64,000 nucleotides of DNA. Origin: Aminobacter niigataensis. Its GTDB lineage: Bacteria > Pseudomonadota > Alphaproteobacteria > Rhizobiales > Rhizobiaceae. The notes under the pieces are model-generated. The model had not been told where the DNA came from, did no database searches, and saw only the letters and a program-made list of their open reading frames with translations. Position numbers and translations under genes: made by a program. The DNA lies in the NCBI RefSeq assembly GCF_014200015.1, contig NZ_JACHOT010000003.1, positions 186,001-250,000 on the forward strand, in the 5' to 3' direction. Positions 1-64,000 of the stretch are shown here, piece by piece. Numbering within the stretch: position 1 is the first letter of the stretch; each line of letters opens with the position of its first letter.

Positions 1-2
1 TC

Positions 3-422
3 GAACGCCATCAGGATGCGCCGCCGGATGGTCGTTGCATCCTCGAGGGTCTTCAGGCCAAGGGCGAAAGGCTCCCATTCGTCATGGCCGAAATAGGCGT
101 GGCGGGCGCCGGTCGCCAGCACCAGCGTGTCGTAGGGCACCGTCTTGCCGTCCTGGAGCAACACGTGCCGGCGCGCGGCATCGACGCCCGTCACATTCGC
201 CAGCACCGTCGTAATCTCGGGCCTGTCCCGCACCAGCGAGCGGATCGGCCAGGCGATCTCCGATGTCGCCAGCGAGGCGGTGGCCACCTGATAGAGCAGA
301 GGCTGAAACAGGTGATGGTTGCGCCGGTCGATGAGGGTGATGCCGACAAGCGCGCCGGCCAGGTCCTTGACGACTTCCAGGCCGCCGAATCCGGCGCCGA
401 CGACCACAACCCGATGCTGCAT
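3..422 (-). CDS. NAD(P)/FAD-dependent oxidoreductase, NDH-2-like (C-terminus beyond window)
   Basis: Only the first 140 residues lie in the window; the rest continues past base 1. The protein opens with the dinucleotide-binding motif VGAGFGG, followed by the sequence DRRNHHLFQPLLYQVAT typical of type II NADH:quinone oxidoreductases, and has a second conserved stretch, TLVLATGARHAYFGHDEWE. Family members oxidise NADH at the inner face of the membrane and pass electrons to quinone without pumping protons. The ATG at 422 fits the family N-terminus. The substrate cannot be confirmed because the second nucleotide-binding domain and C-terminal membrane anchor are missing. A related FAD-dependent oxidoreductase is the alternative. 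Confidence 0.85.
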   Translation of the reverse strand, partial: MQHRVVVVGAGFGGLEVVKDLAGALVGITLIDRRNHHLFQPLLYQVATASLATSEIAWPIRSLVRDRPEITTVLANVTGVDAARRHVLLQDGKTVPYDTLVLATGARHAYFGHDEWEPFALGLKTLEDATTIRRRILMAF

Positions 423-491
423 CGTTTCTTTCCTCTGCCTTGCCGAGACATAGTAAGACCGGCTTTCCTGACAGGTATATAGGTCCGCGGC

Positions 492-1124
492 TCAGGGAAT
501 GTCTTCCGGCCTCCGCCCGGGGCGGCTGCGATAGGCCGGGAAGGTCCAGCCGAATTTCAGCGCACCGCCACGCACCATGAAGGCGGCGACAAAGGCGACG
601 ACCGCCGACACCTCGGGCGGCAGGTCGGCGAGCTCGGCCAGCGTGTAGATGCCTGCCCCCGCCATCGCCGCCGAGACATAGATCTCGGGCTTGAGCAGGA
701 CCGACGGCTCGCCGGCGAGCAGGTCGCGCAGGATGCCGCCAAAGGTCGCCGTCAGCATGCCCATGATGATGGCAACCGTCGGCGAGCCGGTGGCTTCCAG
801 GCCCTTCGCCGCACCGATGGCGGCATAGGCGGCCATGCCCAGGGCATCGAGCCAGAGCAGCAGCTTGTAGCGGGATTCGACGAGATGGGCGGTGAAGAAG
901 ACAAGGACCGCGATCGCGGCGCAGACCAGCACATAGGCCGGGTTGACCACCCAGAACACCGGCAAGCCAAGGATGACGTCGCGGACCGTTCCGCCGCCGA
1001 TTCCGGTGAAACTCGCCAGGAACAGGAAGCCGATGACATCGAGCTCTTTGCGCGAGGCGGCAAGCGCGCCCGTGGCGGCAAACACCGCCACGCCGGCATA
1101 GTCGAGGTAGAGCAGCGGATTCAT
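492..1124 (-). CDS. Trimeric intracellular cation (TRIC) channel-type membrane protein, UPF0126/YadS family
   Basis: A 210-residue integral membrane protein made of two homologous halves. Each half contains a glycine-rich segment of the family, GIGGGTVRDVILG near residue 42 and TFGGILRDLLAGEP near residue 126. Predicted hydrophobic helices fill most of the chain and the C-terminus is short and basic. Bacterial members of the TRIC family form homotrimeric channels conducting potassium or other monovalent cations; the physiological role here is unknown. It stands alone between the oxidoreductase and grpE, all on the minus strand. Confidence 0.85.
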   Translation of the reverse strand: MNPLLYLDYAGVAVFAATGALAASRKELDVIGFLFLASFTGIGGGTVRDVILGLPVFWVVNPAYVLVCAAIAVLVFFTAHLVESRYKLLLWLDALGMAAYAAIGAAKGLEATGSPTVAIIMGMLTATFGGILRDLLAGEPSVLLKPEIYVSAAMAGAGIYTLAELADLPPEVSAVVAFVAAFMVRGGALKFGWTFPAYRSRPGRRPEDIP

Positions 1125-1130
1125 GAAGGG

Positions 1131-1250
1131 AGCGAATAGGCAGTAGTGAGTAGCGAATAAAAGAAGAACATTGCAGGCACCCCGGCTTTACAGCCACATT
1201 ACCCGCCAATTCCCTATTCGCTACTCCCTATTCGCTATTCGCTGCCTACG
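1131..1250. repeat. Short repeats based on TATTCGCTA between the TRIC gene and grpE
   Basis: The unit CTATTCGCTA occurs repeatedly at 1212-1245 and in inverted orientation (TAGCGAATA, GCGAATAG) at 1131-1160, so the two blocks could pair as an imperfect hairpin. The right-hand block touches the grpE stop codon at 1246. This low-complexity unit resembles rhizobial intergenic repeats. Function is unknown; it may act as a transcript end or be a simple-repeat expansion. Confidence 0.5.
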
Positions 1251-1878
1251 CGTCCTTCTCGGCCTGCTCGTTGACCGGGCCGGGCTCCGCCGGAGCCTCG
1301 GCGACATGCTTGGGGCCGCCCTTGGCGACACCGACCATGGCCGGACGCAGCACGCGATCACCGATGGTGTAGCCGGACTGCACGACCTGCACGACCGTAT
1401 TGGCCGGCACGTCGGGGTTCGGCACCTCGAACATCGCCTGGTGGAAATTGGGATCGAACTTCTCGCCCTGCGGGTCGAGCTTGCGCACGCCATGGCGTTC
1501 CAGGGCCGTGAGCATCGCACGCTCGGTCACCTCGACGCCTTCGATGAGGCTTGCAAGTCCAGCGCCGCCGGCAGCCTTGGCCTCGTCGGAAACCGCTTCG
1601 ATGGCGCGGCGCAGATTGTCGGAAACCGAAAGCATGTCGCGGGCGAAGTTGGCCACCGAATAGGCACGGGCATCCTGAACGTCGCGCGCGGTGCGGCGGC
1701 GCAGGTTCTCCATCTCGGCAACCGTGCGCAGGGCGCGGTCCTTCAGTTCCTCGTTTTCTTTCAGCAGCCGCACGACGGCTTCATAATCGCCATCGACGCC
1801 GCCCTCGATCTTTTCGGCCTGGGCCTCGACAGCCGCCGTCTCGTCGGGCGCGCGTTCGTCTTTTGCCTGGTCGCTCAT
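1246..1878 (-). CDS. grpE: GrpE nucleotide exchange factor of DnaK
   Basis: A 210-residue protein with the GrpE arrangement: an acidic, disordered N-terminus, a long coiled coil ([20 protein letters not shown]...[11 protein letters not shown], residues about 32-70) and a C-terminal beta domain containing [13 protein letters not shown] and [20 protein letters not shown]. GrpE drives ADP release from DnaK in the cytoplasmic chaperone cycle. An upstream in-frame ATG at 1884 would add two residues (Met-Ala); I chose the second Met. No hrcA or dnaK lies within view. The last residues are variable and acidic, as in other alphaproteobacteria. Confidence 0.95.
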
Positions 1879-2081
1879 CGCCAATTCCCGTTATTCGGAT
1901 ACGTTGGAAGTTGCGCCCGATATCGAGGTTCGGGGGCCAAAAATCAAGGGGCAAGGGCCGCCGGGCGCGATGCCGCGCCCTTTCGCCGCCCCGAGCGGCG
2001 GTCCGGCAAGCCCCCATACTTCAATGTTAATTCAAGTTTTACCATAGAGGCCGACCATTGCCATGGCGGGCGATCGATTTG

Positions 2082-2107
2082 GGAACCATTTGCATTTGGC
2101 AGGAGTT
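2082..2107 (+). promoter_or_regulatory. EcfG-type general stress promoter candidate
   Basis: GGAAC at 2082-2086 is followed after exactly 17 bases by AGTT at 2104-2107. The alphaproteobacterial general stress sigma factor EcfG recognises GGAAC-N16/17-CGTT; only the C of the -10 element differs. The predicted start site falls about 20 bases before the ATG at 2136. Confidence 0.5.
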
Positions 2108-2135
2108 TTGCCGAGGAAGGAACAGGTCCTTTGCC

Positions 2136-2336
2136 ATGCCGAGCAGACGCATCGACAAAATCGCAACAGCCAAGTTGGCGACCAACATCCGAGGCGAACT
2201 GGCCACGGAAAGCAATCTGCGCGTTCTGGAAGCGTTGCCGGCATTCCAGGCTGAGGACGATCTGCCACAAAAGCTTCGCCGCCTGCTCGACAGGCTGGAA
2301 GCGGCTGAGCGGACGCAACCTCATCCAAAACCCTAG
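2136..2336 (+). CDS. Small NepR-like helical protein (unassigned)
   Basis: A 66-residue basic protein starting MPSRRIDKIATAKLATNIRG and ending KLRRLLDRLEAAERTQPHPKP. I do not recognise it with certainty. Two predicted amphipathic helices, the second of the form LPxKLRRLLDRLEAAE, recall NepR, the anti-sigma factor that holds EcfG and is captured by PhyR. The match is only a pattern. No phyR or ecfG is adjacent. The ATG is preceded by a purine-rich AGGAAGGAACAGG run, and an EcfG-like promoter sits just upstream, which would suit such a role. It converges with the DUF934 gene, two bases beyond its stop. Alternative: a conserved hypothetical small protein unrelated to NepR. Confidence 0.55.
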   Translation: MPSRRIDKIATAKLATNIRGELATESNLRVLEALPAFQAEDDLPQKLRRLLDRLEAAERTQPHPKP

Positions 2337-2338
2337 AT

Positions 2339-2878
2339 TCAGGCTTTGGCCTGCACCCGTCGCCATGAATAGCCGGCACCCTTGTCCGCCGGCTTCGTCG
2401 CGGGCTGATAGTGCAGCGGCAAGCCGCCGACCTGCCCCGCTTCAAGCCGCTTCAGCAGCACCGGATGCGACACCTCGAACTCGTCGAAGCCCACCCTCAG
2501 CATATGCGGCAACTGATCAATCAATACCTGGCCGGTCGCACGAACGGCACCATCGAAGCCGTGGCGGCTGCGCAGCAGTTCGGCCTTCGAGAAGGAACGT
2601 CCGTCGTTGAAGGCCGGAAAGGCAAGCGCCACCAGCGACAGCTGGTCGAGCAGGTCCACGATCGACTCCAACTGGTCACCCGGCTGCAGCAGCACGCCAA
2701 GGCGCTCCTTGGCGGCCTCGCGTTGCTGGGGATCGAGTTCGAGGAAGGCGGGCAGCGACAGGATGACCCGGCTGTTGCCGGCCAGGGCACCGGCATCCTC
2801 GGCATGGATCCAGCCGTCGTCGCGGAAACCCTCCGGGGTCCAGAGGCGGGTCTTGGTCTCCGGTGTCACGTCGGTCAT
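2339..2878 (-). CDS. DUF934 protein of the sulfite reductase operon
   Basis: A 179-residue protein of the DUF934 (COG3749) family, with the conserved stretches FPAFNDGRSFSKAELLRSRHGF and RVGFDEFEV. DUF934 genes are regularly the last gene of proteobacterial cysI/cysH operons; a role in electron supply to sulfite reductase or in its assembly has been suggested, but the activity is not established. The gene begins 10 bases after the cysH stop on the same strand, so it is co-transcribed. Confidence 0.85.
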   Translation of the reverse strand: MTDVTPETKTRLWTPEGFRDDGWIHAEDAGALAGNSRVILSLPAFLELDPQQREAAKERLGVLLQPGDQLESIVDLLDQLSLVALAFPAFNDGRSFSKAELLRSRHGFDGAVRATGQVLIDQLPHMLRVGFDEFEVSHPVLLKRLEAGQVGGLPLHYQPATKPADKGAGYSWRRVQAKA

Positions 2879-2888
2879 TGCAGAATTC

Positions 2889-3647
2889 CTAGAGGGATGC
2901 GTCGGTCAGCGACTGTTCGAGGCCGGAGAGATGTATACCACATTCGGTCTTGCCCTGGCCTGCCCAGCGCCCGCTGCGGGCATCCTCGCCGGGCTTGACC
3001 GGCTGGGTGCACGGGAAGCAGCCTATCGACAGGTAACCGTAGGCGACCAGCGGGTTCTCGCGCAAGGCATGCTTGCGCATGTAGTCAGCGAGATCCGAGG
3101 TCGTCCAGCGCGCCAGCGGATTGATGCGAAAGCGCGGGCCGATCTGCTCGATCACCGGCAAGGCCGCGCGCGTCGACGCCTGGAACCGCTTGCGGCCGGT
3201 GAACCAGGCACTGAAGGGCTCGACGCCGCGGGCCATCGGCTCGACCTTGCGCACGTCGCAGCAGGCGTCAGTGCTGGTCTGGTGCAGATTGCCGGTCGGG
3301 TCGATGCGCGCCAGGGCCGCCTCGTCGGGGGTTATGACCCGGATGTCGGTCAGGCCGAAATCGGCGGCCAGCGCGTCGCGATAGTCGAGCGTTTCGCCGA
3401 AATGCTTGCCGGTATCGAGGAAGATCACCGGCAGGTTGCGATCGACTTCGGAGATCAGGTGCAGCAGCACCGCCGAATCCGCGCCGAACGAGGAAACGGC
3501 GGCAATTTCGCCGGCAAAGCGGTCGACGGCCGTGCGCTCGATGATCTCCAGCGGCGAGAGATTGCCGTAGAGCGCGTCGAGCGATGCGGCTTCGGCCAGA
3601 ACCTGCGCTTCGATGTCGGCGTCAGGCTGCCTTGGCTTCGCTAGCAT
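2889..3647 (-). CDS. cysH: Phosphoadenylyl/adenylyl-sulfate reductase, iron-sulfur type
   Basis: A 252-residue thioredoxin-dependent reductase that turns activated sulfate (APS or PAPS) into sulfite. The PP-loop is SSFGADSAV (residues 52-60). Cys129-Cys130 (DACCDVRK) and Cys210/Cys213 (GCFPC) form the 4Fe-4S ligand set characteristic of APS-using enzymes, and Cys236 in TECGIHL is the catalytic cysteine. These cluster cysteines suggest APS rather than PAPS as substrate. The ATG at 3647 is chosen because AAGGAGGCGCTTT lies directly upstream; it overlaps the end of cysI by 26 bases. An in-frame extension to 3728 would lie inside cysI and is unlikely. Confidence 0.93.
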   Translation of the reverse strand: MLAKPRQPDADIEAQVLAEAASLDALYGNLSPLEIIERTAVDRFAGEIAAVSSFGADSAVLLHLISEVDRNLPVIFLDTGKHFGETLDYRDALAADFGLTDIRVITPDEAALARIDPTGNLHQTSTDACCDVRKVEPMARGVEPFSAWFTGRKRFQASTRAALPVIEQIGPRFRINPLARWTTSDLADYMRKHALRENPLVAYGYLSIGCFPCTQPVKPGEDARSGRWAGQGKTECGIHLSGLEQSLTDASL

Positions 3648-5292
3648 AAAGCGCCTCCTTGAACGGCGCCGGGCCAATGCGGCGATAGGCGTCGAGGAAC
3701 TTTTCCGACCGGTCGAGCCGGATCGCAAGATAGGTCTCGACGATCGTCTCGATGGCGTCGGTGATCTCTTCCGGGCCGAAGCCGCGGCCGATGATCTCGC
3801 CGACCGACGTATGTTCGTCGGCCGAACCGCCGAGCGTCACCTGGTAGAGCTCCGCGCCCTTCTTTTCGACGCCGAGAATGCCGATATGGCCGACATGGTG
3901 GTGGCCGCAGGCGTTGATGCAGCCGGAGATCTTGAGCTTCAGTTCGCCAATGTCGCGCTGGCGCTCGAGCGAGGCGAAGCGCTTCGAGATTTCCTGTGCT
4001 ACCGGGATCGAACGGGCATTGGCCAGCGCGCAATAGTCGAGGCCCGGGCAGGCGATGATGTCGCTGATCAGGTTCGAATTCGCGGTGGCAAGCTCGATCG
4101 CCACCAGCGCGTCGTAGACCGCCTTGAGGTCGGCGCGGGCGACATGCGGCAGGATCAGGTTCTGCTCGTGGCTGACGCGGATCTCGTCGAAGCCGTACCT
4201 CTCGGCGATGTCGGCGACGGCCTCCATCTGGCTGTCGGTGGCGTCGCCCGGCACCTCGCCGATGCCCTTGAGCGAAATCGTGACGGCAGCATAATCAGGA
4301 TTGCGGTGGGTGAAGACGTTCTGGTCGATCCAGTCGCCGAAACTCTTGGAATCGAGCCGCGCCAGCTTGACAGCTTCGTCGCCCTCGGGCCGCGCCGCCA
4401 GTGCCGGCGGCGCGAAATAGGCCTGGATCGCAGCGACATCGGCTTCCGGCAGCTTGAGCTCGCCGTCCTTCAGCGCCTGCCATTCGGCGTCGACCTGACG
4501 CGTGATCTCGTCGACGCCGGTCTCGTGGACCAGGATCTTGATGCGCGCCTTGTACTTGTTGTCACGGCGGCCGTGCAGGTTGTACACGCGCAGGATCGCC
4601 GTGGTGTAGGACAGCAGGTGTTCCTCCGGCAGGAAGTCGCGGATCTTCCTGGCGACCATCGGCGTACGGCCCTGGCCGCCGCCGATATAGACGGCGAAGC
4701 CAAGCTCGCCCTTGTCGTTTTTTTTGAGATGCAGGCCGATGTCGTGGGTCTGGATGGCGGCGCGGTCGCGCTCGGCACCGGTCACCGCGATCTTGAACTT
4801 GCGCGGCAGGTACGAGAACTCCGGATGCACCGACGACCACTGGCGCAGGATCTCGGCATAGGGACGCGGATCGGCAACCTCGTCGGCGGCAGCGCCGGCG
4901 AAGTGGTCGGCGGTGACGTTGCGGATGCAGTTGCCCGAGGTCTGGATGGCGTGCATCTCGACCGAAGCGAGGTCGGCGAGGATCGCCGGAATATCCGACA
5001 GGGCCGGCCAGTTGAACTGGATGTTCTGGCGCGTGGTGAAGTGGCCGTAGCCCTTGTCGTATTTGCGGGCGACGTGGCCGAGCATGCGCATCTGCTTCGA
5101 GTTCAACGTGCCGTAGGGCACGGCGATGCGCAGCATGTAGGCGTGGAGCTGGAGATAGACGCCGTTCATCAGGCGCAGCGGCCGGAACTGATCCTCGGTG
5201 ATCTCGCCACCAAGGCGGCGCTCGACCTGGTCGCTGAATTCGGCGACGCGGGCCTTCACGAAATCATGGTCGAACTCGTCGTAACGGTACAT
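3622..5292 (-). CDS. cysI: Assimilatory sulfite reductase hemoprotein (sirohaem, 4Fe-4S)
   Basis: A 556-residue nitrite/sulfite reductase repeat protein. N-terminal ferredoxin-like repeats contain GHFTTRQNIQFNW near residue 90. The coupled sirohaem/4Fe-4S site is formed by CPGLDYC near residue 414 and SGCINACGHHHVG near residue 457. It reduces sulfite to sulfide with six electrons, probably from ferredoxin since no flavoprotein cysJ lies in the operon. Context with cysH and cysG favours sulfite over nitrite. The start MYRYDEFDHDF at 5292 lies 16 bases after the DUF2849 gene. Confidence 0.93.
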   Translation of the reverse strand: MYRYDEFDHDFVKARVAEFSDQVERRLGGEITEDQFRPLRLMNGVYLQLHAYMLRIAVPYGTLNSKQMRMLGHVARKYDKGYGHFTTRQNIQFNWPALSDIPAILADLASVEMHAIQTSGNCIRNVTADHFAGAAADEVADPRPYAEILRQWSSVHPEFSYLPRKFKIAVTGAERDRAAIQTHDIGLHLKKNDKGELGFAVYIGGGQGRTPMVARKIRDFLPEEHLLSYTTAILRVYNLHGRRDNKYKARIKILVHETGVDEITRQVDAEWQALKDGELKLPEADVAAIQAYFAPPALAARPEGDEAVKLARLDSKSFGDWIDQNVFTHRNPDYAAVTISLKGIGEVPGDATDSQMEAVADIAERYGFDEIRVSHEQNLILPHVARADLKAVYDALVAIELATANSNLISDIIACPGLDYCALANARSIPVAQEISKRFASLERQRDIGELKLKISGCINACGHHHVGHIGILGVEKKGAELYQVTLGGSADEHTSVGEIIGRGFGPEEITDAIETIVETYLAIRLDRSEKFLDAYRRIGPAPFKEALYASEAKAA

Positions 5293-5308
5293 GGTCGTCT
5301 TCCGGTCT

Positions 5309-5614
5309 TCAGGCGGCACCGGCCGAGGGCCGGGCCTGCTTGCCAAGGTCAAGGCGGTTGGTCGGGCCGGCGGCGCGGATCGCCTCGCGCAGCCTCAGGG
5401 GGCGTATGGTGCCGCCGACCAGCGACACGTCGATCAGGTTGACGTCGACCACCTCGTTGTTGTCGTGGGCGGCCTTGCCGATCGCCTCGAGGCGGGCTTC
5501 GCCGGCCTTGTCGTCGACGGTCTCGGCGACATCGATGGTCTCGGCCCAGGTGCCGTCGGCTGCGAACCATACGGCCTCGCCGTCGGTCAGCCGGTTGGCG
5601 GTAAGGATCTTCAT
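5309..5614 (-). CDS. DUF2849 protein of the cys operon
   Basis: A 101-residue protein starting MKILTANRLTDGEAVWFA, matching the DUF2849 family, which in alphaproteobacteria is almost always found between cysG and cysI. The sequence is soluble, with no signal or membrane segment. Its start overlaps the cysG stop in an ATGA arrangement, indicating translational coupling. The activity is unknown; a helper role in sulfite reduction is inferred only from context. Confidence 0.85.
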   Translation of the reverse strand: MKILTANRLTDGEAVWFAADGTWAETIDVAETVDDKAGEARLEAIGKAAHDNNEVVDVNLIDVSLVGGTIRPLRLREAIRAAGPTNRLDLGKQARPSAGAA

Positions 5615-7062
5615 GCCCTGCTTCCTTCGAGCGCCGCACGCGCGGCCTGTTCGTGCCTGTGTGCCGCCAGCGGCTCGGAAAGTTCGAAATTGGCGCCGGC
5701 GACCGCATCGCCGATGATGGTCATGACAGGTCCATCGAGATCGCTGCGCGCTTCGAGCGACGGCAGGTCGGCGAGCGTGCCGTGGAAACGGCGGCGGTTC
5801 TTCAGGCTGGCATTCTCGACGACGGCAACCGCCGTGTCGGGCGACAGCCCGGCATCGATGAGCCGGCCGGCGACATCGGCCGCGACCGAGCGGCCCATGT
5901 AGACGGCAACTGTGGCACCCGAGATGGCGAGCTTGGCCCAGTCGGGTAGCGAGCCGCCCTTGAGGTCGTGGCCGGTGGTGAAGACCATCGAAGAGGTGAC
6001 GCCGCGCAGCGTCAGCGGCAGCTCGAAATCGGCGGCAGCGGCAAAGGCCGAGGTGACGCCCGGCACGACCTCGTAGGAGACGCCGGCGTCGCGCATCGCC
6101 TGCATCTCTTCACCGGCACGGCCGAAGACCAGCGGATCGCCAGACTTGAGGCGCACCACGCGCTTGCCTGCCCGGGCCAGTTCGACCAGCAGGTCGTTGA
6201 TCTCGGATTGGGTCTTGGAATGGCAGCCCTTGCGCTTGCCGACCGGCAGGCGTTCTGCGTCGCGGCGGCCCATCGAGATCACCGCCTCGGGCACCAGCGC
6301 ATCGTGGACGATGACGTCGGCTTCCATCAGCAGGCGATGGGCGCGCAGGGTCAAAAGGTCCTCGGCGCCGGGACCGCCACCGACGAGCGCGACATGGCCC
6401 TTGGCTTCGCCGTTCTGCAACAGGAGTTCGGTCGCCGCGTCATGCGCCTGGGCCAGGGTACCGTTGTCCAACGTCCGGGCGGGGACGCCTTCAAAGAACT
6501 CGCGCCAGAAGCCGCGGCGGACATTGCCCTTGGGCAACAAACGCTCGACGGAATCACGGAAGCTGGCACCCAGCGTGGCCAGCGCGCCAAGCTGGGGCGA
6601 CAGCATGCGGTCGATGCGAGCGCGGATCATCTGGGCGAGGACCGGCCCTGCGCCTTCGGTGCCGATGGCGACGGCTACCGGCGCACGATTGACGAGCGCG
6701 GGCGTGAAGAAATCGCAGAGTTCAGGACGGTCCACTGCGTTAACGACGATGCCGAGCTCGCGTGCGTCCTGGGAAATGCGGCGATCGAGCGCTTCGTTGC
6801 CGGTCGCGGCGAAGACCATGACGGCACGACCGATCAGCGAGGCGTCATAGGCAGTGTGAATACGGGTCGCGCCGTTGGCGGCAATCCAGTCGCGGAGCTG
6901 CGGCTCGACATGATCGGCGATGATGCGGATTTCGGCGCTCGACTGGCCGAGCAGCCGCGCCTTGGCCAGCGCCTCGTCGCCACCGCCGACGATGACCACG
7001 GCTTCGCCTTCGACCTTGAGGAAGATCGGGAAGGCGTTCAACTTGGCGGCGGCTTGAGTCAT
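5611..7062 (-). CDS. cysG: Sirohaem synthase: precorrin-2 dehydrogenase/ferrochelatase fused to uroporphyrinogen-III methyltransferase
   Basis: A 483-residue fusion that makes sirohaem, the cofactor of the sulfite reductase encoded downstream. Residues 1-210 form the NAD-binding dehydrogenase/chelatase with VVIVGGGDEALAKARLL near residue 22. Residues about 220-470 form the methyltransferase, with VALVGGGPGAEDLLTLRA, the conserved RLKSGDPLVFGRAGEE and VVPGVTSAFAAAA. The start MTQAAAKLN at 7062 matches the family; a longer in-frame reading to 7290 has no family support. First gene of the operon, so its upstream region should carry the regulation. Confidence 0.92.
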   Translation of the reverse strand: MTQAAAKLNAFPIFLKVEGEAVVIVGGGDEALAKARLLGQSSAEIRIIADHVEPQLRDWIAANGATRIHTAYDASLIGRAVMVFAATGNEALDRRISQDARELGIVVNAVDRPELCDFFTPALVNRAPVAVAIGTEGAGPVLAQMIRARIDRMLSPQLGALATLGASFRDSVERLLPKGNVRRGFWREFFEGVPARTLDNGTLAQAHDAATELLLQNGEAKGHVALVGGGPGAEDLLTLRAHRLLMEADVIVHDALVPEAVISMGRRDAERLPVGKRKGCHSKTQSEINDLLVELARAGKRVVRLKSGDPLVFGRAGEEMQAMRDAGVSYEVVPGVTSAFAAAADFELPLTLRGVTSSMVFTTGHDLKGGSLPDWAKLAISGATVAVYMGRSVAADVAGRLIDAGLSPDTAVAVVENASLKNRRRFHGTLADLPSLEARSDLDGPVMTIIGDAVAGANFELSEPLAAHRHEQAARAALEGSRA

Positions 7063-7380
7063 GACGCGAGGGTTTCCGGAATACCCGTCATTTCTAGCCG
7101 CCATTGCTGCGCTGCAGAAGAAATGCACTCGCGCGCGTCGAGATGGGAGGCAATCGCTTTTGCCCGCGCCCCAGCCCGAGGAGAAAAATATTCCACCGCG
7201 GCGATGCCAGGGTATTTCAATCCCTGCCTCGCTGCTGCGGCCATTGGCAGCCGGCTGCCTCTGCGAAGCCCGACAATCGCCTGCATTCACCGGGTCCGCG
7301 GCCAGGTGCCGCCCGCACAGATCGCCAATCCATAGTGCTTGCTCGCAAGGAAGACGATGGTGCCCCGAAACGCGTTTTTC
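7063..7380 (-). other. Long leader region upstream of cysG with a possible overlapping small ORF
   Basis: About 320 bases separate cysG from the palindrome at 7381. I recognise no known riboswitch in it. On the minus strand a 75-codon frame (7286 to 7059, MQAIVGLRRGSRL...GIPETLAS) ends in an ATGA overlap with the cysG start, the arrangement expected of a coupled upstream gene, but it resembles no family and its codon use is mixed. It may be a leader ORF or chance. Confidence 0.3.
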
Positions 7381-7407
7381 CTAATTTCTACCAAATTAGT
7401 AGAATTA
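7381..7407. promoter_or_regulatory. Overlapping AT-rich palindromes upstream of the cys operon
   Basis: Two nested inverted repeats occupy this site: CTAATTT-N5-AAATTAG at 7381-7399 and TTCTAC-N7-GTAGAA at 7386-7404. The AT content contrasts with the GC-rich surroundings. The site lies between divergently read cysG and the host-attachment gene, so it is a good operator candidate for a sulfur-responsive repressor. Rrf2-type regulators often control cys genes in this order, but none is in the window. Confidence 0.5.
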
Positions 7408-7445
7408 CGGGCAGATGCCCTTCGCCGCCATCGCGGCCGTCATTC

Positions 7446-7470
7446 GGAACCGTGCCGTCGCCCCCGCGTT
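7446..7470 (+). promoter_or_regulatory. EcfG-type general stress promoter
   Basis: GGAAC at 7446-7450, 16 bases, then CGTT at 7467-7470: an exact match to the EcfG consensus. It is 38 bases before the ATG of the host-attachment-like gene and reads toward it. Confidence 0.65.
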
Positions 7471-7508
7471 CACCAAGCGGGGACGATGCGGACAAGAAGG
7501 AGCACGAG

Positions 7509-7958
7509 ATGACGCACATCAATCTGAAGCACGGGATCTGGGTGCTGGTGGCAGATGGCGAAAAGGCGCTGTTCCTGAAGAACCAGGGCGACACCAAATA
7601 TCCGAACCTTGAGGTCGTGCGCGAGATGGAGCAGGACAACCCGCCGACGCGCGAGCAGGGCAGCGATCGCCCCGGCCGCTACAGCGACGGCCCTTCGATC
7701 CATCGCAGCGCGGTCGACGACACCGACTGGCACAGGGTCGCCAAGGAGCGCTTCGCCGACGAAATCGCAGCTCGCCTGTACAAGCTCGCCCATGCCGGCG
7801 ATTTCCAGGAGATCGTACTGGTGGCGCCACCCCTGGTGCTCGGCGAATTGCGCAAGAAGCTGCACAAGGAAGTCGATGAGCGCGTCTCAGCCGAAATTCC
7901 GAAGACGCTGACCAATCACAGCGTGTCCGACATCGAGACGATCCTGATGGCAGCCTGA
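7509..7958 (+). CDS. Host attachment family protein
   Basis: A 149-residue soluble protein of the Host_attach family (baeRF/eRF1-like fold group), recognised by WVLVADGEKALFLKNQ at the start, by DTDWHRVAKERFADEIAARLY, and by the C-terminal EIPKTLTNHSVSDIE. The family name derives from a plant-attachment phenotype; the molecular role is unclear. The ATG at 7509 follows AAGGAG. An exact EcfG promoter upstream suggests induction in general stress, and a strong terminator follows at 7994. Confidence 0.85.
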   Translation: MTHINLKHGIWVLVADGEKALFLKNQGDTKYPNLEVVREMEQDNPPTREQGSDRPGRYSDGPSIHRSAVDDTDWHRVAKERFADEIAARLYKLAHAGDFQEIVLVAPPLVLGELRKKLHKEVDERVSAEIPKTLTNHSVSDIETILMAA

Positions 7959-7993
7959 CCCGCAGAAGTAGTTCCCCAGCAACCAGGCGAGGA

Positions 7994-8021
7994 GTGCCGG
8001 CAGCGATGCCGGCACTTTTTT
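7994..8021 (+). terminator. Rho-independent terminator after the host-attachment gene
   Basis: A perfect 9-base stem (GTGCCGGCA / TGCCGGCAC) with a GCGA tetraloop is followed by six T. It lies 36 bases after the stop codon. Confidence 0.9.
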
Positions 8022-8151
8022 CGGCACGAGCCAAGTTTCTTGGCCGCACAGGGTTGCGCATGCTGACCTGCGTCCACCATATTGGAAATGCAGCGGATTT
8101 CACCGCCGCACCCCACACAATTTTGACTTTCCGAAAGGTGCCGCCGGGACA

Positions 8152-9954
8152 ATGCCGCATGACACGCCCCTCATCGCTACTATCGTCGCCGGTCTGGGGC
8201 TGGCATTCATCTTCGGCGCACTCGCCAACCGCTTCAGGGTGCCTCCGCTCGTCGGATATTTGATCGCCGGCGTGCTGGTCGGGCCGAACACGCCCGGTTT
8301 CGTCGCCGACCAGGAACTGGCACTGGAACTCGCCGAGATCGGCGTCATCCTGCTGATGTTCGGCGTCGGCCTGCATTTCTCGCTCAAGGACCTGTTGTCA
8401 GTGCGCGCCATCGCGGTGCCCGGGGCGGTCGTGCAGATTTCCTTTGCCACGGTGCTTGGCGTCGGCCTTGCCTGGATGCTCGGCTGGTCGCTCGGCGCGG
8501 GCCTCGTCTTCGGCCTGGCGCTGTCGGTTGCCTCGACCGTGGTGCTGCTGCGGGCGCTGCAGGAGCGGCGCATGATCGAGACCGAGCGCGGCCGCATCGC
8601 CGTCGGCTGGCTGATCGTCGAGGACCTCGCCATGGTTCTGGCGCTGGTGCTGCTGCCGGCGCTGGCCGGCGTGCTCGGCGGCGAGCAGCAGGCATCGCAG
8701 GCGCCCAACATCCTCGCGCTGGGCTTCGACGTCGGCGTATGGGGCGTGCTGGGCATCACGCTTGCCAAGGTCGCGGCCTTCGTCGTGCTGATGATGGTCG
8801 TCGGACGCCGCATCATTCCCTGGCTGCTGCATTACGTCGCCCATACCGGCTCGCGCGAACTGTTCCGCCTGTCGGTGCTGGCGATAGCACTCGGCGTCGC
8901 CTTCGGTGCCGCCAAGCTGTTCGGCGTGTCGCTGGCGCTCGGCGCCTTCTTCGCCGGCATGGTGATGAGCGAGTCCGAACTCAGCCACCAGGCGGCGGAA
9001 GAGACGCTGCCGTTGCGCGACGCTTTCTCGGTGCTGTTCTTCGTCTCGGTCGGCATGCTGTTCGACCCGACCAGCCTGCTCAGCAATACCTGGCCGATCC
9101 TCGGCACTCTGTTCATCATTCTCATAGGCAAGTCGGTGGCTGCCTTCCTGATCGTCATCGCCTTCGGCTACCCCATCGCAACGGCGCTCATCATTTCGGC
9201 GAGCCTGGCGCAGATCGGCGAGTTCTCCTTCATGCTGGCCGGCCTCGGCGTCAGCCTCGACCTCTTGCCCGAGCAAGGCCGGGACCTGATCCTTGCAGGC
9301 GCCATCCTGTCGATCGTGCTCAATCCGCTGGCCTTTGCCGGCGCTGCGCGGCTGAAGCCCTGGCTCGAAAAGCGCGCCGGTATCCCCGAAGCCGTCGAAG
9401 CCGTCCCGATCGGCCCGGCGACCGAACCCGGCGAGGTTGCGACCACGACGACCGTGCATGTGAAGGACGACGAGGACGCGCCGCCGCCGACCAAGCTGAC
9501 CGGCCATACGATCCTGATCGGCTACGGCCGCGTCGGCTCGCTCGTCGGCCAGTCGCTGAAGGCCGCCGGAATGGAGTTCCTGGTCATCGAGGATGCGGAC
9601 AAGACGATCGCCAGGCTCAAGGCCGAGGGGATCGAGACTGTCGCCGGCAACGCGGTCAAGGGCGAAGTCTTCGCCTCCGCCAATGCTGCCGGGGCCAGGC
9701 GGCTGATCCTGGCCATCCCCAATGCCTTCGAGGCCGGCCAGATCATCCTCAAGGCCAAGGCCGCCAATCCCGCGATGGTCATCATCGCACGCGCCCATTC
9801 CGATGCCGAAGTCGACCACCTCACCGGCCTTGGTGCCGACAAGGTGATCATGGGCGAGCGCGAAATCGCGCGGGGTATCGTCGAGCAGGTGGTGGCAAGT
9901 GCCGGCACGCCGCCGGCCGGCGAACCGGAGCCAGGCGCGCCGGTAGCGGCCTGA
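8152..9954 (+). CDS. ybaL: YbaL/Kef-type monovalent cation:proton antiporter with TrkA-N domain
   Basis: A 600-residue CPA2-family protein. The N-terminal part to about residue 400 holds a dozen hydrophobic helices with the family segments LVGYLIAGVLVGPNTPG, LLMFGVGLHFS and SLAQIGEFSFMLAGLG. After an acidic linker comes a TrkA-N Rossmann domain starting GHTILIGYGRVGS near residue 451, which binds NAD(H) or nucleotides and gates transport. It sits in the inner membrane and exchanges K+ or Na+ for protons. ybaL is preferred over kefB/C by overall layout and length. It stands alone, so the physiological signal is not evident. Confidence 0.9.
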   Translation: MPHDTPLIATIVAGLGLAFIFGALANRFRVPPLVGYLIAGVLVGPNTPGFVADQELALELAEIGVILLMFGVGLHFSLKDLLSVRAIAVPGAVVQISFATVLGVGLAWMLGWSLGAGLVFGLALSVASTVVLLRALQERRMIETERGRIAVGWLIVEDLAMVLALVLLPALAGVLGGEQQASQAPNILALGFDVGVWGVLGITLAKVAAFVVLMMVVGRRIIPWLLHYVAHTGSRELFRLSVLAIALGVAFGAAKLFGVSLALGAFFAGMVMSESELSHQAAEETLPLRDAFSVLFFVSVGMLFDPTSLLSNTWPILGTLFIILIGKSVAAFLIVIAFGYPIATALIISASLAQIGEFSFMLAGLGVSLDLLPEQGRDLILAGAILSIVLNPLAFAGAARLKPWLEKRAGIPEAVEAVPIGPATEPGEVATTTTVHVKDDEDAPPPTKLTGHTILIGYGRVGSLVGQSLKAAGMEFLVIEDADKTIARLKAEGIETVAGNAVKGEVFASANAAGARRLILAIPNAFEAGQIILKAKAANPAMVIIARAHSDAEVDHLTGLGADKVIMGEREIARGIVEQVVASAGTPPAGEPEPGAPVAA

Positions 9955-10010
9955 CCGGCCGGAGGGTTCGAGCAATCAGGCCCGACGACCCCGTGTCGGC
10001 ATGATCAGCT

Positions 10011-10352
10011 TCACCTGCTGGCGGCGAGCTGGGCGAGATGGCCGGGCAGATCGGTGCCGGGTCCAGACGCATTGATCGTGTCGAAATAGTCGTGCCATCC
10101 CGAAGCGGCGATGCCCTGCAACAGCGCATCCAACGCGGCATTGTCGGGGAAGCTCCAGATGGCGAAGAAGCGATACGGCGCAGGATGCATCTTGGTGGCA
10201 TCGGTTTCGCCCAGTGCGATGGCCTCGACGCCGAGCGCCGACAAGGCAGCCATGCCGGCACCTATGGCCTCGAAGAAGGCCTGCCGCCCGGCGGCGTCGA
10301 GCGCCTGCCATGCGGGTTTCGGGGTATAGAGCTCGGCCAGATAGTGCGCCAC
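10011..10352 (-). CDS. Small conserved protein, probably DUF6616 family
   Basis: A 113-residue soluble protein with the GTG start at 10352, preceded by AAAGGAAACACC, giving the N-terminus (M)AHYLAELYTPKPAW. It contains PYRFFAIWSFPDNAALDAL and SGWHDYF, a ferredoxin-like/ABM-like pattern that I associate with DUF6616; the assignment is tentative. It lies 90 bases downstream of the MarR gene on the same strand, so it may be the regulator's target or co-transcribed partner. No catalytic residues can be named. Confidence 0.65.
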   Translation of the reverse strand: MAHYLAELYTPKPAWQALDAAGRQAFFEAIGAGMAALSALGVEAIALGETDATKMHPAPYRFFAIWSFPDNAALDALLQGIAASGWHDYFDTINASGPGTDLPGHLAQLAASR

Positions 10353-10442
10353 GGTGTTTCCTTTCGATAAAGCGCTGCCCACGGCCACGGGATGCGGCCG
10401 CACAGGCATACGCGGGATTGATGGGGACGGTGGGACGCCGGG

Positions 10443-10967
10443 TCAGCCTGGTTCGGCTGCTTGAGCGCTTGCCTGTGTCACGGTGGGATCGAGATTTTGC
10501 CAGACACGGCGCAGCAGATCGCCAAACATCTGCCTGTCGTCGGCGTTGAAGCCGGCGAACAGCGTGGCGATCCACTTGGTATGCTCGTCGAACAGGACAC
10601 GCGCCGCCGCCTGTCCCTTGGCGCTAAGGCGCACCGAGACCTTGCGGCGGTCCTCAAGACCCGCATGGCGCGCAAGGAAACCATCGCGTTCGAGCCCGTC
10701 GAGCAGCCCGGTGATCGTCGCGCGCGTGACGCCGGCGCGCTCGGCCAACTCGTGCGGCGAGAGCCCCTCGGGGCGATCGTGCAGCAAGAACAACAGCACG
10801 AACTTGCCCTCGGAAAGCTGATGCGGGGCAAGGCGTGCGGCACAATCCCGGTCGATCGCCGACGATAGCGCCAGAATTTCCAGGCACAGCCGCAAGCCGG
10901 TTTCGGGCTGGCCCCGGCGCTTGGCTTCGTCCAGTAAAGCGAGGTGTTTTTGCTCAAGCATTGTCAT
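10443..10967 (-). CDS. MarR-family transcriptional regulator
   Basis: A 174-residue winged-helix protein. The recognition region is LSPHELAERAGVTRATITGLLDGLERDGFLARHAGLEDRRKVSVRLSAKG (interrupted here only for description), with the DRR wing motif of the family. MarR proteins bind palindromes as dimers and usually lose DNA affinity on binding small phenolic or oxidising ligands. Start is either 10967 or the Met at 10961; neither has a clear ribosome site. A perfect palindrome lies 7 bases upstream over the promoter, indicating autoregulation. The downstream small gene may share the transcript. Confidence 0.9.
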   Translation of the reverse strand: MTMLEQKHLALLDEAKRRGQPETGLRLCLEILALSSAIDRDCAARLAPHQLSEGKFVLLFLLHDRPEGLSPHELAERAGVTRATITGLLDGLERDGFLARHAGLEDRRKVSVRLSAKGQAAARVLFDEHTKWIATLFAGFNADDRQMFGDLLRRVWQNLDPTVTQASAQAAEPG

Positions 10968-10974
10968 ATGTCGC

Positions 10975-11004
10975 CATATAGTATGGCACCGTACTATATG
11001 TCAA
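10975..11004 (-). promoter_or_regulatory. MarR operator overlapping the marR promoter
   Basis: CATATAGTA and TACTATATG form a perfect 9-base inverted repeat with an 8-base spacer at 10975-11000. On the minus strand TTGACA at 11004-10999 makes a consensus -35, and the TACTAT/CTATAT within the inner arm falls 15-17 bases downstream as -10. A dimer bound here would block RNA polymerase. Confidence 0.65.
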
Positions 11005-11082
11005 TCGGCGCCTGACCTCGCTCCAGGCAGTCAGAAAACTATATGTCAATCGGCGCCTGACCTCGCTCCAGGCAGTCAGAAA
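10993..11082. repeat. Perfect tandem duplication of 45 bases upstream of marR
   Basis: Bases 10993-11037 are repeated exactly at 11038-11082. Each copy begins ACTATATGTCAATCGG, thus containing one operator half-site and the TTGACA -35 element on the minus strand, and ends TCAGAAA. The second copy therefore supplies an extra half-site and -35. The identity of the copies points to a recent event. Confidence 0.9.
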
Positions 11083-11186
11083 TACGCGAGATCGCCCGCG
11101 CCATCGACGGGGGATGGTGGAAGGCCGGCGGACACCGTCCCGTGCCCCAAGCCTCGCCGACTGAATCGGCCTGCGCAGGTCCAGGC

Positions 11187-11218
11187 AAGCAAAAGCCGCA
11201 CAGTTGCCTGCGCGGCTT
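11187..11218 (-). terminator. Terminator of the outer-membrane protein gene
   Basis: On the minus strand AAGCCGCGCA and TGTGCGGCTT pair over 10 bases (one G-U) around a 6-base loop and are followed by TTTTGC. The G-U pair shows the hairpin is better on the minus strand, 22 bases after the stop codon at 11241. Confidence 0.75.
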
Positions 11219-11240
11219 CGTTTTGCGTCTGAAGTGCCGG

Positions 11241-12095
11241 TCAGCCGCCGACGAGTGGCAGGACGAAATTCGGCCGGTAGGTGTCCATCGTGGCGCCGTT
11301 GCGATCCTCGTCGAGCAGCGTTCCGCTGCCGAAGCTGGCGCGCAGGCCGATCGTGAGCTTGTGCAGGTCCAGGCTATCCGACGCCTCCGATATCGAGACG
11401 TTTTCATACTGATAACGACCGAAGACCGACCAAGGGGTGTCGGTGAAGCGGTAGGTCGCCTGGAGAGCCAAGGCGACGACGTCGAAATCCAGCTCCATGC
11501 CGCCCTGGCTGATATTCATCCGGTGGAAGCCAAGCTCGGCGTCGAAGCGCAGGTTGTCCTGCGCAAAGTAGCGCGCCACGCCGCGAATGCCCATCAGATC
11601 GACGTCGAAGGGCAGCCCGTCAGCTTCAAGCCCACCGTAATAGGCCTGGCCGTAAAGGGTGACGTTGCCGAAATAGACCTGAGCCTCGGGACCGACCTTC
11701 CAATCCCAGATATCCTGGTCGGGGCCACCATCGGAGAAGCCATAGGTCTTGACCTCGGCGAAGCCGCCAACAGCGTAAGATGCGGGATTGCGCCAGTTGA
11801 GATGCAGGACCCCGCCGATGCTGTGCAGCCTGGTGCCTTCGATGTCGATGGCATCGACGGTGAGGTCGCCCTGTGCGTTCCAGCGCTCGGCGAAGGGCAC
11901 GTTGATGCGCACGGCGCCGCCATAGGCCCAGATGTCACCGTCGTCGAATTCATCGAACCACACGCCGCCGCCGTAGATTTCACCATAGCCCGAGATCTGG
12001 CGAACGACCGTGTCGTCGACCGGCGCCAGGGCATCTGCTGCGAATGCGGATGTGGTCAGCGCTGCAAGGCAGACGCTTAAAAGAAGTGTCTTCAC
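11241..12095 (-). CDS. Outer-membrane beta-barrel protein, porin-like
   Basis: A 284-residue protein with a clear signal peptide (MKTLLLSVCLAALTTSAFA, cleavage after AFA). The mature part alternates hydrophobic and polar residues with many Gly, Tyr and Trp, as in outer-membrane strands (for example VGGFAEVKTYGF, VTLYGQAYYGG, ATYRFTDTPWSVFGRYQYE). No specific family is recognised. The start is GTG at 12095, preceded by GCGAGGGG. It stands as a single gene with its own terminator. A porin or a surface assembly barrel are the main possibilities. Confidence 0.7.
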   Translation of the reverse strand: MKTLLLSVCLAALTTSAFAADALAPVDDTVVRQISGYGEIYGGGVWFDEFDDGDIWAYGGAVRINVPFAERWNAQGDLTVDAIDIEGTRLHSIGGVLHLNWRNPASYAVGGFAEVKTYGFSDGGPDQDIWDWKVGPEAQVYFGNVTLYGQAYYGGLEADGLPFDVDLMGIRGVARYFAQDNLRFDAELGFHRMNISQGGMELDFDVVALALQATYRFTDTPWSVFGRYQYENVSISEASDSLDLHKLTIGLRASFGSGTLLDEDRNGATMDTYRPNFVLPLVGG

Positions 12096-12283
12096 GGATG
12101 GCCCCTCGCCTGAGATTCGATGAGGGAATCCTATATCGCTAAATTAGTGATTCGTAATAATAGGAGTGCCTGACAAGCCACAACCCTGGCGGGTTTTCCG
12201 CGACCTGAAGCATTCGGGCAACACTATGTCCGCGGCTGAATTCCGTGGGCAGTGCGGACACAGTTGCCGGATGGCCGGGGCGT

Positions 12284-14479
12284 CTAGTTGCCCAGCAGAA
12301 CGTCGAGGATCGACGTTTCGCGGCGCTGGACCGGGCCGCCAACGTCGGCGGGCGGCACCGGGCGGCGGATCGAAGCCGTCGGCTCCTGCGACATGCCAGT
12401 TGCATCGCCGACCTGCTGCCGGACAGGCTGGGGTGCTGCCGGGAAGGTGTCTTCGTCGAGCGGCTGGTCCTCGACAGCGACAGCGGGGGCCGCAGGCTGC
12501 GGCGTCCAGGAGCCCGGCAAAGCTGCCACAGGGACGCCCTCATGCGCGGCGACCATGAACTCATGCCAGGCCAGCGCCGGCAGCGCGCCGCCGGTGACCT
12601 TCTTCATTGGCTTGCCGTCGTCGTTGCCGAACCACACGCCGGTGGTGAGGTTGGCGGTATAGCCAACGAACCAGGCATCGCGCGAATTCTGGCTGGTGCC
12701 GGTCTTGCCGGCCGCCGGCCATGCGAAGGCAGCCTTCTTGGCCGTGCCCTCCTCGACCGCGCCGGTCATCATCGCGTTCATCATGCCGACGACTTCGGGG
12801 CTGATGACGCGTGGACCGCCGCCCGAGGTGTTCTCGTAGAGCACGTTGCCGTCGGCCGTGGTGACGCGGCGGATCATGTGCACTTCGGGGCGGTAGCCGC
12901 CATTGGCGAACGGCACATAGGCCGCCGTCAGCTCCAGCGGCGTCACCTCGGAGGTGCCGAGCGAGATCGAGACATTGGGCTGGAGGTCGGATTCGATGCC
13001 CATGCGATGAGCTGCCTCGACGACCGCGTTGGGGCCGACTTCCATGGCGAGCTGTGCTGCCACCGAGTTCAACGACTTCGCCAGCGCGGTCTTCAGCGTG
13101 ACCCGGCCAAAATATTTGCCGTTGTAGTTTTCCGGCGTCCATTTGCCGATCTTGATCGGCGCGTCGTTGCGCATGCTGTCGGGCGTACGGCCCTGCTCGA
13201 GGGCTGCCATGTAGACGAACGGCTTGAAGGCCGATCCCGGCTGGCGGCGCGCCTCGGAGGCGCGGTCGAACTGGCTGGTCGAATAGTCGTAGCCGCCGAC
13301 CATGGCACGCACGGCGCCCGAATTGTCGATCGACACCAGCGCGCCCTGGCTGACATTGAGCTTCTGGCCGCTCTCGTCGATCAGCCGGCGGATCGATTTC
13401 TCGGCCAGATCCTGCAGCGTCATGTCGACTGTGGTGTCGACGATAATGTCGGAGCGGACCTCGCCGATCAGGCCGGGCAATTCTTCCATGACGCGGTCGG
13501 CGACATAGTTTTCCGAACCGGTCCAGAACGAGGCGGCGCGCGTTGCCGGCGCGCTCATCGCCGTCTTCAGTTCCTTCTCGCCGATCATGCCCTCGCCGCG
13601 CATCGCTCCCAGCACGAGCTGGGCGCGGGCCTCCGCGGCCTTGGGGTCGCGTGCCGGCGACAGGCGCGACGGCGCCTTGAGCAGGCCGGCGAGCAAGGCA
13701 GCCTCGGCCAGCGTCACGTCGCGTGAGGACTTGCCGAAATAGCGCCGCGATGCAGCTTCGACACCGTAGGAGCCCGAGCCGAAATAGACCCGGTTGAGGT
13801 ACATTTCGAGGATCTGGTCCTTGGTGTGCTTCTGCTCCAGCCACAGCGCCAGGAGCACCTCCTGCACCTTGCGCTCCAGCGTGCGGTCGGGCTTGAGGAA
13901 CAGGTTCTTGGCGAGCTGCTGGGTCAGCGTCGAGCCGCCCTGGGTGAAGCGCCCGTGCAGGACCCTGGTCGACACCGCGCGCGCAAGGCCGATCGGATCG
14001 AAGCCGAAATGCGAATAGAAGCGGCGATCCTCGATCGCCATCACGGCCTGCGGGATATAGGGCGACATCTCGTGCAGGCCGACGGCCTCGCCGCCGGTCA
14101 TTCCGCGATTGGCGACCAGCCTGCCGTCGACACCGATGATCTTGATGTTGGGCGAACGATCGGGGATGGCCCAGGTCGTCGAGCTCGGCATCTTGGCGCC
14201 GTAATAGACGACGATGCCGGCGGCAGCGATGCCGCCCCAGATGGACAGCACGAAGCCCCAGTAGACCAGCCGGCCAAGGATGCCGAACATGCCGCGCTTG
14301 GGTTTGCTGGACCGTCCACGCGATGTCGACCGCGTCTTGGAAGACTTGCGCTTGGTCGGGGCCTTGCGGCGGCTGGGCACGACGCGGTCCTCCTCGCGCA
14401 CCGAAAAGACATCGTCCTCCGCCTCATTGCGCGGTCCATCGAAGCTGGGCTCGATGCGTCTGTCTTTCCGGTTCGCCAT
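12284..14479 (-). CDS. Penicillin-binding protein 1A family: bifunctional glycosyltransferase/transpeptidase
   Basis: A 731-residue class A PBP. A basic cytoplasmic tail rich in Lys/Arg/Ser precedes one membrane helix (LVYWGFVLSIWGGIAAAGIVVYY). The glycosyltransferase domain has AIEDRRFYSHFGFD and GGSTLTQQLAKN. The transpeptidase domain has the active-site SAFK, then SLNS as the SxN motif and KTGTS. It polymerises and cross-links peptidoglycan in the periplasm. The C-terminus after about residue 650 is a proline-rich extension of low complexity. The start at 14479 (MANRKDRRIEP) is preferred; ATG at 14500 is possible. Neighbours are unrelated. Confidence 0.92.
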   Translation of the reverse strand: MANRKDRRIEPSFDGPRNEAEDDVFSVREEDRVVPSRRKAPTKRKSSKTRSTSRGRSSKPKRGMFGILGRLVYWGFVLSIWGGIAAAGIVVYYGAKMPSSTTWAIPDRSPNIKIIGVDGRLVANRGMTGGEAVGLHEMSPYIPQAVMAIEDRRFYSHFGFDPIGLARAVSTRVLHGRFTQGGSTLTQQLAKNLFLKPDRTLERKVQEVLLALWLEQKHTKDQILEMYLNRVYFGSGSYGVEAASRRYFGKSSRDVTLAEAALLAGLLKAPSRLSPARDPKAAEARAQLVLGAMRGEGMIGEKELKTAMSAPATRAASFWTGSENYVADRVMEELPGLIGEVRSDIIVDTTVDMTLQDLAEKSIRRLIDESGQKLNVSQGALVSIDNSGAVRAMVGGYDYSTSQFDRASEARRQPGSAFKPFVYMAALEQGRTPDSMRNDAPIKIGKWTPENYNGKYFGRVTLKTALAKSLNSVAAQLAMEVGPNAVVEAAHRMGIESDLQPNVSISLGTSEVTPLELTAAYVPFANGGYRPEVHMIRRVTTADGNVLYENTSGGGPRVISPEVVGMMNAMMTGAVEEGTAKKAAFAWPAAGKTGTSQNSRDAWFVGYTANLTTGVWFGNDDGKPMKKVTGGALPALAWHEFMVAAHEGVPVAALPGSWTPQPAAPAVAVEDQPLDEDTFPAAPQPVRQQVGDATGMSQEPTASIRRPVPPADVGGPVQRRETSILDVLLGN

Positions 14480-14645
14480 ACCTGTTTGTCCGGCCCCCAT
14501 GCCAATGGCGTTCCGGTTGAACAGTAAATGCGGCGATTTAAGGAGGGATTAAGTGGCGGCGCCTGCGTGCCCACAGGCAAGGCAGTGGATATCATGCCAA
14601 GGCCGCCGACCTTCTCGGAGGCGGCGGCCGTGGAATTGCCAGAAA

Positions 14646-14879
14646 TCAACCCGGAATCGGATCGTTCGGGCGCGGGTCGTTCGGCTTGTCGGGGCGATCC
14701 GGCCGGTCGCTGCTCTTGTAGCAGGGGCTCGACGGATCGTTCTTGTTGCAGCAGTTGCTGCTCTCAAGATAGCGCGGGTCCTTCGGCTTCCATTCGCAGC
14801 GGCGTATTTCGGTCGACTGACATGCGGTCACGGCGGAGGCCGCAACCACGGCCAGAATGACATTGCGTAGTGCACTCAT
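14646..14879 (-). CDS. Small cysteine-rich lipoprotein, unknown function
   Basis: A 77-residue protein with an N-terminal hydrophobic segment and lipobox-like AVTAC (MSALRNVILAVVAASAVTAC), so probably lipidated. The mature part holds CEWKPKDPRYLESSNCC and a proline/aspartate-rich tail (DRPDRPDKPNDPRPNDPIPG). The ATG at 14879 follows AAAGGAGAGAACCC; a longer frame reaching 15008 lacks a ribosome site. Function is unknown. Confidence 0.75.
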   Translation of the reverse strand: MSALRNVILAVVAASAVTACQSTEIRRCEWKPKDPRYLESSNCCNKNDPSSPCYKSSDRPDRPDKPNDPRPNDPIPG

Positions 14880-15060
14880 GGGTTCTCTCCTTTGAAACAG
14901 ATTTGTCCACCTCACGAAGCTTGGTCGGCTCCAGGAGAGAAAAGGTTCAAAGGCGGGTGCAGAATATTTGCGTCTGCCTGAAAACAGGTGCCGCTGGCGG
15001 AAAAGCATGAGCTCACAAGAGCTGCCGACATCTGCCCGCTCGATTAGTTCGACCTTGACC

Positions 15061-15086
15061 GGAACGAAGCTTCCTCGGCAGCCGTT
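15061..15086 (+). promoter_or_regulatory. EcfG-type general stress promoter
   Basis: GGAAC at 15061-15065, 17 bases, CGTT at 15083-15086, exactly the consensus. It reads toward the COG4315 gene, whose ATG is 53 bases further. Confidence 0.65.
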
Positions 15087-15138
15087 TAGCTCGTGGCGGC
15101 ATTCGACCGCCTACTAATAACAATAAGGAAATATTGAC

Positions 15139-15528
15139 ATGAAACGCATTGCACTTGGACTTGCGACCGCGCTCACGGCTATCGGCATGACAGCCGGACT
15201 GGCCTTTGCGGCCGAACCTGCAATGATGACGAAAACCGCGAAGGGCAATATCTACACCGACGCCCAGGGCATGACGCTTTACACATTCGACAAGGACAAG
15301 GCCGGTACATCGGCCTGCTACGAGGAATGCGCGACATCGTGGCCCGCACTCAAGGCTGACGCCGGGGCAAAGACCGACGGCAAATGGACCATCGTGGACC
15401 GTACCGACGGTACCAAGATGTGGGCTTATGACGGCAAGCCGCTGTATACCTATGCCAAGGACAAGAAGGCCGGCGATATGAACGGCGAAGGCATGGGCGG
15501 CGTGTGGCATATGGCCAAGGCCAGCTAG
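15139..15528 (+). CDS. Secreted COG4315 protein with Yx(FWY)xxD repeats
   Basis: A 129-residue exported protein: signal peptide MKRIALGLATALTAIGMTAGLAFA, then two copies of the family motif, GMTLYTFDKDKAGTSACYEECATSWPAL (split for description: YTFDKD with Cys-x3-Cys) and PLYTYAKDKKAGD. COG4315 proteins are periplasmic or surface proteins of unknown activity, often stress-induced. The ATG follows AAGGAAATATTGAC. An exact EcfG promoter lies just upstream. Confidence 0.88.
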   Translation: MKRIALGLATALTAIGMTAGLAFAAEPAMMTKTAKGNIYTDAQGMTLYTFDKDKAGTSACYEECATSWPALKADAGAKTDGKWTIVDRTDGTKMWAYDGKPLYTYAKDKKAGDMNGEGMGGVWHMAKAS

Positions 15529-15614
15529 CCGCTGATTGTCAGTTGACGGCGGCGTCTCCGGGCGCCGCTATCTGGCCAAGACAAGACTTTCTAACGAACC
15601 GGCCGAGGCGCAAG

Positions 15615-16068
15615 ATGATCGTGCAGGAGACGACGCGAGAGGAAAATATCTCGTTCCTCGCATCAAGGCGATTTGGGCGGCTGGCCTGTGCCAAGGGACA
15701 ACCAGCCCTATCTCGTTCCGTTCCACTACGCGTTGTCGGAAAATCACCTGTACGGCTTTTCAATGCCCGGGCAGAAGATCGACTGGATGCGTCAGAACGC
15801 TCATGTCTGCGTCCAGGTCGACGAGTTCAGCGCAAATCGCGAATGGCGAAGCGTCATCGTTTACGGGGTCTATGAAGAGATGCCGGACACACCACAATGG
15901 CTACGCAACCGGAGCCATGCCTTGTCGGCCCTTCAACAGCACGCCAACTGGTGGGAGCCCGGGGACCTGAAGCCAGCGTCAGCCCCACCCGCAACAGCAG
16001 TCCTTCCGGTGTTTTTTCGCATCAGGATCGAAAGCCTCACCGGCAGGCATGCATTTGACCAAGCCTGA
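15615..16068 (+). pseudogene. Pyridoxamine 5'-phosphate oxidase-like flavoprotein gene, frameshifted
   Basis: The gene starts at 15615 (MIVQETTREENISFLASRRF, then GRLACA), then must shift frame at about 15691-15699 (CCAAGGGAC) to continue as DNQPYLVPFHYALSENHLYG...QHANWWEPG and stop at 16068. The total length, 454 bases, is one base more than a multiple of three, so a single inserted A or G explains it. The two pieces together match the PNPOx-like split-barrel family that binds FMN or heme. Either a recent mutation or a sequencing error. If intact, it would encode about 150 residues. Confidence 0.8.
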
Positions 16069-16086
16069 TCAGGCTTGAGCGCGACT

Positions 16087-16287
16087 TCACGGCCCGATTG
16101 TCTTGTTGAGCGCGGCCGAGATGCGCTCGCGCAGGAGTTCGGCCATGTCGGTGTCCATGTGCAGGCGCACGCGGCCGCCGCGCGCGTCGACCAGCGTCAC
16201 CGCGACCCCGTCCAGGGTAGGCTCGCTCGCCGGCTCCACGGCCGTGACCATGAATTCGTGCTCTTTCTGATCGGGTCTTTCGGCCAT
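16087..16287 (-). CDS. Hypothetical small protein
   Basis: A 66-residue acidic soluble protein (MAERPDQKEHEFMVTAVEP...HMDTDMAELLRERISAALNK). I do not recognise a family. The C-terminal half is predicted helical. It lies in a minus-strand run with two other small genes. Confidence 0.55.
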   Translation of the reverse strand: MAERPDQKEHEFMVTAVEPASEPTLDGVAVTLVDARGGRVRLHMDTDMAELLRERISAALNKTIGP

Positions 16288-16323
16288 GGCTGTTCTCCCA
16301 GGCTGGCAGCCGCGAGCATACGC

Positions 16324-16572
16324 TTATTCTTCGTCGTCGTCGCTGCCGGGTGCCGCCCACGAATGCGGGGCGATGCGCTTTTGGGTATCGCTGTCGACAT
16401 AGGCCCACCAACCCTCGTCGGTTTCGTCCCACTGCCCGCCGGCCGCCTTCAGCCGCGCCAGGGAGCGGTACTGGGCGAGCGATTCATTTTCCTGGCCGTC
16501 GCGGTCGGTCCAGTAGACCGTGACCTTGGAACCGTCGGTCGGGGCGGTGGCGATGGGTGTCTTGGCGCTCAT
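16324..16572 (-). CDS. Hypothetical small acidic protein
   Basis: An 82-residue protein with an aromatic-rich centre (VTVYWTDRDGQENESLAQYRS, GGQWDETDEGWWAYVDSDT) and an acidic tail ending DDDEE. No family recognised. The beta-rich centre and single-domain size suggest a compact soluble protein. Start ATG at 16572. Confidence 0.55.
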   Translation of the reverse strand: MSAKTPIATAPTDGSKVTVYWTDRDGQENESLAQYRSLARLKAAGGQWDETDEGWWAYVDSDTQKRIAPHSWAAPGSDDDEE

Positions 16573-16643
16573 GCGGATCCCTCAGATTTGCGAACCAACG
16601 ATAGCCGACCGCGCGGCCCGGTAAAGCCACGCGGCGGCAAAAC

Positions 16644-16943
16644 TCATCGACGGGTAAGCAAAGCAGCGAGCAAGCCGAAAACGGCGACGCCGACAAGTGC
16701 TGTCGTCATCGGATTGTCCTGGGCGGTCTTCTGCGCCGCGCGCGCCTGCTTGCGCATCACCGGCAGGGCTTCGGTGAAGCGGTCGTAGAAGCCGTCATAA
16801 AGTTCGGAGGCACTATCACGGCCTTCCGCCAAGGCGCTAGCGCTGCGCTTGGACATCGCCTTGGTCAGCGACGCGACCTGCTTGGTGAGCTGGGAAACCT
16901 GCGCTTCGAGTTCGGTCTGGATTTCTTCACGGGTCGTGGCCAT
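16644..16943 (-). CDS. ElaB/YqjD (DUF883)-like membrane-anchored stress protein
   Basis: A 99-residue protein with a long amphipathic helix (EIQTELEAQVSQLTKQVASL), a middle segment, and one C-terminal membrane helix (TALVGVAVFGLLAALLTRR). This layout is that of YqjD/ElaB proteins, which tether to the inner membrane and bind ribosomes or other partners in stationary phase. The ATG at 16943 is chosen because an EcfG promoter at 16978-17003 would start transcription near 16970, downstream of the alternative ATG at 16973; AAAGGATG precedes it. Confidence 0.75.
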   Translation of the reverse strand: MATTREEIQTELEAQVSQLTKQVASLTKAMSKRSASALAEGRDSASELYDGFYDRFTEALPVMRKQARAAQKTAQDNPMTTALVGVAVFGLLAALLTRR

Positions 16944-16977
16944 TCGGGTGCATCCTTTCATCAGGTAACGCACCCCA

Positions 16978-17003
16978 AACGGCCAAGCCTGTCCGTTCGT
17001 TCC
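16978..17003 (-). promoter_or_regulatory. EcfG-type general stress promoter
   Basis: On the minus strand GGAAC (17003-16999), 17 bases, CGTT (16981-16978). The exact consensus reads toward the YqjD-like gene. Confidence 0.65.
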
Positions 17004-17025
17004 CTCGAAGGTCCCTGCCGCTGCG

Positions 17026-17646
17026 TCAGCTATGGGCGAAAATGTCCTCTTCGTCCCAGCCCATCAGGTCGAGCTTCGCCCGGACGGGCAGGAAGCGGAA
17101 GCAGGCCTCGGCCTCCTTGGTGCGGCCGTCGCGCTCCAAACGGCCGGCCAGAACGTCGCGTAGCCGATGCAGGTAAAGCACGTCGGATGCGGCATATTCG
17201 AGCTGCTCGGGCGACAACGTCTCGGCTGCCCAGTCCGACGACTGCTGCTGCTTCGACAGGCTGACGCCGAGAAGCTCGTTGCAGATGTCCTTGAGGCCGT
17301 GGCGGTCGGTGTAGGTGCGGGTCAGGCGCGAGGCGATCTTGGTGCAGAACACCGGCTCGGCCATGACGCCGAAGGCGTTGTAGAGCACGGCGATGTCGAA
17401 GCGGCCGAAATGGAACAGCTTGGTCACCTTGCGATTCCTGAGCAGGCTCGTCAGGTTCGGCGCCTTCTTCTGCCCGGGCGCGATCTGGATCACGTCGGCG
17501 GTGCCGTCGCCCGGCGAGATCTGGACGACGCAGAGCCGGTCGCGATGCGGGTTCAGCCCCAGCGTCTCGGTGTCGATGGCGACCGCATCGACGTCGTAGT
17601 GCGTGAGGTCGGGCAGGTCGTGCTTGTGAAAGCGGATGGTCATCAT
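17026..17646 (-). CDS. RNase D-family 3'-5' exonuclease
   Basis: A 206-residue single-domain DEDDy exonuclease. Motif Exo I is VAIDTETLGL near residue 22, Exo II is LFHFGRFDIAVL, and Exo III is YAASDVLYLH with the Tyr of the DEDDy group. It lacks the HRDC domain of full RNase D, the usual form in this order. Probable role: trimming of RNA 3' ends. Two Met codons begin the frame (17646 and 17643); the second has the better spacing from GGAG. That GGAG is in the 3' arm of a long hairpin (17650-17689). Confidence 0.88.
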   Translation of the reverse strand: MMTIRFHKHDLPDLTHYDVDAVAIDTETLGLNPHRDRLCVVQISPGDGTADVIQIAPGQKKAPNLTSLLRNRKVTKLFHFGRFDIAVLYNAFGVMAEPVFCTKIASRLTRTYTDRHGLKDICNELLGVSLSKQQQSSDWAAETLSPEQLEYAASDVLYLHRLRDVLAGRLERDGRTKEAEACFRFLPVRAKLDLMGWDEEDIFAHS

Positions 17647-17649
17647 TGT

Positions 17650-17689
17650 CTCCGATCGCGGCTTGGCTTCTCACTTGCCGCGATCGGAG
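17650..17689 (-). promoter_or_regulatory. Perfect 13-base hairpin covering the ribosome-binding site of the exonuclease gene
   Basis: On the minus strand CTCCGATCGCGGC and GCCGCGATCGGAG pair perfectly around a 14-base loop. The GGAG of the 3' arm is the only Shine-Dalgarno candidate for the ATGs at 17646/17643, so in the folded state it would be masked. It may control translation or, less likely, be part of the preceding gene's termination zone. Confidence 0.55.
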
Positions 17690-17690
17690 G

Positions 17691-17711
17691 AAAAATCAAC
17701 AGAAAGTTGAT
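17691..17711 (-). terminator. Terminator after the M20 peptidase gene
   Basis: On the minus strand ATCAAC-TTTCT-GTTGAT followed by TTTT, nine bases after the stop. A short stem, so efficiency is uncertain. Confidence 0.5.
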
Positions 17712-17720
17712 CTTAGGCGG

Positions 17721-19109
17721 TCACGAACGGGTCAGTGCGTCGAGAATGCGAGCCCATGAGCGCTGGCCCTTGTGGAACGAAGTCAGGTCGTACTTCTCGT
17801 TGGGCGAATGGATGCGGTCGTCGGGCAGGCCGAAGCCGACGAGCAGCGATTCCATGCCGAGATAGGTCTTGAAGTCGCCGACGATCGGGATCGAGCCGCC
17901 GACGGCGATCATCACGGCCTGTTTCGACCATTCGTCGGTCAGCGCGTCCTTGGCCTTGTTGAGGAAGGGCGAGTCGTAGGACAGCTGGATCGCCGGCGAA
18001 CCGCCATGCTTGTCGAACTCGACGCTGCAGTCGGCGGGAATGCGCGCGCTGACGAACTCGCGGAAGGCGGTACGGATCTTTTCCGGATCCTGCTTGTGGA
18101 CGAGGCGGAACGACACCTTGGCCGAAGCCTGGGATGCGATCACGGTCTTGAAACCCTTGCCGGTGTAGCCGCCGATGATGCCGTTGAACTCGGCGGTCGG
18201 ACGCGCCCAAACCAGTTCGAGTACCGAGCGGCCCTTTTCACCTGAGGGAATGGACAGGCCGACCTCGCCAAGGAACTTCTCGGCGGTCTCGCCAAGCGTT
18301 TCCCACGACTTCAGGATCTGCGAAGGGGTTTCCTCGACGCCGTCATAGAAGCCGGGGATGGTGATGTGGCCGGTGTCGTCGTGGATGTCGGCCAGCACCT
18401 TGGCCAGGATGCGCACCGGGTTGGCGGCGGCACCGCCATATTCGCCCGAATGCAGGTCGCGGTCGGCGGCGTGCACGGTGATCTCCTCGCCGACGAGACC
18501 GCGCAGCGCGATTGAGATGGCAGGCGTCTCGCGGTCCCACATGCCGGTGTCGCAGACCATGGCGAAATCGGCCTTCAGCTCTTCCGAATTGGCGTCGAGG
18601 AACGGCTTGAGCGACGGCGAGCCCGATTCTTCCTCGCCCTCGAACAGGAGCGTGATCTTGCACGGCAGGCCGCCATGCACCTCTTTCCAGGCGCGGCAGG
18701 CCTCGACGAACAGCATCAGCTGTCCCTTGTCGTCGGACGAACCACGGCCGGTGATGACCTTGCGGCCGGGCTCCAGTTCCTTGACCTTGGGATCAAACGG
18801 ATCGGCTTCCCACAGATCGAGCGGGTCGACCGGCTGGACATCGTAGTGGCCGTAAAACAGCACATGCGGCGAACCGGCGGGGCCGTCATGGTGGGCGACC
18901 ACCATCGGATGGCCGGGCGTGTCGCGGACGCTGGCGTCGAAGCCGATCGACTTGAGGTCGGCGACCAGCCATTCGGCGGCCTTGCGGCAATCGCCTGAAA
19001 AGGCCGGATCGGTGGAGATCGACTTGATGCGGAGCAGGCCGAACAGGCGCTCCAGCGACTGGTCGAGATTGTTGTCGAGACGGTCGAGGACCGACGAGAG
19101 AGCGGACAT
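17721..19109 (-). CDS. M20-family metallopeptidase (dipeptidase)
   Basis: A 462-residue zinc-dependent hydrolase of the ArgE/DapE/CPG2 group. Metal-binding motifs are FYGHYDVQPVDP, GRGSSDDKGQ and FEGEEESGSPSL; a dimerisation domain is inserted around residues 215-340. The family includes dipeptidases and acylases; no narrower substrate can be given. The start MSALSSVLDRLDNN at 19109 follows AAAGGCA. It is transcribed away from polA, with the C-rich-loop sRNA gene in between. Confidence 0.9.
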   Translation of the reverse strand: MSALSSVLDRLDNNLDQSLERLFGLLRIKSISTDPAFSGDCRKAAEWLVADLKSIGFDASVRDTPGHPMVVAHHDGPAGSPHVLFYGHYDVQPVDPLDLWEADPFDPKVKELEPGRKVITGRGSSDDKGQLMLFVEACRAWKEVHGGLPCKITLLFEGEEESGSPSLKPFLDANSEELKADFAMVCDTGMWDRETPAISIALRGLVGEEITVHAADRDLHSGEYGGAAANPVRILAKVLADIHDDTGHITIPGFYDGVEETPSQILKSWETLGETAEKFLGEVGLSIPSGEKGRSVLELVWARPTAEFNGIIGGYTGKGFKTVIASQASAKVSFRLVHKQDPEKIRTAFREFVSARIPADCSVEFDKHGGSPAIQLSYDSPFLNKAKDALTDEWSKQAVMIAVGGSIPIVGDFKTYLGMESLLVGFGLPDDRIHSPNEKYDLTSFHKGQRSWARILDALTRS

Positions 19110-19225
19110 TGGGGTGCCTTTCGATTCTTCTGCGGCGCAACCTAGTTGGCCAAAGAGAAAACGAAAAGCCGGCAGGATTGGGCCAACTGCCAAGGCTACG
19201 TAAGCCATCGTGGCAATGTCGGGAC

Positions 19226-19267
19226 AAAAAAGTGCCGCCGTGGTGGAGGGGGGAGCCACGGCGGCAC
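19226..19267 (-). terminator. Intrinsic terminator of the sRNA
   Basis: A 12-base perfect stem with a 12-base C-rich loop, then T6 on the minus strand. The strongest terminator in the window. Confidence 0.92.
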
Positions 19268-19355
19268 ATTCTTCAAACGGTGCGGCAGCCCGGAGAGGGG
19301 GATGAGGCTGCCGCAGGGTCCGGATAGGCGGGGGACGGGCCTGAGACCGGACTTC
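19226..19355 (-). ncRNA. gsrN: GsrN-like general stress sRNA with three C-rich loops
   Basis: About 130 bases of minus-strand RNA fold into three consecutive perfect hairpins. Stem 1: GTCCGG/CCGGAC (19318-19352), loop containing GTCCCCCG. Stem 2: TGCGGCAGCC/GGCTGCCGCA (19281-19315), loop TCATCCCCCTCTCCG. Stem 3: GTGCCGCCGTGG/CCACGGCGGCAC (19232-19267), loop CTCCCCCCTCCA, followed by six T as a terminator. An EcfG-like promoter lies immediately upstream. C-rich loops can pair with Shine-Dalgarno sequences. GsrN of Caulobacter is an EcfG-driven sRNA with a C-rich loop and, as I recall, lies near a metallopeptidase gene and polA, exactly this context. A 34-codon frame (19377-19273) overlaps the promoter and hairpins and is probably not coding. 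Confidence 0.7.
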
Positions 19356-19361
19356 GGCAAA

Positions 19362-19387
19362 AACTGCCGATGCCCATTATTTGTTCC
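19362..19387 (-). promoter_or_regulatory. EcfG-type promoter of the sRNA
   Basis: On the minus strand GGAAC (19387-19383), 17 bases, AGTT (19365-19362); one mismatch to CGTT. The start site would be near 19355, just before the first hairpin. A separate TTACA-N4-TGTAA palindrome lies further upstream at 19418-19431. Confidence 0.55.
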
Positions 19388-19747
19388 TTTGAACATGGCG
19401 ATTCAAGGGCACGAAGATTACACTTTTGTAACATGCGCGTGATCGCCCACCGCGCGCAGTCAGCCCTGCCATCGCCCGCAGATGTATTCCTCGGCCGGTA
19501 ATACGCCGGGTGTCCCGGGCATCGAAATCGTCGCCATGGATAGCGACTGACGTATCCGCCTGAGCATTGTCGAAAACACCCACCGAAAGATGGCCGATGT
19601 TGGTGACTGGGCTGAATTCTTCCCCTGCGTAATGTGCTCGTGGGTGATCTTGATAGCGACTTGAAACATACCATCGCTCTCGCGCCGCAGCCGCCATTGC
19701 AACCGCATCGCAGAGTAAAAAATCTTCTCCATGATGTGCCGGGGCAA
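19377..19747 (-). pseudogene. Possible frameshifted hypothetical gene upstream of the sRNA
   Basis: Minus-strand frame A (from about 19747, MPRHIMEKIFYSAMRLQWRL...VAIKITHEHITQG) and frame B (EEFSPVTNIGHLSVGVFDNAQ...GDDFDARDTRR, to 19377) would join into one protein if a single G were added to the GGGG run at 19622-19625. The joined text looks protein-like but resembles no family I know. The frame-B end runs into the sRNA promoter. Chance open frames are a real alternative. Otherwise the stretch 19388-19886 holds nothing I recognise. Confidence 0.25.
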
Positions 19748-19886
19748 ACCGGTTCCCCGAGCGCGGGGGCGGTCCGGCCGACGGGCACCGGCCGCGGTCC
19801 AGCACGGGCAAAGGACTTGTCAGTAGACGGCGGCAGGGCCAGCTTGACCATGGACAGCCGCGCTATGCCAAGCTACCCGTATCGCC

Positions 19887-22865
19887 ATGAAAAAAGGCGA
19901 TCATCTCTTCCTTGTCGACGGCTCCGGCTACATCTTCCGCGCCTATCACGCGCTGCCGCCGCTGACCCGCAAGTCCGACGGCCTTCCGGTCGGTGCCGTC
20001 TCAGGTTTCTGCAACATGTTGTGGAAGCTGATGCTCGACGCACGCAACACCGAAGCTGGGGTCGTGCCGACGCATTTCGCGGTCATCTTCGACTATTCCT
20101 CGAAGACCTTCCGCAACGAGCTCTACCCCGAGTACAAGGCCAACCGCTCGGCGCCACCGGAAGACCTGATCCCGCAATTCGGCCTGATCCGGCAGGCGAC
20201 CAAGGCGTTCGAGCTGCCCTGCATCGAGATGGAGGGTTTCGAGGCCGACGATTTGATCGCCACCTATGCCCGGCTCGCCTGCGAGGCGGGCGGCGACACC
20301 ACCATCGTCTCTTCCGACAAGGACCTGATGCAGCTCGTCGGTCCCAGCGTGTCGATGTACGACCCGATGAAGGATCGCCAGATCAACGTCCCCGAGGTCG
20401 TCGAGAAGTGGGGCGTGCCGCCCGAGAAGATGATCGACCTGCAGGCGCTGACCGGCGACTCGGTCGATAACGTGCCGGGCGTGCCCGGCATCGGCCCGAA
20501 GACGGCGGCACAGCTGCTCGAGCAGTTCGGCGACCTCGACACGCTGCTCGCGCGCGCCGCCGAGATCAAGCAGGACAAGCGCCGCCAGTCGATCATCGAC
20601 AACGCCGACAAGGCGCGCATCTCGCGCGAACTGGTGCGGCTCAAGGTCGACGTGCCGGTGACCGACGTGCTCGAAGACTTCGTGCTGCAGCCGCCCAACG
20701 GGCCGAAGCTGATCGGCTTCCTCAAGACGATGGAATTCACCTCGCTGACGCGCCGCGTCGCCGAGGCCACCGGCACGGAGGCCGGCGAGGTCGAGGCTGT
20801 GCCTGTCAGCGTGCAGTGGGGCGCTGACAGGCATGGGCCTGACGTCGGTTCGGGAGCGGCACCGGCGGCGACCGCCGCGGCTCCTGCAGCGCGTGCGAAC
20901 GGAGGCAACGCTGCAGCCGCAGCCCCCTCGTCCGCCTCTGCCGAAAGCGGCAACGTGCACGACACTCCCACCGCCCTCGCCAACAAGATCGCCGAACGGG
21001 CAGCCTCGCAAAAGTTCGACCATGCGGCCTATGTCACCATCCGCGACCTGGCGACCCTGAACAACTGGATCGCCGAGGCAAGACAGGCCGGCGTCGTCGC
21101 CTTCGACACCAAGACCACCTCGCTCGACCCGATGCAGGCCGAACTGGTCGGCTTTTCCCTGGCAACGGCACCCGGTCGCGCCGCCTATGTGCCGCTGGCC
21201 CACAAGAGCGGCCGCGGCGATCTTCTCGGCGGCGGACTGGTCGAGAACCAGGTACCCGTGCGCGACGCGATCGCCGCACTCAAGGCGCTGCTCGAAGACG
21301 CCTCCGTGCTCAAGGTGGCGCAGAACCTGAAATACGATCTGGTGGTGCTGGACCGGCACGGCATCGACGTGCACTCGTTCGACGACACGATGCTGTTGTC
21401 TTACGTGCTCGACGGCGGCACCAATGGCGGCCACGGAACGGATTCCCTGTCGGAGAAGTGGCTCGGCCACGCGCCGATCCCGTTCAAGGAGATTGCCGGT
21501 TCGGGCAGGAATGTCGTCGGCTTCGACCAGGTCGACATCGACAAGGCGACCGCCTATGCGGCCGAGGACGCCGACGTGGCGCTGCGGCTGTGGCGCGTGC
21601 TCAAGCCGCGCCTCGCTGCCAAGGGTGTGGTCTCGGTCTACGAGCGGCTGGAACGGCCGCTGGTGCCGGTGCTGGCGCGCATGGAACAGCGCGGCATCTC
21701 GGTCGACCGCCAGATCCTGTCGCGGCTTTCGGGCGAACTGGCCCAGGGTGCTGCCCGTCTCGAAGACGAAATCAACGCAATCGCCGGCGAGCGCTTCAAC
21801 ATCGGCTCGCCCAAGCAGCTCGGCGACATCCTGTTCGGCCGAATGGGCCTGCCCGGCGGAACCAAGACCAAGACGGGCCAGTGGTCGACATCGGCGCAGG
21901 TGCTGGAAGACCTTGCCGCCGAAGGCCACGAGCTGCCGCGCAAGATCGTCGACTGGCGCCAGATGACCAAGCTCAAGTCGACCTATACAGACGCCCTGCC
22001 CGGCTTCATCAATCCTGAGACCAAGCGCGTCCACACCTCCTACGCGCTCGCCGCCACTACGACGGGACGGCTGTCGTCGTCGGACCCGAACCTGCAGAAC
22101 ATCCCGATCCGCACCACCGAAGGCCGCAAGATCCGCACTGCCTTCATTGCCGACAAGGGCAACAAGCTGATCTCGGCAGACTACAGCCAGATCGAGCTGC
22201 GCGTGCTTGCCCATGTCGCCGACATCGGCCAGCTCAAGCAGGCCTTCGCCGACGGCGTCGACATCCATGCGATGACGGCGTCCGAGATGTTCTCGGTTCC
22301 GGTGGAAGGCATGCCGTCGGAGATCCGCCGTCGGGCCAAGGCGATCAATTTCGGCATCATCTACGGCATCTCCGCCTTCGGCCTCGCCAACCAGCTGTCG
22401 ATCCCGCGCGAGGAAGCCTCCGACTACATCAGGAAGTATTTCGAGCGCTTCCCCGGCATCCGCGCCTACATGGACGAGACCAAGGCGTTCTGCCGCGAGA
22501 ATGGCTATGTCGAGACCATCTTCGGCCGGCGCATCCACTATCCGGAAATCCGGTCGTCCAATCCCTCGGTGCGCGCCTTCAACGAACGCGCCTCGATCAA
22601 CGCACGCCTGCAGGGTACGGCCGCCGACATCATCCGCCGCGCCATGATCCGCATGGAAGACGCTCTTGTCGCTGCCAGACTGTCGGCTCGGATGCTGCTG
22701 CAGGTGCACGACGAACTGATCTTCGAGACCGTCGAGAACGAGGTGGAGGCGACGATCCCCGTCGTCCGCCATGTCATGGAAAACGCCGCCATGCCGGCGG
22801 TGTCGATGTCGGTGCCGCTGCATGTCGACGCCCATGGCGCCAACAGCTGGGACGAGGCGCATTGA
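19887..22865 (+). CDS. polA: DNA polymerase I
   Basis: A 992-residue family A polymerase. Residues 1-290 form the 5'-3' exonuclease (LVDGSGYIFRAYHAL, GFEADDLIATYA, GVPGIGPKTAAQLL). An Ala/Pro-rich linker spans about 310-365. Residues about 370-560 are the 3'-5' exonuclease: Exo II NLKYDLVVLD and Exo III YAAEDADVAL are intact, but Exo I reads FDTKTTSLD, with Lys409 where the metal-binding Glu of DxE is expected. Residues about 600-992 are the polymerase with DYSQIELRVLAH, RRRAKAINFGIIYG and QVHDELIFE. It fills gaps and removes RNA primers. Proofreading is predicted weak or absent. The gene is one base from the LysE gene downstream. Confidence 0.95.
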   Translation: MKKGDHLFLVDGSGYIFRAYHALPPLTRKSDGLPVGAVSGFCNMLWKLMLDARNTEAGVVPTHFAVIFDYSSKTFRNELYPEYKANRSAPPEDLIPQFGLIRQATKAFELPCIEMEGFEADDLIATYARLACEAGGDTTIVSSDKDLMQLVGPSVSMYDPMKDRQINVPEVVEKWGVPPEKMIDLQALTGDSVDNVPGVPGIGPKTAAQLLEQFGDLDTLLARAAEIKQDKRRQSIIDNADKARISRELVRLKVDVPVTDVLEDFVLQPPNGPKLIGFLKTMEFTSLTRRVAEATGTEAGEVEAVPVSVQWGADRHGPDVGSGAAPAATAAAPAARANGGNAAAAAPSSASAESGNVHDTPTALANKIAERAASQKFDHAAYVTIRDLATLNNWIAEARQAGVVAFDTKTTSLDPMQAELVGFSLATAPGRAAYVPLAHKSGRGDLLGGGLVENQVPVRDAIAALKALLEDASVLKVAQNLKYDLVVLDRHGIDVHSFDDTMLLSYVLDGGTNGGHGTDSLSEKWLGHAPIPFKEIAGSGRNVVGFDQVDIDKATAYAAEDADVALRLWRVLKPRLAAKGVVSVYERLERPLVPVLARMEQRGISVDRQILSRLSGELAQGAARLEDEINAIAGERFNIGSPKQLGDILFGRMGLPGGTKTKTGQWSTSAQVLEDLAAEGHELPRKIVDWRQMTKLKSTYTDALPGFINPETKRVHTSYALAATTTGRLSSSDPNLQNIPIRTTEGRKIRTAFIADKGNKLISADYSQIELRVLAHVADIGQLKQAFADGVDIHAMTASEMFSVPVEGMPSEIRRRAKAINFGIIYGISAFGLANQLSIPREEASDYIRKYFERFPGIRAYMDETKAFCRENGYVETIFGRRIHYPEIRSSNPSVRAFNERASINARLQGTAADIIRRAMIRMEDALVAARLSARMLLQVHDELIFETVENEVEATIPVVRHVMENAAMPAVSMSVPLHVDAHGANSWDEAH

Positions 22866-22866
22866 C

Positions 22867-23496
22867 ATGGAGTTCGCGACGTCGTCGGACGCGGCGACGC
22901 TCGCCTCCTTCGCCCTGACGTCGCTGATCATCGAGCTAACGCCCGGGCCGAACATGACCTACCTGGCGCTGGTGTCGGCCGGCGAAGGGCGCCGCGCCGG
23001 CTTCGCCACCGTGGCCGGCATCGCGCTCGGCCTCGCTGTCCTCGGCATTGTCGCGGCGCTGGGCGTCACCGAACTGATTCAAGCTTCGAACCTGCTCTAT
23101 GAGGGCCTGCGATGGGCCGGCGTGCTGTTCCTGCTGTTCCTTGCCTATGAAGGCTGGAGGGGCGCGGCCGAAGTCGTCGCGACCGACAAGGACGCCGACC
23201 GGCGCTACTTCATGCGCGGGCTGGTCACCAACCTGCTCAACCCGAAAGCTGCGGTGTTCTATGTCGCGGTCCTGCCGACTTTCATTGTGGCCGAGCGGCC
23301 GGTGCTGTCGCAGACCATCACGCTCACCGCAATCTATGTTGCGGTTGCGACCGTCATCCATGCGCTGATCGTCACGCTGGCAGGGACGCTCGAGCCGTTC
23401 CTCAACGATAGCAGGCGCGAGCGCATCGCGCGCCGGGCGCTGTCGGCTCTGCTCGCTGCGGTGGCTATCTGGTTCGCGTTGTCGACGGCGCGTTAG
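22867..23496 (+). CDS. LysE-family amino-acid exporter
   Basis: A 209-residue membrane protein with the LysE/RhtB signature TPGPNMTYLALVSAGEGRRAGF near residue 28 and NLLNPKAAVFYVAVLP near residue 120; six hydrophobic helices. Family members export amino acids or similar solutes from the cytoplasm. It starts one base after the polA stop and probably shares its transcript. The gene overlaps the stop of zur by three bases in convergent orientation. Confidence 0.85.
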   Translation: MEFATSSDAATLASFALTSLIIELTPGPNMTYLALVSAGEGRRAGFATVAGIALGLAVLGIVAALGVTELIQASNLLYEGLRWAGVLFLLFLAYEGWRGAAEVVATDKDADRRYFMRGLVTNLLNPKAAVFYVAVLPTFIVAERPVLSQTITLTAIYVAVATVIHALIVTLAGTLEPFLNDSRRERIARRALSALLAAVAIWFALSTAR

Positions 23497-23906
23497 GCGG
23501 CAATCGCCGCGCATTTGGCGCAGGTGCCGCGGAACTCGATGACCGCCTTCTTGGCGACGAAGCCGGTCGAGCCGACCCAGTCGTCGAGGCGCTTGCCGAT
23601 CGTCTCGTCGGAAATCTCGGTGACCTGGCCGCAGGTGTCGCAGATGGCGAAGGCCGTCATGCGATGGTTGTGATGGCTGTGGTCGTGCGGCTCGGAGCAG
23701 GCAACGAAGGCGTTCAGGCTTTCGAGACGGTGAACAAACCCGTCCTTCATCAGCGATTCAAGGGCACGATAAACCTGCAGCGGCGCGCGGAAGCCCTCGT
23801 CGCGCAGCTGGTCGAGCAGCGTATAGGCGCTGAGCGGCCCGGTCGCCGCTTCGAGTTTCTCCAGAACCTTCTGCTGGTTCTTCGTCAGCGTAGCCCGCGC
23901 CGCCAT
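23493..23906 (-). CDS. zur: Zinc uptake regulator Zur (Fur family)
   Basis: A 137-residue Fur-family repressor. The helix-turn-helix region is LLDQLRDEGFRAPLQVYRALESL. Metal ligands are visible as the histidine run CSEPHDHSHHNHRM and the structural zinc pairs CDTCG and CAKCA. This pattern and the short length fit Zur rather than Fur or Irr. With zinc it represses uptake genes. Start ATG at 23906 follows AGGAAGGTG. No zinc transporter is in the window; the metal transporter at 38.9-42.4 kb looks manganese-type instead. Confidence 0.85.
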   Translation of the reverse strand: MAARATLTKNQQKVLEKLEAATGPLSAYTLLDQLRDEGFRAPLQVYRALESLMKDGFVHRLESLNAFVACSEPHDHSHHNHRMTAFAICDTCGQVTEISDETIGKRLDDWVGSTGFVAKKAVIEFRGTCAKCAAIAA

Positions 23907-24050
23907 TTTTCCGTTTTCACCTTCCTCGGCCAGGCCAATACCCGGACGGAACAATCCACCGCCTGAAGATGGCGATTGAACAAGGGTTTTGCTAGCGCGT
24001 CCGGCTGCCAAAGACAATGTTGGAGCTTTCAGCCGCCGCGCGCCGGCCCT

Positions 24051-24198
24051 TACCCCCACCCCTAACCCCTCCCCACAAGGGGGGAGAGGGATTCGGGCGA
24101 CGCCAAAACATGTGACCGAAACCGCTTCGCCCGCATGCCCCACGTCAGGGCACGGATTGTCCCCCTCCCCTTGTGGGGAGGGGCGAGGTGTGGGGGTG
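24051..24198. repeat. Rhizobial intergenic palindrome pair
   Basis: The left arm TACCCCCACCCCTAACCCCT with CCCCACAAGGGG, and the right arm CCCCTCCCCTTGTGGGG with GTGTGGGGGTG, are inverted copies about 70 bases apart. The core CCCTCCCCNTTGTGGGGAGGG recurs at 38884. Such GC-rich palindromes are dispersed in rhizobial genomes. This fills most of the 327-base gap between zur and the aldo/keto reductase gene. It may end both convergent transcripts. Confidence 0.65.
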
Positions 24199-24233
24199 CA
24201 AGGCCGCCAAGGCAGGCGAAGGTAGCGGGAGAT

Positions 24234-25286
24234 TTACTTCTTCTGCCGCGCCGGGCCTTCGCGCTCTGCCGAGCGTGCCCAGAGGTTGATGTCGGCGTCG
24301 CGCGCATACTGGTCGATCTCGGCCAGCTCAGCGTCGCTGAAGGCGAGGTTCCTGATCGCTCCGACGCAATCCTCGACCTGCTCGGGGCGGCTGGCGCCGA
24401 TCAGCGCCGAGGTCACGCGACCGCCGCGCAGAACCCAGGCCAGCGCCATCTGCGCCAGTGTCTGGCCGCGGCGCTCGGCAATGGCGTTGAGCGCACGGAT
24501 GTTGGCGAGCGTCTTGTCGCTGAGGAAAGCCTGCCGCAGCGACTTGCCCTGCGATGCGCGGCTGCCCTCGGGCACGCCTTGCAGGTACTTGCCGGTCAGC
24601 ATGCCCTGGGCCAGCGGCGAGAACACGATCGAGCCGATGCCGAGCCCGTCGAGCGCATCGAGCAGGCCGTCATCCTCGACCCAGCGGTTGATCAGCGAAT
24701 AGCTCGGCTGGTGGATCAGGCACGGCGTGCCGAGCCGCTTCAGGATATCGGCGGCCTCGCGCGTGCGCTGGGCGTTATAGGACGAGATGCCGGCGTAAAG
24801 CGCCTTACCGGAGCGCACGGCATGGTCGAGCGCGCCCATCGTCTCTTCAAGCGGCGTCTCGGGGTCGAAGCGGTGCGAATAGAAGATGTCGACATAGTCG
24901 AGCCCCATGCGCTTGAGGCTCTGGTCGAGGCTCGCCAGCACATATTTGCGGCTGCCCCACTCGCCATACGGCCCCGGCCACATGTCGTAGCCGGCCTTGG
25001 TGGTGATGATCATCTCGTCGCGCAGGCCGGCGAAGTCGGTGCGCAGGATCTCACCAAAGGCCGTTTCTGCCGAGCCGGGCGGCGGGCCGTAGTTGTTGGC
25101 GAGGTCGAAGTGAGTGATGCCGAGGTCGAAGGCCTTCTGGCAGATGGCGCGCTTGGTCTGGTGCGGCGTGTCCTCGCCGAAATTGTGCCACAGGCCGAGC
25201 GAAATCGCAGGCAGCTTGAGGCCCGACCTGCCGCAGCGGTTGTAGACCATGTTTTCGTAGCGGTTTGCGGCGGGTTGCCAGGACAT
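24234..25286 (-). CDS. mgrA: Aldo/keto reductase, L-glyceraldehyde 3-phosphate reductase type (YghZ/MgrA)
   Basis: A 350-residue TIM-barrel oxidoreductase using NADPH. The N-terminus YNRCGRSGLKLPAISLGLWHNFG, the catalytic-Tyr region ITHFDLANNYGPPPGSAE (Asp/Tyr), the Lys in IITTKAGYDMW, and GGRVTSALIGASRPEQ near the C-terminus match the YghZ subgroup, which reduces L-glyceraldehyde 3-phosphate and methylglyoxal. Related potassium-channel beta subunits are excluded by length. It is a single gene between two repeat blocks. Confidence 0.88.
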   Translation of the reverse strand: MSWQPAANRYENMVYNRCGRSGLKLPAISLGLWHNFGEDTPHQTKRAICQKAFDLGITHFDLANNYGPPPGSAETAFGEILRTDFAGLRDEMIITTKAGYDMWPGPYGEWGSRKYVLASLDQSLKRMGLDYVDIFYSHRFDPETPLEETMGALDHAVRSGKALYAGISSYNAQRTREAADILKRLGTPCLIHQPSYSLINRWVEDDGLLDALDGLGIGSIVFSPLAQGMLTGKYLQGVPEGSRASQGKSLRQAFLSDKTLANIRALNAIAERRGQTLAQMALAWVLRGGRVTSALIGASRPEQVEDCVGAIRNLAFSDAELAEIDQYARDADINLWARSAEREGPARQKK

Positions 25287-25310
25287 AGCGCTTTCCTTGA
25301 ATTTGTAGAC

Positions 25311-25439
25311 TGCCCCCTCACCCGTCCTCCGCTTCGCTCAGACGACCTCTCCCCGAGGGGAGAGGAGTGCAGCAGCGTTGGCGCCAGACTCTTCTCCCAG
25401 CGGGGAGAAGGTGGCCGCGAAGCGGCCGGATGAGGGGCA
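25311..25439. repeat. Rhizobial palindromic repeat element
   Basis: The ends TGCCCCCTCA and TGAGGGGCA are inverted, and internal pairs (CTCTCCCCGAGGGGAGAG; CTTCTCCCAGCGGGGAGAAG; GGCCGCGAAGCGGCC) build a multi-branch fold. It occupies most of the gap between two minus-strand genes. Confidence 0.65.
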
Positions 25440-25490
25440 TGTTCCAGATCGAACATGCCTTGCCCTAAAGCAAATGTCACCTCGGGCTGT

Positions 25491-26633
25491 CTACTGCTTA
25501 TTCGCCAGCAGCCCCCTCGCAGCGGCGGGCCCCAGCGGCGCGGGCCGCTCGCAAGTGGTCTGCATCTCGACGAACTTCCTCGTCTCGCCCGACTTCAGGA
25601 TGCCGGTCATGATGTCGATGACGTGGTTGGCGAGTTCGAGCGAACAGCGGTGCGGCCTGCCCTGCATGATCGCCAGCGCCATGTCGGCCAGGCCAGCCGT
25701 ACGGTAGTTGGCCATCATGCCTTCCGGATGCTTCTCGTTGGGCACGGAGAACGGGTGGTCCCATTTCGGCAGCGTCTTCAGCGGCTTTTCACCCTTGGTG
25801 TAACGCAACTCGCCGCCGAAGAAATTGGGGTCCGGCATGTGGATGGTACCGGCCTCGCCATAGAGCTCCATCGGGGCGTGACCGCTATCCCAGACGTCCC
25901 AGCTGGCATTGAAGGTGAACACCGCGCCGTTCTCGAATTCCATCAGCGCCAGGATCGTCGTCGGCGTGGTCACCGGGATTTTTTCGCCCGCGCGTGGCTT
26001 GGACGAAATCGTGCGTTCCCTGGCCGGTATCGACGACAAGGCTGCGACGCGGGCCACCGGCCCGATCAGTTGCACCAGATTGGCGATGTAATAGGGCCCG
26101 AGGTCGAGAATCGGCCCGCCGCCCGGCTGGAAGAAGAAGTCGGGATTGGGGTGCCATTGCTCCATACCGTGGCTCATCACATGGCAGGTTCCGCTGGTGA
26201 TCCTGCCGAGCTTGCCCGTGTCGATCAGGTGCCGCGCCAACTGGTGCGAGCCACCGAGGTGGGTGTCGGGTGCCGAGCCGATGCGCACGCCCTTCTTCTC
26301 TGCCCGCTTCTTCAAGTCGAGCCCGTCCTTGATGGCGAGCACGAAGGGTTTTTCCGAATAGACGTGCTTGCCGGCATCGATCGCCTGCCTGGAGACCTCG
26401 TAGTGCACCGCCGGGATCGTCAGGTTGACGACGATGTCGATGTCACCGGATGCCAGCAGCCCCTCGACCGTCTCGGCGCGCAGCTTGAATTCCTTTGCCC
26501 GGGCGCGCGCCGCGTCCATCTTGATGTCGGCGCAGGCGCGCATCTCGATGCCTTTGAACGCCGGCGCGTGCTTGAAGTAGGTCGTGGAGATGTTGCCGCA
26601 GCCAACCACCCCGACTCCGAGTTTCCTTGCCAT
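25491..26633 (-). CDS. Gfo/Idh/MocA-family sugar oxidoreductase
   Basis: A 380-residue NAD(P)-dependent dehydrogenase. The Rossmann motif GVVGCGNIS is at residues 7-15 and the catalytic-lysine motif is SEKPF near residue 97. Substrates in this family are cyclitols, sugar acids or free sugars. It follows the TIM-barrel isomerase gene by 10 bases on the same strand, and the divergent LacI regulator probably controls both. Confidence 0.88.
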   Translation of the reverse strand: MARKLGVGVVGCGNISTTYFKHAPAFKGIEMRACADIKMDAARARAKEFKLRAETVEGLLASGDIDIVVNLTIPAVHYEVSRQAIDAGKHVYSEKPFVLAIKDGLDLKKRAEKKGVRIGSAPDTHLGGSHQLARHLIDTGKLGRITSGTCHVMSHGMEQWHPNPDFFFQPGGGPILDLGPYYIANLVQLIGPVARVAALSSIPARERTISSKPRAGEKIPVTTPTTILALMEFENGAVFTFNASWDVWDSGHAPMELYGEAGTIHMPDPNFFGGELRYTKGEKPLKTLPKWDHPFSVPNEKHPEGMMANYRTAGLADMALAIMQGRPHRCSLELANHVIDIMTGILKSGETRKFVEMQTTCERPAPLGPAAARGLLANKQ

Positions 26634-26643
26634 GCGATGCTCC

Positions 26644-27390
26644 CTAGAAGGTCGTGGCCGCTGCGATCGAGCGACGCGCGAAGCGCTCGAAATCGGCAGG
26701 ATTGTCGTGTTCCATGACGAAGTATTGTGCCGGCGTCCGGTTGCGCAATGCGATCACCAATCCCGCCCAGTCGACCACACCATGGCCGACATCCGACCAG
26801 CCGTCCTCGTCCTTGGCCTCGCCATCGGGCGCGATGTCCTTGACGTGGGCGGCCACGATACGCGGGCCGAACTCCTCGATCCAATGCAGCGGGTCGGAGC
26901 CGCCCCGGATCACCCAGGCGACGTCCATTTCCCAGCCGATGTCGGGCGCGGCCTCCAGGATGAGGCGCTGCGGCACGAGACCTCCGGCTACTGGTGCAAA
27001 CTCGAAGTCATGATTGTGCCATGCAAAATCGAAGCCGGCGTCCCTGGCTTTCCTGCCGATCGCGGCGAGGCGCCGGCCGAAAGCGCGCCAGCCATCCGCA
27101 TCGGTCGGTCGTTCCGCCGGTTCGAGCCAAGGGCAGGCGATCAGCTTCATGCCCAGCGTTTCGGCGATGCCCTTGGCTGCGCCGAAGTCCCGTTCGAGCA
27201 TGTCGATGCCGAAATGACCGCTCGGCATGGATAGTCCGTTCTTGTCGAGCTCCGCGCGGAACGCCTCCGGATTCTCGTAGACCCCCCCATACCCTTCGAC
27301 CTGGGTGTAGCCGAGCGAGGCAAGCGTCTTCAGCACATCTTCCCAAGGCTGAAAGTTGCGCGCGCTGTAGAGTTGAAATGACCAGTCCAT
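26644..27390 (-). CDS. Sugar phosphate isomerase/epimerase-like TIM-barrel protein
   Basis: A 248-residue xylose-isomerase-like AP2-endonuclease superfamily barrel. Metal-ligand-like segments include FDFAWHNHDFEF, IGWEMDVAWVI, AAHVKDIAPDG and FVMEHDNP. Such proteins isomerise or epimerise sugars or inositols, or dehydrate keto-inositols. With the adjacent Gfo/Idh/MocA enzyme it probably forms a two-step sugar pathway. The substrate is unknown. Confidence 0.85.
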   Translation of the reverse strand: MDWSFQLYSARNFQPWEDVLKTLASLGYTQVEGYGGVYENPEAFRAELDKNGLSMPSGHFGIDMLERDFGAAKGIAETLGMKLIACPWLEPAERPTDADGWRAFGRRLAAIGRKARDAGFDFAWHNHDFEFAPVAGGLVPQRLILEAAPDIGWEMDVAWVIRGGSDPLHWIEEFGPRIVAAHVKDIAPDGEAKDEDGWSDVGHGVVDWAGLVIALRNRTPAQYFVMEHDNPADFERFARRSIAAATTF

Positions 27391-27532
27391 CTCGTTCGTC
27401 CGGTTGGTTGCGTATGCGGTTCATCTTGGCCAGCGCGGCATGCGTCGTCTCGACGGCAACCCGCGCCCGAAATCGGCCCGACAGCAGCAGCAGCGGCCAA
27501 AAATTTACGCCGTCGCAGTCGCATCGGCCCTT

Positions 27533-27550
27533 ATCTGTAACGTTACAGAT
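27533..27550. promoter_or_regulatory. LacI-type operator, perfect palindrome
   Basis: ATCTGTAACGTTACAGAT is an 18-base perfect palindrome with the central CG typical of LacI-family sites. It lies 143 bases upstream of the sugar isomerase gene (minus strand) and shares its core with the site at 27798. Confidence 0.75.
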
Positions 27551-27797
27551 TTGGAGCGTAAGTCAACTCGCGACCTGACGCAATGGGCAGCAAGGCCAGT
27601 GTAGTGATTTTCTTCGGGACCCGAACTAAAGCGCCTCGCCCCCGGGTCAAGAAAATCCGGCTTGATTTCGCTGTAACCGACTATTTCCGTTGTCATATTG
27701 TCGAAGCATCCGACGCAGCGCTGCGATGCCGCTGGCAATTCTGCAGCCCGGTCTGAAGTCGCCTCAACGCTCGTTTTGGCCCCTCCAGGAAATCCTA

Positions 27798-27811
27798 TTG
27801 CAACGTTACAG
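27798..27811. promoter_or_regulatory. Second LacI-type operator, near the lacI-family gene
   Basis: TTGCAACGTTACAG shares 12 of 14 bases with the core of the first operator (CTGTAACGTTACAG). It lies 71 bases before the regulator's start, so the protein may repress itself and loop between the two sites. Between the operators (27551-27797) I see nothing else. Confidence 0.6.
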
Positions 27812-27881
27812 TTCTTGTCGGAAAAGCTTGCGCGGTCCATGATGCAGATGCGATATGCCGATCAGTAAGGACGGCGGGGCA

Positions 27882-28943
27882 ATGGCTATGAACGACAAGA
27901 CACCGCCGGACCAAAGTGCCGCGCAGGCGGCCGGTGGCGAGGCCAGCCCACCAACGCTGAAGACCATCGCCTTCATGACAGGGCTTGGCGTGACCACCGT
28001 TTCCCGTGCACTGAAGGACGCCCCCGAAATCGGGGCGGCGACCCGGCAACGCGTGCAACTGGTCGCCAAGCAGATCGGCTATCGTCCCAACCGCGCGGGC
28101 GTGCGCCTGCGGACCGGTAAGACCAATGTCATCAGTCTGGTGCTCAACACCGAAGAGCAGATCGGCGGCTTCGTCTCCGACCTGATCTACGGCATCTCGG
28201 AGGCCCTGGCGCCAACGCCCTATCACCTCGTCGTCACGCCCTATTCGCGCACAAACGATCCGCTCGAACCGGTGCGCTATGTCGTCGAGACCGCTTCCGC
28301 CGACGGCGTCATCATCTCGCATATCGAACCCGACGACCCGCGCGTGCGCTACATGACCGAGCACGGCATGCCCTTCGCCACGCATGGCCGCACGCATATG
28401 GGTATCGAGCACCCCTTCCACGACTTCGACAACCGTGCCTATTCGCGCGAGGCGGTGGAGAAGCTTGCCGCGCTGGGCCGGAAGCGGCTGGCACTGCTCG
28501 CACCGCCCTCGAACCTCAGCTACTACAGGCACATGCGCGATGGCTTTGCCGATGCGTTGATGGAGCAAGGCTTGAGCGAGGTGCCTTTCCCGACCGCCAC
28601 GGTCGACCATTCGATCGAAGAGCTCCGCAAACTCACCACTGAGCTTATGCTTCGGCCCAACCGCCCCGACGGCTTCGTCAGCGGAGCGGGTGCCGGCACG
28701 TTCGCGTTGGTCGCGGGTGTCGAGGATGCCGGCTTCAAGCTCGGCCAGGATGTCGACATCGTCTCGAAGCAGACATCGAAGCTGCTGCACCTGCTGCGGC
28801 CGCAGCTCTATGTCGTCAATGAGGACATCCGGCTGGCCGGCGCGGAACTTGCCCACGCCGTGCTTGGCCGCATTTCAGGACGCGACATGGCCTCGCTGCA
28901 GAGCATCAGCCACCCGAGAGCGGTGGAGGCCTACGAAGCCTAG
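27882..28943 (+). CDS. LacI-family transcriptional regulator
   Basis: A 353-residue repressor. The DNA-binding head TLKTIAFMTGLGVTTVSRAL is at residues 27-46, followed by the hinge YRPNRAGVRLRTGKT and a periplasmic-binding-protein-like sensor domain. The N-terminus before the head is unusually long (about 25 residues, polar). Start at 27882 follows AAGGACGGCGGGG; 27855 and 27888 are possible. It is divergent from the sugar isomerase/dehydrogenase pair and likely regulates it through the two CTGTAACGTTACAG-type sites. Its stop overlaps that of gnd (CTAG). Confidence 0.88.
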   Translation: MAMNDKTPPDQSAAQAAGGEASPPTLKTIAFMTGLGVTTVSRALKDAPEIGAATRQRVQLVAKQIGYRPNRAGVRLRTGKTNVISLVLNTEEQIGGFVSDLIYGISEALAPTPYHLVVTPYSRTNDPLEPVRYVVETASADGVIISHIEPDDPRVRYMTEHGMPFATHGRTHMGIEHPFHDFDNRAYSREAVEKLAALGRKRLALLAPPSNLSYYRHMRDGFADALMEQGLSEVPFPTATVDHSIEELRKLTTELMLRPNRPDGFVSGAGAGTFALVAGVEDAGFKLGQDVDIVSKQTSKLLHLLRPQLYVVNEDIRLAGAELAHAVLGRISGRDMASLQSISHPRAVEAYEA

Positions 28944-30358
28944 CTTCCACTTCCCCACGGGCCGTGATGTGCGCCGGGCGCATCGATGCGCTCGAAGCCG
29001 TGGGCGCCGAAGAAGTCGCGCTGCGCCTGGGTCAGGTCGGTCGAGCCGCGGCCCTGGCGATAGCTGTCGAAATAGGCCAGCGCCGACGACAGCGCCGGCA
29101 CCGGCAATCCGGCCTCGGCGGCACGGGCGACGATGCGGCGGAGCGAAGGATGCGCCTTGCCCATCATCTCGACGAAGGCCGGCACCATCAGAAGATTGGT
29201 CGACGGTTCGGCCTTGCCGAAGGCTTCGGCAATGGTGTCGAGGAACTGCGAGCGGATGATGCAGCCGGCGCGCCAGATCTTGGCGATGGTCGGCATCGGC
29301 AGGTTCCAGCCGAACTCCTTCGAGGCGCCGGCCATCACGGCAAAACCCTGCGCGTAGGCAGCGATCTTGCCGGCAAACAGTGCCAGCTCCAGGTCGCCGA
29401 GCACTTCGTCCCGGCTGCCTGCGAACTTCAGCGTGTTGGCGCCATAGGCCTTCTCCGCCGCAAGCCGTTCGTCCTTCATCGACGACAGCACGCGCGCCGC
29501 CACCGCCGCCTCGATCGCCGTTGCCGGAATGCCAAGCTGCTGCGCCTCGATGACCGACCACTTGCCGGTGCCCTTCTGGCCGGCGCGGTCGAGGATTATG
29601 TCAACCACAGGGCGGCCGGTCGTGGGATCGTCGGCTTCGAGTACGGATGCGGTGATCTCGATCAGGTAGGACTCCAGCCTGCCCTTGTTCCAGCCGGCGA
29701 ATACGGGCGCGATCTCCTTCGGCTTCATGCCGAGGCCGTCGCGCAGGATGCCGTAGATCTCGGCGATCATCTGCATGTCGGCATATTCGATGCCATTGTG
29801 GATGGTCTTGACGAAATGTCCGGCACCGTCGGTGCCGAGCCAGGCCGCGCATGGCTCGCCCTTGAACTTGGCCGATATCGCGGTCAGCACGTCTTCGACG
29901 CGCGTCCAGGATTCAGGCGTGCCGCCGACCATGATCGAGGGGCCGTGGCGCGCGCCCTCCTCGCCGCCCGAGACACCCATGCCGATGAAGGTCAGGCCCG
30001 AGCCCTCGAGCTCCTTGAAGCGGCGCATGGTGTCGCGGAAGTTGGCATTACCGGCGTCGATGACGATGTCGTTGGCCGACATGACGCCGCGAAGCGCTGC
30101 GATCTGCTCGTCGACCGGCGTGCCCGCCAGCACCATGATGATGACCGGGCGCGGCGGGCGGATGGCCTCGGCCAGCTCGGCGATGGAGGCGCAGGGCACG
30201 ATCATGTTGCGCAGGTCGCCGGCCTGTTCGACGAAGGCCTGGGTCTTCGCCGGGGTGCGATTGAAGACGGCGATGCGATGGCCTTTTTCGGCGATGTTGA
30301 GCGCCAGGTTCGAGCCCATCGTGCCAAGCCCGATCAGTCCGATTTCGGCTTTTTCCAT
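28940..30358 (-). CDS. gnd: 6-phosphogluconate dehydrogenase, decarboxylating
   Basis: A 472-residue enzyme of the oxidative pentose phosphate pathway that converts 6-phosphogluconate to ribulose 5-phosphate and CO2 while reducing NADP. N-terminal Rossmann motif GLIGLGTMGSNLALN, the substrate motif GMGVSGGEEGARHGPSIMVGG and the catalytic KTIHNGIEYADMQ are all present. The length and the C-terminal helical tail match the long (NADP, dimeric) type. The start MEKAEIGLIG at 30358 fits the family. Confidence 0.93.
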   Translation of the reverse strand: MEKAEIGLIGLGTMGSNLALNIAEKGHRIAVFNRTPAKTQAFVEQAGDLRNMIVPCASIAELAEAIRPPRPVIIMVLAGTPVDEQIAALRGVMSANDIVIDAGNANFRDTMRRFKELEGSGLTFIGMGVSGGEEGARHGPSIMVGGTPESWTRVEDVLTAISAKFKGEPCAAWLGTDGAGHFVKTIHNGIEYADMQMIAEIYGILRDGLGMKPKEIAPVFAGWNKGRLESYLIEITASVLEADDPTTGRPVVDIILDRAGQKGTGKWSVIEAQQLGIPATAIEAAVAARVLSSMKDERLAAEKAYGANTLKFAGSRDEVLGDLELALFAGKIAAYAQGFAVMAGASKEFGWNLPMPTIAKIWRAGCIIRSQFLDTIAEAFGKAEPSTNLLMVPAFVEMMGKAHPSLRRIVARAAEAGLPVPALSSALAYFDSYRQGRGSTDLTQAQRDFFGAHGFERIDAPGAHHGPWGSGS

Positions 30359-30493
30359 GGTCGCTGTTCCTGTCTGCTGATTGCTGTGGTCCGGGGTGGC
30401 GGCATGATTGACCGGGCCCGTGACAAGGTCAACTCGCGCGCGTCCAGGCACCGGCAGAGGCCGATCAACTCGTCGTGCCCTGACCTTACGTCA

Positions 30494-30934
30494 TCAATCC
30501 TTGCGGCGGCGGCCGTAGAGCTCGAGCCGGTGATGGACGATGTCGTAGCCGAGCTGGCGAGCGATTTCCTGCTGCAGTTGTTCGATCCTGTCGGACCGGA
30601 ACTCGATGACATTGCCGGTTTCGATGTCGATCAGATGGTCGTGGTGATCGCCGCCGGCCTGCTCGAAGCGCGACGGCCCGCCCTCGAAGGCATGGCGGTG
30701 GATGGCACCCATCTCCTCCAGCAGCTTCATCGTCCGGTAGACCGTGGACAGGGAGATGCTCTTGTCGATGGTTTCGGCGCGGCGGAAAATCTCGAGCGCG
30801 TCGGGATGGTCCTCGGTCTCGCCCAGTATGCCCAGGATGATCTTGCGCGGCCGGGTGATGCGGATGCCCGCCTTGCGCAACGCCTTCTCATAGTCGGGCT
30901 TCTTGGAAACGGGCTTGGCTGCGGTTTTCATCAT
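30494..30934 (-). CDS. Fur-family metal-responsive regulator (Fur/Mur-like paralogue)
   Basis: A 146-residue Fur-family protein. The winged-helix region is [28 protein letters not shown] (described in parts), with [22 protein letters not shown]. The metal site is suggested by [19 protein letters not shown] and [12 protein letters not shown]. The CxxC structural zinc pairs of Zur are absent, as in Mur, the rhizobial manganese-responsive Fur; Mur is possible, but several paralogues exist in these bacteria. A Mur-like box precedes sitA 11.6 kb away. Two Met codons begin the frame without a clear ribosome site. Confidence 0.8.
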
Positions 30935-31038
30935 GGCGCGACTATGTGCCAGATGACACCCAGTTGCAAAAGATTATGTACGCGTTCATCCCCAGATGAA
31001 CGGCCACAACGGCAGCCCCGTTGTGGAAACAGCGCCCG

Positions 31039-32058
31039 CTATCGCGCGCCCGCGATCGAACCGCGCACCACGAGATCGACCGGCCAGACCTCGCCGCGGG
31101 CACCGTCCTCCAGCCCCGAGATGCGGGCGGCGAGCCGCTCGGCGACACGGGCGCCGGCGGCGCGAATGGAGGAGCGCGTAGTCGTCAGGGGCACCGAAAA
31201 ATGCTCGGGCTTCAGCCAGGGAAAGACGTCGTCATGGCTGACCAGCGACAGGTCGCCGGGCAGCGACAAATTGAGGTCGCGCGCCGCCCTGACCACGCCC
31301 AGCGCCATGATCAGGCTGGAGCAGACGATCGCCGTCGGCGCGTCGGACGCTTCGAGCAGGCTGCGGGCGGCGCGATAGCCGTTCTCCTCGATCATGACCT
31401 CGGAGCGAATGTGCCTGAGATCAAGCGCCAGTCCGCTTTCCAACAGCGCCCGCCTGACGCCGCGCTCGCGGAAGATGGCAAAGGTTTGGGTGTCGTCGCC
31501 GTTGATCAGGGCAATGCGCTTGTGGCCGAGTTGGACCAGCAGCCGCGTCGCGTCGTGAAAGGCGCCTTCATTGTCGATGTCGATGTAGGGATAGTCGAAG
31601 TCCAGCCCCTCGCTGCGGCCATGAACGATGAACTGGACGCCAAGCTGGTGGGCGAGCGCAATGCGGCTGTCGGCGGCGCGAGGCGCCGAGATGTAGAGCG
31701 CGTCGACCTGCTTGTTGGCGACGATGCGCCGGTAGGTCGTCTCCTCGTCCTGGGCATCGGCCGGGCTCAGCACCAGGTCAAGCTCGTGGCCGCGGGCGTA
31801 GTCGCCAAGGCCCGACAGGAACTCGACGAAATGCGGATCGATGTCGACGGCGGCGCCCGTCGGCATGACGTAGCCGATCATGCCGGCCTTGCCGGTCGCC
31901 AGCCGGCGCGCGCTGGGGTTGGGCCGGTAGCCATGGCGCTTGGCCGCCTCCATCACGCGGCGGCGCGTTTCCTCGTTGACCTCGGGATAGCCGTTGAGCG
32001 CACGGCTCACCGTCGTCTGCGAAAGCTGGAGCATGGTCGAAAGTTGCTTGAGGTTCAC
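31039..32058 (-). CDS. aglR: AglR, LacI-family regulator of alpha-glucoside uptake
   Basis: A 339-residue regulator. I chose the GTG at 32058, which gives NLKQLSTMLQLSQTTVSRAL, the usual LacI N-terminus; a TTG at 32076 would lie in the operator. The hinge is RPNPSARRLATGKAGMIGYV, then a sugar-binding domain. It is divergent from aglE, and two AAAGCGCTTT palindromes lie in the shared region. It should repress the aglEFGAK operon and itself until an alpha-glucoside is present. Confidence 0.88.
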   Translation of the reverse strand: MNLKQLSTMLQLSQTTVSRALNGYPEVNEETRRRVMEAAKRHGYRPNPSARRLATGKAGMIGYVMPTGAAVDIDPHFVEFLSGLGDYARGHELDLVLSPADAQDEETTYRRIVANKQVDALYISAPRAADSRIALAHQLGVQFIVHGRSEGLDFDYPYIDIDNEGAFHDATRLLVQLGHKRIALINGDDTQTFAIFRERGVRRALLESGLALDLRHIRSEVMIEENGYRAARSLLEASDAPTAIVCSSLIMALGVVRAARDLNLSLPGDLSLVSHDDVFPWLKPEHFSVPLTTTRSSIRAAGARVAERLAARISGLEDGARGEVWPVDLVVRGSIAGAR

Positions 32059-32074
32059 CTCGGTCCCGATTCCC

Positions 32075-32084
32075 AAAGCGCTTT
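32075..32084. promoter_or_regulatory. AglR operator 1
   Basis: AAAGCGCTTT, a perfect palindrome with central CG, sits 17 bases upstream of the aglR start codon, suited to autorepression. Confidence 0.65.
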
Positions 32085-32285
32085 AGATACAGCCTGGTTC
32101 GATCGCCGAACCAAGTAGCCGTGTCGCGCCGGCAAGACTAGGCCCTCAGGTGCTTGGTTTGAAGCAGAATTTACTGCTGCGACGCCCAAAAAGCATGCTG
32201 CACCGCACATGCAAGGCAAATTTAAATCGATTAGTTCGGCCGCGCTCTTGACTCTTTTCAATTCCGGTGGCGTGATGAAGCTAGC

Positions 32286-32297
32286 CAAAGCGCTTTG
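32286..32297. promoter_or_regulatory. AglR operator 2
   Basis: CAAAGCGCTTTG lies 117 bases upstream of aglE and repeats the core of operator 1. The 201 bases between the two sites hold no gene and could form a repression loop; the AT-rich part 32180-32250 could contain promoters. Confidence 0.7.
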
Positions 32298-32413
32298 AAA
32301 TGCCGTTGTGCGGTGTAGTTGCAGCTCGCGCAAGTCTGAGGCAAAGTCGGGGCGGTGCAGGCGGACGGAATGGAGGTTCCGTCCGGAGTTTTCGATCCAC
32401 TGGGAGGAAGACC

Positions 32414-33769
32414 ATGAGGAAGTCCCTGTTACTGGGCGTGGCGCTGGCCGCCGTCGCCCTGAGCGCGCCCGCCTCGGCGGAGCTGAAGTTCAAGCCGGGC
32501 GAGGACGCCCGTTTCACCTGGGCCAATTTCGAAGAACTCAAGAAGGTCGACCTGAAGGGCGAGACGCTCTCGATCTTCGGGCCGTGGCGCGGCGAAGACG
32601 AAGCGCTGGCCCGCTCGGTGCTCGAATATTTCAGCGAGGCCACCGGCGCCACCATCAACTACTCGTCGTCCGAGAACTACGAGCAGCAGATCGTCATCGA
32701 CACCCAGGCCGGCAGCCCGCCCAACATCGCCATCCTGCCGCAGCCCGGCCTGATCCAGGATCTGGCGTCGAAGGGCCTGCTCACCGCCCTGGACGAGGGC
32801 ACCGCCAACTTCGTCAAGGAGAATTACGGCGCCGGCCAGTCCTGGGTCGATCTCGGCACCTACAAGGACAAGGACGGCAAGCCCGGCTTCTACGGCTTCC
32901 CGTTCAAGGCCGACCTGAAGTCGCTGGTCTGGTACGTGCCGGAAAATTTCGAGGAAGCCGGCTATGAGGTGCCCAAGACCTGGGAAGAGATGCAGGCCCT
33001 GACTGACAAGATCGTCGCCGATGGTGGCGTACCGTGGTGCATCGGCCTGGGCTCGGGCGGCGCCACCGGCTGGCCGGCGACCGATTGGGTCGAAGACATC
33101 ATGCTGCGCACCCAGGCGCCCGACGTCTACGACAAGTGGACCCGGAACGAGATTCCGTTCAACGATCCGGCCGTGGTCGGCGCGCTCGACATCTTCGCCA
33201 AGATCGCCACCAACGACAAATATGTCGACGGCGGCAAGGCGGCGGTCGCCGCAACCGACTTCCGCGACAGCCCGAAGGGCCTCTTTGCGGTGCCGCCGAA
33301 GTGCTACCTGCACCGCCAGGCGTCGTTCATCTCGTCCTTCTTCCCTGAAGGCACCAAGCTCGGCGAGGATGCCGACTTCTTCTACCTGCCGCCGATGGCC
33401 GCCAAGCCAGAGCTCGGCAATCCGGTGCTCGGCGGCGGAACGCTGTTCACCATCGCCAAGGACTCCAAGGCCGCGCGCGCCTTCATCGACTTCCTGAAGA
33501 TGCCGCTGGCCCACGAGGTCTGGATGGCCCAATCGGGCTTCCTGACCCCGCTCAAGACGGCGAACAAGGAAGCCTATGGCAACGAAGCGCTGAAGAAGCA
33601 GGGTGACATCCTGGTCAACGCCTCGACCTTCCGCTTCGACGGTTCCGACCTGATGCCGGGCAAGATCGGCGCCGGCGCCTTCTGGACCGGCATGATCGAC
33701 CTCGTCGGCGGCAAGCCTGCGGCCGATGTCGCCGCCGACATCCAGAAGAGTTGGGACGCGATCAAGTAG
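32414..33769 (+). CDS. aglE: Alpha-glucoside ABC transporter, periplasmic binding protein
   Basis: A 451-residue exported family 1 binding protein: signal peptide MRKSLLLGVALAAVALSAPASA, then a mature lobe with LSIFGPWRGEDEALARSVLEYF and SYSSSENYEQQ-like ligand region. It matches the AglE type of rhizobia, which binds sucrose, maltose, trehalose and related alpha-glucosides. A strong ribosome site (GGGAGGAAG) precedes the ATG. First gene of the operon; a hairpin after it probably sets its higher expression. Confidence 0.9.
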   Translation: MRKSLLLGVALAAVALSAPASAELKFKPGEDARFTWANFEELKKVDLKGETLSIFGPWRGEDEALARSVLEYFSEATGATINYSSSENYEQQIVIDTQAGSPPNIAILPQPGLIQDLASKGLLTALDEGTANFVKENYGAGQSWVDLGTYKDKDGKPGFYGFPFKADLKSLVWYVPENFEEAGYEVPKTWEEMQALTDKIVADGGVPWCIGLGSGGATGWPATDWVEDIMLRTQAPDVYDKWTRNEIPFNDPAVVGALDIFAKIATNDKYVDGGKAAVAATDFRDSPKGLFAVPPKCYLHRQASFISSFFPEGTKLGEDADFFYLPPMAAKPELGNPVLGGGTLFTIAKDSKAARAFIDFLKMPLAHEVWMAQSGFLTPLKTANKEAYGNEALKKQGDILVNASTFRFDGSDLMPGKIGAGAFWTGMIDLVGGKPAADVAADIQKSWDAIK

Positions 33770-33800
33770 CGCGCGCCCCGCGGACGTCCATGCGAGTTGT

Positions 33801-33824
33801 GATCCGGGCCTGTTGGCCCGGGTC
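33801..33824 (+). promoter_or_regulatory. Intercistronic hairpin between aglE and aglF
   Basis: GATCCGGGCC-TGTT-GGCCCGGGTC forms a 10-base stem without a T run. Hairpins of this kind after binding-protein genes commonly stabilise the upstream message or attenuate the rest of the operon. Confidence 0.6.
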
Positions 33825-33889
33825 CGGACGCCCGGCTTTTCCATTCGTAATTCTGAGCGATGTCAGCCTGATCCCAGGGGGATGATCCC

Positions 33890-34906
33890 ATGACGGCACA
33901 GATACTTTCGGCCATTTTCACAATCATCATCGGCGTCGGCGGCTGCGTCGTCTACTACTGGGGCGCCAACAAGATCCTCGACGCGGTCTTTCCTTCGCGC
34001 GGCGTCTCGGGTGCTGCCGCTGTCGACAATCTGCGCCGCCAGGGCCTGATCCGGCCGTGGCTGTTCGTCGGTCCGGCGATGCTGATCGTCACCGTCTATC
34101 TCGTCTACCCGGTGATCGAAACGCTGAGGCTCTCCGTCATGGACCGCACCGGCCAGAATTTCGTCGGCCTCGCCAATTACAGCTGGGCTTTCGGCGACCG
34201 CGAATTTCGAAATTCAATCTTCAACAACCTGCTGTGGCTCGCGGTCGTGCCGGCCGCCTGCACTTTCTTCGGCCTGATCATCGCGGTGCTCACCGACAAG
34301 ATCTGGTGGGGCAACATCGCCAAGAGCCTGGTGTTCCTGCCGCTCGCCATCTCGTTCGTCGGCGCCAGCGTTATCTGGAAATTCGTCTACGAATACCGCG
34401 CCGAAGGCCAGACCCAGATCGGCATCCTGAACGCGGCCGTGCAGTATCTCGGCGGCAATCCGCAGGTGTGGATCTCGACGCCGTTCTGGAACAACTTCTT
34501 CCTGATGGTGATCCTGATCTGGATCCAGACCGGCTTTGCCATGGTCATCCTGTCTTCGGCCCTGCGCGGCATCCCGGAGGAAACAATCGAGGCCGCCGTC
34601 ATCGATGGCGCCAACCCGTTCCAGATCTTCTGGAAAATCATGGTGCCGCAGATCTGGGGCACCATCGCGGTGGTCTGGACCACCATCACCATCCTCGTGC
34701 TCAAGGTCTTCGACATCGTGCTGACGATGACCAACGGCCAGTGGAACAGCCAGGTGCTGGCCAACCTGATGTTCGACTGGATGTTCCGCGGCGGCGGCGA
34801 TTTCGGCCGCGGTGCTGCGATCGCCGTCATCATCATGCTCGCGGTCGTGCCGATCATGATCTGGAACATCCGCCAGGCTAATCGCGAAGGCGGGGGAGGT
34901 CACTGA
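33890..34906 (+). CDS. aglF: Alpha-glucoside ABC transporter, permease
   Basis: A 338-residue inner-membrane permease of the MalF type, with an extra N-terminal membrane helix. The EAA loop that contacts the ATPase is EETIEAAVIDGANPFQIFWKIMVP near residue 230. Partners are AglG and AglK. It ends one base before aglG. Confidence 0.9.
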   Translation: MTAQILSAIFTIIIGVGGCVVYYWGANKILDAVFPSRGVSGAAAVDNLRRQGLIRPWLFVGPAMLIVTVYLVYPVIETLRLSVMDRTGQNFVGLANYSWAFGDREFRNSIFNNLLWLAVVPAACTFFGLIIAVLTDKIWWGNIAKSLVFLPLAISFVGASVIWKFVYEYRAEGQTQIGILNAAVQYLGGNPQVWISTPFWNNFFLMVILIWIQTGFAMVILSSALRGIPEETIEAAVIDGANPFQIFWKIMVPQIWGTIAVVWTTITILVLKVFDIVLTMTNGQWNSQVLANLMFDWMFRGGGDFGRGAAIAVIIMLAVVPIMIWNIRQANREGGGGH

Positions 34907-34907
34907 C

Positions 34908-36062
34908 ATGGCCAGCGCAAGCGGAAAGTCCTTCTTCGGCCGCTTCGGCGTCCATATCGCAGTGCTTGTCTTCGTCGCCATCTGGACCATCCCGACGCTC
35001 GGCATCCTGGTCAGTTCGCTGCGCGACAAGGACCAGCTCATCGTCTCCGGCTGGTGGACAGCACTTTCGACCTCGTCGCAGACCGAAGCCGGCCGCCTGC
35101 CGGGTGCTTCGGCCCAGATCGAAAAGGATGGCAAGTTCGTCATCGAGGGCAACATCTTCGGCGACGGTCCGGCACGCAACATCAGCGCCTTCGGCACCAA
35201 GGCGCAGCAGCCTACGCAATACGAAGCCGGCACGGTTGCCGATCTCGGCGAAGGCGTCTCACTGCAGCTCAACGCCGACGGTTCCTTCGTGCTGCAGTCG
35301 CCCAAAGCCTTCGAGGGCGGCCGCGGCCAGCGCGTCTACTACGCGTCGTCGGCGCCGCCGCGCTTCACCACCGACAACTACCAGACGGTGCTGTTTTCCG
35401 AGGGCATCGGCCGCTCCTTCATCAACTCGCTGACGGTCACCATTCCCGCGACCATCATCCCGATCCTGATCGCGGCCTATGCCGCCTATGCGCTGGCCTG
35501 GATGCGATTTCCAGGCCGCGCGCTGCTGATCGCCGTCATCATCGGCCTGCTCGTCGTGCCGCTGCAGATGTCGCTCATCCCACTGCTCAAGCTCTACAAC
35601 GGTGTCGGGCTGTTCTTCGGCGTGCCGGCCAAGACCTATCTCGGCATATGGTTGGCGCATACAGGCTTCGGCCTGCCCTTCGCCATCTACCTGTTGCGCA
35701 GCTACATCGCCGGCCTGCCGCGCGAGATCATGGAGTCGGCCCGCATCGACGGCGCCAGCGACTTCGAGATCTTCGTCAAGATCGTGCTGCCGCTGTCCTT
35801 CCCGGTGCTCGCCTCCTTCGCCATCTTCCAGTTCCTGTGGGTCTGGAACGACCTTCTGGTGGCGATGGTGTTCCTGGGCTCCGGCTCCGACCAGTTGGTG
35901 CTGACCGGCAAGCTCAACGCCCTGCTCGGCTCGCGCGGCGGCGACTGGGAAATCCTCACCACCTCGGCCTTCGTCACCATCATCGTGCCGCTGATCGTGT
36001 TCTTCTCGCTCCAACGTTATTTCGTCCGCGGGCTGCTCGCGGGCTCAGTCAAGGGAGGCTAG
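34908..36062 (+). CDS. aglG: Alpha-glucoside ABC transporter, permease with large periplasmic insert
   Basis: A 384-residue MalG-type permease. After the first helix (VHIAVLVFVAIWTIPTLGILV) comes a polar region of about 120 residues predicted to lie in the periplasm, not seen in short MalG proteins but usual in AglG. The EAA loop is PREIMESARIDGASDFEIFVKIVLP near residue 275. It forms the channel with AglF. Confidence 0.9.
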   Translation: MASASGKSFFGRFGVHIAVLVFVAIWTIPTLGILVSSLRDKDQLIVSGWWTALSTSSQTEAGRLPGASAQIEKDGKFVIEGNIFGDGPARNISAFGTKAQQPTQYEAGTVADLGEGVSLQLNADGSFVLQSPKAFEGGRGQRVYYASSAPPRFTTDNYQTVLFSEGIGRSFINSLTVTIPATIIPILIAAYAAYALAWMRFPGRALLIAVIIGLLVVPLQMSLIPLLKLYNGVGLFFGVPAKTYLGIWLAHTGFGLPFAIYLLRSYIAGLPREIMESARIDGASDFEIFVKIVLPLSFPVLASFAIFQFLWVWNDLLVAMVFLGSGSDQLVLTGKLNALLGSRGGDWEILTTSAFVTIIVPLIVFFSLQRYFVRGLLAGSVKGG

Positions 36063-36066
36063 CTCC

Positions 36067-37731
36067 ATGCAGGCCGCAATGCGCAAGATCGAAAACCCCG
36101 CTCCCGCTGCGGATCGCGACTGGTGGCGGGGGGCGGTGATCTACCAGATCTACCCTCGCAGCTTCCAGGACTCCAACGGCGACGGCATCGGCGACTTGAA
36201 GGGCATCATCTCGCGGCTGCCGCACATCGCCGACCTCGGCGCGGACGCCGTATGGATCTCGCCCTTCTTCAAGTCGCCGATGAAGGATTTCGGCTACGAT
36301 ATCTCGGATTATCTCGACATCGACCCGATGTTCGGCACGCTGGCCGACTTTGACGCGATGATCGCGGAAGCGCACCGGCTCGGCCTCAAGGTGATGATCG
36401 ACGGCGTCATCTCGCACACCTCCGACCTGCATCCCTGGTTCAAAGAAAGCCGGGCGAGCCGCGACAACGCCAAAGCAGACTGGTACGTCTGGGCCGACGC
36501 CAAGCCAGACGGCAGCCCGCCCAACAACTGGCTGTCGATCTTCGGCGGCTCGGCCTGGCAGTGGGACACCAGGCGCATGCAGTATTACCTGCACAATTTC
36601 CTGTCCGAACAGCCCGACCTCAACTTCCACAACCGCGACGTCCAGGACGCGCTGCTTGACGTCACCCGGTTCTGGCTCGACCGCGGCGTCGACGGCTTCC
36701 GCCTCGACACCATCAACTTCTACTTCCACTCGGCCGGGCTGGAGGACAATCCCGCGCTGCCGCCGGAGGAGCGCAACGACCAGACCGCACCGGCGGTGAA
36801 CCCCTACAATTTCCAGGACCACATCTACGACAAGAGCCGGCCGGAGAACCTTGAATTCCTCGCCCGCTTCCGCGCCGTGCTCGACGAGTACCCTGCCGCA
36901 GCGGCGGTTGGCGAGGTCGGCGATTCCCAGCGCGGGCTCGAGGTCGTCGCGTCCTACACCGCCGGCGGCGACAAGGTGCAGATGTGCTACGCCTTCGACT
37001 TCCTGGCGCCGGAGAAGATCTCTGCCGCCAAGGTGCGCACGGTGCTCGAGGACTTCGGCAAGGCCGCCAGCGACGGCTGGTCGTGCTGGGCCTTCTCCAA
37101 CCACGACGTCGTCCGCCACGCTTCGCGCTGGGGCATGGGCGAGGCCGACCGCACCGCCTATCTCAAGGTCGTCTCGGCGCTGCTGATGTCGCTGCGCGGT
37201 TCGGTCTGCATCTACCAGGGCGAAGAGCTCGGCCTGACTGAAGCCAGTCTTGCCTTCGAGGATCTGCAGGACCCCTATGGCATCCGTTTCTGGCCGGAGT
37301 TCAAGGGCCGCGACGGCTGCCGCACGCCGATGGTGTGGAACAAGGACGCTGCCAATGGTGGCTTCTCCAAGGCCAAGCCGTGGCTGCCGGCGCCGGCAGA
37401 CCATCTGGCCAAGGCGGTCGACACGCAGGAAGGCGACGCCGCCTCGCTGCTCGAACATTACCGCCGGTTTCTCTCGTTCCGCCGGTCGCATCCCGCACTT
37501 GCCAAGGGCAACATCTCGTTCCTCGACACACAGGGCGACACGGTGGCCTTCAGCCGCCGCGAGGGCAACGAGGAGATCGTCTGCGTCTTCAATCTCGGCA
37601 GCGCACCGGCCACGGTCGATCTCGGAGGCAGGGGCCTGCAGCCTTTGGCGGGACACGGACTTGATGGAAAGGCAGACGCCGGCGCAGTCCGGCTCGGCAG
37701 CTACGGCGCCTGGTTCGGGCGCTTCGCCTGA
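36067..37731 (+). CDS. aglA: Alpha-glucosidase, glycoside hydrolase family 13
   Basis: A 554-residue cytoplasmic GH13 enzyme that splits imported alpha-glucosides. Conserved region I is DGVISHTSD, the nucleophile is Asp214 in DGFRLDTINF, the acid/base is Glu283 in VGEVGDS, and the transition-state Asp347 is in SNHDVVRH. No signal peptide is present. It lies 4 bases after aglG, consistent with co-transcription and with the role of AglA in the rhizobial agl operon. Confidence 0.92.
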   Translation: MQAAMRKIENPAPAADRDWWRGAVIYQIYPRSFQDSNGDGIGDLKGIISRLPHIADLGADAVWISPFFKSPMKDFGYDISDYLDIDPMFGTLADFDAMIAEAHRLGLKVMIDGVISHTSDLHPWFKESRASRDNAKADWYVWADAKPDGSPPNNWLSIFGGSAWQWDTRRMQYYLHNFLSEQPDLNFHNRDVQDALLDVTRFWLDRGVDGFRLDTINFYFHSAGLEDNPALPPEERNDQTAPAVNPYNFQDHIYDKSRPENLEFLARFRAVLDEYPAAAAVGEVGDSQRGLEVVASYTAGGDKVQMCYAFDFLAPEKISAAKVRTVLEDFGKAASDGWSCWAFSNHDVVRHASRWGMGEADRTAYLKVVSALLMSLRGSVCIYQGEELGLTEASLAFEDLQDPYGIRFWPEFKGRDGCRTPMVWNKDAANGGFSKAKPWLPAPADHLAKAVDTQEGDAASLLEHYRRFLSFRRSHPALAKGNISFLDTQGDTVAFSRREGNEEIVCVFNLGSAPATVDLGGRGLQPLAGHGLDGKADAGAVRLGSYGAWFGRFA

Positions 37732-37761
37732 CCGACGCTGACAGAAATCTGGGAGGAAACC

Positions 37762-38874
<1,113 letters not shown>

Positions 38875-38883
38875 CGCTCTTCA

Positions 38884-38904
38884 CCCTCCCCCTTGTGGGG
38901 AGGG
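38884..38904. terminator. Bidirectional terminator-like palindrome between aglK and sitD
   Basis: CCCTCCCC-CTTGT-GGGGAGGG, an 8-base perfect stem, lies in the 38 bases between two convergent operons. It matches the core of the repeat at 24051. No strong T run, so termination is an inference. Confidence 0.5.
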
Positions 38905-38912
38905 CAGAGGGC

Positions 38913-39758
38913 TCAATCCGCCACCACCACCTGTCGCTCCCGAAGCGCTGTCCGGCGCCTCGAGATGAAGAAGGCAACGACAAAGGTCAGGCTCATCAGC
39001 AGCACGATGGTCGGCGCCGGCGCGCTGTCGATGAAGAAGCTGAGGTAGACGCCTCCGAACGAGCACGCTACCGCCACCAGCACCGACGCCATGAGCATGC
39101 GCTCGAAGCGGTCGGTGAGCAGATAGGCAATTGCGCCCGGCGCGATCAGCATGGCGATGGCGATGATGATGCCGACAGCTTTCAGCGCACCGACGATGGT
39201 CAGCGACAGCACGGTCAACAGCCCGTAGTGCAGCAGCCTGACCGGCAGGCCGATGGCCTGCGCATGCTGCGGGTCGAAGGCGTGCAGCAGCAGGTCGCGG
39301 CGGAAGATGCCGATGGCCCCGGTGGCGATCAGAGCGATCACCGCGCTCTGGCCGACATCGGACCAACTGACACCCAGCATGTCGCCGAACAAGATGTGGT
39401 CGAGATGCACGTCGGTCTGGATCTTGGTGTAAAGCACGATGCCGAGGCCGAACATGCCGGAAAAGACGATGCCCATGACGGTGTCTTCCTTGACCCGGCT
39501 GTTCTGCTTGAGATAGCCGGTCGCCAGCGCGCAGGTCATGCCGGCGGCGAAGGCGCCGATGGCCAGCGGGATGCCGGCGATATAAGCGAGCACGACGCCG
39601 GGCAGCACGGCATGGCTGATGGCATCGCCCATCAGCGACCAGCCCTTGAGCACCAGGAAGCACGACAGCAGCGCCATCGGCACCGCCACCAGCAGCGAGA
39701 TGGCGAACGCCTGCTGCATGAACGGAAAGGCGAAGGGGAGCGCGAGGGTTTCGATCAT
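38913..39758 (-). CDS. sitD: Manganese/iron ABC transporter, permease SitD
   Basis: A 281-residue ABC-3 family permease with 8-9 hydrophobic helices ([42 protein letters not shown]). It pairs with SitC; two distinct permeases are the mark of SitABCD rather than ZnuABC. The ATG overlaps the sitC stop (ATGA). Confidence 0.85.
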   Translation of the reverse strand: MIETLALPFAFPFMQQAFAISLLVAVPMALLSCFLVLKGWSLMGDAISHAVLPGVVLAYIAGIPLAIGAFAAGMTCALATGYLKQNSRVKEDTVMGIVFSGMFGLGIVLYTKIQTDVHLDHILFGDMLGVSWSDVGQSAVIALIATGAIGIFRRDLLLHAFDPQHAQAIGLPVRLLHYGLLTVLSLTIVGALKAVGIIIAIAMLIAPGAIAYLLTDRFERMLMASVLVAVACSFGGVYLSFFIDSAPAPTIVLLMSLTFVVAFFISRRRTALRERQVVVAD

Positions 39759-40615
39759 GCCCCCGCCTCCAGTTCCAGCCTTGCCCGCCGCCGCGCCGCC
39801 AGCAGCCCGTGCTTCGGCGCGAAGACAAACGCGATCAGGAAGATCAGCGTCTGGGCCACCACGATGATGCCGCCAGTGGCGCCGTCGAGGAAATAGCTGG
39901 CATAGGCGCCGACGAAGCTGGTGATCGAGCCGATCGCAACGCTGATCACGATCAGCCGGGGAAAGCGGTCGGTCAGAAGATAGGCCGTCGCCCCCGGCGT
40001 CACCACCATGGCGATGACCAGGAAGGCGCCCACCGTCTGCAGTGCCGCCACCGTCGAGGCCGACAGCAGCATGAAAAACAGCACCTTGAGCATGTCGGGG
40101 TTGAGCCCGATCGAGCGCGCATGGTTCTCGTCGAAGAAAGCGACCATCAGGTCCTTCCACTTGGCGAGCAGGATAGCCAGCGAAATGCCGCCGATCAGCG
40201 CCAGCTGAAGCGTGTCCGCCGGCGTCACTGCCAGGATGTTGCCAAGCACGATGGTCTGGATGTTCACCGAGGCCGGCGACAGCGAGATCATGAACAGGCC
40301 GAGCCCGAAGAACGAGGTGAAGATCAGGCCGATGATGGCGTCTTCCCTGAGCTTGGTGCGCTGGTTGAGGAACAGCATGGCGCCGGCCGCAAGCCCGCCC
40401 GAAAGGAAGGCGCCAAGCGCAAACGGCAGGCCGAGCATGTAGGCGCCGGCAACACCGGGTACGATCGAATGCGAGAGCGCGTCGCCGATCAGGGACCAGC
40501 CCTTGAGCATCAGATAGGCCGAGAGGAAGGCGCAGACGCCGCCGACCAGCGCCGACACCCACATCGCGTTGAGCATGTAGCCATAGCCGAACGGCTCGCT
40601 GAGCATGGCGATCAT
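39755..40615 (-). CDS. sitC: Manganese/iron ABC transporter, permease SitC
   Basis: A 286-residue ABC-3 permease ([41 protein letters not shown]). It forms the channel with SitD. The start overlaps the sitB stop by four bases, so the four genes are translationally linked. Confidence 0.87.
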
Positions 40616-41526
40616 TTCTTGCGCCCGCCCTTCTTGGCCGCAGCGTCGTTGCCGTTGCCGTCGCCATAGATGACGAAGGGGCGCTCGTCGTCGGTCAGCA
40701 CTGTCACCTGACGCTTGTCGGCGGCGTCCTGGTGTAGCTCGGCGCCGCCCAGGATGAACTGGCGCAACACGCCGCCAAAGGCCTTTTCGAGATTGGCCTT
40801 GGTGAAAGTTTCGGCCGTCAGCCCGGAGGCGAGAACGGTGCGGTTGACCAGAACGGCGCGGTCGCAGAAGCGCGGCACCGAGCCCAGATTGTGCGTCGAA
40901 ACCAGCATCACCCGGCCTTCATCGCGCAGGCCCTGCAAAAGCGCGATGATCGCTTCTTCGGTGCGCACGTCGACGCCGGTGAAGGGTTCGTCGAGCAGGA
41001 TCAGTTCGCCTTCCTGCGCCAGCGCACGCGCCAGGAAGACGCGCTTCTTCTGGCCGCCCGAGAGCTCGCCGATCTGGCGCTTGCGGAAGTCGGCCATGCC
41101 GACGCGTTCAAGCGCCGCGTCCACCGCCTCGCGGTCGATACTGCGCGTCATGCGCAGGAAATTCATGTGGCCGTAGCGGCCCATCATGACCACGTCTTCG
41201 ACCAGCACCGGAAAGTTCCAGTCGACGTCCTCGCTTTGCGGCACATAGGCGACGAGGTTCTTCTTCAGCGCCTCGCGGGCCGGCTGGCCCAGGATCGAAA
41301 CGCTACCGGTGGCGAGCGGCACGAAGCCCATGATCGACTTGAACAGGGTCGACTTGCCGCTGCCGTTGACGCCGACAAGCGCCGTGATGGTGCCGCGCGG
41401 AATGGAAAAGGAGGCGTTGCGCAGGGCCGTGTGCCCGTTGCGGTAGGTCACCGAGATGTTGTCGACGCTGAGGCCGTCGCCGGCCTGAGCCTGGGCCGCG
41501 GGGCGCCCCTTCAGCGGAACGTTCAT
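40612..41526 (-). CDS. sitB: Manganese/iron ABC transporter, ATPase SitB
   Basis: A 304-residue ATPase. Walker A is GVNGSGKST, the signature [15 protein letters not shown] and Walker [13 protein letters not shown]. The last 60 residues form a charged tail ([21 protein letters not shown]) beyond the usual end. It overlaps the sitA stop by four bases. Confidence 0.87.
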
Positions 41527-42431
41527 TGGGAAAGTCCCTTGACGATGGTCTGGGTGGTGACGCTGAGCAGGTCGAGATAGGTCGGCACCGGGCCGCCTTC
41601 ATCGCTCAGCGAGTCGACATAGAGCACACCGCCATATTTGGCGCCCGTTTCCCGCGCGACCTGCTCGGCCGGCTTCGACGACACCGTGCTTTCGCTGAAC
41701 ATGGCCGGAATGCTGTTGGCCTTGACGAGGTCGATCACCTTGCGCACCTGCTGGGGCGTACCTTGCTGGTCGGCATTGATCGGCCAAAGATAGACCTCCT
41801 TCAAGCCGAAATCGCGGGCGAGATAGGAAAACGCGCCTTCGCTGGTGGCGAGCCAACGGCGCTCGGCGGGGATGGTCTCGATGGCCTTGTGAATCGGCGC
41901 GACCGTTGCCTTGATCTTCTCCGAATAGGCGGCCGCGTTCCTGGCATAGACCTCGGCATTGGCAGGATCCTTCTCGGCGAAGGCCTTGCGGATGTTCTCG
42001 ACATAGATGAGCGCCGCCTCGGGCGACATCCAGGCATGCGGGTTGGGCTTGCCGGTGTAGGGGCCTTCGGCGATGCCCATCGGGCTTACGCCATCGGAGA
42101 CGACGGCCTGCGCCACGCCATCAAGGTTTTCAAAGAACTTTTCGAACCACAGTTCGAGGTTCAGCCCGTTCCACAGCACGAGATCGGCCTTCTGGGCGCG
42201 CAGGATGTCGCCCGGCGTCGGCTGGTAGTTGTGGATCTCTGCGTTCGGCTTGGTGATCGATTCCACCTCGGCTGCGTCGCCGGCGACGTTGCGGGCGATG
42301 TCGGCGATCACCGTGAAGGTGGTCACCACCTTCATCTTGCCGCCGGCATCGCTGTCCTGGGAGCAGGCCGATAGCCCGAGCATGGCCGCGAGCATGGCGA
42401 TGGCGGCGAAGGTGGTGCGTAGCGCTGTCAT
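41523..42431 (-). CDS. sitA: Manganese/iron ABC transporter, binding protein SitA
   Basis: A 302-residue cluster A-I metal-binding lipoprotein: signal [23 protein letters not shown]. Predicted metal ligands are His in [11 protein letters not shown], His in [10 protein letters not shown], Glu in [10 protein letters not shown] and Asp in YVDSLSD. The segments [20 protein letters not shown] and [20 protein letters not shown] are those of SitA/YfeA. Its upstream palindrome resembles the Mur box used for rhizobial sitA. Confidence 0.9.
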
Positions 42432-42487
42432 GGAAATCCCGTTCGAGAATACGCGCCCGATGGGCGGCAGATACGATGCTTTACCTA

Positions 42488-42510
42488 GTGGCAGCCGCGT
42501 CACCTGTCAA
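42488..42510 (-). promoter_or_regulatory. Promoter of the sit operon
   Basis: On the minus strand TTGACA (42510-42505) is followed after 17 bases by TAGGTA. It lies directly downstream of the Mur-like box. Confidence 0.5.
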
Positions 42511-42514
42511 TGCA

Positions 42515-42533
42515 ATTGCAAATCGTTTGCAAT
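42515..42533. promoter_or_regulatory. Mur-like metal-responsive operator of sitABCD
   Basis: ATTGCAAA-TCG-TTTGCAAT is a perfect 19-base palindrome five bases upstream of the -35. From memory it matches the TGCAAAT/TTTGCA pattern of Mur-responsive sites in rhizobia. A Fur-family protein could bind here with Mn2+ and repress sit genes. Confidence 0.65.
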
Positions 42534-42628
42534 AAGAAATGCGAATTCCGCTGCGACGGCCTCGGGCCTTGCATCCAATCGAGGCTGAGCGCGTTTTCGT
42601 TTGCCAATCCCAGACAAGGAGAACGGTC

Positions 42629-42880
42629 GTGTCAGCCAGCACAGCAATTCGCGAGCATATGGAAGTCATCGGCGCCGACGGCGTGCATATCGGCACCGTC
42701 GACAAGGTCGAGAACGGGCGCATCAAGCTCACGAAAAAGGACAGCGGCGAAGGCAGCCATCGCGGCCACCATCACTACATCTCCACCGCGCTCGTCGCCG
42801 AGACCGAAGGCAACAAGGTGCGGCTGTCGGCCAATGCCGATGTCGCGGTGACATTCGAAGAGGAAGGCAAGGCGGGCTAG
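42629..42880 (+). CDS. DUF2171 protein
   Basis: An 83-residue soluble protein of the DUF2171 family: EVIGADGVHIGTVDKVENGRIKLTKKDSG, then HHHYISTALVAE. It belongs to the PRC-barrel-like beta domains. The start is GTG at 42629, preceded by AAGGAGAACG. It stands alone, divergent from sitA, without an EcfG promoter that I can see. Confidence 0.82.
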   Translation: MSASTAIREHMEVIGADGVHIGTVDKVENGRIKLTKKDSGEGSHRGHHHYISTALVAETEGNKVRLSANADVAVTFEEEGKAG

Positions 42881-42886
42881 AGGCCC

Positions 42887-44389
42887 CTACTCCTTCACGG
42901 CCTCGGCAGCCTTGGTGTTGATCAGGCCAAAACCGAAATCGGTGTCGCGGCCCTTGTCGCCGAGATCGGTGGCGGTGGCGGCGAGTGCCTTTTCGATCGA
43001 TTCTGCAGAGCGGCCTGGCTCGTTGTGCAACAAATTGGCAATCGCGCCGCTGACTACCGCTGCGGCAAACGAGGTGCCCGTTACTAGGTCCGTGCCGCCG
43101 CCGACCGGGGCCATGACGTCGACGCCGGGGGCGGAGATGTAGACGTAGGGCCCGCGGTTGGCCTGCTTCATCAGGGCGTCCTTGGCATCGGTGGCCGTTA
43201 CCGCGATGACGCCCTTGTAGGCGGCGGGATAGCCATAGGGCGCGCCGGGGCCATTGTTGCCAGCAGCGGCGACGAGGATCATGCCGCGGGCGCGGGCGCC
43301 GCGGCTGGCCTGCTCCAGCAATGCGTTCTTGGGCCCGACGAAGCTCATGTTGACGATCTGGACGTTCTGCTCGGCGGCCCAGTCGAGCGCGTTGAGAATG
43401 ATCTCCATGTTCGACTTGCCGCCTTCGAAGGCGCGTGCGTGGAAGATCTTCGAGCCCGGCGCCATGCCCTTGAACGGTCCGGTGCCGGCGATCAAGCCGG
43501 CAACCGAGGTGGCGTGGTCGCGTGCGGTGACCGTCACCCCCGGCATGGCGTCGAAACTGCCGGCGACGACGCCCTTCAGCGCCGGGTGAGTGTCGTCGAT
43601 GGCGGTGTCGATGACCGCTATGCTGACGTTCTCGCCATTGGCGGCGGCCTCGTCGAGCGCGATGCGCTGGAAGGCGAAATTGGGCCCTGCTGCTGCCTGC
43701 TGCAGCTCATAGATGTGGTTGGCTTCACGGGTCGCGGTGCGGCCGTCGCCGGCAAGCTGGGCAAGCACCGTGCCGACCGGCCGGCCATCGGGAATGCCGT
43801 AGCGGACAAGGCTGGTGCCGAGCAGGGCCGACAGACGCTGCGAACGGATTTCCAGACCATAGGCGGCAGCGACAGCTTGCGCGACAGGCGCGCCGCCATC
43901 GACGGTGACCAGCACTTCGTCGGGCACGAAGGAACCCGCTATGGCGCGCGGCGGCGCGGTGATCGCAGTTCCGGGTGGTGGCACATCAGGCGGCGGCGGT
44001 GTCGGCTGACCACCCGCCTGCGCGCCGCCACCTGACGGATCCGGACTTGCGGCGGCCGGGTCGCGGAGCGGATTGGGCGTCGGCACCGGCGTCGCTGGCT
44101 GCCCCCCGGATGCGACACCGGGAAAATCACCGGGATTGGGAAAGAGGTCGACCAGCAATTCGGGCAGGCCGACGGCCCGGGGCGGGATTCCGCCGCCGGA
44201 ACCCGGACCGCCCGGCGTCGGCTGCGCGCCAGGTTGCAGGCAGTCTGCAGCCGTCGCCGCCGTCGCTCGGCTGAGGCAGTCGAGCTGCTGCGGCGTCAGG
44301 CTAGGATCGTTGGTCTGGGCAAATGCAGGCGTGGCGGCGAACAATGTCGCCGCCAGCATCAGTCCTGCAACTCGCCTCGGCAGCGTCAT
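42887..44389 (-). CDS. Secreted subtilisin-like serine protease (S8 family)
   Basis: A 500-residue exported protease. The signal peptide ends AFA near residue 24; residues 55-145 are a proline/glycine-rich linker; the S8 domain follows with catalytic Asp261 (VIDTAIDDTHP), His292 (DHATSVAGLIAG) and Ser440 (GTSFAAAVVSG), plus the oxyanion region AAGNNGP. It overlaps the anti-sigma gene by four bases and is the last gene of the sigma operon. Confidence 0.9.
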   Translation of the reverse strand: MTLPRRVAGLMLAATLFAATPAFAQTNDPSLTPQQLDCLSRATAATAADCLQPGAQPTPGGPGSGGGIPPRAVGLPELLVDLFPNPGDFPGVASGGQPATPVPTPNPLRDPAAASPDPSGGGAQAGGQPTPPPPDVPPPGTAITAPPRAIAGSFVPDEVLVTVDGGAPVAQAVAAAYGLEIRSQRLSALLGTSLVRYGIPDGRPVGTVLAQLAGDGRTATREANHIYELQQAAAGPNFAFQRIALDEAAANGENVSIAVIDTAIDDTHPALKGVVAGSFDAMPGVTVTARDHATSVAGLIAGTGPFKGMAPGSKIFHARAFEGGKSNMEIILNALDWAAEQNVQIVNMSFVGPKNALLEQASRGARARGMILVAAAGNNGPGAPYGYPAAYKGVIAVTATDAKDALMKQANRGPYVYISAPGVDVMAPVGGGTDLVTGTSFAAAVVSGAIANLLHNEPGRSAESIEKALAATATDLGDKGRDTDFGFGLINTKAAEAVKE

Positions 44390-45048
44390 CCCGCAGGCTT
44401 CCTTCCCACTGTTACCGTGTCGGCAAAGGGTGCGGCCGCGATCAGGCCGACGATGCGATCGTAGTCGGCGACAGTTTCGGCAGGAATGGCGATGCGGAAG
44501 ACGCCGCTGGCCGTCGGGCCATCGATGATCGCCGCGCCGTTGTCGCCGAGCAGCGCGGCAATGTCGGCCATCCTGGCGTCAGGCTTGAAGGTGACCAGCG
44601 CGAAAGGCAGCTTCGACTGCTCCGCGCCGGTGCCGGCGACCTGGATGTCGGAACCGGTGCCCGAAGGCGCCACCACGCCCTGCACGACGATGAAGGCCAG
44701 CAATGCTGCCGCCGCGGCCCAGGCGACGCCCACGGGCACGCCCATGAACCGCTCCCAGGCACGCGCCAGCAGCGACTGCGCCTGCGGCTCGCGGACCGGC
44801 CCGGCCTCGGCATCGAGCAGCCTGGAGAAGCGGCTCAGCGCATCGGCCGGCGGGCGGATCGCCTCGTTGGACGCCATCGTGCCGGAAAACTCGGCCTCGG
44901 CGGCTTCGAGGGCCGCGGGTGCGGCCGGATCGCTGGCGAGCCAGTCCTCGACGGTCGCCAGTTCGGCGCCTTCCAGCGTGCCGTTCAGGTAGAACGGCAG
45001 CAGCGTTTCGATCTCGTCGCGACGGGACATCTTTTCGGCAGCGCTCAT
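44386..45048 (-). CDS. Membrane-bound anti-sigma factor
   Basis: A 220-residue protein. The cytoplasmic N-terminal 100 residues (EIETLLPFYLNGTLEGAELATVEDWL) resemble the sigma-binding region of anti-sigma proteins, with no zinc-binding HxxxCxxC. One membrane helix follows (VAWAAAAALLAFIVVQGVV, near residue 110), then a periplasmic domain of about 90 residues. It overlaps the sigma gene by four bases. It presumably holds the ECF factor and is released by an unknown signal. Confidence 0.82.
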   Translation of the reverse strand: MSAAEKMSRRDEIETLLPFYLNGTLEGAELATVEDWLASDPAAPAALEAAEAEFSGTMASNEAIRPPADALSRFSRLLDAEAGPVREPQAQSLLARAWERFMGVPVGVAWAAAAALLAFIVVQGVVAPSGTGSDIQVAGTGAEQSKLPFALVTFKPDARMADIAALLGDNGAAIIDGPTASGVFRIAIPAETVADYDRIVGLIAAAPFADTVTVGRKPAG

Positions 45049-45617
45049 GGCCAGCCCCTGTCGTATCCGGCGGCCTTCAGGGCTTCGCCGAGTTTCTTGC
45101 GGGCATAAAACATCCGCGTCTTCACCGTCGCCACCGGAATGTCGAGCACCTCGCCGATCTCGGTCACCGACTTGCCGTGATAATAGGCGAGGTCGATGAC
45201 GGTGCGGTGCTCCTCGGCCAGCGCATCGACGAAGCGGCGCAGGGCAGCGCCCTTGTCCAGCTTCATCGTCACCACTTCGGGCGTATCCGAGCCGTCGGGC
45301 ACTGCGGCGGCATCGTCGTCGTCGAGCCAGTCTTCCTTGCGCTTGCGCAGCGACGACAGCGCCTTGAAGCGGGCGATGCCGAGCAGCCAGGTCGAGACCT
45401 CCGAACGGCCTTCGAACTGCGGCGCCTTGCGCCACAACTCCAGAAACACTTCATTGGCAACGTCATCCGCCATGGCTTCCGACCCCGTCTGGCGCGCCAC
45501 GAAACGGTAGACCCGTGCGTGGTGGCGCGTGAACAGGAGCCGCAAAGCGGCGCGGTCGCCGTTTGCGACGCGGCTCACGAGATCACGATCGGACATGGGG
45601 TCTGATGCGATGTTCAT
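45045..45617 (-). CDS. ECF-family RNA polymerase sigma factor
   Basis: A 190-residue sigma-70 factor with region 2 (DLVSRVANGDRAALRLLFTRHHARVYRFV, in parts; DDVANEVFLELWR) and region 4 (RTVIDLAYYHGKSVTEIGEVLDIPVATVKTRM). It is not EcfG by sequence. The start is uncertain: 45617 (MNIASDP), 45596 (MSDRD) or a GTG at 45677. It heads an operon with anti-sigma and subtilase. Confidence 0.9.
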   Translation of the reverse strand: MNIASDPMSDRDLVSRVANGDRAALRLLFTRHHARVYRFVARQTGSEAMADDVANEVFLELWRKAPQFEGRSEVSTWLLGIARFKALSSLRKRKEDWLDDDDAAAVPDGSDTPEVVTMKLDKGAALRRFVDALAEEHRTVIDLAYYHGKSVTEIGEVLDIPVATVKTRMFYARKKLGEALKAAGYDRGWP

Positions 45618-45975
45618 GGCCGGTGCAACCGCCGGGCTCCTGTCTGCTTGGTCGTTGTTGGCCGCAAAAAGGTTCACCGGAATGTTTCGGATGAGGGAAA
45701 GCTAGCCGAACTTCCCCGACATGGCCAGTCCGGCGCAGGGAGCGGCAGCATCCCCGGCCGTGGCAGGGCCCAATACGGCTCTGTCTGTCCGATAGGGTCG
45801 GCCGAGAAGCGGGCATTTGGTACGCCCACTTGGCCAGTCCGAGCGCAAAGCACAGCTCCCGATCATACCAAAAAGCTGGCTTGCCCGACAGGATTCAAGC
45901 TGACGTTGCCCCCAAACTTTTACCCAGCCTGAAGGAGACTCGGGGCGGCTGGTGTTGCCCATGTGGGGAAATTTC
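45618..45975 (-). other. Gap upstream of the sigma operon
   Basis: About 358 bases between the sigma gene and the oligopeptide transporter operon. I see no convincing gene or hairpin. An 86-codon minus-strand frame at 45702-45962 has no family likeness. The promoter of the sigma operon must be here but is not identifiable. Confidence 0.4.
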
Positions 45976-46731
45976 TTATTCGACGCGCAGGCGCGGCCAG
46001 GCTGAAAGAAGCTCGCGCGTGTAAGCGTCTCGTGGCGATTGAAACATCGAGGCTACATCGCCGCTCTCGACCGCTTTTCCAGCACGCATCACGACAGCGT
46101 TTTCAGCGATCAACCGAACAACAGCCAGATTGTGACTGATGACGACAAGCGTCATGTTTTCCAACTGCCTGATGTCTTGCAAGAGATTGAGCAAGTCGCC
46201 CTGAACGGAGACGTCCAGGCCGGCTGTCGGCTCATCGGCGATCAGGATGGACGGTTTCATGAGCAGCGCACGCGCGATGGCCACCCGCCGAGCCTGACCG
46301 CCGCTGATCTCGTGAGGGTATTTGTCGAGGATGCCTTTCGGCAGGCCAAGCCGGTTCAAGATGACGCCAAGGCGCTCGTATGTCACCGCCAGCGGTTCGT
46401 TCAAGACCGTGGCGACTTCGCCCATCAGCGTGCGGATGCGACTGCGCGGGGAAAGGGATGCTGCTGGGTCCTGGAAGATCGGCTGCAAGACACGCGCCCT
46501 CTTCTTCAGCGCGGCGCGGCTATGCGACAGCGGCATGCCCAGAATGCAGACATCGCCCTGGTCGAGCTTCTGCAACCCGAGAATGGCCCGCATCAGCGTC
46601 GTCTTTCCGGAACCGGACTCGCCGACAATGCCGAAACACGTGCCTTGCGGAATGGCGAGGGATACATCGTCGAGAGCGATGGTCTGGCCAAAACGCAATC
46701 TCGCCTTGCTGATCGAGATGGCATCCATCAT
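45976..46731 (-). CDS. Oligopeptide-type ABC transporter, second ATP-binding subunit
   Basis: A 251-residue DppF/OppF-type ATPase: Walker A GESGSGKTT, signature ISGGQARRVAIARAL, Walker B ILIADEPTAGLDV. The C-terminal oligopeptide zinc-ligand tail of longer relatives is short or absent. Last gene of the six-gene operon; overlaps the preceding gene by four bases. Confidence 0.87.
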   Translation of the reverse strand: MMDAISISKARLRFGQTIALDDVSLAIPQGTCFGIVGESGSGKTTLMRAILGLQKLDQGDVCILGMPLSHSRAALKKRARVLQPIFQDPAASLSPRSRIRTLMGEVATVLNEPLAVTYERLGVILNRLGLPKGILDKYPHEISGGQARRVAIARALLMKPSILIADEPTAGLDVSVQGDLLNLLQDIRQLENMTLVVISHNLAVVRLIAENAVVMRAGKAVESGDVASMFQSPRDAYTRELLSAWPRLRVE

Positions 46732-47717
46732 GAACCCGCCAGCAAGAGACAGCGCGCGCCGTGGTCCGCTGCGTCACCGACCGCAAATTCGTCCGGAACA
46801 GTCGTCGCGCAAGCGTCGAACGAGACATCGCAGCGGCCGTTGAAAATGCAACCGGATGGACGCCGGAACGGGTCAGGCAATTCCCCGGGAATGACGGTAA
46901 AGCGGTTTTCGGTAACGTTGACGGCGCGCTGGCGATCGATTGCGACCTCGCAGTCAAAGAGCATGCGCGTATAGGGATGACCGGGCTGCTGCTGGACTTG
47001 CTTGACCGTGCCGTGTTCCAGCCGTTCGCCGGCATAAAGTACCGATATGCGGTCGCAATATTCGGTCACCAGCCCAAGACTATGGGTGATCAGAAGCACG
47101 GCACAGCCTATGCGGTCTCGCAGGCTGACGATCTCGCGCATGATCTGCGCTTCGACCGTGACGTCGAGCGCCGTCGTCGGCTCGTCCGCGATCAGCAGCA
47201 CCGGCTCGGACAGAAGCGCCATGGCGATCACCACGCGCTGGCGCATGCCACCGGACAATTCGTGAGGGTACTGGCCCATCCGCCGCTTCGGGTCGCTCAG
47301 CTTGACCTTTGCCAGCGCCTCCTCGGCCATGGCGACATGCGCCTTGCGGTCACCACCCGGCAACCGCCGGCGAAGGACTTCGCAGAGCTGTGTGCCGACG
47401 GTGAACACCGGATTGAGCGACAGCATCGGATCCTGGAAGATCATCGCCATGCCGCGTCCCCGCAGTGGAGCCGTGGCGTCGCGCCGTGTCAGGTCATAAC
47501 TCCGGCCGCCGATGGTAGCGGTGCCTGACGTAACCTTTGCATTGTTGGCGAGCAGGCCCATCAATGCGAAGGCAACGGTCGATTTTCCGCTGCCGGATTC
47601 GCCGACAAGACCGAGTATCTCGCCTTTGCCGATCTCCAGCGAGATGTCGCGCAGTGCATGCGCGGTAACATGGGACAGATTATAGTCGACCGACAGATTG
47701 CGCACCGAGATCGCCAT
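46728..47717 (-). CDS. Oligopeptide-type ABC transporter, first ATP-binding subunit
   Basis: A 329-residue DppD/OppD-type ATPase: Walker [10 protein letters not shown], signature [15 protein letters not shown], Walker [14 protein letters not shown], and the C-terminal oligopeptide tail [19 protein letters not shown]. Start at 47717, overlapping the permease stop by one base. Confidence 0.88.
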
Positions 47718-48556
47718 CAGCGCGCTCCTGTCGTTTTGGGGTCGATCACCCGCCGCAGTGCTTCCCCGAGGAGGGTTGCGCCGAGCGTTGCGATCGCCAG
47801 GACCAGCGAGGCCGCGATGATGGGCCACCAGGATTGGTTGATCGACACGAAGCCATCCTTGATCAACGTGCCGAGCGAGGATTTTGGCGGTTGCACGCCG
47901 AAGCCGAGGAACGAGAGCGATGCCTCGAAGGCGATGACGACGGGCAGGTTCATGCTGGCCAGCACGATGATGGGACCGGCGACATTGGGCAAATAGTGCC
48001 GGGCCACGATGGTGGCGGGGTGCACGGCCAGCATGCGCTCGGCCTCGATGAAGCTCAGGCTCCGCAGGCTTTGCGCCCGCGCCCGCGCCATCCTGCCAAA
48101 CTGCGGGATGAAGACGACTGTGACCAGGAGCACAAAGGTGATTGGTCCCTTGCCGTAGAGGGCGATGAGGGCGAATGCCAGGATGAGCGGCGGAAATGCG
48201 TTGACGATGTCGAAGACACCGGTAATCACCCGGTCGATCCGAGGACCGGCAACAGCCGCTACGACGCCGATCAGCGATCCGACGACCGAGGAGATGACGA
48301 CGATCATCGCTGCCAGCGCGAGCGCATAGCGTGTGCCGGCGGATGTGCGGGCAACAAGATCGCGCCCCAGGTTGTCGGTTCCCAAAAGATGCGCCGCTCC
48401 CGGTGGCGCAAAGCGGGCTTTCACATCGATGAGATTGGGGTCGGGACTGACCAGTGGCCCGACGATCGCGAATATGAGGATGACGAGCGTAAAAACGAGG
48501 CCGAGCCTGCCATCGCGCTCCGAACAGATGCGTTTCAGTGTCGCGAAAGACCCCAT
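47717..48556 (-). CDS. Oligopeptide-type ABC transporter, permease (DppC-like)
   Basis: A 279-residue inner-membrane permease. The DppC-type N-terminal region is FAPPGAAHLLGTDNLGRDLVAR; the ATPase-contact loop is FIEAERMLAVHPATIVARHYLPN. Five to six helices. It overlaps the upstream permease gene by one base. Confidence 0.88.
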   Translation of the reverse strand: MGSFATLKRICSERDGRLGLVFTLVILIFAIVGPLVSPDPNLIDVKARFAPPGAAHLLGTDNLGRDLVARTSAGTRYALALAAMIVVISSVVGSLIGVVAAVAGPRIDRVITGVFDIVNAFPPLILAFALIALYGKGPITFVLLVTVVFIPQFGRMARARAQSLRSLSFIEAERMLAVHPATIVARHYLPNVAGPIIVLASMNLPVVIAFEASLSFLGFGVQPPKSSLGTLIKDGFVSINQSWWPIIAASLVLAIATLGATLLGEALRRVIDPKTTGAR

Positions 48557-49521
48557 CACCCGCGACCCGCCGCAATGCGAGGGTCGAGCAGTGCGTTGAT
48601 CATGTCGACCATCAGATTGGCGATGATGTAAAAGGTGACGATGAACACCACGCAAGCCTGCACAATCGGATAATTGCGCTGCGCGATGGAGTTGAAGATC
48701 AGGCTTCCGATGCCGGGACGGGCGAAGATGATCTCCACCACAACCGAACTGCCGATCAATTCGCCCAGGCCGATGCCGAGGATCGACACGATCGGCACCA
48801 GCGCGAGCTTCAAGGAATACAATCCGACGATGCGGTACTCCGACACGCCGTAGGCGCGGAGGGTCCGCACGTGAAGTTCCGCCAGGGTGTCGAGCAAGGA
48901 AGCGCGGACAAGCCGCGAGATGTAGCCGATCCAGCCAAGTGCCAGTGCCACGCTCGGCAGAATCAAATGCCGTAGTTGGTCGATCGTGTCGCCCGGTTCT
49001 CCGGCCCCCGCCACGGGCAACCAATGCAGGCCGATGGCGAAGACGAGAAAGAGGGCGACCGACACCACCAGAGTAGGTGTCGTGATGAAGGAAATGGACA
49101 GCAGGGCCAGGCCGCTATCCAGCCACGAACCCGGCTTCAGCGCCGCGATCACGCCGATCGGAATGCCGACGAGCAACGCCAGCGCCAGCGCGCTGAAGGC
49201 CAGCGCCAACGTGTTGGGGATCACATCCATCACGATATCGAGGATCGGCCGATTCGATACGACATCGACACCGAAATCGCCGGTGGCGATGCGGCTGAAG
49301 AACAGCCAGAGCTGCTCCGGGATGCTACGGTCGAGGCCCATGGCCTGCGTGATTTGAACGCGAAGCTCAGGCGTCGCCCGCGGACCAAGCATCACGGACG
49401 CGAAGTCTCCCGGGACAAGACGCATCATCAGGAACAGTAGAAGGGTGGCGCCGGCAATGGTCAGCACGACCGACACGAGGCGCGATGCGATGAACGCGGC
49501 CGTCCGCTGCGCTTTGATCAT
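48556..49521 (-). CDS. Oligopeptide-type ABC transporter, permease (DppB-like)
   Basis: A 321-residue permease of the DppB type: IASRLVSVVLTIAGATLLLFLMMRLVPGDF, GLDRSIPEQLWLF, and FARPGIGSLIFNSIAQRNYPIVQA. The ATG at 49521 follows GGGGGAGGGGAAACAG. Confidence 0.88.
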   Translation of the reverse strand: MIKAQRTAAFIASRLVSVVLTIAGATLLLFLMMRLVPGDFASVMLGPRATPELRVQITQAMGLDRSIPEQLWLFFSRIATGDFGVDVVSNRPILDIVMDVIPNTLALAFSALALALLVGIPIGVIAALKPGSWLDSGLALLSISFITTPTLVVSVALFLVFAIGLHWLPVAGAGEPGDTIDQLRHLILPSVALALGWIGYISRLVRASLLDTLAELHVRTLRAYGVSEYRIVGLYSLKLALVPIVSILGIGLGELIGSSVVVEIIFARPGIGSLIFNSIAQRNYPIVQACVVFIVTFYIIANLMVDMINALLDPRIAAGRG

Positions 49522-49575
49522 CTGTTTCCCCTCCCCCAAGGTTCCCCGGCTTGATCGACCTACATCATTGTTAGC

Positions 49576-51111
49576 TCACGCTCTGTCGAAGTACTCAAAC
49601 TGCCAGTCCTTGCCATTCGGCAGGAGCATCGGCGTTAACCACGACGCATCGACAAAGAAATTCCGGCCATGGGTGATCCAGATGCAGGACGCGGATTCGT
49701 CGAGCAGCTTCTGCATCTCGATATAGATTGCCTCTCGCTGGGCCTTCTCCAGCGTTTCCACGCCTTGCTGGTGCAGCTTGTCAAACTCGGGACTGTTCCA
49801 GTGTTGCCAATTCCACAGACCGACCTGGCTGCCAAGGAACCATTGTGTCTGGAAGCTCGGATCGAATTTGGAGGTGTAGGGTATGAGCGTGAGTTCGAGA
49901 TCCTTGCTGGCATTGTCGGCGCCAAGCGCCCAATAGGCGCCGGAATCCATCGGGTTGATGTTGAGCGTGATGCCGACTTCGGCAAGATTGGCTTGGGCGA
50001 TCTGGGCCACGGCAAGCGAGGTGGCGTCGTTGAGGCAGGTGAAGCTGAAGGTCAGGCCGCTCAGGCCGGTTTCAGCCAGCAGCGCCTGCGCTTTTTCGAG
50101 ATCCCGGTTGTAGAGCGGTGCATCCGCCCAGTTGCCGAGCAGGCCTGGAGCCAGAAGCGTCTTTGCGCGCGAGGTGGCGCCGGCATAGGCGCCTTGAATG
50201 ATTGCATCGACGTCGATCGCCCAGCGGATCGCCTGGCGCACCTTGACATCGGCAAGGGCACCTTTTTGGACGTTGATGCCGATCCAGGTGTAGTCGACGC
50301 CGGCAATGTCGATCACGTCCGTGTCCGGCAGCGTCTTCGCAGTGTCGAGCTGGTCGGCGTCGAAGGCCGTGAAATCCAGTTCCTTCGCCTGATAGGCCAG
50401 GAAGGAGGTCCTGCGTTCGGGAATGATCTTGCCGGTGATTTCTCCGACGCGAGCCTTGAAAGGACCCTTGTAGTCGGGATTTGCGGCAAGCAGGAACTGC
50501 TCCTTGGGGCGCCATTCCTTGAGCAGCAGCGGCCCCGAACCGATGAGGGTCGTGGCGATCTTGTCACCCAGCTGTTCGCAGGCCTTCTTGGACAGGATTG
50601 CCCCGGAGGCGTCGCAGATACCGATCAGCCACAGCGCTGCGGAGCGGTGCTTCAGGATGAGCTTGCCGGTGTATTTTCCCGTGATTTCGACCGACTTCAG
50701 AGCCTCCATATCGTCGGCGTAGGCAAGTTTCTTGCCGTTGTCGCCATTGATGTAGCGATCGAACGAGTACTTCACGTCTTCGGCGGTCATCTCGCCGAAA
50801 TCACCGGTGAACATTTGGCCTGCGTTGAGCTCGAATTCGAACTCGGTATCGGAAACCTGCCGTATCTCCTTGGCCGCATCGTTGGACCAGCTGAGCTTGC
50901 CCGGCTCGAACCGCACCAGTGTCTGGCAAACCGAACGGATGATGTTGCCCTCGGTCGTGCCAACGCGATTGCCCGGGTCGAGGCTGCCGATATCCGCATC
51001 CACGGCGATGACCGGGTTCATTCGGTCGCCTGCGGCCCGCGCAAACCCCGCAAAAGGCAGAAGTGCCGCTGCCGATGAAGCTAGAAGGAAAGTTCTACGA
51101 TTCACGCTCAT
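49576..51111 (-). CDS. Oligopeptide-type ABC transporter, periplasmic binding protein
   Basis: A 511-residue family 5 binding protein. The N-terminus MSVNRRTFLLASSAAALLPFAGFARA has a twin-arginine-like NRRTF motif and a hydrophobic core, so Tat export is possible. The mature protein has the family segments IGSLDPGNRVGTTEGNIIRS and DVKYSFDRYI. The ligand may be a dipeptide or an amino-acid derivative; the hydrolase encoded just upstream is the best clue. Confidence 0.87.
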   Translation of the reverse strand: MSVNRRTFLLASSAAALLPFAGFARAAGDRMNPVIAVDADIGSLDPGNRVGTTEGNIIRSVCQTLVRFEPGKLSWSNDAAKEIRQVSDTEFEFELNAGQMFTGDFGEMTAEDVKYSFDRYINGDNGKKLAYADDMEALKSVEITGKYTGKLILKHRSAALWLIGICDASGAILSKKACEQLGDKIATTLIGSGPLLLKEWRPKEQFLLAANPDYKGPFKARVGEITGKIIPERRTSFLAYQAKELDFTAFDADQLDTAKTLPDTDVIDIAGVDYTWIGINVQKGALADVKVRQAIRWAIDVDAIIQGAYAGATSRAKTLLAPGLLGNWADAPLYNRDLEKAQALLAETGLSGLTFSFTCLNDATSLAVAQIAQANLAEVGITLNINPMDSGAYWALGADNASKDLELTLIPYTSKFDPSFQTQWFLGSQVGLWNWQHWNSPEFDKLHQQGVETLEKAQREAIYIEMQKLLDESASCIWITHGRNFFVDASWLTPMLLPNGKDWQFEYFDRA

Positions 51112-51131
51112 GCTGTTCCCCCTTTTATTTG

Positions 51132-53156
51132 TTACATGCAGTCGCGCGGAATGACCTCGTCATATCTCCGTTCTGCAAATATCTGCCCGCGCTCATAAGC
51201 CTTGACCCAGCCGCCGATGTAAAAATTGGCGAGGTCGCAGCTGATGATGATTTCGCAATCCAGACGCGCGTTCCAATCAGGCCGCGTGAATTCTTCATGG
51301 CAAGTCACCTGTGTGACGCAGCTGGCCGGGTCATTGTCATCGATGCCATAGACCTTGCGGCGCCAGGCGGTGATTTCCGTGCCCGTTTCCTCGATGACGA
51401 ACCGGCCGTCATCCGACAACACCGTCAATTCGGTTCGCTCGGTAGGCAGGTCTGTCGTGAGCGAGCGCAACTGGCGTGCCGGTTCCTTGACCGTCACCGC
51501 ACCGGGCTCGGCCCAGGCAGCCTCCTCGAACTGGACAGGCACAAGCCCATCTTCCGTATTCAGAATGGGCAGGTCGAGCTGGCAAGCCTGGCAATCAATG
51601 GTCAGCGTCGTGCGCTGCGGCGATGGCCATGCCATCGGCCAATAGGACGATGAAATCGCCACCCGCAACCTATGTCCCACCGGGATCGTTTGCGCTATCG
51701 GCTTGAACGAAAGCTCGACATCCTCGAATTGACCGGGGGTCAAAGGTGCCGGGAACTCATGACTTTTCCGGTGCGTGAGATTGAGCAGGGCAAAGGTCAG
51801 GAAGGCGGAGGTGCCATCGGGCGCCACGTCGTTCAGCCTGACGCAAACCTGCGCCTGCGGCTTGTCGGCGGCAACACGCAGCTTTATTTTCGCCACTCCG
51901 GCAAGTGGCATCTCCGCACTCAGCACCTGGGTGTCAAAGCACAACGACCCGCCGTCGTCGGTCCGCTGGTCGCGCGCGCCTTCCGCGGCAATCCTGCCCT
52001 GGCCATAGGGGCACCATTCCTGCCCTTGCACGCCGGTGGTGAGTGGCGAGGAAATGGCAGGTTTCGCGCCGCCTGCATCCGGTGTTTCGCTGAGATGGCA
52101 ACCGGCGTTCAACCACAATTGCTTGCGAACGATCTGTCTTGCCGGCCATTGCGGGAATCCCAGCCAACGGCCCGACCTGGCACCCATATGCGAGTGGGGT
52201 TTCGCATAGTCCATCAGGTACAGGCGCATGTCCGGGTCGCGCTCGGCGCCGTTTTCGATGCCCTTCAGCCAGTGATCGAACCAGCGGATGCACTCCTGGA
52301 GATAGCCGATGGCTGGATCGGGGACCCCGCCATGGGGCTCGGTATGGCCCCACGGCCCACAAAGCCCCTTCGCCGGCGCCTCGAGGTTCTCGACAAGATT
52401 GAAGATCGCCTGCGTATAACCATCGAGGTAGCCACCGACCGCCAGCACGGCGCATTCGATCGAAGAGTAATCCTCGCAGACCGAGCCTTGCTTCCAGAAA
52501 GCATCGCGACGCTGGTGGTTCAGCCATTGGGCGGCGTGGTTCTTGTGGTCCTCGAGGCGATGTTTCCACATTTCACGCCAGCGCTCTTCGCCGACAACGG
52601 CAGGGTCAGGCGGCAGCGCCGCGTAGCTGAACAAGGCGCCGCCCCAGCCGAAATTGTCGTTGATCAGCAGGCCGCCATTGTAATGGGCGTCACAGGCATA
52701 ACGGTCATCCGTCGAGCATGCGGTGACGATCGCCTTCAATTGCGGCGGCTTCCTCGCGGCGACCTGGAGGCCGCTGAATCCGCCCCAGCTGATGCCGATC
52801 ATGCCGGCGACGCCCGTACACCATGGCTGGGCACAAAGATGGGCCAGGATTTCCAGTCCGTCATCCTGCTCGCGCTTGACGTATTCGTCCTCCAGCAAGC
52901 CGTCGGAATCGCCGGTTCCGGAAATATCGACGCGGACACAGGCGTAGCCGTGGGCGGCAAAGAACAGGTGTATTTCGTCGTCGCCCTTACGCGTGCCGTC
53001 GCGGCGGCGATACGGTATGTATTCCAGGATTAGAGGGACAGGATTGTCTTCAGCACCTTCGGGGAGGAACAGCCGTGCGGCGAGCTTGCGGCCATCGGCC
53101 AAAGGAATCCAATGGGTTTCGACTGTTTTTACCCCGGAAATGACGACGGCTGGCAT
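51132..53156 (-). CDS. CocE/NonD-family serine hydrolase (alpha-amino-acid ester hydrolase or X-Pro dipeptidyl peptidase type)
   Basis: A 674-residue hydrolase. The alpha/beta-hydrolase domain has nucleophile Ser123 (GISWGGFSG), Asp245 (GGYLDGYTQ) and His271 (GPWGHTEPHG). A C-terminal jelly-roll domain starts near residue 370 (PRQIVRKQLWLN). There is no signal peptide, so it acts in the cytoplasm. It is the first gene of the operon with the ABC importer, 20 bases upstream of the binding-protein gene. Family substrates include amino-acid esters, beta-lactam side chains and cocaine. Start ATG 53156 follows GGAG. Confidence 0.88.
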   Translation of the reverse strand: MPAVVISGVKTVETHWIPLADGRKLAARLFLPEGAEDNPVPLILEYIPYRRRDGTRKGDDEIHLFFAAHGYACVRVDISGTGDSDGLLEDEYVKREQDDGLEILAHLCAQPWCTGVAGMIGISWGGFSGLQVAARKPPQLKAIVTACSTDDRYACDAHYNGGLLINDNFGWGGALFSYAALPPDPAVVGEERWREMWKHRLEDHKNHAAQWLNHQRRDAFWKQGSVCEDYSSIECAVLAVGGYLDGYTQAIFNLVENLEAPAKGLCGPWGHTEPHGGVPDPAIGYLQECIRWFDHWLKGIENGAERDPDMRLYLMDYAKPHSHMGARSGRWLGFPQWPARQIVRKQLWLNAGCHLSETPDAGGAKPAISSPLTTGVQGQEWCPYGQGRIAAEGARDQRTDDGGSLCFDTQVLSAEMPLAGVAKIKLRVAADKPQAQVCVRLNDVAPDGTSAFLTFALLNLTHRKSHEFPAPLTPGQFEDVELSFKPIAQTIPVGHRLRVAISSSYWPMAWPSPQRTTLTIDCQACQLDLPILNTEDGLVPVQFEEAAWAEPGAVTVKEPARQLRSLTTDLPTERTELTVLSDDGRFVIEETGTEITAWRRKVYGIDDNDPASCVTQVTCHEEFTRPDWNARLDCEIIISCDLANFYIGGWVKAYERGQIFAERRYDEVIPRDCM

Positions 53157-53188
53157 GTGAACTCCGGCTTGGATTAAATGAACGTATA

Positions 53189-53214
53189 ATATATTGAATG
53201 AGCAATCAATATAT
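53189..53214. promoter_or_regulatory. TetR operator between hydrolase operon and tetR
   Basis: ATATATTGA-N8-TCAATATAT, a perfect 9-base inverted repeat in AT-rich DNA, lies 32 bases upstream of the hydrolase gene and just before the tetR start. It should serve both divergent promoters. Confidence 0.75.
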
Positions 53215-53232
53215 AATTGGAAGGTAGCGCAA

Positions 53233-53823
53233 ATGGCAAGGCGATCAATCAGGGCGATGCGCCGCGACGAGCTGATGGATGCGGCGATCGCAGTCATCGC
53301 TGAGGAAGGATTGGCCGGAGCGACGATGGCCAGCATTGCTGGCCGCGCCGGCATGTCAGCCGGCCTGGTCAATCACTATTTCGACAGCAAGGAAGAGCTG
53401 ATGGCGCTGGCGATGCGCAATCTCTCGAACCTGTTTCGTCAGGACATCATGAGGGTGGCGCCCGCTGATCCCACGCCAGCGCAGCGGCTGCGCGCGATCG
53501 TCGACGGTTCGTTCGCACCGCAACACCTGGGTGCCCCGAAGCGAGCGGCGACATGGATGCAGTTCATGATCGCGTCCCAGACGGAACCGCGCATCAAGCA
53601 TCTGTACCAACTGACGGGCGCCCGTTTCGTGTCGAACATCCGCTATGCCGTCAGACGGCTGGTTCCGCCGGAACAGGTGGACGATACGGTCCACGGTATC
53701 GCCGCGATGATCGACGGGTTTTTCTGGCAGATCGCGAGCGACTATGAGGAGGCAGATCTGGAGCGAAGCCGCAGAATCTGCTGGCGTTACATCTGCCTGC
53801 TCATTCCTGCTGTGGAGGAATGA
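53233..53823 (+). CDS. TetR-family regulator, BetI-like
   Basis: A 196-residue repressor. The DNA-binding domain has AAIAVIAEEGLAGATMASIAGRAGMSAGLVNHYFDSKEEL (in parts), close to BetI. Helices of the ligand domain follow. The ATG at 53233 follows GGAAGGT; an upstream in-frame ATG at 53194 lies in the operator. Its position facing the hydrolase/ABC operon makes that operon the likely target. Confidence 0.88.
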   Translation: MARRSIRAMRRDELMDAAIAVIAEEGLAGATMASIAGRAGMSAGLVNHYFDSKEELMALAMRNLSNLFRQDIMRVAPADPTPAQRLRAIVDGSFAPQHLGAPKRAATWMQFMIASQTEPRIKHLYQLTGARFVSNIRYAVRRLVPPEQVDDTVHGIAAMIDGFFWQIASDYEEADLERSRRICWRYICLLIPAVEE

Positions 53824-54056
53824 GCGATCGGTTCGGTGAATTTCGATGCCCGGCTGCCGCTTGTTGCCCGCGACCATTCCAGCGCGTTACCGGCGCAAAG
53901 CCTGTCCTCCTCACCTGCACATGAAACTTGCTTGCTCGCTTCCGAAGCGGAGCCATGAACCGACCCGCCTGTGCTGGAACTGTGCCAGCAGCCAAATCGA
54001 TCAATCTTTTGGGGAGCAATCAGACGGAAAACCATATCTGTTTTCAATCTGTTAAA

Positions 54057-54133
<77 letters not shown>

Positions 54134-54356
54134 TCGTCCGCACGCTGACCGCGGACCACCATCCGGCGAACCGGACGACGCGCGTTCATAACCGATGCGG
54201 CGGCTGGCTTCAACGGGGGAAGTGGCAAATCGCGCGGCAAGCACGGACACCGGCGAATGCAGTTGCGGCACGCACTGCCGGGCGGGCTGGCGCCACCGTG
54301 ATGCCGATGCCGGCGCGATTGACGATCATCGCCGCGCATTGTCTAACGCGGCTGAC

Positions 54357-54944
54357 ATGTTCACCCTCGCGCAGATCGAAAGTTTCGCCCAGGACGTCAA
54401 GAAGAGCCGCTTTCTGGCCGTCGCCAGTCCGGTGGCCGACGAGGCCGCGGCCAAGGCGTTCATCTCGGCCCATTCGGATGCAGGCGCCAACCACAATTGC
54501 TGGGCCTGGCGCGTCGGGCAGGCATACCGCTTCAGCGACGACGGCGAGCCGAGCGGCACGGCGGGCAAGCCGATCCTGCAGGCGCTCGACGGCCAGGCGC
54601 TCGACAACGTCGCCGTGGTCGTCACGCGCTGGTTCGGCGGCGTGCTTCTCGGCACCGGCGGGCTGGTCCGCGCCTATGGCGGCTCCGCATCGGCCTGCCT
54701 GCGCGCGGCGGCCAAGGTGCCGCTGGTGGTTACCGTCGAGGCCGTGGCGACGCTTGAATTCGCCGACCTGGCGATCGTCCAGGCCCGGCTCGCGGCTGTG
54801 CCGGGCGTCCGCACCATCGCCGAGACTTTCACCGCCACCGGCGCTGTGCTGACCCTCGCCCTGCCCGAGGCCGACGCCGCGGCGGTCGCCAGGATGATCG
54901 CTGACCTGACCAGCGGGCGGGCAGCGGTGGCTTTTGCCGATTGA
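54357..54944 (+). CDS. YigZ/IMPACT-family protein
   Basis: A 195-residue protein of the UPF0029 (YigZ/IMPACT) family: KKSRFLAVASPVADEAAAKAFI, then FSDDGEPSGTAGKPIL and VTRWFGGVLLGTGGLVRAYG. The C-terminal ferredoxin-like domain is present. Its exact role is unsettled; related proteins affect translation. Single gene. Confidence 0.88.
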   Translation: MFTLAQIESFAQDVKKSRFLAVASPVADEAAAKAFISAHSDAGANHNCWAWRVGQAYRFSDDGEPSGTAGKPILQALDGQALDNVAVVVTRWFGGVLLGTGGLVRAYGGSASACLRAAAKVPLVVTVEAVATLEFADLAIVQARLAAVPGVRTIAETFTATGAVLTLALPEADAAAVARMIADLTSGRAAVAFAD

Positions 54945-55127
54945 CCCTGGCTCCCACGGACTTTGACTGCGGCCAAGCCGGCCGAAAAAGCCGACCGAAG
55001 ATGCGTCATGGCAGCATTGGATGGCGCCTGTCAGGAAACAGCCATAAGCTCAGGCAGGGCAAACCAGCCCTGCAGCCGCGCTGGCTACCGCGATACCCCG
55101 GCCATCTGTCTTGAAGGAGATCTTGGA

Positions 55128-55529
55128 ATGGACATCAAACGCTGCGGATCGCGGCCGTCGGCAACGCCCTCGCCCGACTATTTCACCGGCGCGGTGCGCC
55201 AGGACCCGATCATCGAGGCGCCGGCACCGGCCATGGTGCGCGCCGTCAACGTCACCTTCGAGCCCGGCGCGCGCACGGCATGGCACACCCATCCGCTCGG
55301 TCAGACCCTGGTCGTCACGTCAGGCTGCGGCTGGGTCCAGGTCTGGGGCGGCGAGGTGCTGGAAATCCGCAACGGCGACGTCGTCTGGTTCGCGCCCGGC
55401 GAAAAGCACTGGCATGGTGCCGCGGCCACCACGGCGATGTCGCACATCGCGATCCAGGAAGCGCAGGACGGCCGAGCCGTCGACTGGCTCGAGCATGTCA
55501 GCGACGCACAATACAAGGCGCCGGCCTGA
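55128..55529 (+). CDS. Cupin-domain protein
   Basis: A 133-residue single-domain cupin: [21 protein letters not shown] (metal His pair) and [22 protein letters not shown]. The family with carboxymuconolactone-type neighbours is common; the substrate is unknown. ATG at 55128 follows AAGGAGATCTT. Confidence 0.85.
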
Positions 55530-55585
55530 GCGACGGGTCGCTGACTACGCAAGCTCCCCGGCAGATCAATCGCCGGGTATGCGCA

Positions 55586-56575
55586 TCAGTAGACTTCGGC
55601 CATCGGCACCGGTCCGGAAGCCGGGGCCGCTGCAGCGGCGGGTGCCGGCATCGATGTGACGGCCGGCATCGCGACCGCCGTCTCAGTCGGCATCGGCACG
55701 GGCTGCGCCGCCGGCTGGAACAGCGACGAGGCCAGGCTGCCGCCCGAAGCTTGCGGCATGTAGCGCACGATCAGTTCCTCGACATGGGCATTGCGCTTGC
55801 GTGCGCTGTCGCCACCCATCACGACAATCACCAGCTTGCGGCCATCGGCATTGACCGAGGTGACGATGTTGAAACCCGACGCCCTGATGTAACCGGTCTT
55901 GATGCCGTCAACGCCATTGACCCGGCCGAGCAGGTCGTTGTGGCCACGCACCCGCTTGCCGCGGAAATTGAAATCGGTGGCCGAGAAATAATAATAATGC
56001 TGCGGAAAATGCTTGCGCAGCGCCATGCCGAGCACGGCCATGTCGCGGGCGGTGGTGCGCTGGGCGGCGTCGGGCAGGCCCGACGCATTGCGGAACACCG
56101 TCGCGTTCATGCCGAGTTGGCGTGCCTTCGACGTCATCAGGCGGGCAAAACCCTCCTCCGAGCCGCCGAGATACTCGCCGACCGCTACAGCCACGTCGTT
56201 GGCCGACTTGGTCGCCAGGGCGCGGACCGCCGCTTCCAGCTCGATCTGCTCGCCGCGCTTGAAACCGAGCTTGGAGGGGGGCTGCGAGCGGGCATTCTCC
56301 GACACCGGGATCAGCGTGGTCTTTGAGACCCGCCCCTGCTGCATCGCCTCGAAGGTCAGGTACAGCGTCATCATCTTGGTCAGCGAGGCGGGATAACGCG
56401 GCGCCGTCGAATAGGCCTGGAACAGCGTGCGCCCGTTGGAGGCGTCGACGACGATGGCCGCATATTTTTCCGGCGCGGCCGGCGGGGCCACACTGAGCGT
56501 TTCCGTGGTAGCGCAGCCGGCGAGCAAGGCTGCCACGGCAAGCAACGCCGCCAGCTGGCGAAACAGGGCGGGCAC
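55586..56575 (-). CDS. D-alanyl-D-alanine carboxypeptidase (penicillin-binding protein, S11 family)
   Basis: A 329-residue class with PBP motifs Ser64-x-x-Lys67 (PASLTKMM), SAN (124-126) and KTG (226-228, GIKTGYIRASG). The GTG start at 56575 gives a clean lipoprotein signal (MPALFRQLAALLAVAALLAGC), but a longer reading to an upstream start is possible since the frame stays open. The C-terminus is an Ala/Pro-rich tail. It trims peptidoglycan stem peptides in the periplasm. Confidence 0.87.
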   Translation of the reverse strand: MPALFRQLAALLAVAALLAGCATTETLSVAPPAAPEKYAAIVVDASNGRTLFQAYSTAPRYPASLTKMMTLYLTFEAMQQGRVSKTTLIPVSENARSQPPSKLGFKRGEQIELEAAVRALATKSANDVAVAVGEYLGGSEEGFARLMTSKARQLGMNATVFRNASGLPDAAQRTTARDMAVLGMALRKHFPQHYYYFSATDFNFRGKRVRGHNDLLGRVNGVDGIKTGYIRASGFNIVTSVNADGRKLVIVVMGGDSARKRNAHVEELIVRYMPQASGGSLASSLFQPAAQPVPMPTETAVAMPAVTSMPAPAAAAAPASGPVPMAEVY

Positions 56576-56846
56576 GGGCCGCCGGAAGAACCTGAAGCAG
56601 AGCGGAAGAAGGAAGGCTTGGGCTAACAAGGAAAAACCTGTCGGTGGTCGCCAAAAACTCTGGCTGAGTGGGATGCCGGCCGGCAACAACAGCCGGAAAC
56701 TACAGAATGTGGGACAAGCCGTCCATTTGGCTCGTCGCGCCAGGCGCATGTTGCGCCAGCGGTGTTGACTATTGGTTACACCTGCAAGCTTGCGTCGGGC
56801 GTGAAAAAGGCGGCTTGTGGGACAGCAACAGCGAGTGATTTGGCAG

Positions 56847-57932
56847 ATGAACGTGCATCGATTGCAGGCCGAGGGCATTTCCGTCGCACTGGACCTGTCG
56901 GTCGGCCACGTCGCCGATCTCGCCATCGAAGCCGGCGGACGCCGAATCAGGCCGTTGCACCGCGCGCCATGGATCGACAGGCCGGACCTGCCGGAAGGGC
57001 TGCCGGCGGGCGTTGTCAGGCTGTCGGGCGAATTCCTCTGCGCGCCGTTTTCGCGCAGCGACGTCGAGGCGGCACCGCTGCACGGCTGGCCGGCCAACAG
57101 CGCATGGGATCTCGTCTCCGACGAAGCCATTCCGGGCGGTCGACGCGCCGGCTTCCGGCTGCAGCACAAGGTGATGGGCGCTGTGGTCGAAAAGACGCTG
57201 ATCCTGCGCGACGGCCATCCGTTCCTCTACCAGGAACACAGCTTTACCGGCGGTTCGGGCGCAATCTCGGTCGCCCACCATCCGATGACCGAGATGCGGG
57301 CGGGCGGGCGGCTGGCGTTTTCGCCGAAGCGGCTGGCGGCGACGCCACCGGACGCGACCGAACCCGATCCGGCGCGCGGCAGCCATCTGCTCGCCTACCC
57401 CGCCAGCAGCACCGATCCGACGCGCTTCCCCGCCGCATCCGGCGGCGAGGTCGACCTCGCCGATTTCAGCGCCAGCCGCCGGCACGAGGATTTCGTCACG
57501 CTTGTCGAGGCCGATCACGGCGGCATGGGCTGGACGGCTGTGGCACGCAAGGCCGAAGCCGACGTCGTGCTGGTGCTGAAGAACCCGGCCGAATTTCCGG
57601 TGACCATGCTGTGGATCAGCAATGGCGGCCGCTACTATGCGCCATGGAACGGCCGTGCCGGCGTTCTCGGCATCGAGGATGGCCGCACGGCGATAGGCCA
57701 TGCCGCGTCGCTCGGCGACAACTGGCTGCGGCGCGAGGGCGTGGAAACCGCCTTTGCGCTCGGCGGGCATGTTGCTTTCCGCCAGATTATCGGCGCCCTG
57801 CCGCTGGAGGGCGGCCAGCCGCCGGTTTCGATTGCTCCCAGCGAAGGAAGGCTTCGGCTGACGTTCGCAGATGGGAGCAGCCGTGAGACCTCATTCGACG
57901 ATGCGTTCCTGCGAATTGCAAAACGCACTTGA
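56847..57932 (+). CDS. Galactose-mutarotase-like protein of unknown function
   Basis: A 361-residue protein. Beta-rich sequence with HKVMGAVVEKTLILRDGHPFLYQEHSF and NGGRYYAPWNG suggests the aldose 1-epimerase/mutarotase-like fold, but the catalytic signature is not clearly visible. A GTG at 56817 would add ten residues. The next gene encodes a kinase, so a sugar-related role is possible but not shown. Confidence 0.65.
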   Translation: MNVHRLQAEGISVALDLSVGHVADLAIEAGGRRIRPLHRAPWIDRPDLPEGLPAGVVRLSGEFLCAPFSRSDVEAAPLHGWPANSAWDLVSDEAIPGGRRAGFRLQHKVMGAVVEKTLILRDGHPFLYQEHSFTGGSGAISVAHHPMTEMRAGGRLAFSPKRLAATPPDATEPDPARGSHLLAYPASSTDPTRFPAASGGEVDLADFSASRRHEDFVTLVEADHGGMGWTAVARKAEADVVLVLKNPAEFPVTMLWISNGGRYYAPWNGRAGVLGIEDGRTAIGHAASLGDNWLRREGVETAFALGGHVAFRQIIGALPLEGGQPPVSIAPSEGRLRLTFADGSSRETSFDDAFLRIAKRT

Positions 57933-58004
57933 ACTGGAACCTTCGCCGCCTCAATTTTGTCTGATGCTCCAGCAGGATGCCAAACGAGACCATCGGGAAG
58001 GCCC

Positions 58005-58613
58005 ATGTCAGAGATCGCCCATATCGCCGCCACCCTCTTCAAGCGCGCCCATCATGCCGAGCGCTTCGTGATCGGCATCGCCGGGCCGCCCGGTTCGGGC
58101 AAGTCGACGCTGTCGTCGGCCCTGCGCGACGTGCTGCCCGAAGGCTCGGCGGCCGTGGTGCCGATGGACGGCTTCCACTTCGACGACAAGGTGCTCGAGA
58201 CGCGCGGCCTGAGCGCGCGCAAGGGCGCGCCCGAAACCTTCGACTTCGCCGGCTTCGAGGTGCTGCTCAAGCGGTTGCGGGCCGCGGAGCCCGACATCGC
58301 CATCCCGGTTTTCGACCGCAGCATCGAGCTGTCGCGCGCGGGAGCGGAGATCGTCGGCGCCGACGTCAAGTTCATCCTTGTCGAAGGCAATTATCTGCTG
58401 CTCGACGAGGAACCCTGGCAGCGGCTCGACTCATTGTTCGACTTCACCATCTTCGTCGATGCGCCACGCGAGGAGCTCGAGCGGCGCCTGGTCGAACGCT
58501 GGCGCGAGCATGGCCGATCCGACGCCGACGCCCGCAACTGGATCGACAGCAACGACATGCCCAACATCGACCGCGTGCTCGCCGCGCGGCGCAAGGCTGA
58601 TCTGGTGATCTGA
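58005..58613 (+). CDS. Nucleoside/sugar kinase-like P-loop protein (FrcK/uridine-kinase-like)
   Basis: A 202-residue kinase with Walker A GIAGPPGSGKST (residues 24-35), the substrate region VPMDGFHFDDKVL and FDRSIELSRAG. It belongs to the uridine-kinase/pantothenate-kinase-like group that includes FrcK of rhizobial fructose uptake operons; no transporter is adjacent, so the substrate is uncertain. ATG at 58005 follows GGGAAGGCCC. Confidence 0.8.
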   Translation: MSEIAHIAATLFKRAHHAERFVIGIAGPPGSGKSTLSSALRDVLPEGSAAVVPMDGFHFDDKVLETRGLSARKGAPETFDFAGFEVLLKRLRAAEPDIAIPVFDRSIELSRAGAEIVGADVKFILVEGNYLLLDEEPWQRLDSLFDFTIFVDAPREELERRLVERWREHGRSDADARNWIDSNDMPNIDRVLAARRKADLVI

Positions 58614-58621
58614 GCGCAAGC

Positions 58622-58646
58622 GGAACCGAAGCGCCAACTGCCCGTT
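58622..58646 (+). promoter_or_regulatory. EcfG-type general stress promoter
   Basis: GGAAC at 58622-58626, 16 bases, CGTT at 58643-58646: exact consensus. It reads toward the histone-like gene. Confidence 0.65.
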
Positions 58647-58708
58647 GTCTGACATGCGGACGACCTGCAAATGCGGGTCCGGACATGCGCAACAGCGAGG
58701 CGACAGCC

Positions 58709-59026
58709 ATGGCTACCAAGGCAAAGAAAGCTGCCCCCAGGTCGGGCAAGGCACTTCAGTCGAAGGCGGGTGCAGGCCCGGCAATGGCCGAACGGTCGAA
58801 AGACGCAGCCAAGCCGGCGTTCGGCAAGGCCGCGCCCAAGAAAGTCACGCCGGCAGCTGAGAAACCCGCGAAGGCGGCCAGCCCGAAGAAGGCCGCTGCC
58901 GACAAGCGGCCATCGGTGGCCGCCCGGGTGATGCGCAAGGTCAAGGGTGTGGCGAGCGGCGTAGCCGGCATTGCCGCCTCAGTGATCACCCGCGACGGCG
59001 GCAAGGCGAAAGCCAAGGCCAAGTAG
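58709..59026 (+). CDS. Histone H1-like Lys/Ala/Pro-rich protein
   Basis: A 105-residue highly basic protein, mostly K, A and P (TKAKKAAPRSGKAL, APKKVTPAAEKPAKAA), with a short hydrophobic segment near the end (VKGVASGVAGIAASVITRDG) and a basic tail (GGKAKAKAK). It resembles bacterial H1-like/AlgP-type DNA-binding proteins by composition only. ATG at 58709 chosen over 58685. The EcfG promoter suggests a stress-phase role in DNA compaction or membrane association. Confidence 0.65.
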   Translation: MATKAKKAAPRSGKALQSKAGAGPAMAERSKDAAKPAFGKAAPKKVTPAAEKPAKAASPKKAAADKRPSVAARVMRKVKGVASGVAGIAASVITRDGGKAKAKAK

Positions 59027-59055
59027 GCTCCTGCGCCTTCGCTTGACGCCGGTCC

Positions 59056-59760
59056 TCAGGAGCGCGCCGGGATGTTCAGCCCGGCCTGCACCGCCGGCCG
59101 TGCTAGGCCGCGTTCCAGCCACGCCGCGACATTCTCGAAGCTCTTGAAGCCGACGATGTCGCCCGCTTCATAGAAGCCGATCAGGTTGCGCACCCAGCCG
59201 AGCAGCGAGATGTCGGCGATGGTGAAGTCATCGTCCATGATCCACTTGCGGCCGGCGAGCCGCTGGTCGAGCACGCCGAGCAGGCGGCGCGACTCGTCGC
59301 GGTAGCGCTCGAGCGGACGCTTGTCGGCGATCTCCCGGCCGGCGAATTTGTGGAAGAAGCCGAGCTGGCCGAACATCGGGCCGACCGAGGCCATCTGGAA
59401 GAACACCCACTGCACGGTCTCGTAGTGCCGCACCCGGTCGGCCGGGATCAGGCGGCCGGTCTTTTCGGCGAGATAGAGCAGGATGGCGCCCGACTCGAAC
59501 AGGCCGATCGGCTTGCCGCCCGGACCGTTGGGATCGATGATCGCCGGGATCTTGCCGTTCGGGTTCAGCGCCAGGAATTCCGGCGTCCAGCTCTCGTTCT
59601 TGCCGATGTTGATGGCATGGGCCTCATAGGGCAGGTCAAGCTCTTCGAGGGCGATCGAGACCTTGACGCCGTTCGGCGTCGGGAACGAATAGAGCTGGAT
59701 GCGGTCCGGGTGTTGCGCCGGCCAGCGCGCAGCAATCGGAAATGGAGTGAGATCGCTCAT
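59056..59760 (-). CDS. Glutathione S-transferase (YghU/YfcG-like)
   Basis: A 234-residue transferase. The N-terminal thioredoxin-like domain has QLYSFPTPNGVKVSIALEELDLPYEAH and NGKIPAIIDPNG with ESGAILLYLAEKTGRL; the helical C-terminal domain ends AGLNIPARS. It matches the Nu-class disulfide-reductase type (YghU/YfcG). Start MSDLTPFPIA at 59760. Confidence 0.88.
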   Translation of the reverse strand: MSDLTPFPIAARWPAQHPDRIQLYSFPTPNGVKVSIALEELDLPYEAHAINIGKNESWTPEFLALNPNGKIPAIIDPNGPGGKPIGLFESGAILLYLAEKTGRLIPADRVRHYETVQWVFFQMASVGPMFGQLGFFHKFAGREIADKRPLERYRDESRRLLGVLDQRLAGRKWIMDDDFTIADISLLGWVRNLIGFYEAGDIVGFKSFENVAAWLERGLARPAVQAGLNIPARS

Positions 59761-59870
59761 CGACGGTTCCTCGTGGGGTGGGCCGACGCGAAGCGCTGGC
59801 CGGAATGGTGGGGCATGCAAAAGTTAGGCATGCAGGCGCGCGTCATCAATATGCGTGCGCGCTGTTTTAT

Positions 59871-59885
59871 CCAGATGACATCTGG
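59871..59885. repeat. Small palindrome between GST and NodE-like genes
   Basis: CCAGATG-A-CATCTGG, a perfect 15-base palindrome of unknown role, lies 34 bases downstream of the ketosynthase stop. It might end that transcript or be an operator for the GST gene. Confidence 0.35.
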
Positions 59886-59918
59886 AGATTATGACTCCGG
59901 GAGATCGAAGACGGCCGG

Positions 59919-61130
59919 TCAGGCCGCCTTCACCGCCACGACGGCGTTGGTGCCGCCAAAGGCAAAGCCGTTGCTGATCGCCACCCGCACAGGGCGTGCC
60001 TTGGCGACGTTGGGCGTCACGTCGAGGTCGCAGTCGGCGTCGGCCTCGCGATAATTGGCGGTCGGCGGCACCAGGCCCTCGCGCACCGCATTGACGCAGG
60101 CGATCATTTCGAGCGCGCCCGAGGCGCCGAGGCAATGGGCGTGCATCGACTTGGTCGACGATACCGAGAGCTTGTGCGCATGGGCGCCGAACACGCGCTT
60201 GATGGCTGCAGTCTCGATCTGGTCGTTGGCCTTGGTGCCGGTGCCGTGGGCGTTGATGTAGTCGACCTCTTCCGGTGCCAGGCCGGCATCGAGCAGGCAG
60301 GCACGCATGGCGGCAGTCGGGCCTTCGACCGTCGGTGCGACGATGTCGGAAGCGTCGCCGGACATGCCGGTTCCGGCCAGTTCGGCCAGGATGGTCGCGC
60401 CGCGCGCGATGGCGTGTTCGTAGGTTTCGAGCACGGCCATGCCAGCGCCCTCGCCGAGAACCAGCCCTTGCCTGTCGGCGGAGAACGGCCGGCAGGTGTC
60501 GGGCGCAACGACACGCAAGGCTTCCCAGCCCTTGATCACGCCCCACACCAGCGGCGCATCGGTCCCGCCGGCAACGATCGCGTCGGCGCGACCGAGCAGG
60601 AGCTGGTCCATCGCTGTGGCGAATGCGTGGTTGGACGAGGAGCAGGCGGATGTGACGCCAAAGACGGGACCGCGCAGGCCGAGGTTCATGCTGACCTGGC
60701 CGGCCGCAGCACCCGGCATGACCTTCGGCACGGTGAAGATGCCGGCGCGGTTCTTGCCCTCGAGCAGGATGGCGCGATAGTTTTCCTCGATCGCTTCCCA
60801 GCCGCAGACGCCGACGCCAACGATGGTGCCAACGCGGTTGGTGTTGTTTTCGTCGACGACCAGGCCGGACTGGCGCATCGCTTCCTTGGCCGCGATCACG
60901 GCGAGAAGGCTGAAGCGGTCCATCGAAACGAGTTGCTTGCGGTCGATACCGTGCTCGGGCAGCTGCTTGATTTCGGCGCCGATGCGGATCTTGAGTTCAT
61001 GCAGGGCGCCATTGGTCAGCGGCCCGATGGCCGAGTGGCCAGCGCGCATGGAGTCCCATATGGCAGGCGCGTCGGTGCCGAGCCCGCACAGCCCGCCGAT
61101 GCCGGTAATGACGATGCGAGGACGCTTCAT
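59919..61130 (-). CDS. NodE-like beta-ketoacyl-ACP synthase
   Basis: A 403-residue condensing enzyme. Catalytic Cys163 ([10 protein letters not shown]), His295 ([10 protein letters not shown]) and His332 ([10 protein letters not shown]) are present. The N-terminus [19 protein letters not shown] and [20 protein letters not shown] follow NodE of Rhizobium closely, more than FabF. NodE with NodF makes polyunsaturated acyl chains for Nod factors. No nodABC lies in view, so here the pair may make another acyl chain. The ATG is one base beyond the ACP stop. Confidence 0.88.
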
Positions 61131-61131
61131 C

Positions 61132-61386
61132 TCAGGCTTTTTGTGCAATCAGGGCGCGAACGGCTTCAACCATGTCGCCGACATTCTTGAGGCTGCTCCA
61201 GGCATCGGCCGTGTTCATCTCGATTTCGATGCCGTATTCTTCTTCGAGATCGAAGATGATCTCGGTCAGTTCGAGAGAATGGATGCCGAGCGCGGTCAAT
61301 TCGGTATCGAGCGTGATCTCTTCGCCGCCGGTCTCTGCATGCGCCTTGATCTTGTCGATGATTTCCGTTGCCAGCTGATCAGCCAT
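61132..61386 (-). CDS. NodF-like acyl carrier protein
   Basis: An 84-residue acidic ACP. The pantetheine attachment site reads LGIHSLEL with Ser37, preceded by His36 where Asp is normal (DSL). The C-terminal half, [29 protein letters not shown], follows NodF rather than AcpP. It supplies the acyl chain to the NodE-like enzyme downstream. I see no nod box upstream. Confidence 0.87.
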
Positions 61387-61580
61387 CAGTACCCTTCCCC
61401 AGAACTCTCTTACATTGGCCGGCGTCGCACGACCGTCGTGTCGGGCCCTTTCCGAGCCCGAATTGCACTGTTCGCCCCCGAAATGAGCCAAAAAGGCATC
61501 TCTCTATAGAAACCGAAACGCCGTGAGGCAACAAGCTATATATCGACAATCGCGTCGTCTCGGCTAAACCTCAGGGCATC

Positions 61581-62435
61581 ATGACCATCAGCGCATCCTT
61601 GTCCGCAGCGACGGACGCAGCAGCGATTTCCTCGCAACGCGTGGCGGCACGCGCCCGCATCGAGATCGAGCATCGTGCCGGACGCAGCCGCCTCGCCCGG
61701 CTCTACCAGGACGGCGCCGCCAAGATCAGGCTGCCCGATACCGGGGGCGATCCGCTGGAGGCGGTGCTGATCAACATGGCTGGTGGCCTGACTGGCGGTG
61801 ACCGCATCGGATGGGAGGTTGCGGTCGGGGCCGGCGCGCGGGCATCGATCACCACCCAGGCGTGCGAAAAGGTCTACCGCGCGCTGGCCGGCCAGGCAGA
61901 AGTGGACGTGCGGCTAACGGTTGGCGAAGGCGGTCGGCTAGCATGGCTGCCACAGGAGACGATCGTGTTCGACCGCTCCGCATTCTCCCGTTCGCTCGAT
62001 GTCGACATGGCTAGAGGTGCTGAAGCGCTCATCGTCGAAGCGACGGTCTTCGGCCGCAGCGCCATGGGCGAGCGCGCGAATAACGGCCTGTTTCGCGACC
62101 GCTGGCGCATTCGGTGCGAGGGAAAGCTCGTCCACGCGGAAGAATTTTCCGTCGGCCCCGACATGGAAACGACGCTCGCCAAGCCGGCATCTGCCGGCGG
62201 GCGCATCGCCATGGCAACGCTGCTCTTGATCTCCGACGAAACCGAGGTCTTGGTGGAGCCGGCGCGGCGAATCATCGGCGACGATGGCGGTGTCAGCGCC
62301 TGGAATGTGGCCGGAACTGGCAAGCTTCTTGCGAGGCTGTACGCCGAGGACGGCTACCAGCTACGTAAACGACTCATGCCCCTGGTAGCCCTGCTCAACG
62401 GACAGGCAGGCTTGCCCAGACTGTGGTCACTCTAG
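61581..62435 (+). CDS. ureD: Urease accessory protein UreD
   Basis: A 284-residue protein, first gene of the urease operon. Recognised by INMAGGLTGGDRIGWEV, TTQACEKVYRA and WLPQETIVFDRSAF. UreD holds apo-urease with UreF/UreG for nickel insertion. It is divergent from the NodF-like gene; the 194 bases between hold their promoters. UreE, F and G are not yet in view. Confidence 0.92.
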   Translation: MTISASLSAATDAAAISSQRVAARARIEIEHRAGRSRLARLYQDGAAKIRLPDTGGDPLEAVLINMAGGLTGGDRIGWEVAVGAGARASITTQACEKVYRALAGQAEVDVRLTVGEGGRLAWLPQETIVFDRSAFSRSLDVDMARGAEALIVEATVFGRSAMGERANNGLFRDRWRIRCEGKLVHAEEFSVGPDMETTLAKPASAGGRIAMATLLLISDETEVLVEPARRIIGDDGGVSAWNVAGTGKLLARLYAEDGYQLRKRLMPLVALLNGQAGLPRLWSL

Positions 62436-62450
62436 GATTTCGGTGCGCGA

Positions 62451-62753
<303 letters not shown>

Positions 62754-62760
62754 GGCCGCC

Positions 62761-63015
62761 ATGCTCGAACTGCGCCCCAATTGCGAATGCTGCGACCGCG
62801 ACCTGCCGCCCGCGGCGACAAACGCGGTGATCTGCACCTTCGAATGCACCTTCTGCACGGACTGTGCTGACGGCGTGCTCGGCGGCACCTGCCCCAATTG
62901 CGGCGGCAATTTTTCCGCCCGCCCGATCCGGCCCGCCGCCATGCTTTTGAAATATCCCGCCTCGACCAAGCGCGTGCTGAAAGCCGAAGGCTGCACGCCG
63001 AAATCGGCAGCCTGA
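62761..63015 (+). CDS. DUF1272 cysteine-rich protein inside the urease operon
   Basis: An 84-residue protein rich in cysteine pairs: [23 protein letters not shown] and CPNCGGNF, a likely zinc-binding DUF1272 member. It is inserted between ureA and ureB, 7 bases after ureA. No function is known; metal handling for the nickel enzyme is a guess from context only. Confidence 0.85.
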
Positions 63016-63026
63016 GGAGCGACACC

Positions 63027-63331
63027 ATGATCCCCGGCGAAATCATAACCGCCCCCGGCTCAATCGAGCTCAACAAGGGCCAGCCGACAGTCACGCTCAA
63101 GATCGCCAACACGGGCGACCGGCCGATCCAGGTCGGCAGCCACTATCATTTCTACGAGACCAACAACGGCCTGAAGTTCGACCGCGAGAAGGCGCGCGGC
63201 ATGCGGCTCGACATCGCCGCCGGCACCGCCGTGCGCTTCGAACCGGGCCAGGAGCGCGACGTCACGCTGGTGCCGCTGGGCGGCAAGCGCGAGGTCTACG
63301 GCTTCCAGAAAAAGGTGATGGGAAAGCTCTG

Positions 63332-63332
<1 letters not shown>
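63027..63332 (+). CDS. ureB: Urease beta subunit
   Basis: A 101-residue subunit ([47 protein letters not shown]). Separate gamma and beta subunits are the usual bacterial form. Its stop overlaps the ureC start (TGATG). Confidence 0.95.

Positions 63333-64000
<668 letters not shown>

Follow-up and report, generated by a model that had tools for sequence, protein, structure and literature searches.

Does the minus strand between an M20-family peptidase gene and polA of Aminobacter niigataensis encode a relative of the Caulobacter stress RNA GsrN, as a first-pass annotation of the letters alone had proposed, or an RNA of another kind? The window (the whole 64,000-nucleotide stretch analysed, positions 186,001 to 250,000 of contig NZ_JACHOT010000003.1) bore out much of what had been described there: both flanking genes were recovered by Pfam, and the minus-strand structured RNA with C-rich loops and a T6 terminator (19231-19226) was confirmed by sequence and folding. 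The RNA gene is directed away from polA and lies ~116 nt from the start of the peptidase gene, on the same strand. The family name did not hold. The locus matched the Rfam model RF02342 (ar7) over its full length (cmscan, window 19227-19372, model 1-145 of 145) with 104.8 bits against a cut-off of 60, and ar7 was found above the cut-off once in the own genome, the ten weak matches that came next having E values of 0.3-8.4. The score over the cut-off is accompanied by four hairpins with the terminator last, conserved loops and an adjacent polA; the window RNA is an ortholog of the known rhizobial family ar7 (SmrC7/SmelC023), thus of an already-known kind, and had been wrongly named GsrN.

The background on this family and on its comparators was taken from excerpts of published accounts (PMC5596092, PMC2780559, PMC2848018, PMC7143759, PMC2573895, PMC2873474, PMC3616915, PMC10538546, PMC3687685, PMC9275681, PMC4167512, PMC4843759, PMC5869019, PMC3927594, PMC9561847), to which the statements below on published work are limited. 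There, the founder of ar7 (SmrC7/SmelC023/sra03 of Sinorhizobium meliloti) is placed between polA and SMc02851, a polA neighbourhood shared by the window RNA. SmrC7 is described as a free RNA with a primary form of 148-150 nt and a processed form of 106 nt, two G residues close together having been identified as its starts by RACE (with Northern data too), and as ~13-fold higher in nodules. Reinkensmeier et al. (2011) list 29 relatives with four hairpins, beside polA in all but one, and ReC06 of Rhizobium etli is given as a SmelC023 relative. We put at roughly three in four the chance that the fuller reading is right, namely an ar7/SmrC7 ortholog of ~149 nt with four hairpins, loops that would pair with ribosome sites, and the promoter and upstream box proposed below.

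Table 1. Coordinates of the features at the ar7 locus, in window positions.
Feature	Positions	Strand	Basis
ar7 (SmrC7-type) sRNA, projected primary transcript of ~149 nt	19226..19374	-	cmscan RF02342; start projected from RACE-mapped SmrC7
polA, divergent neighbour	19887..22865	+	Pfam DNA_pol_A, E = 8e-156
M20-family peptidase gene, 3' of the sRNA on the same strand	17721..19109	-	Pfam Peptidase_M20 and M20_dimer
EcfG-like string GGAAC-N17-AGTT, judged not the conserved promoter	19362..19387	-	In register in 8/152 distinct loci
-35 CTTGAA (RpoH1-type)	19402..19407	-	CTTGAA 143/152, CTTGAT 4/152, neither 5/152 of the distinct loci listed
-10 ACAAAT, 17 nt past the -35	19379..19384	-	NCANNT at the same spacing in 138/147 loci with a -35
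Box TCAC-N6-GTTAC-N6-GTAAT, probable regulator site	19417..19442	-	Motif counts against shuffles, spacing, genome search
5' hairpin CGGCA-GTTTT-TGCCG	19355..19369	-	Folds; helix 1 of the covariation test, 3/5 pairs double-changed, 89.8% of cells paired
Stem-loop I, loop GUCCCCCG	19318..19352	-	Folds; helices 2 and 3 of the covariation test; projected SmrC7 processing site
Stem-loop II, loop UCAUCCCCCUCUCCG	19281..19315	-	Folds; helix 5, 9 pairs counted, 7 double-changed, 100% of cells paired
Stem-loop III with T6, intrinsic terminator, loop CUCCCCCCUCCA	19226..19267	-	Folds; helix 6, 11/12 pairs double-changed

The stretch 19226-19387 folds with a minimum free energy of -75.0 kcal/mol, compared with a shuffled mean of -52.4 (z = -6.1; 0 of 200 shuffles equally stable). 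The loop letters given before (minus strand; I, GTCCCCCG, 19336-19329; II, TCATCCCCCTCTCCG, 19305-19291; III, CTCCCCCCTCCA, 19255-19244) agree with the folds, and the three consecutive perfect stems that had been described are there as hairpins, stems II and III being indeed perfect, but stem I is imperfect (an internal loop separates an outer helix of 6 bp from an inner one of 4 bp). A fourth hairpin, at the 5' end, had been missed and part of it read as promoter. For comparison with relatives, 87 dissimilar rows were picked, of which 77 were aligned and 47 kept as a core after removal of the divergent ones (the divergent other-family match L033 and the extra copy L133, both described below, are excluded from the alignments). 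Across the 47 core sequences the four hairpins have 95.7% of cells paired and 27 of 37 pairs changed on both sides, with a covariation score of 0.364 versus 0.189 for shuffled alignments (none of 500 as high) and no more than 0.125 for slid controls, the last comparison being biased in its favour by the use of the window's own fold as the structure. The outermost pair of stem II (helix 4) is kept in only 48.7%. Conservation of the stems in relatives was one of the points by which the earlier claim was to be judged, and they proved to be both conserved and covarying. An RNAalifold consensus of the 77 sequences, divergent ones included, gave double changes in 20 of its 22 pairs; it omits the 5' hairpin, part of which pairs there with the terminator, so that the 5' hairpin rests on the covariation test with 47 sequences and on the published model.

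The conserved loops are C-rich and predicted to be single-stranded. Of 40 aligned members recruited by the model and independently of their loop sequence, 38 have at least four consecutive C in loop I, 40 in loop II and 33 in loop III (the alignment columns include a few stem letters), and CCTCC is present in loop III of 33; in the window, loop III (CUCCCCCCUCCA) contains the anti-Shine-Dalgarno core CCUCC. The letters of loops I and II differ from each other, and each set is conserved. A further set of at least 118 loci (L060-L177) came from a scan for the exact letters of loops I and II, and loop conservation is there by construction.

The distribution of ar7 follows the window's family. Nine of 10 genomes in the window's genus carry it, as do 261 of 297 genomes of the family at E <= 0.001 (218 over the cut-off), while an even sample of the order yielded 16 of 297 at E <= 0.001, of which 14 were over the cut-off, all in the window's family. 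The two other matches in the order are unlike ar7, one (L033) having CCTCCTCCC hairpins and the other (L032) being devoid of loops II and III. No ar7 was found at E <= 0.001 in 14 control genomes; with looser thresholds, matches below the cut-off appeared in Thermus (E <= 0.01) and in eight genomes including Caulobacter (E <= 10). One paper states that Smr7C was not found in Mesorhizobium huakuii 7653R; among the matches listed, ar7 is present in other records named Mesorhizobium. Three loci of the window's genus are identical to loci named Aminobacter across the 210 nt that were compared (L009/L139, L010/L110 and L011/L107). Of 194 related loci, 172 have polA within the flanking sequence retrieved (several flanks being truncated, and duplicates counted).

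Several side observations concern additional or related RNAs. Chelativorans sp. J32 carries a second ar7-like copy (L133, ~3390-3520, on the same contig as L112), where the usual promoter is absent, the locus is devoid of polA and the peptidase gene, and the RNA stops after stem II. In genus g194 (G381, G451, G505, G549 and G585) ar7 is duplicated, with two matches per genome at E <= 0.001. The weak ar7 matches L018 (window's genus) and L033 (another family of the order) are in fact series of hairpins whose CCTCC-type loops resemble the CCUCCUCCC family. In the own genome, a terminator-like hairpin with a CCCCCTCC loop (L002, C1:187167-187291, minus strand; 19.2 bits to ar7) is possibly another C-rich loop RNA. 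The window also holds a full-length Rfam match to 5_ureB_sRNA (RF02514; 63484-63773, minus strand; 126.8 bits versus a cut-off of 40).

The close spacing to the peptidase gene on the same strand (~116 nt before its start) might suggest a 5' leader or attenuator of that gene and not a free RNA, which we regard as very improbable: the RNA ends in a covarying intrinsic terminator, ar7 is separated from the peptidase gene by a marR gene in the Rhizobium and Sinorhizobium loci inspected (marR is absent from this place in the window), and SmrC7 itself is reported as a free RNA of 148-150 nt.

Upstream signals of the ar7 gene were counted in 166 entries with the motif, window included, that reduce to 152 distinct loci (the 5 without a -35 were kept in the denominators), and in a divergent set hand-picked from the weakest or missing family matches (40 genomes, of which 31 gave a match at E <= 0.01). 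Shuffles for these motif counts permute single bases and, as related sequences inherit shared sites, the locus counts do not represent independent events. The ar7 gene is preceded by a conserved CTTGAA-N17-NCANNT promoter (Table 1), and CTTGAT or CTTGAA recurs in 22 of 30 upstream regions of divergent members (1.6 in shuffles), several with GCATCT-like -10s. The spacer between the two hexamers (window 19401-19385) is itself strongly conserved over 147 loci, GCCACATTC-like and with single columns up to 98-99%, which is unusual for a spacer. The RpoH1 motif published for S. meliloti is CTTGAA-N15-16-CCTATAT, to which the window -10 is only a partial fit, and RpoH and RpoD predictions are reported to overlap widely in that species; hence the sigma factor is something that we infer. 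In a review table SmelC023 is given RpoD and RpoH1/2 motifs and not RpoE2, and R. etli ReC06 is reported to be up after heat shock, with both RpoH-like and RpoE-like motifs given in silico. Judged from its sequence, the ar7 promoter looks to be of heat-shock or housekeeping type rather than GsrN-type, and ar7 would be transcribed by the heat-shock factor RpoH together with RpoD.

The EcfG-like promoter that had been read at this place is, as a string, present (GGAAC-N17-AGTT, 19387-19362), but it occurs in register in only 8 of the 152 distinct loci listed. Its GGAAC overlaps the conserved -10 (19384-19379), and its AGTT (19365-19362) is part of the 5' hairpin, a position within the transcript provided that the RNA begins where SmrC7 was mapped to begin. 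The looser GGAAC-N16-18-NGTT is shared by 7 of the 9 distinct loci in the window's genus; the eighth occurrence, at a different place, is in L154, which also has a strict GGAAC-N17-CGTT further upstream that spans the TCAC-type upstream box. GGAAC anywhere in the 112 nt upstream was counted in 21 of 152 core loci (12.4 in shuffles) and in 1 of 30 divergent ones (2.2 in shuffles). Strict GGAAC-N16/17-CGTT sites occur at four other places in the window (7446+, 15061+, 58622+ and 17003-) and GGAAC-N16/17-NGTT has nine occurrences in total, so that the string alone is unsurprising. Three of the strict sites stand before reading frames: 7446-7471 (plus strand) is 63 nt before a 149-aa frame, 15061-15086 (plus strand) 78 nt before the frame of a Lipoprotein_15 protein, and 17003-16978 (minus strand) 30 nt before a 109-aa frame with no Pfam match over the cut-off; going by the sites, these frames are likely members of the general stress regulon.

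The possibility that the window RNA is nevertheless a GsrN ortholog, and thus an EcfG-activated general-stress sRNA, can draw on its C-rich loops (as in GsrN), on the GGAAC-N17-AGTT string and on the RpoE-like motif published for ReC06. It is confronted with the match to ar7, with a motif that only 8 of the 152 distinct loci have in register (one of them elsewhere), with the lack of an ar7 match at E <= 0.001 in the control Caulobacter (below the cut-off, and only at E <= 10) and with synteny. GsrN had been described in the annotation as sitting beside a metallopeptidase gene and polA, neither of which is mentioned in the main text of the GsrN paper; its relatives are reported to reside typically at the ecfG/nepR/phyR locus, C. 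crescentus excepted. In this 26-contig draft the general stress response (GSR) locus (ecfG, nepR, phyR) is on contig 2 and the sRNA on contig 3, away from the location typical of GsrN. We therefore reject the assignment to GsrN together with EcfG control and consider it scarcely credible. The own GSR locus was also scanned for a GsrN-like gene (cmscan of a 16-kb stretch, E <= 0.5), which returned only one weak match to a Burkholderia model; five strict EcfG motifs are present at 7279-10955 of that stretch, with three more further away, and an RNA outside the known models may still lie there.

A genuine ar7 RNA could also have acquired, in the window's genus, an added EcfG-dependent promoter that would yield a shorter RNA devoid of the 5' hairpin. 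Stress sRNAs often have multiple promoters, and the string in 7 of 9 distinct genus loci is consistent with such a start. We find it quite unlikely, as the string ends in AGTT and not in the CGTT of the four other window sites, both of its halves overlap elements that are otherwise conserved (the -10 and the 5' hairpin), and two loci (L012 and L015) have lost the motif.

Further upstream, the ar7 genes share a phased box (Table 1), whose two overlapping repeats are both far in excess of shuffles: TTAC-N6-GTAA is present in 139 of 152 core loci (0.10 in shuffles) and 7 of 30 divergent ones (0.12), and TCAC-N6-GT[GT]AC in 117 of 152 (0.05) and 18 of 30 (0.03). The distance from the end of GTTAC-N6-GTAAT to the -35, measurable in 143 of 152 loci with one relaxed base permitted, falls into two classes, 9-11 nt (101 loci) and 20-21 nt (42 loci), with nothing between. 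The ~11 bp between the two classes, about one helical turn, would leave the box on one side of the DNA, the arrangement expected of a factor in contact with RNA polymerase. Both spacing classes are found in records named Rhizobium, and the long one also in Sinorhizobium/Ensifer and Shinella, which amounts to few independent events. The full box pattern has a single occurrence in the own genome with up to one mismatch.

The box resembles CenR-type repeats of S. meliloti, where the srlA repeat (under CenK-CenR control) is reported as AGTCAC-N6-GTGACT and the chvI form as AGTCAC-N6-GTTACT. The motif given for Rhodobacter sphaeroides CenR, a direct repeat TGA-N8-TGA, counts against CenR at the ar7 box. 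Also against CenR, AGTCAC-N6-GTKACT is absent from the own genome, and the relaxed inner repeat of the box is not enriched there (6 places versus 16 for the reversed control). A link between ar7 and CenR was not encountered in the literature searched, a body of work that does not include the main ar7 paper (del Val 2012). The phased box may be new, and may equally be already described in that paper. A response regulator bound at the box would tune ar7 transcription. The more ambitious proposition that makes ar7 the RNA component of a circuit for envelope and heat stress (with an OmpR-family regulator, CenR or a close relative, at the TCAC-N6-GT[GT]AC box, an RpoH start, and the three loops as a graded multi-seed translation brake set by cleavage in loop I) is speculative, and we think it more probably wrong than right by a wide measure.

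By analogy with other C-rich loop RNAs, and from the modelled fold, ar7 most likely works by base pairing between its loops and G-rich ribosome sites. The three C-rich loops would serve as single-stranded seeds for G-rich ribosome-binding sites, and their pairing would mostly lower translation. The published forms were projected onto relatives: counted 106 nt back from the last terminator U in 12 loci of the Sinorhizobium group, the processed 5' end falls in the first letters (GUC) of loop I GUCCCCC, a placement in which S. meliloti's own sequence was not used and which the choice of last U shifts by one to three nt. In L036 and L080 a G stands at both the 148- and the 150-nt end, in agreement with the published SmrC7 starts. 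Cleavage in loop I would thus leave a ~106-nt form with loops II and III and either open or remove the first seed. SmrC7 was reported as undetected in Hfq co-immunoprecipitation; ar7 may for this reason fall outside the classical pairing RNAs that depend on Hfq.

The complement of loop II resembles a ribosome site followed by AUG (GGAGAGGGGGAUG). Its exact form occurs in the own genome at the sRNA gene itself only, and with up to two mismatches at 141 places (100 for the reversed control). Within the first 30 of these, 29 are other than the sRNA, and three (L184, L198 and L204) have an ATG that opens at least 80 codons; no clear target emerged from these 30 by the full complement. The frame at L184 is MarR-like (170 codons) and shares ~28-38% identity with the marR genes beside ar7 in other genomes. 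We dropped marR as a loop II target, as the same frame stays open for 327 codons upstream as well and the leaders inspected of ar7-adjacent marR genes have no GGAGAGGGGGAUG-type site. Pairing of the C-rich loops with G-rich mRNA, as proposed earlier, is still the best candidate mechanism. The same search outcome, together with the similarity of the three loops and the published lack of an Hfq co-immunoprecipitation signal for SmrC7, would suit an RNA that acts through its loops on a protein or on rRNA/ribosomes (as a sponge or decoy) and not on mRNA leaders. We deem this unlikely, given that loops I and II differ in their letters and are each conserved, and that the C-rich loops of GsrN are reported to pair with mRNA.

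With the claim moved from GsrN to ar7, the locus becomes a member of an sRNA family retained by 261 of the 297 family genomes sampled. The published accounts cited here name no target for this sRNA. Leads on when ar7 is made come from its RpoH-type promoter and phased box, and one on how its seeds are used from the projected cleavage in loop I.

Set against known systems, the window RNA bears a likeness of no more than kind to 6C RNA (RF01066), Scr3202 (RF02833), F6 (RF01791) and sX13 (RF02232), which have C-run hairpins and gave weak matches of 14.6 to 29.6 bits; membership was rejected for all four, as each match stays under its own cut-off (6C, 29.6 bits versus 47). With the CCUCCUCCC hairpin RNAs (SmelA075/SmelA099 and CcsR1, RF02791) it shares serial hairpins with anti-Shine-Dalgarno loops; the CCUCCUCCC motif itself is absent from the window RNA, which differs from CcsR1 in its loop letters and scores 17.8 bits against a cut-off of 65.3. 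C. crescentus GsrN, as published, is similar in its C-rich loop or loops, terminator and processed form, and differs in belonging to another family and in its EcfG promoter, length of ~100 nt, stable 5' half and GSR-locus synteny in most relatives; Hfq affects full-length GsrN, whereas SmrC7 gave no signal in Hfq co-immunoprecipitation. Compared with its ar7 relatives, the window stands apart by the lack of marR between the sRNA and the peptidase gene, and by the GGAAC string that overlaps the -10 in its genus. Its likeness to ar7/SmrC7/ReC06 extends over the whole model, the four hairpins, the conserved C-rich loops, the adjacent polA and the terminator.
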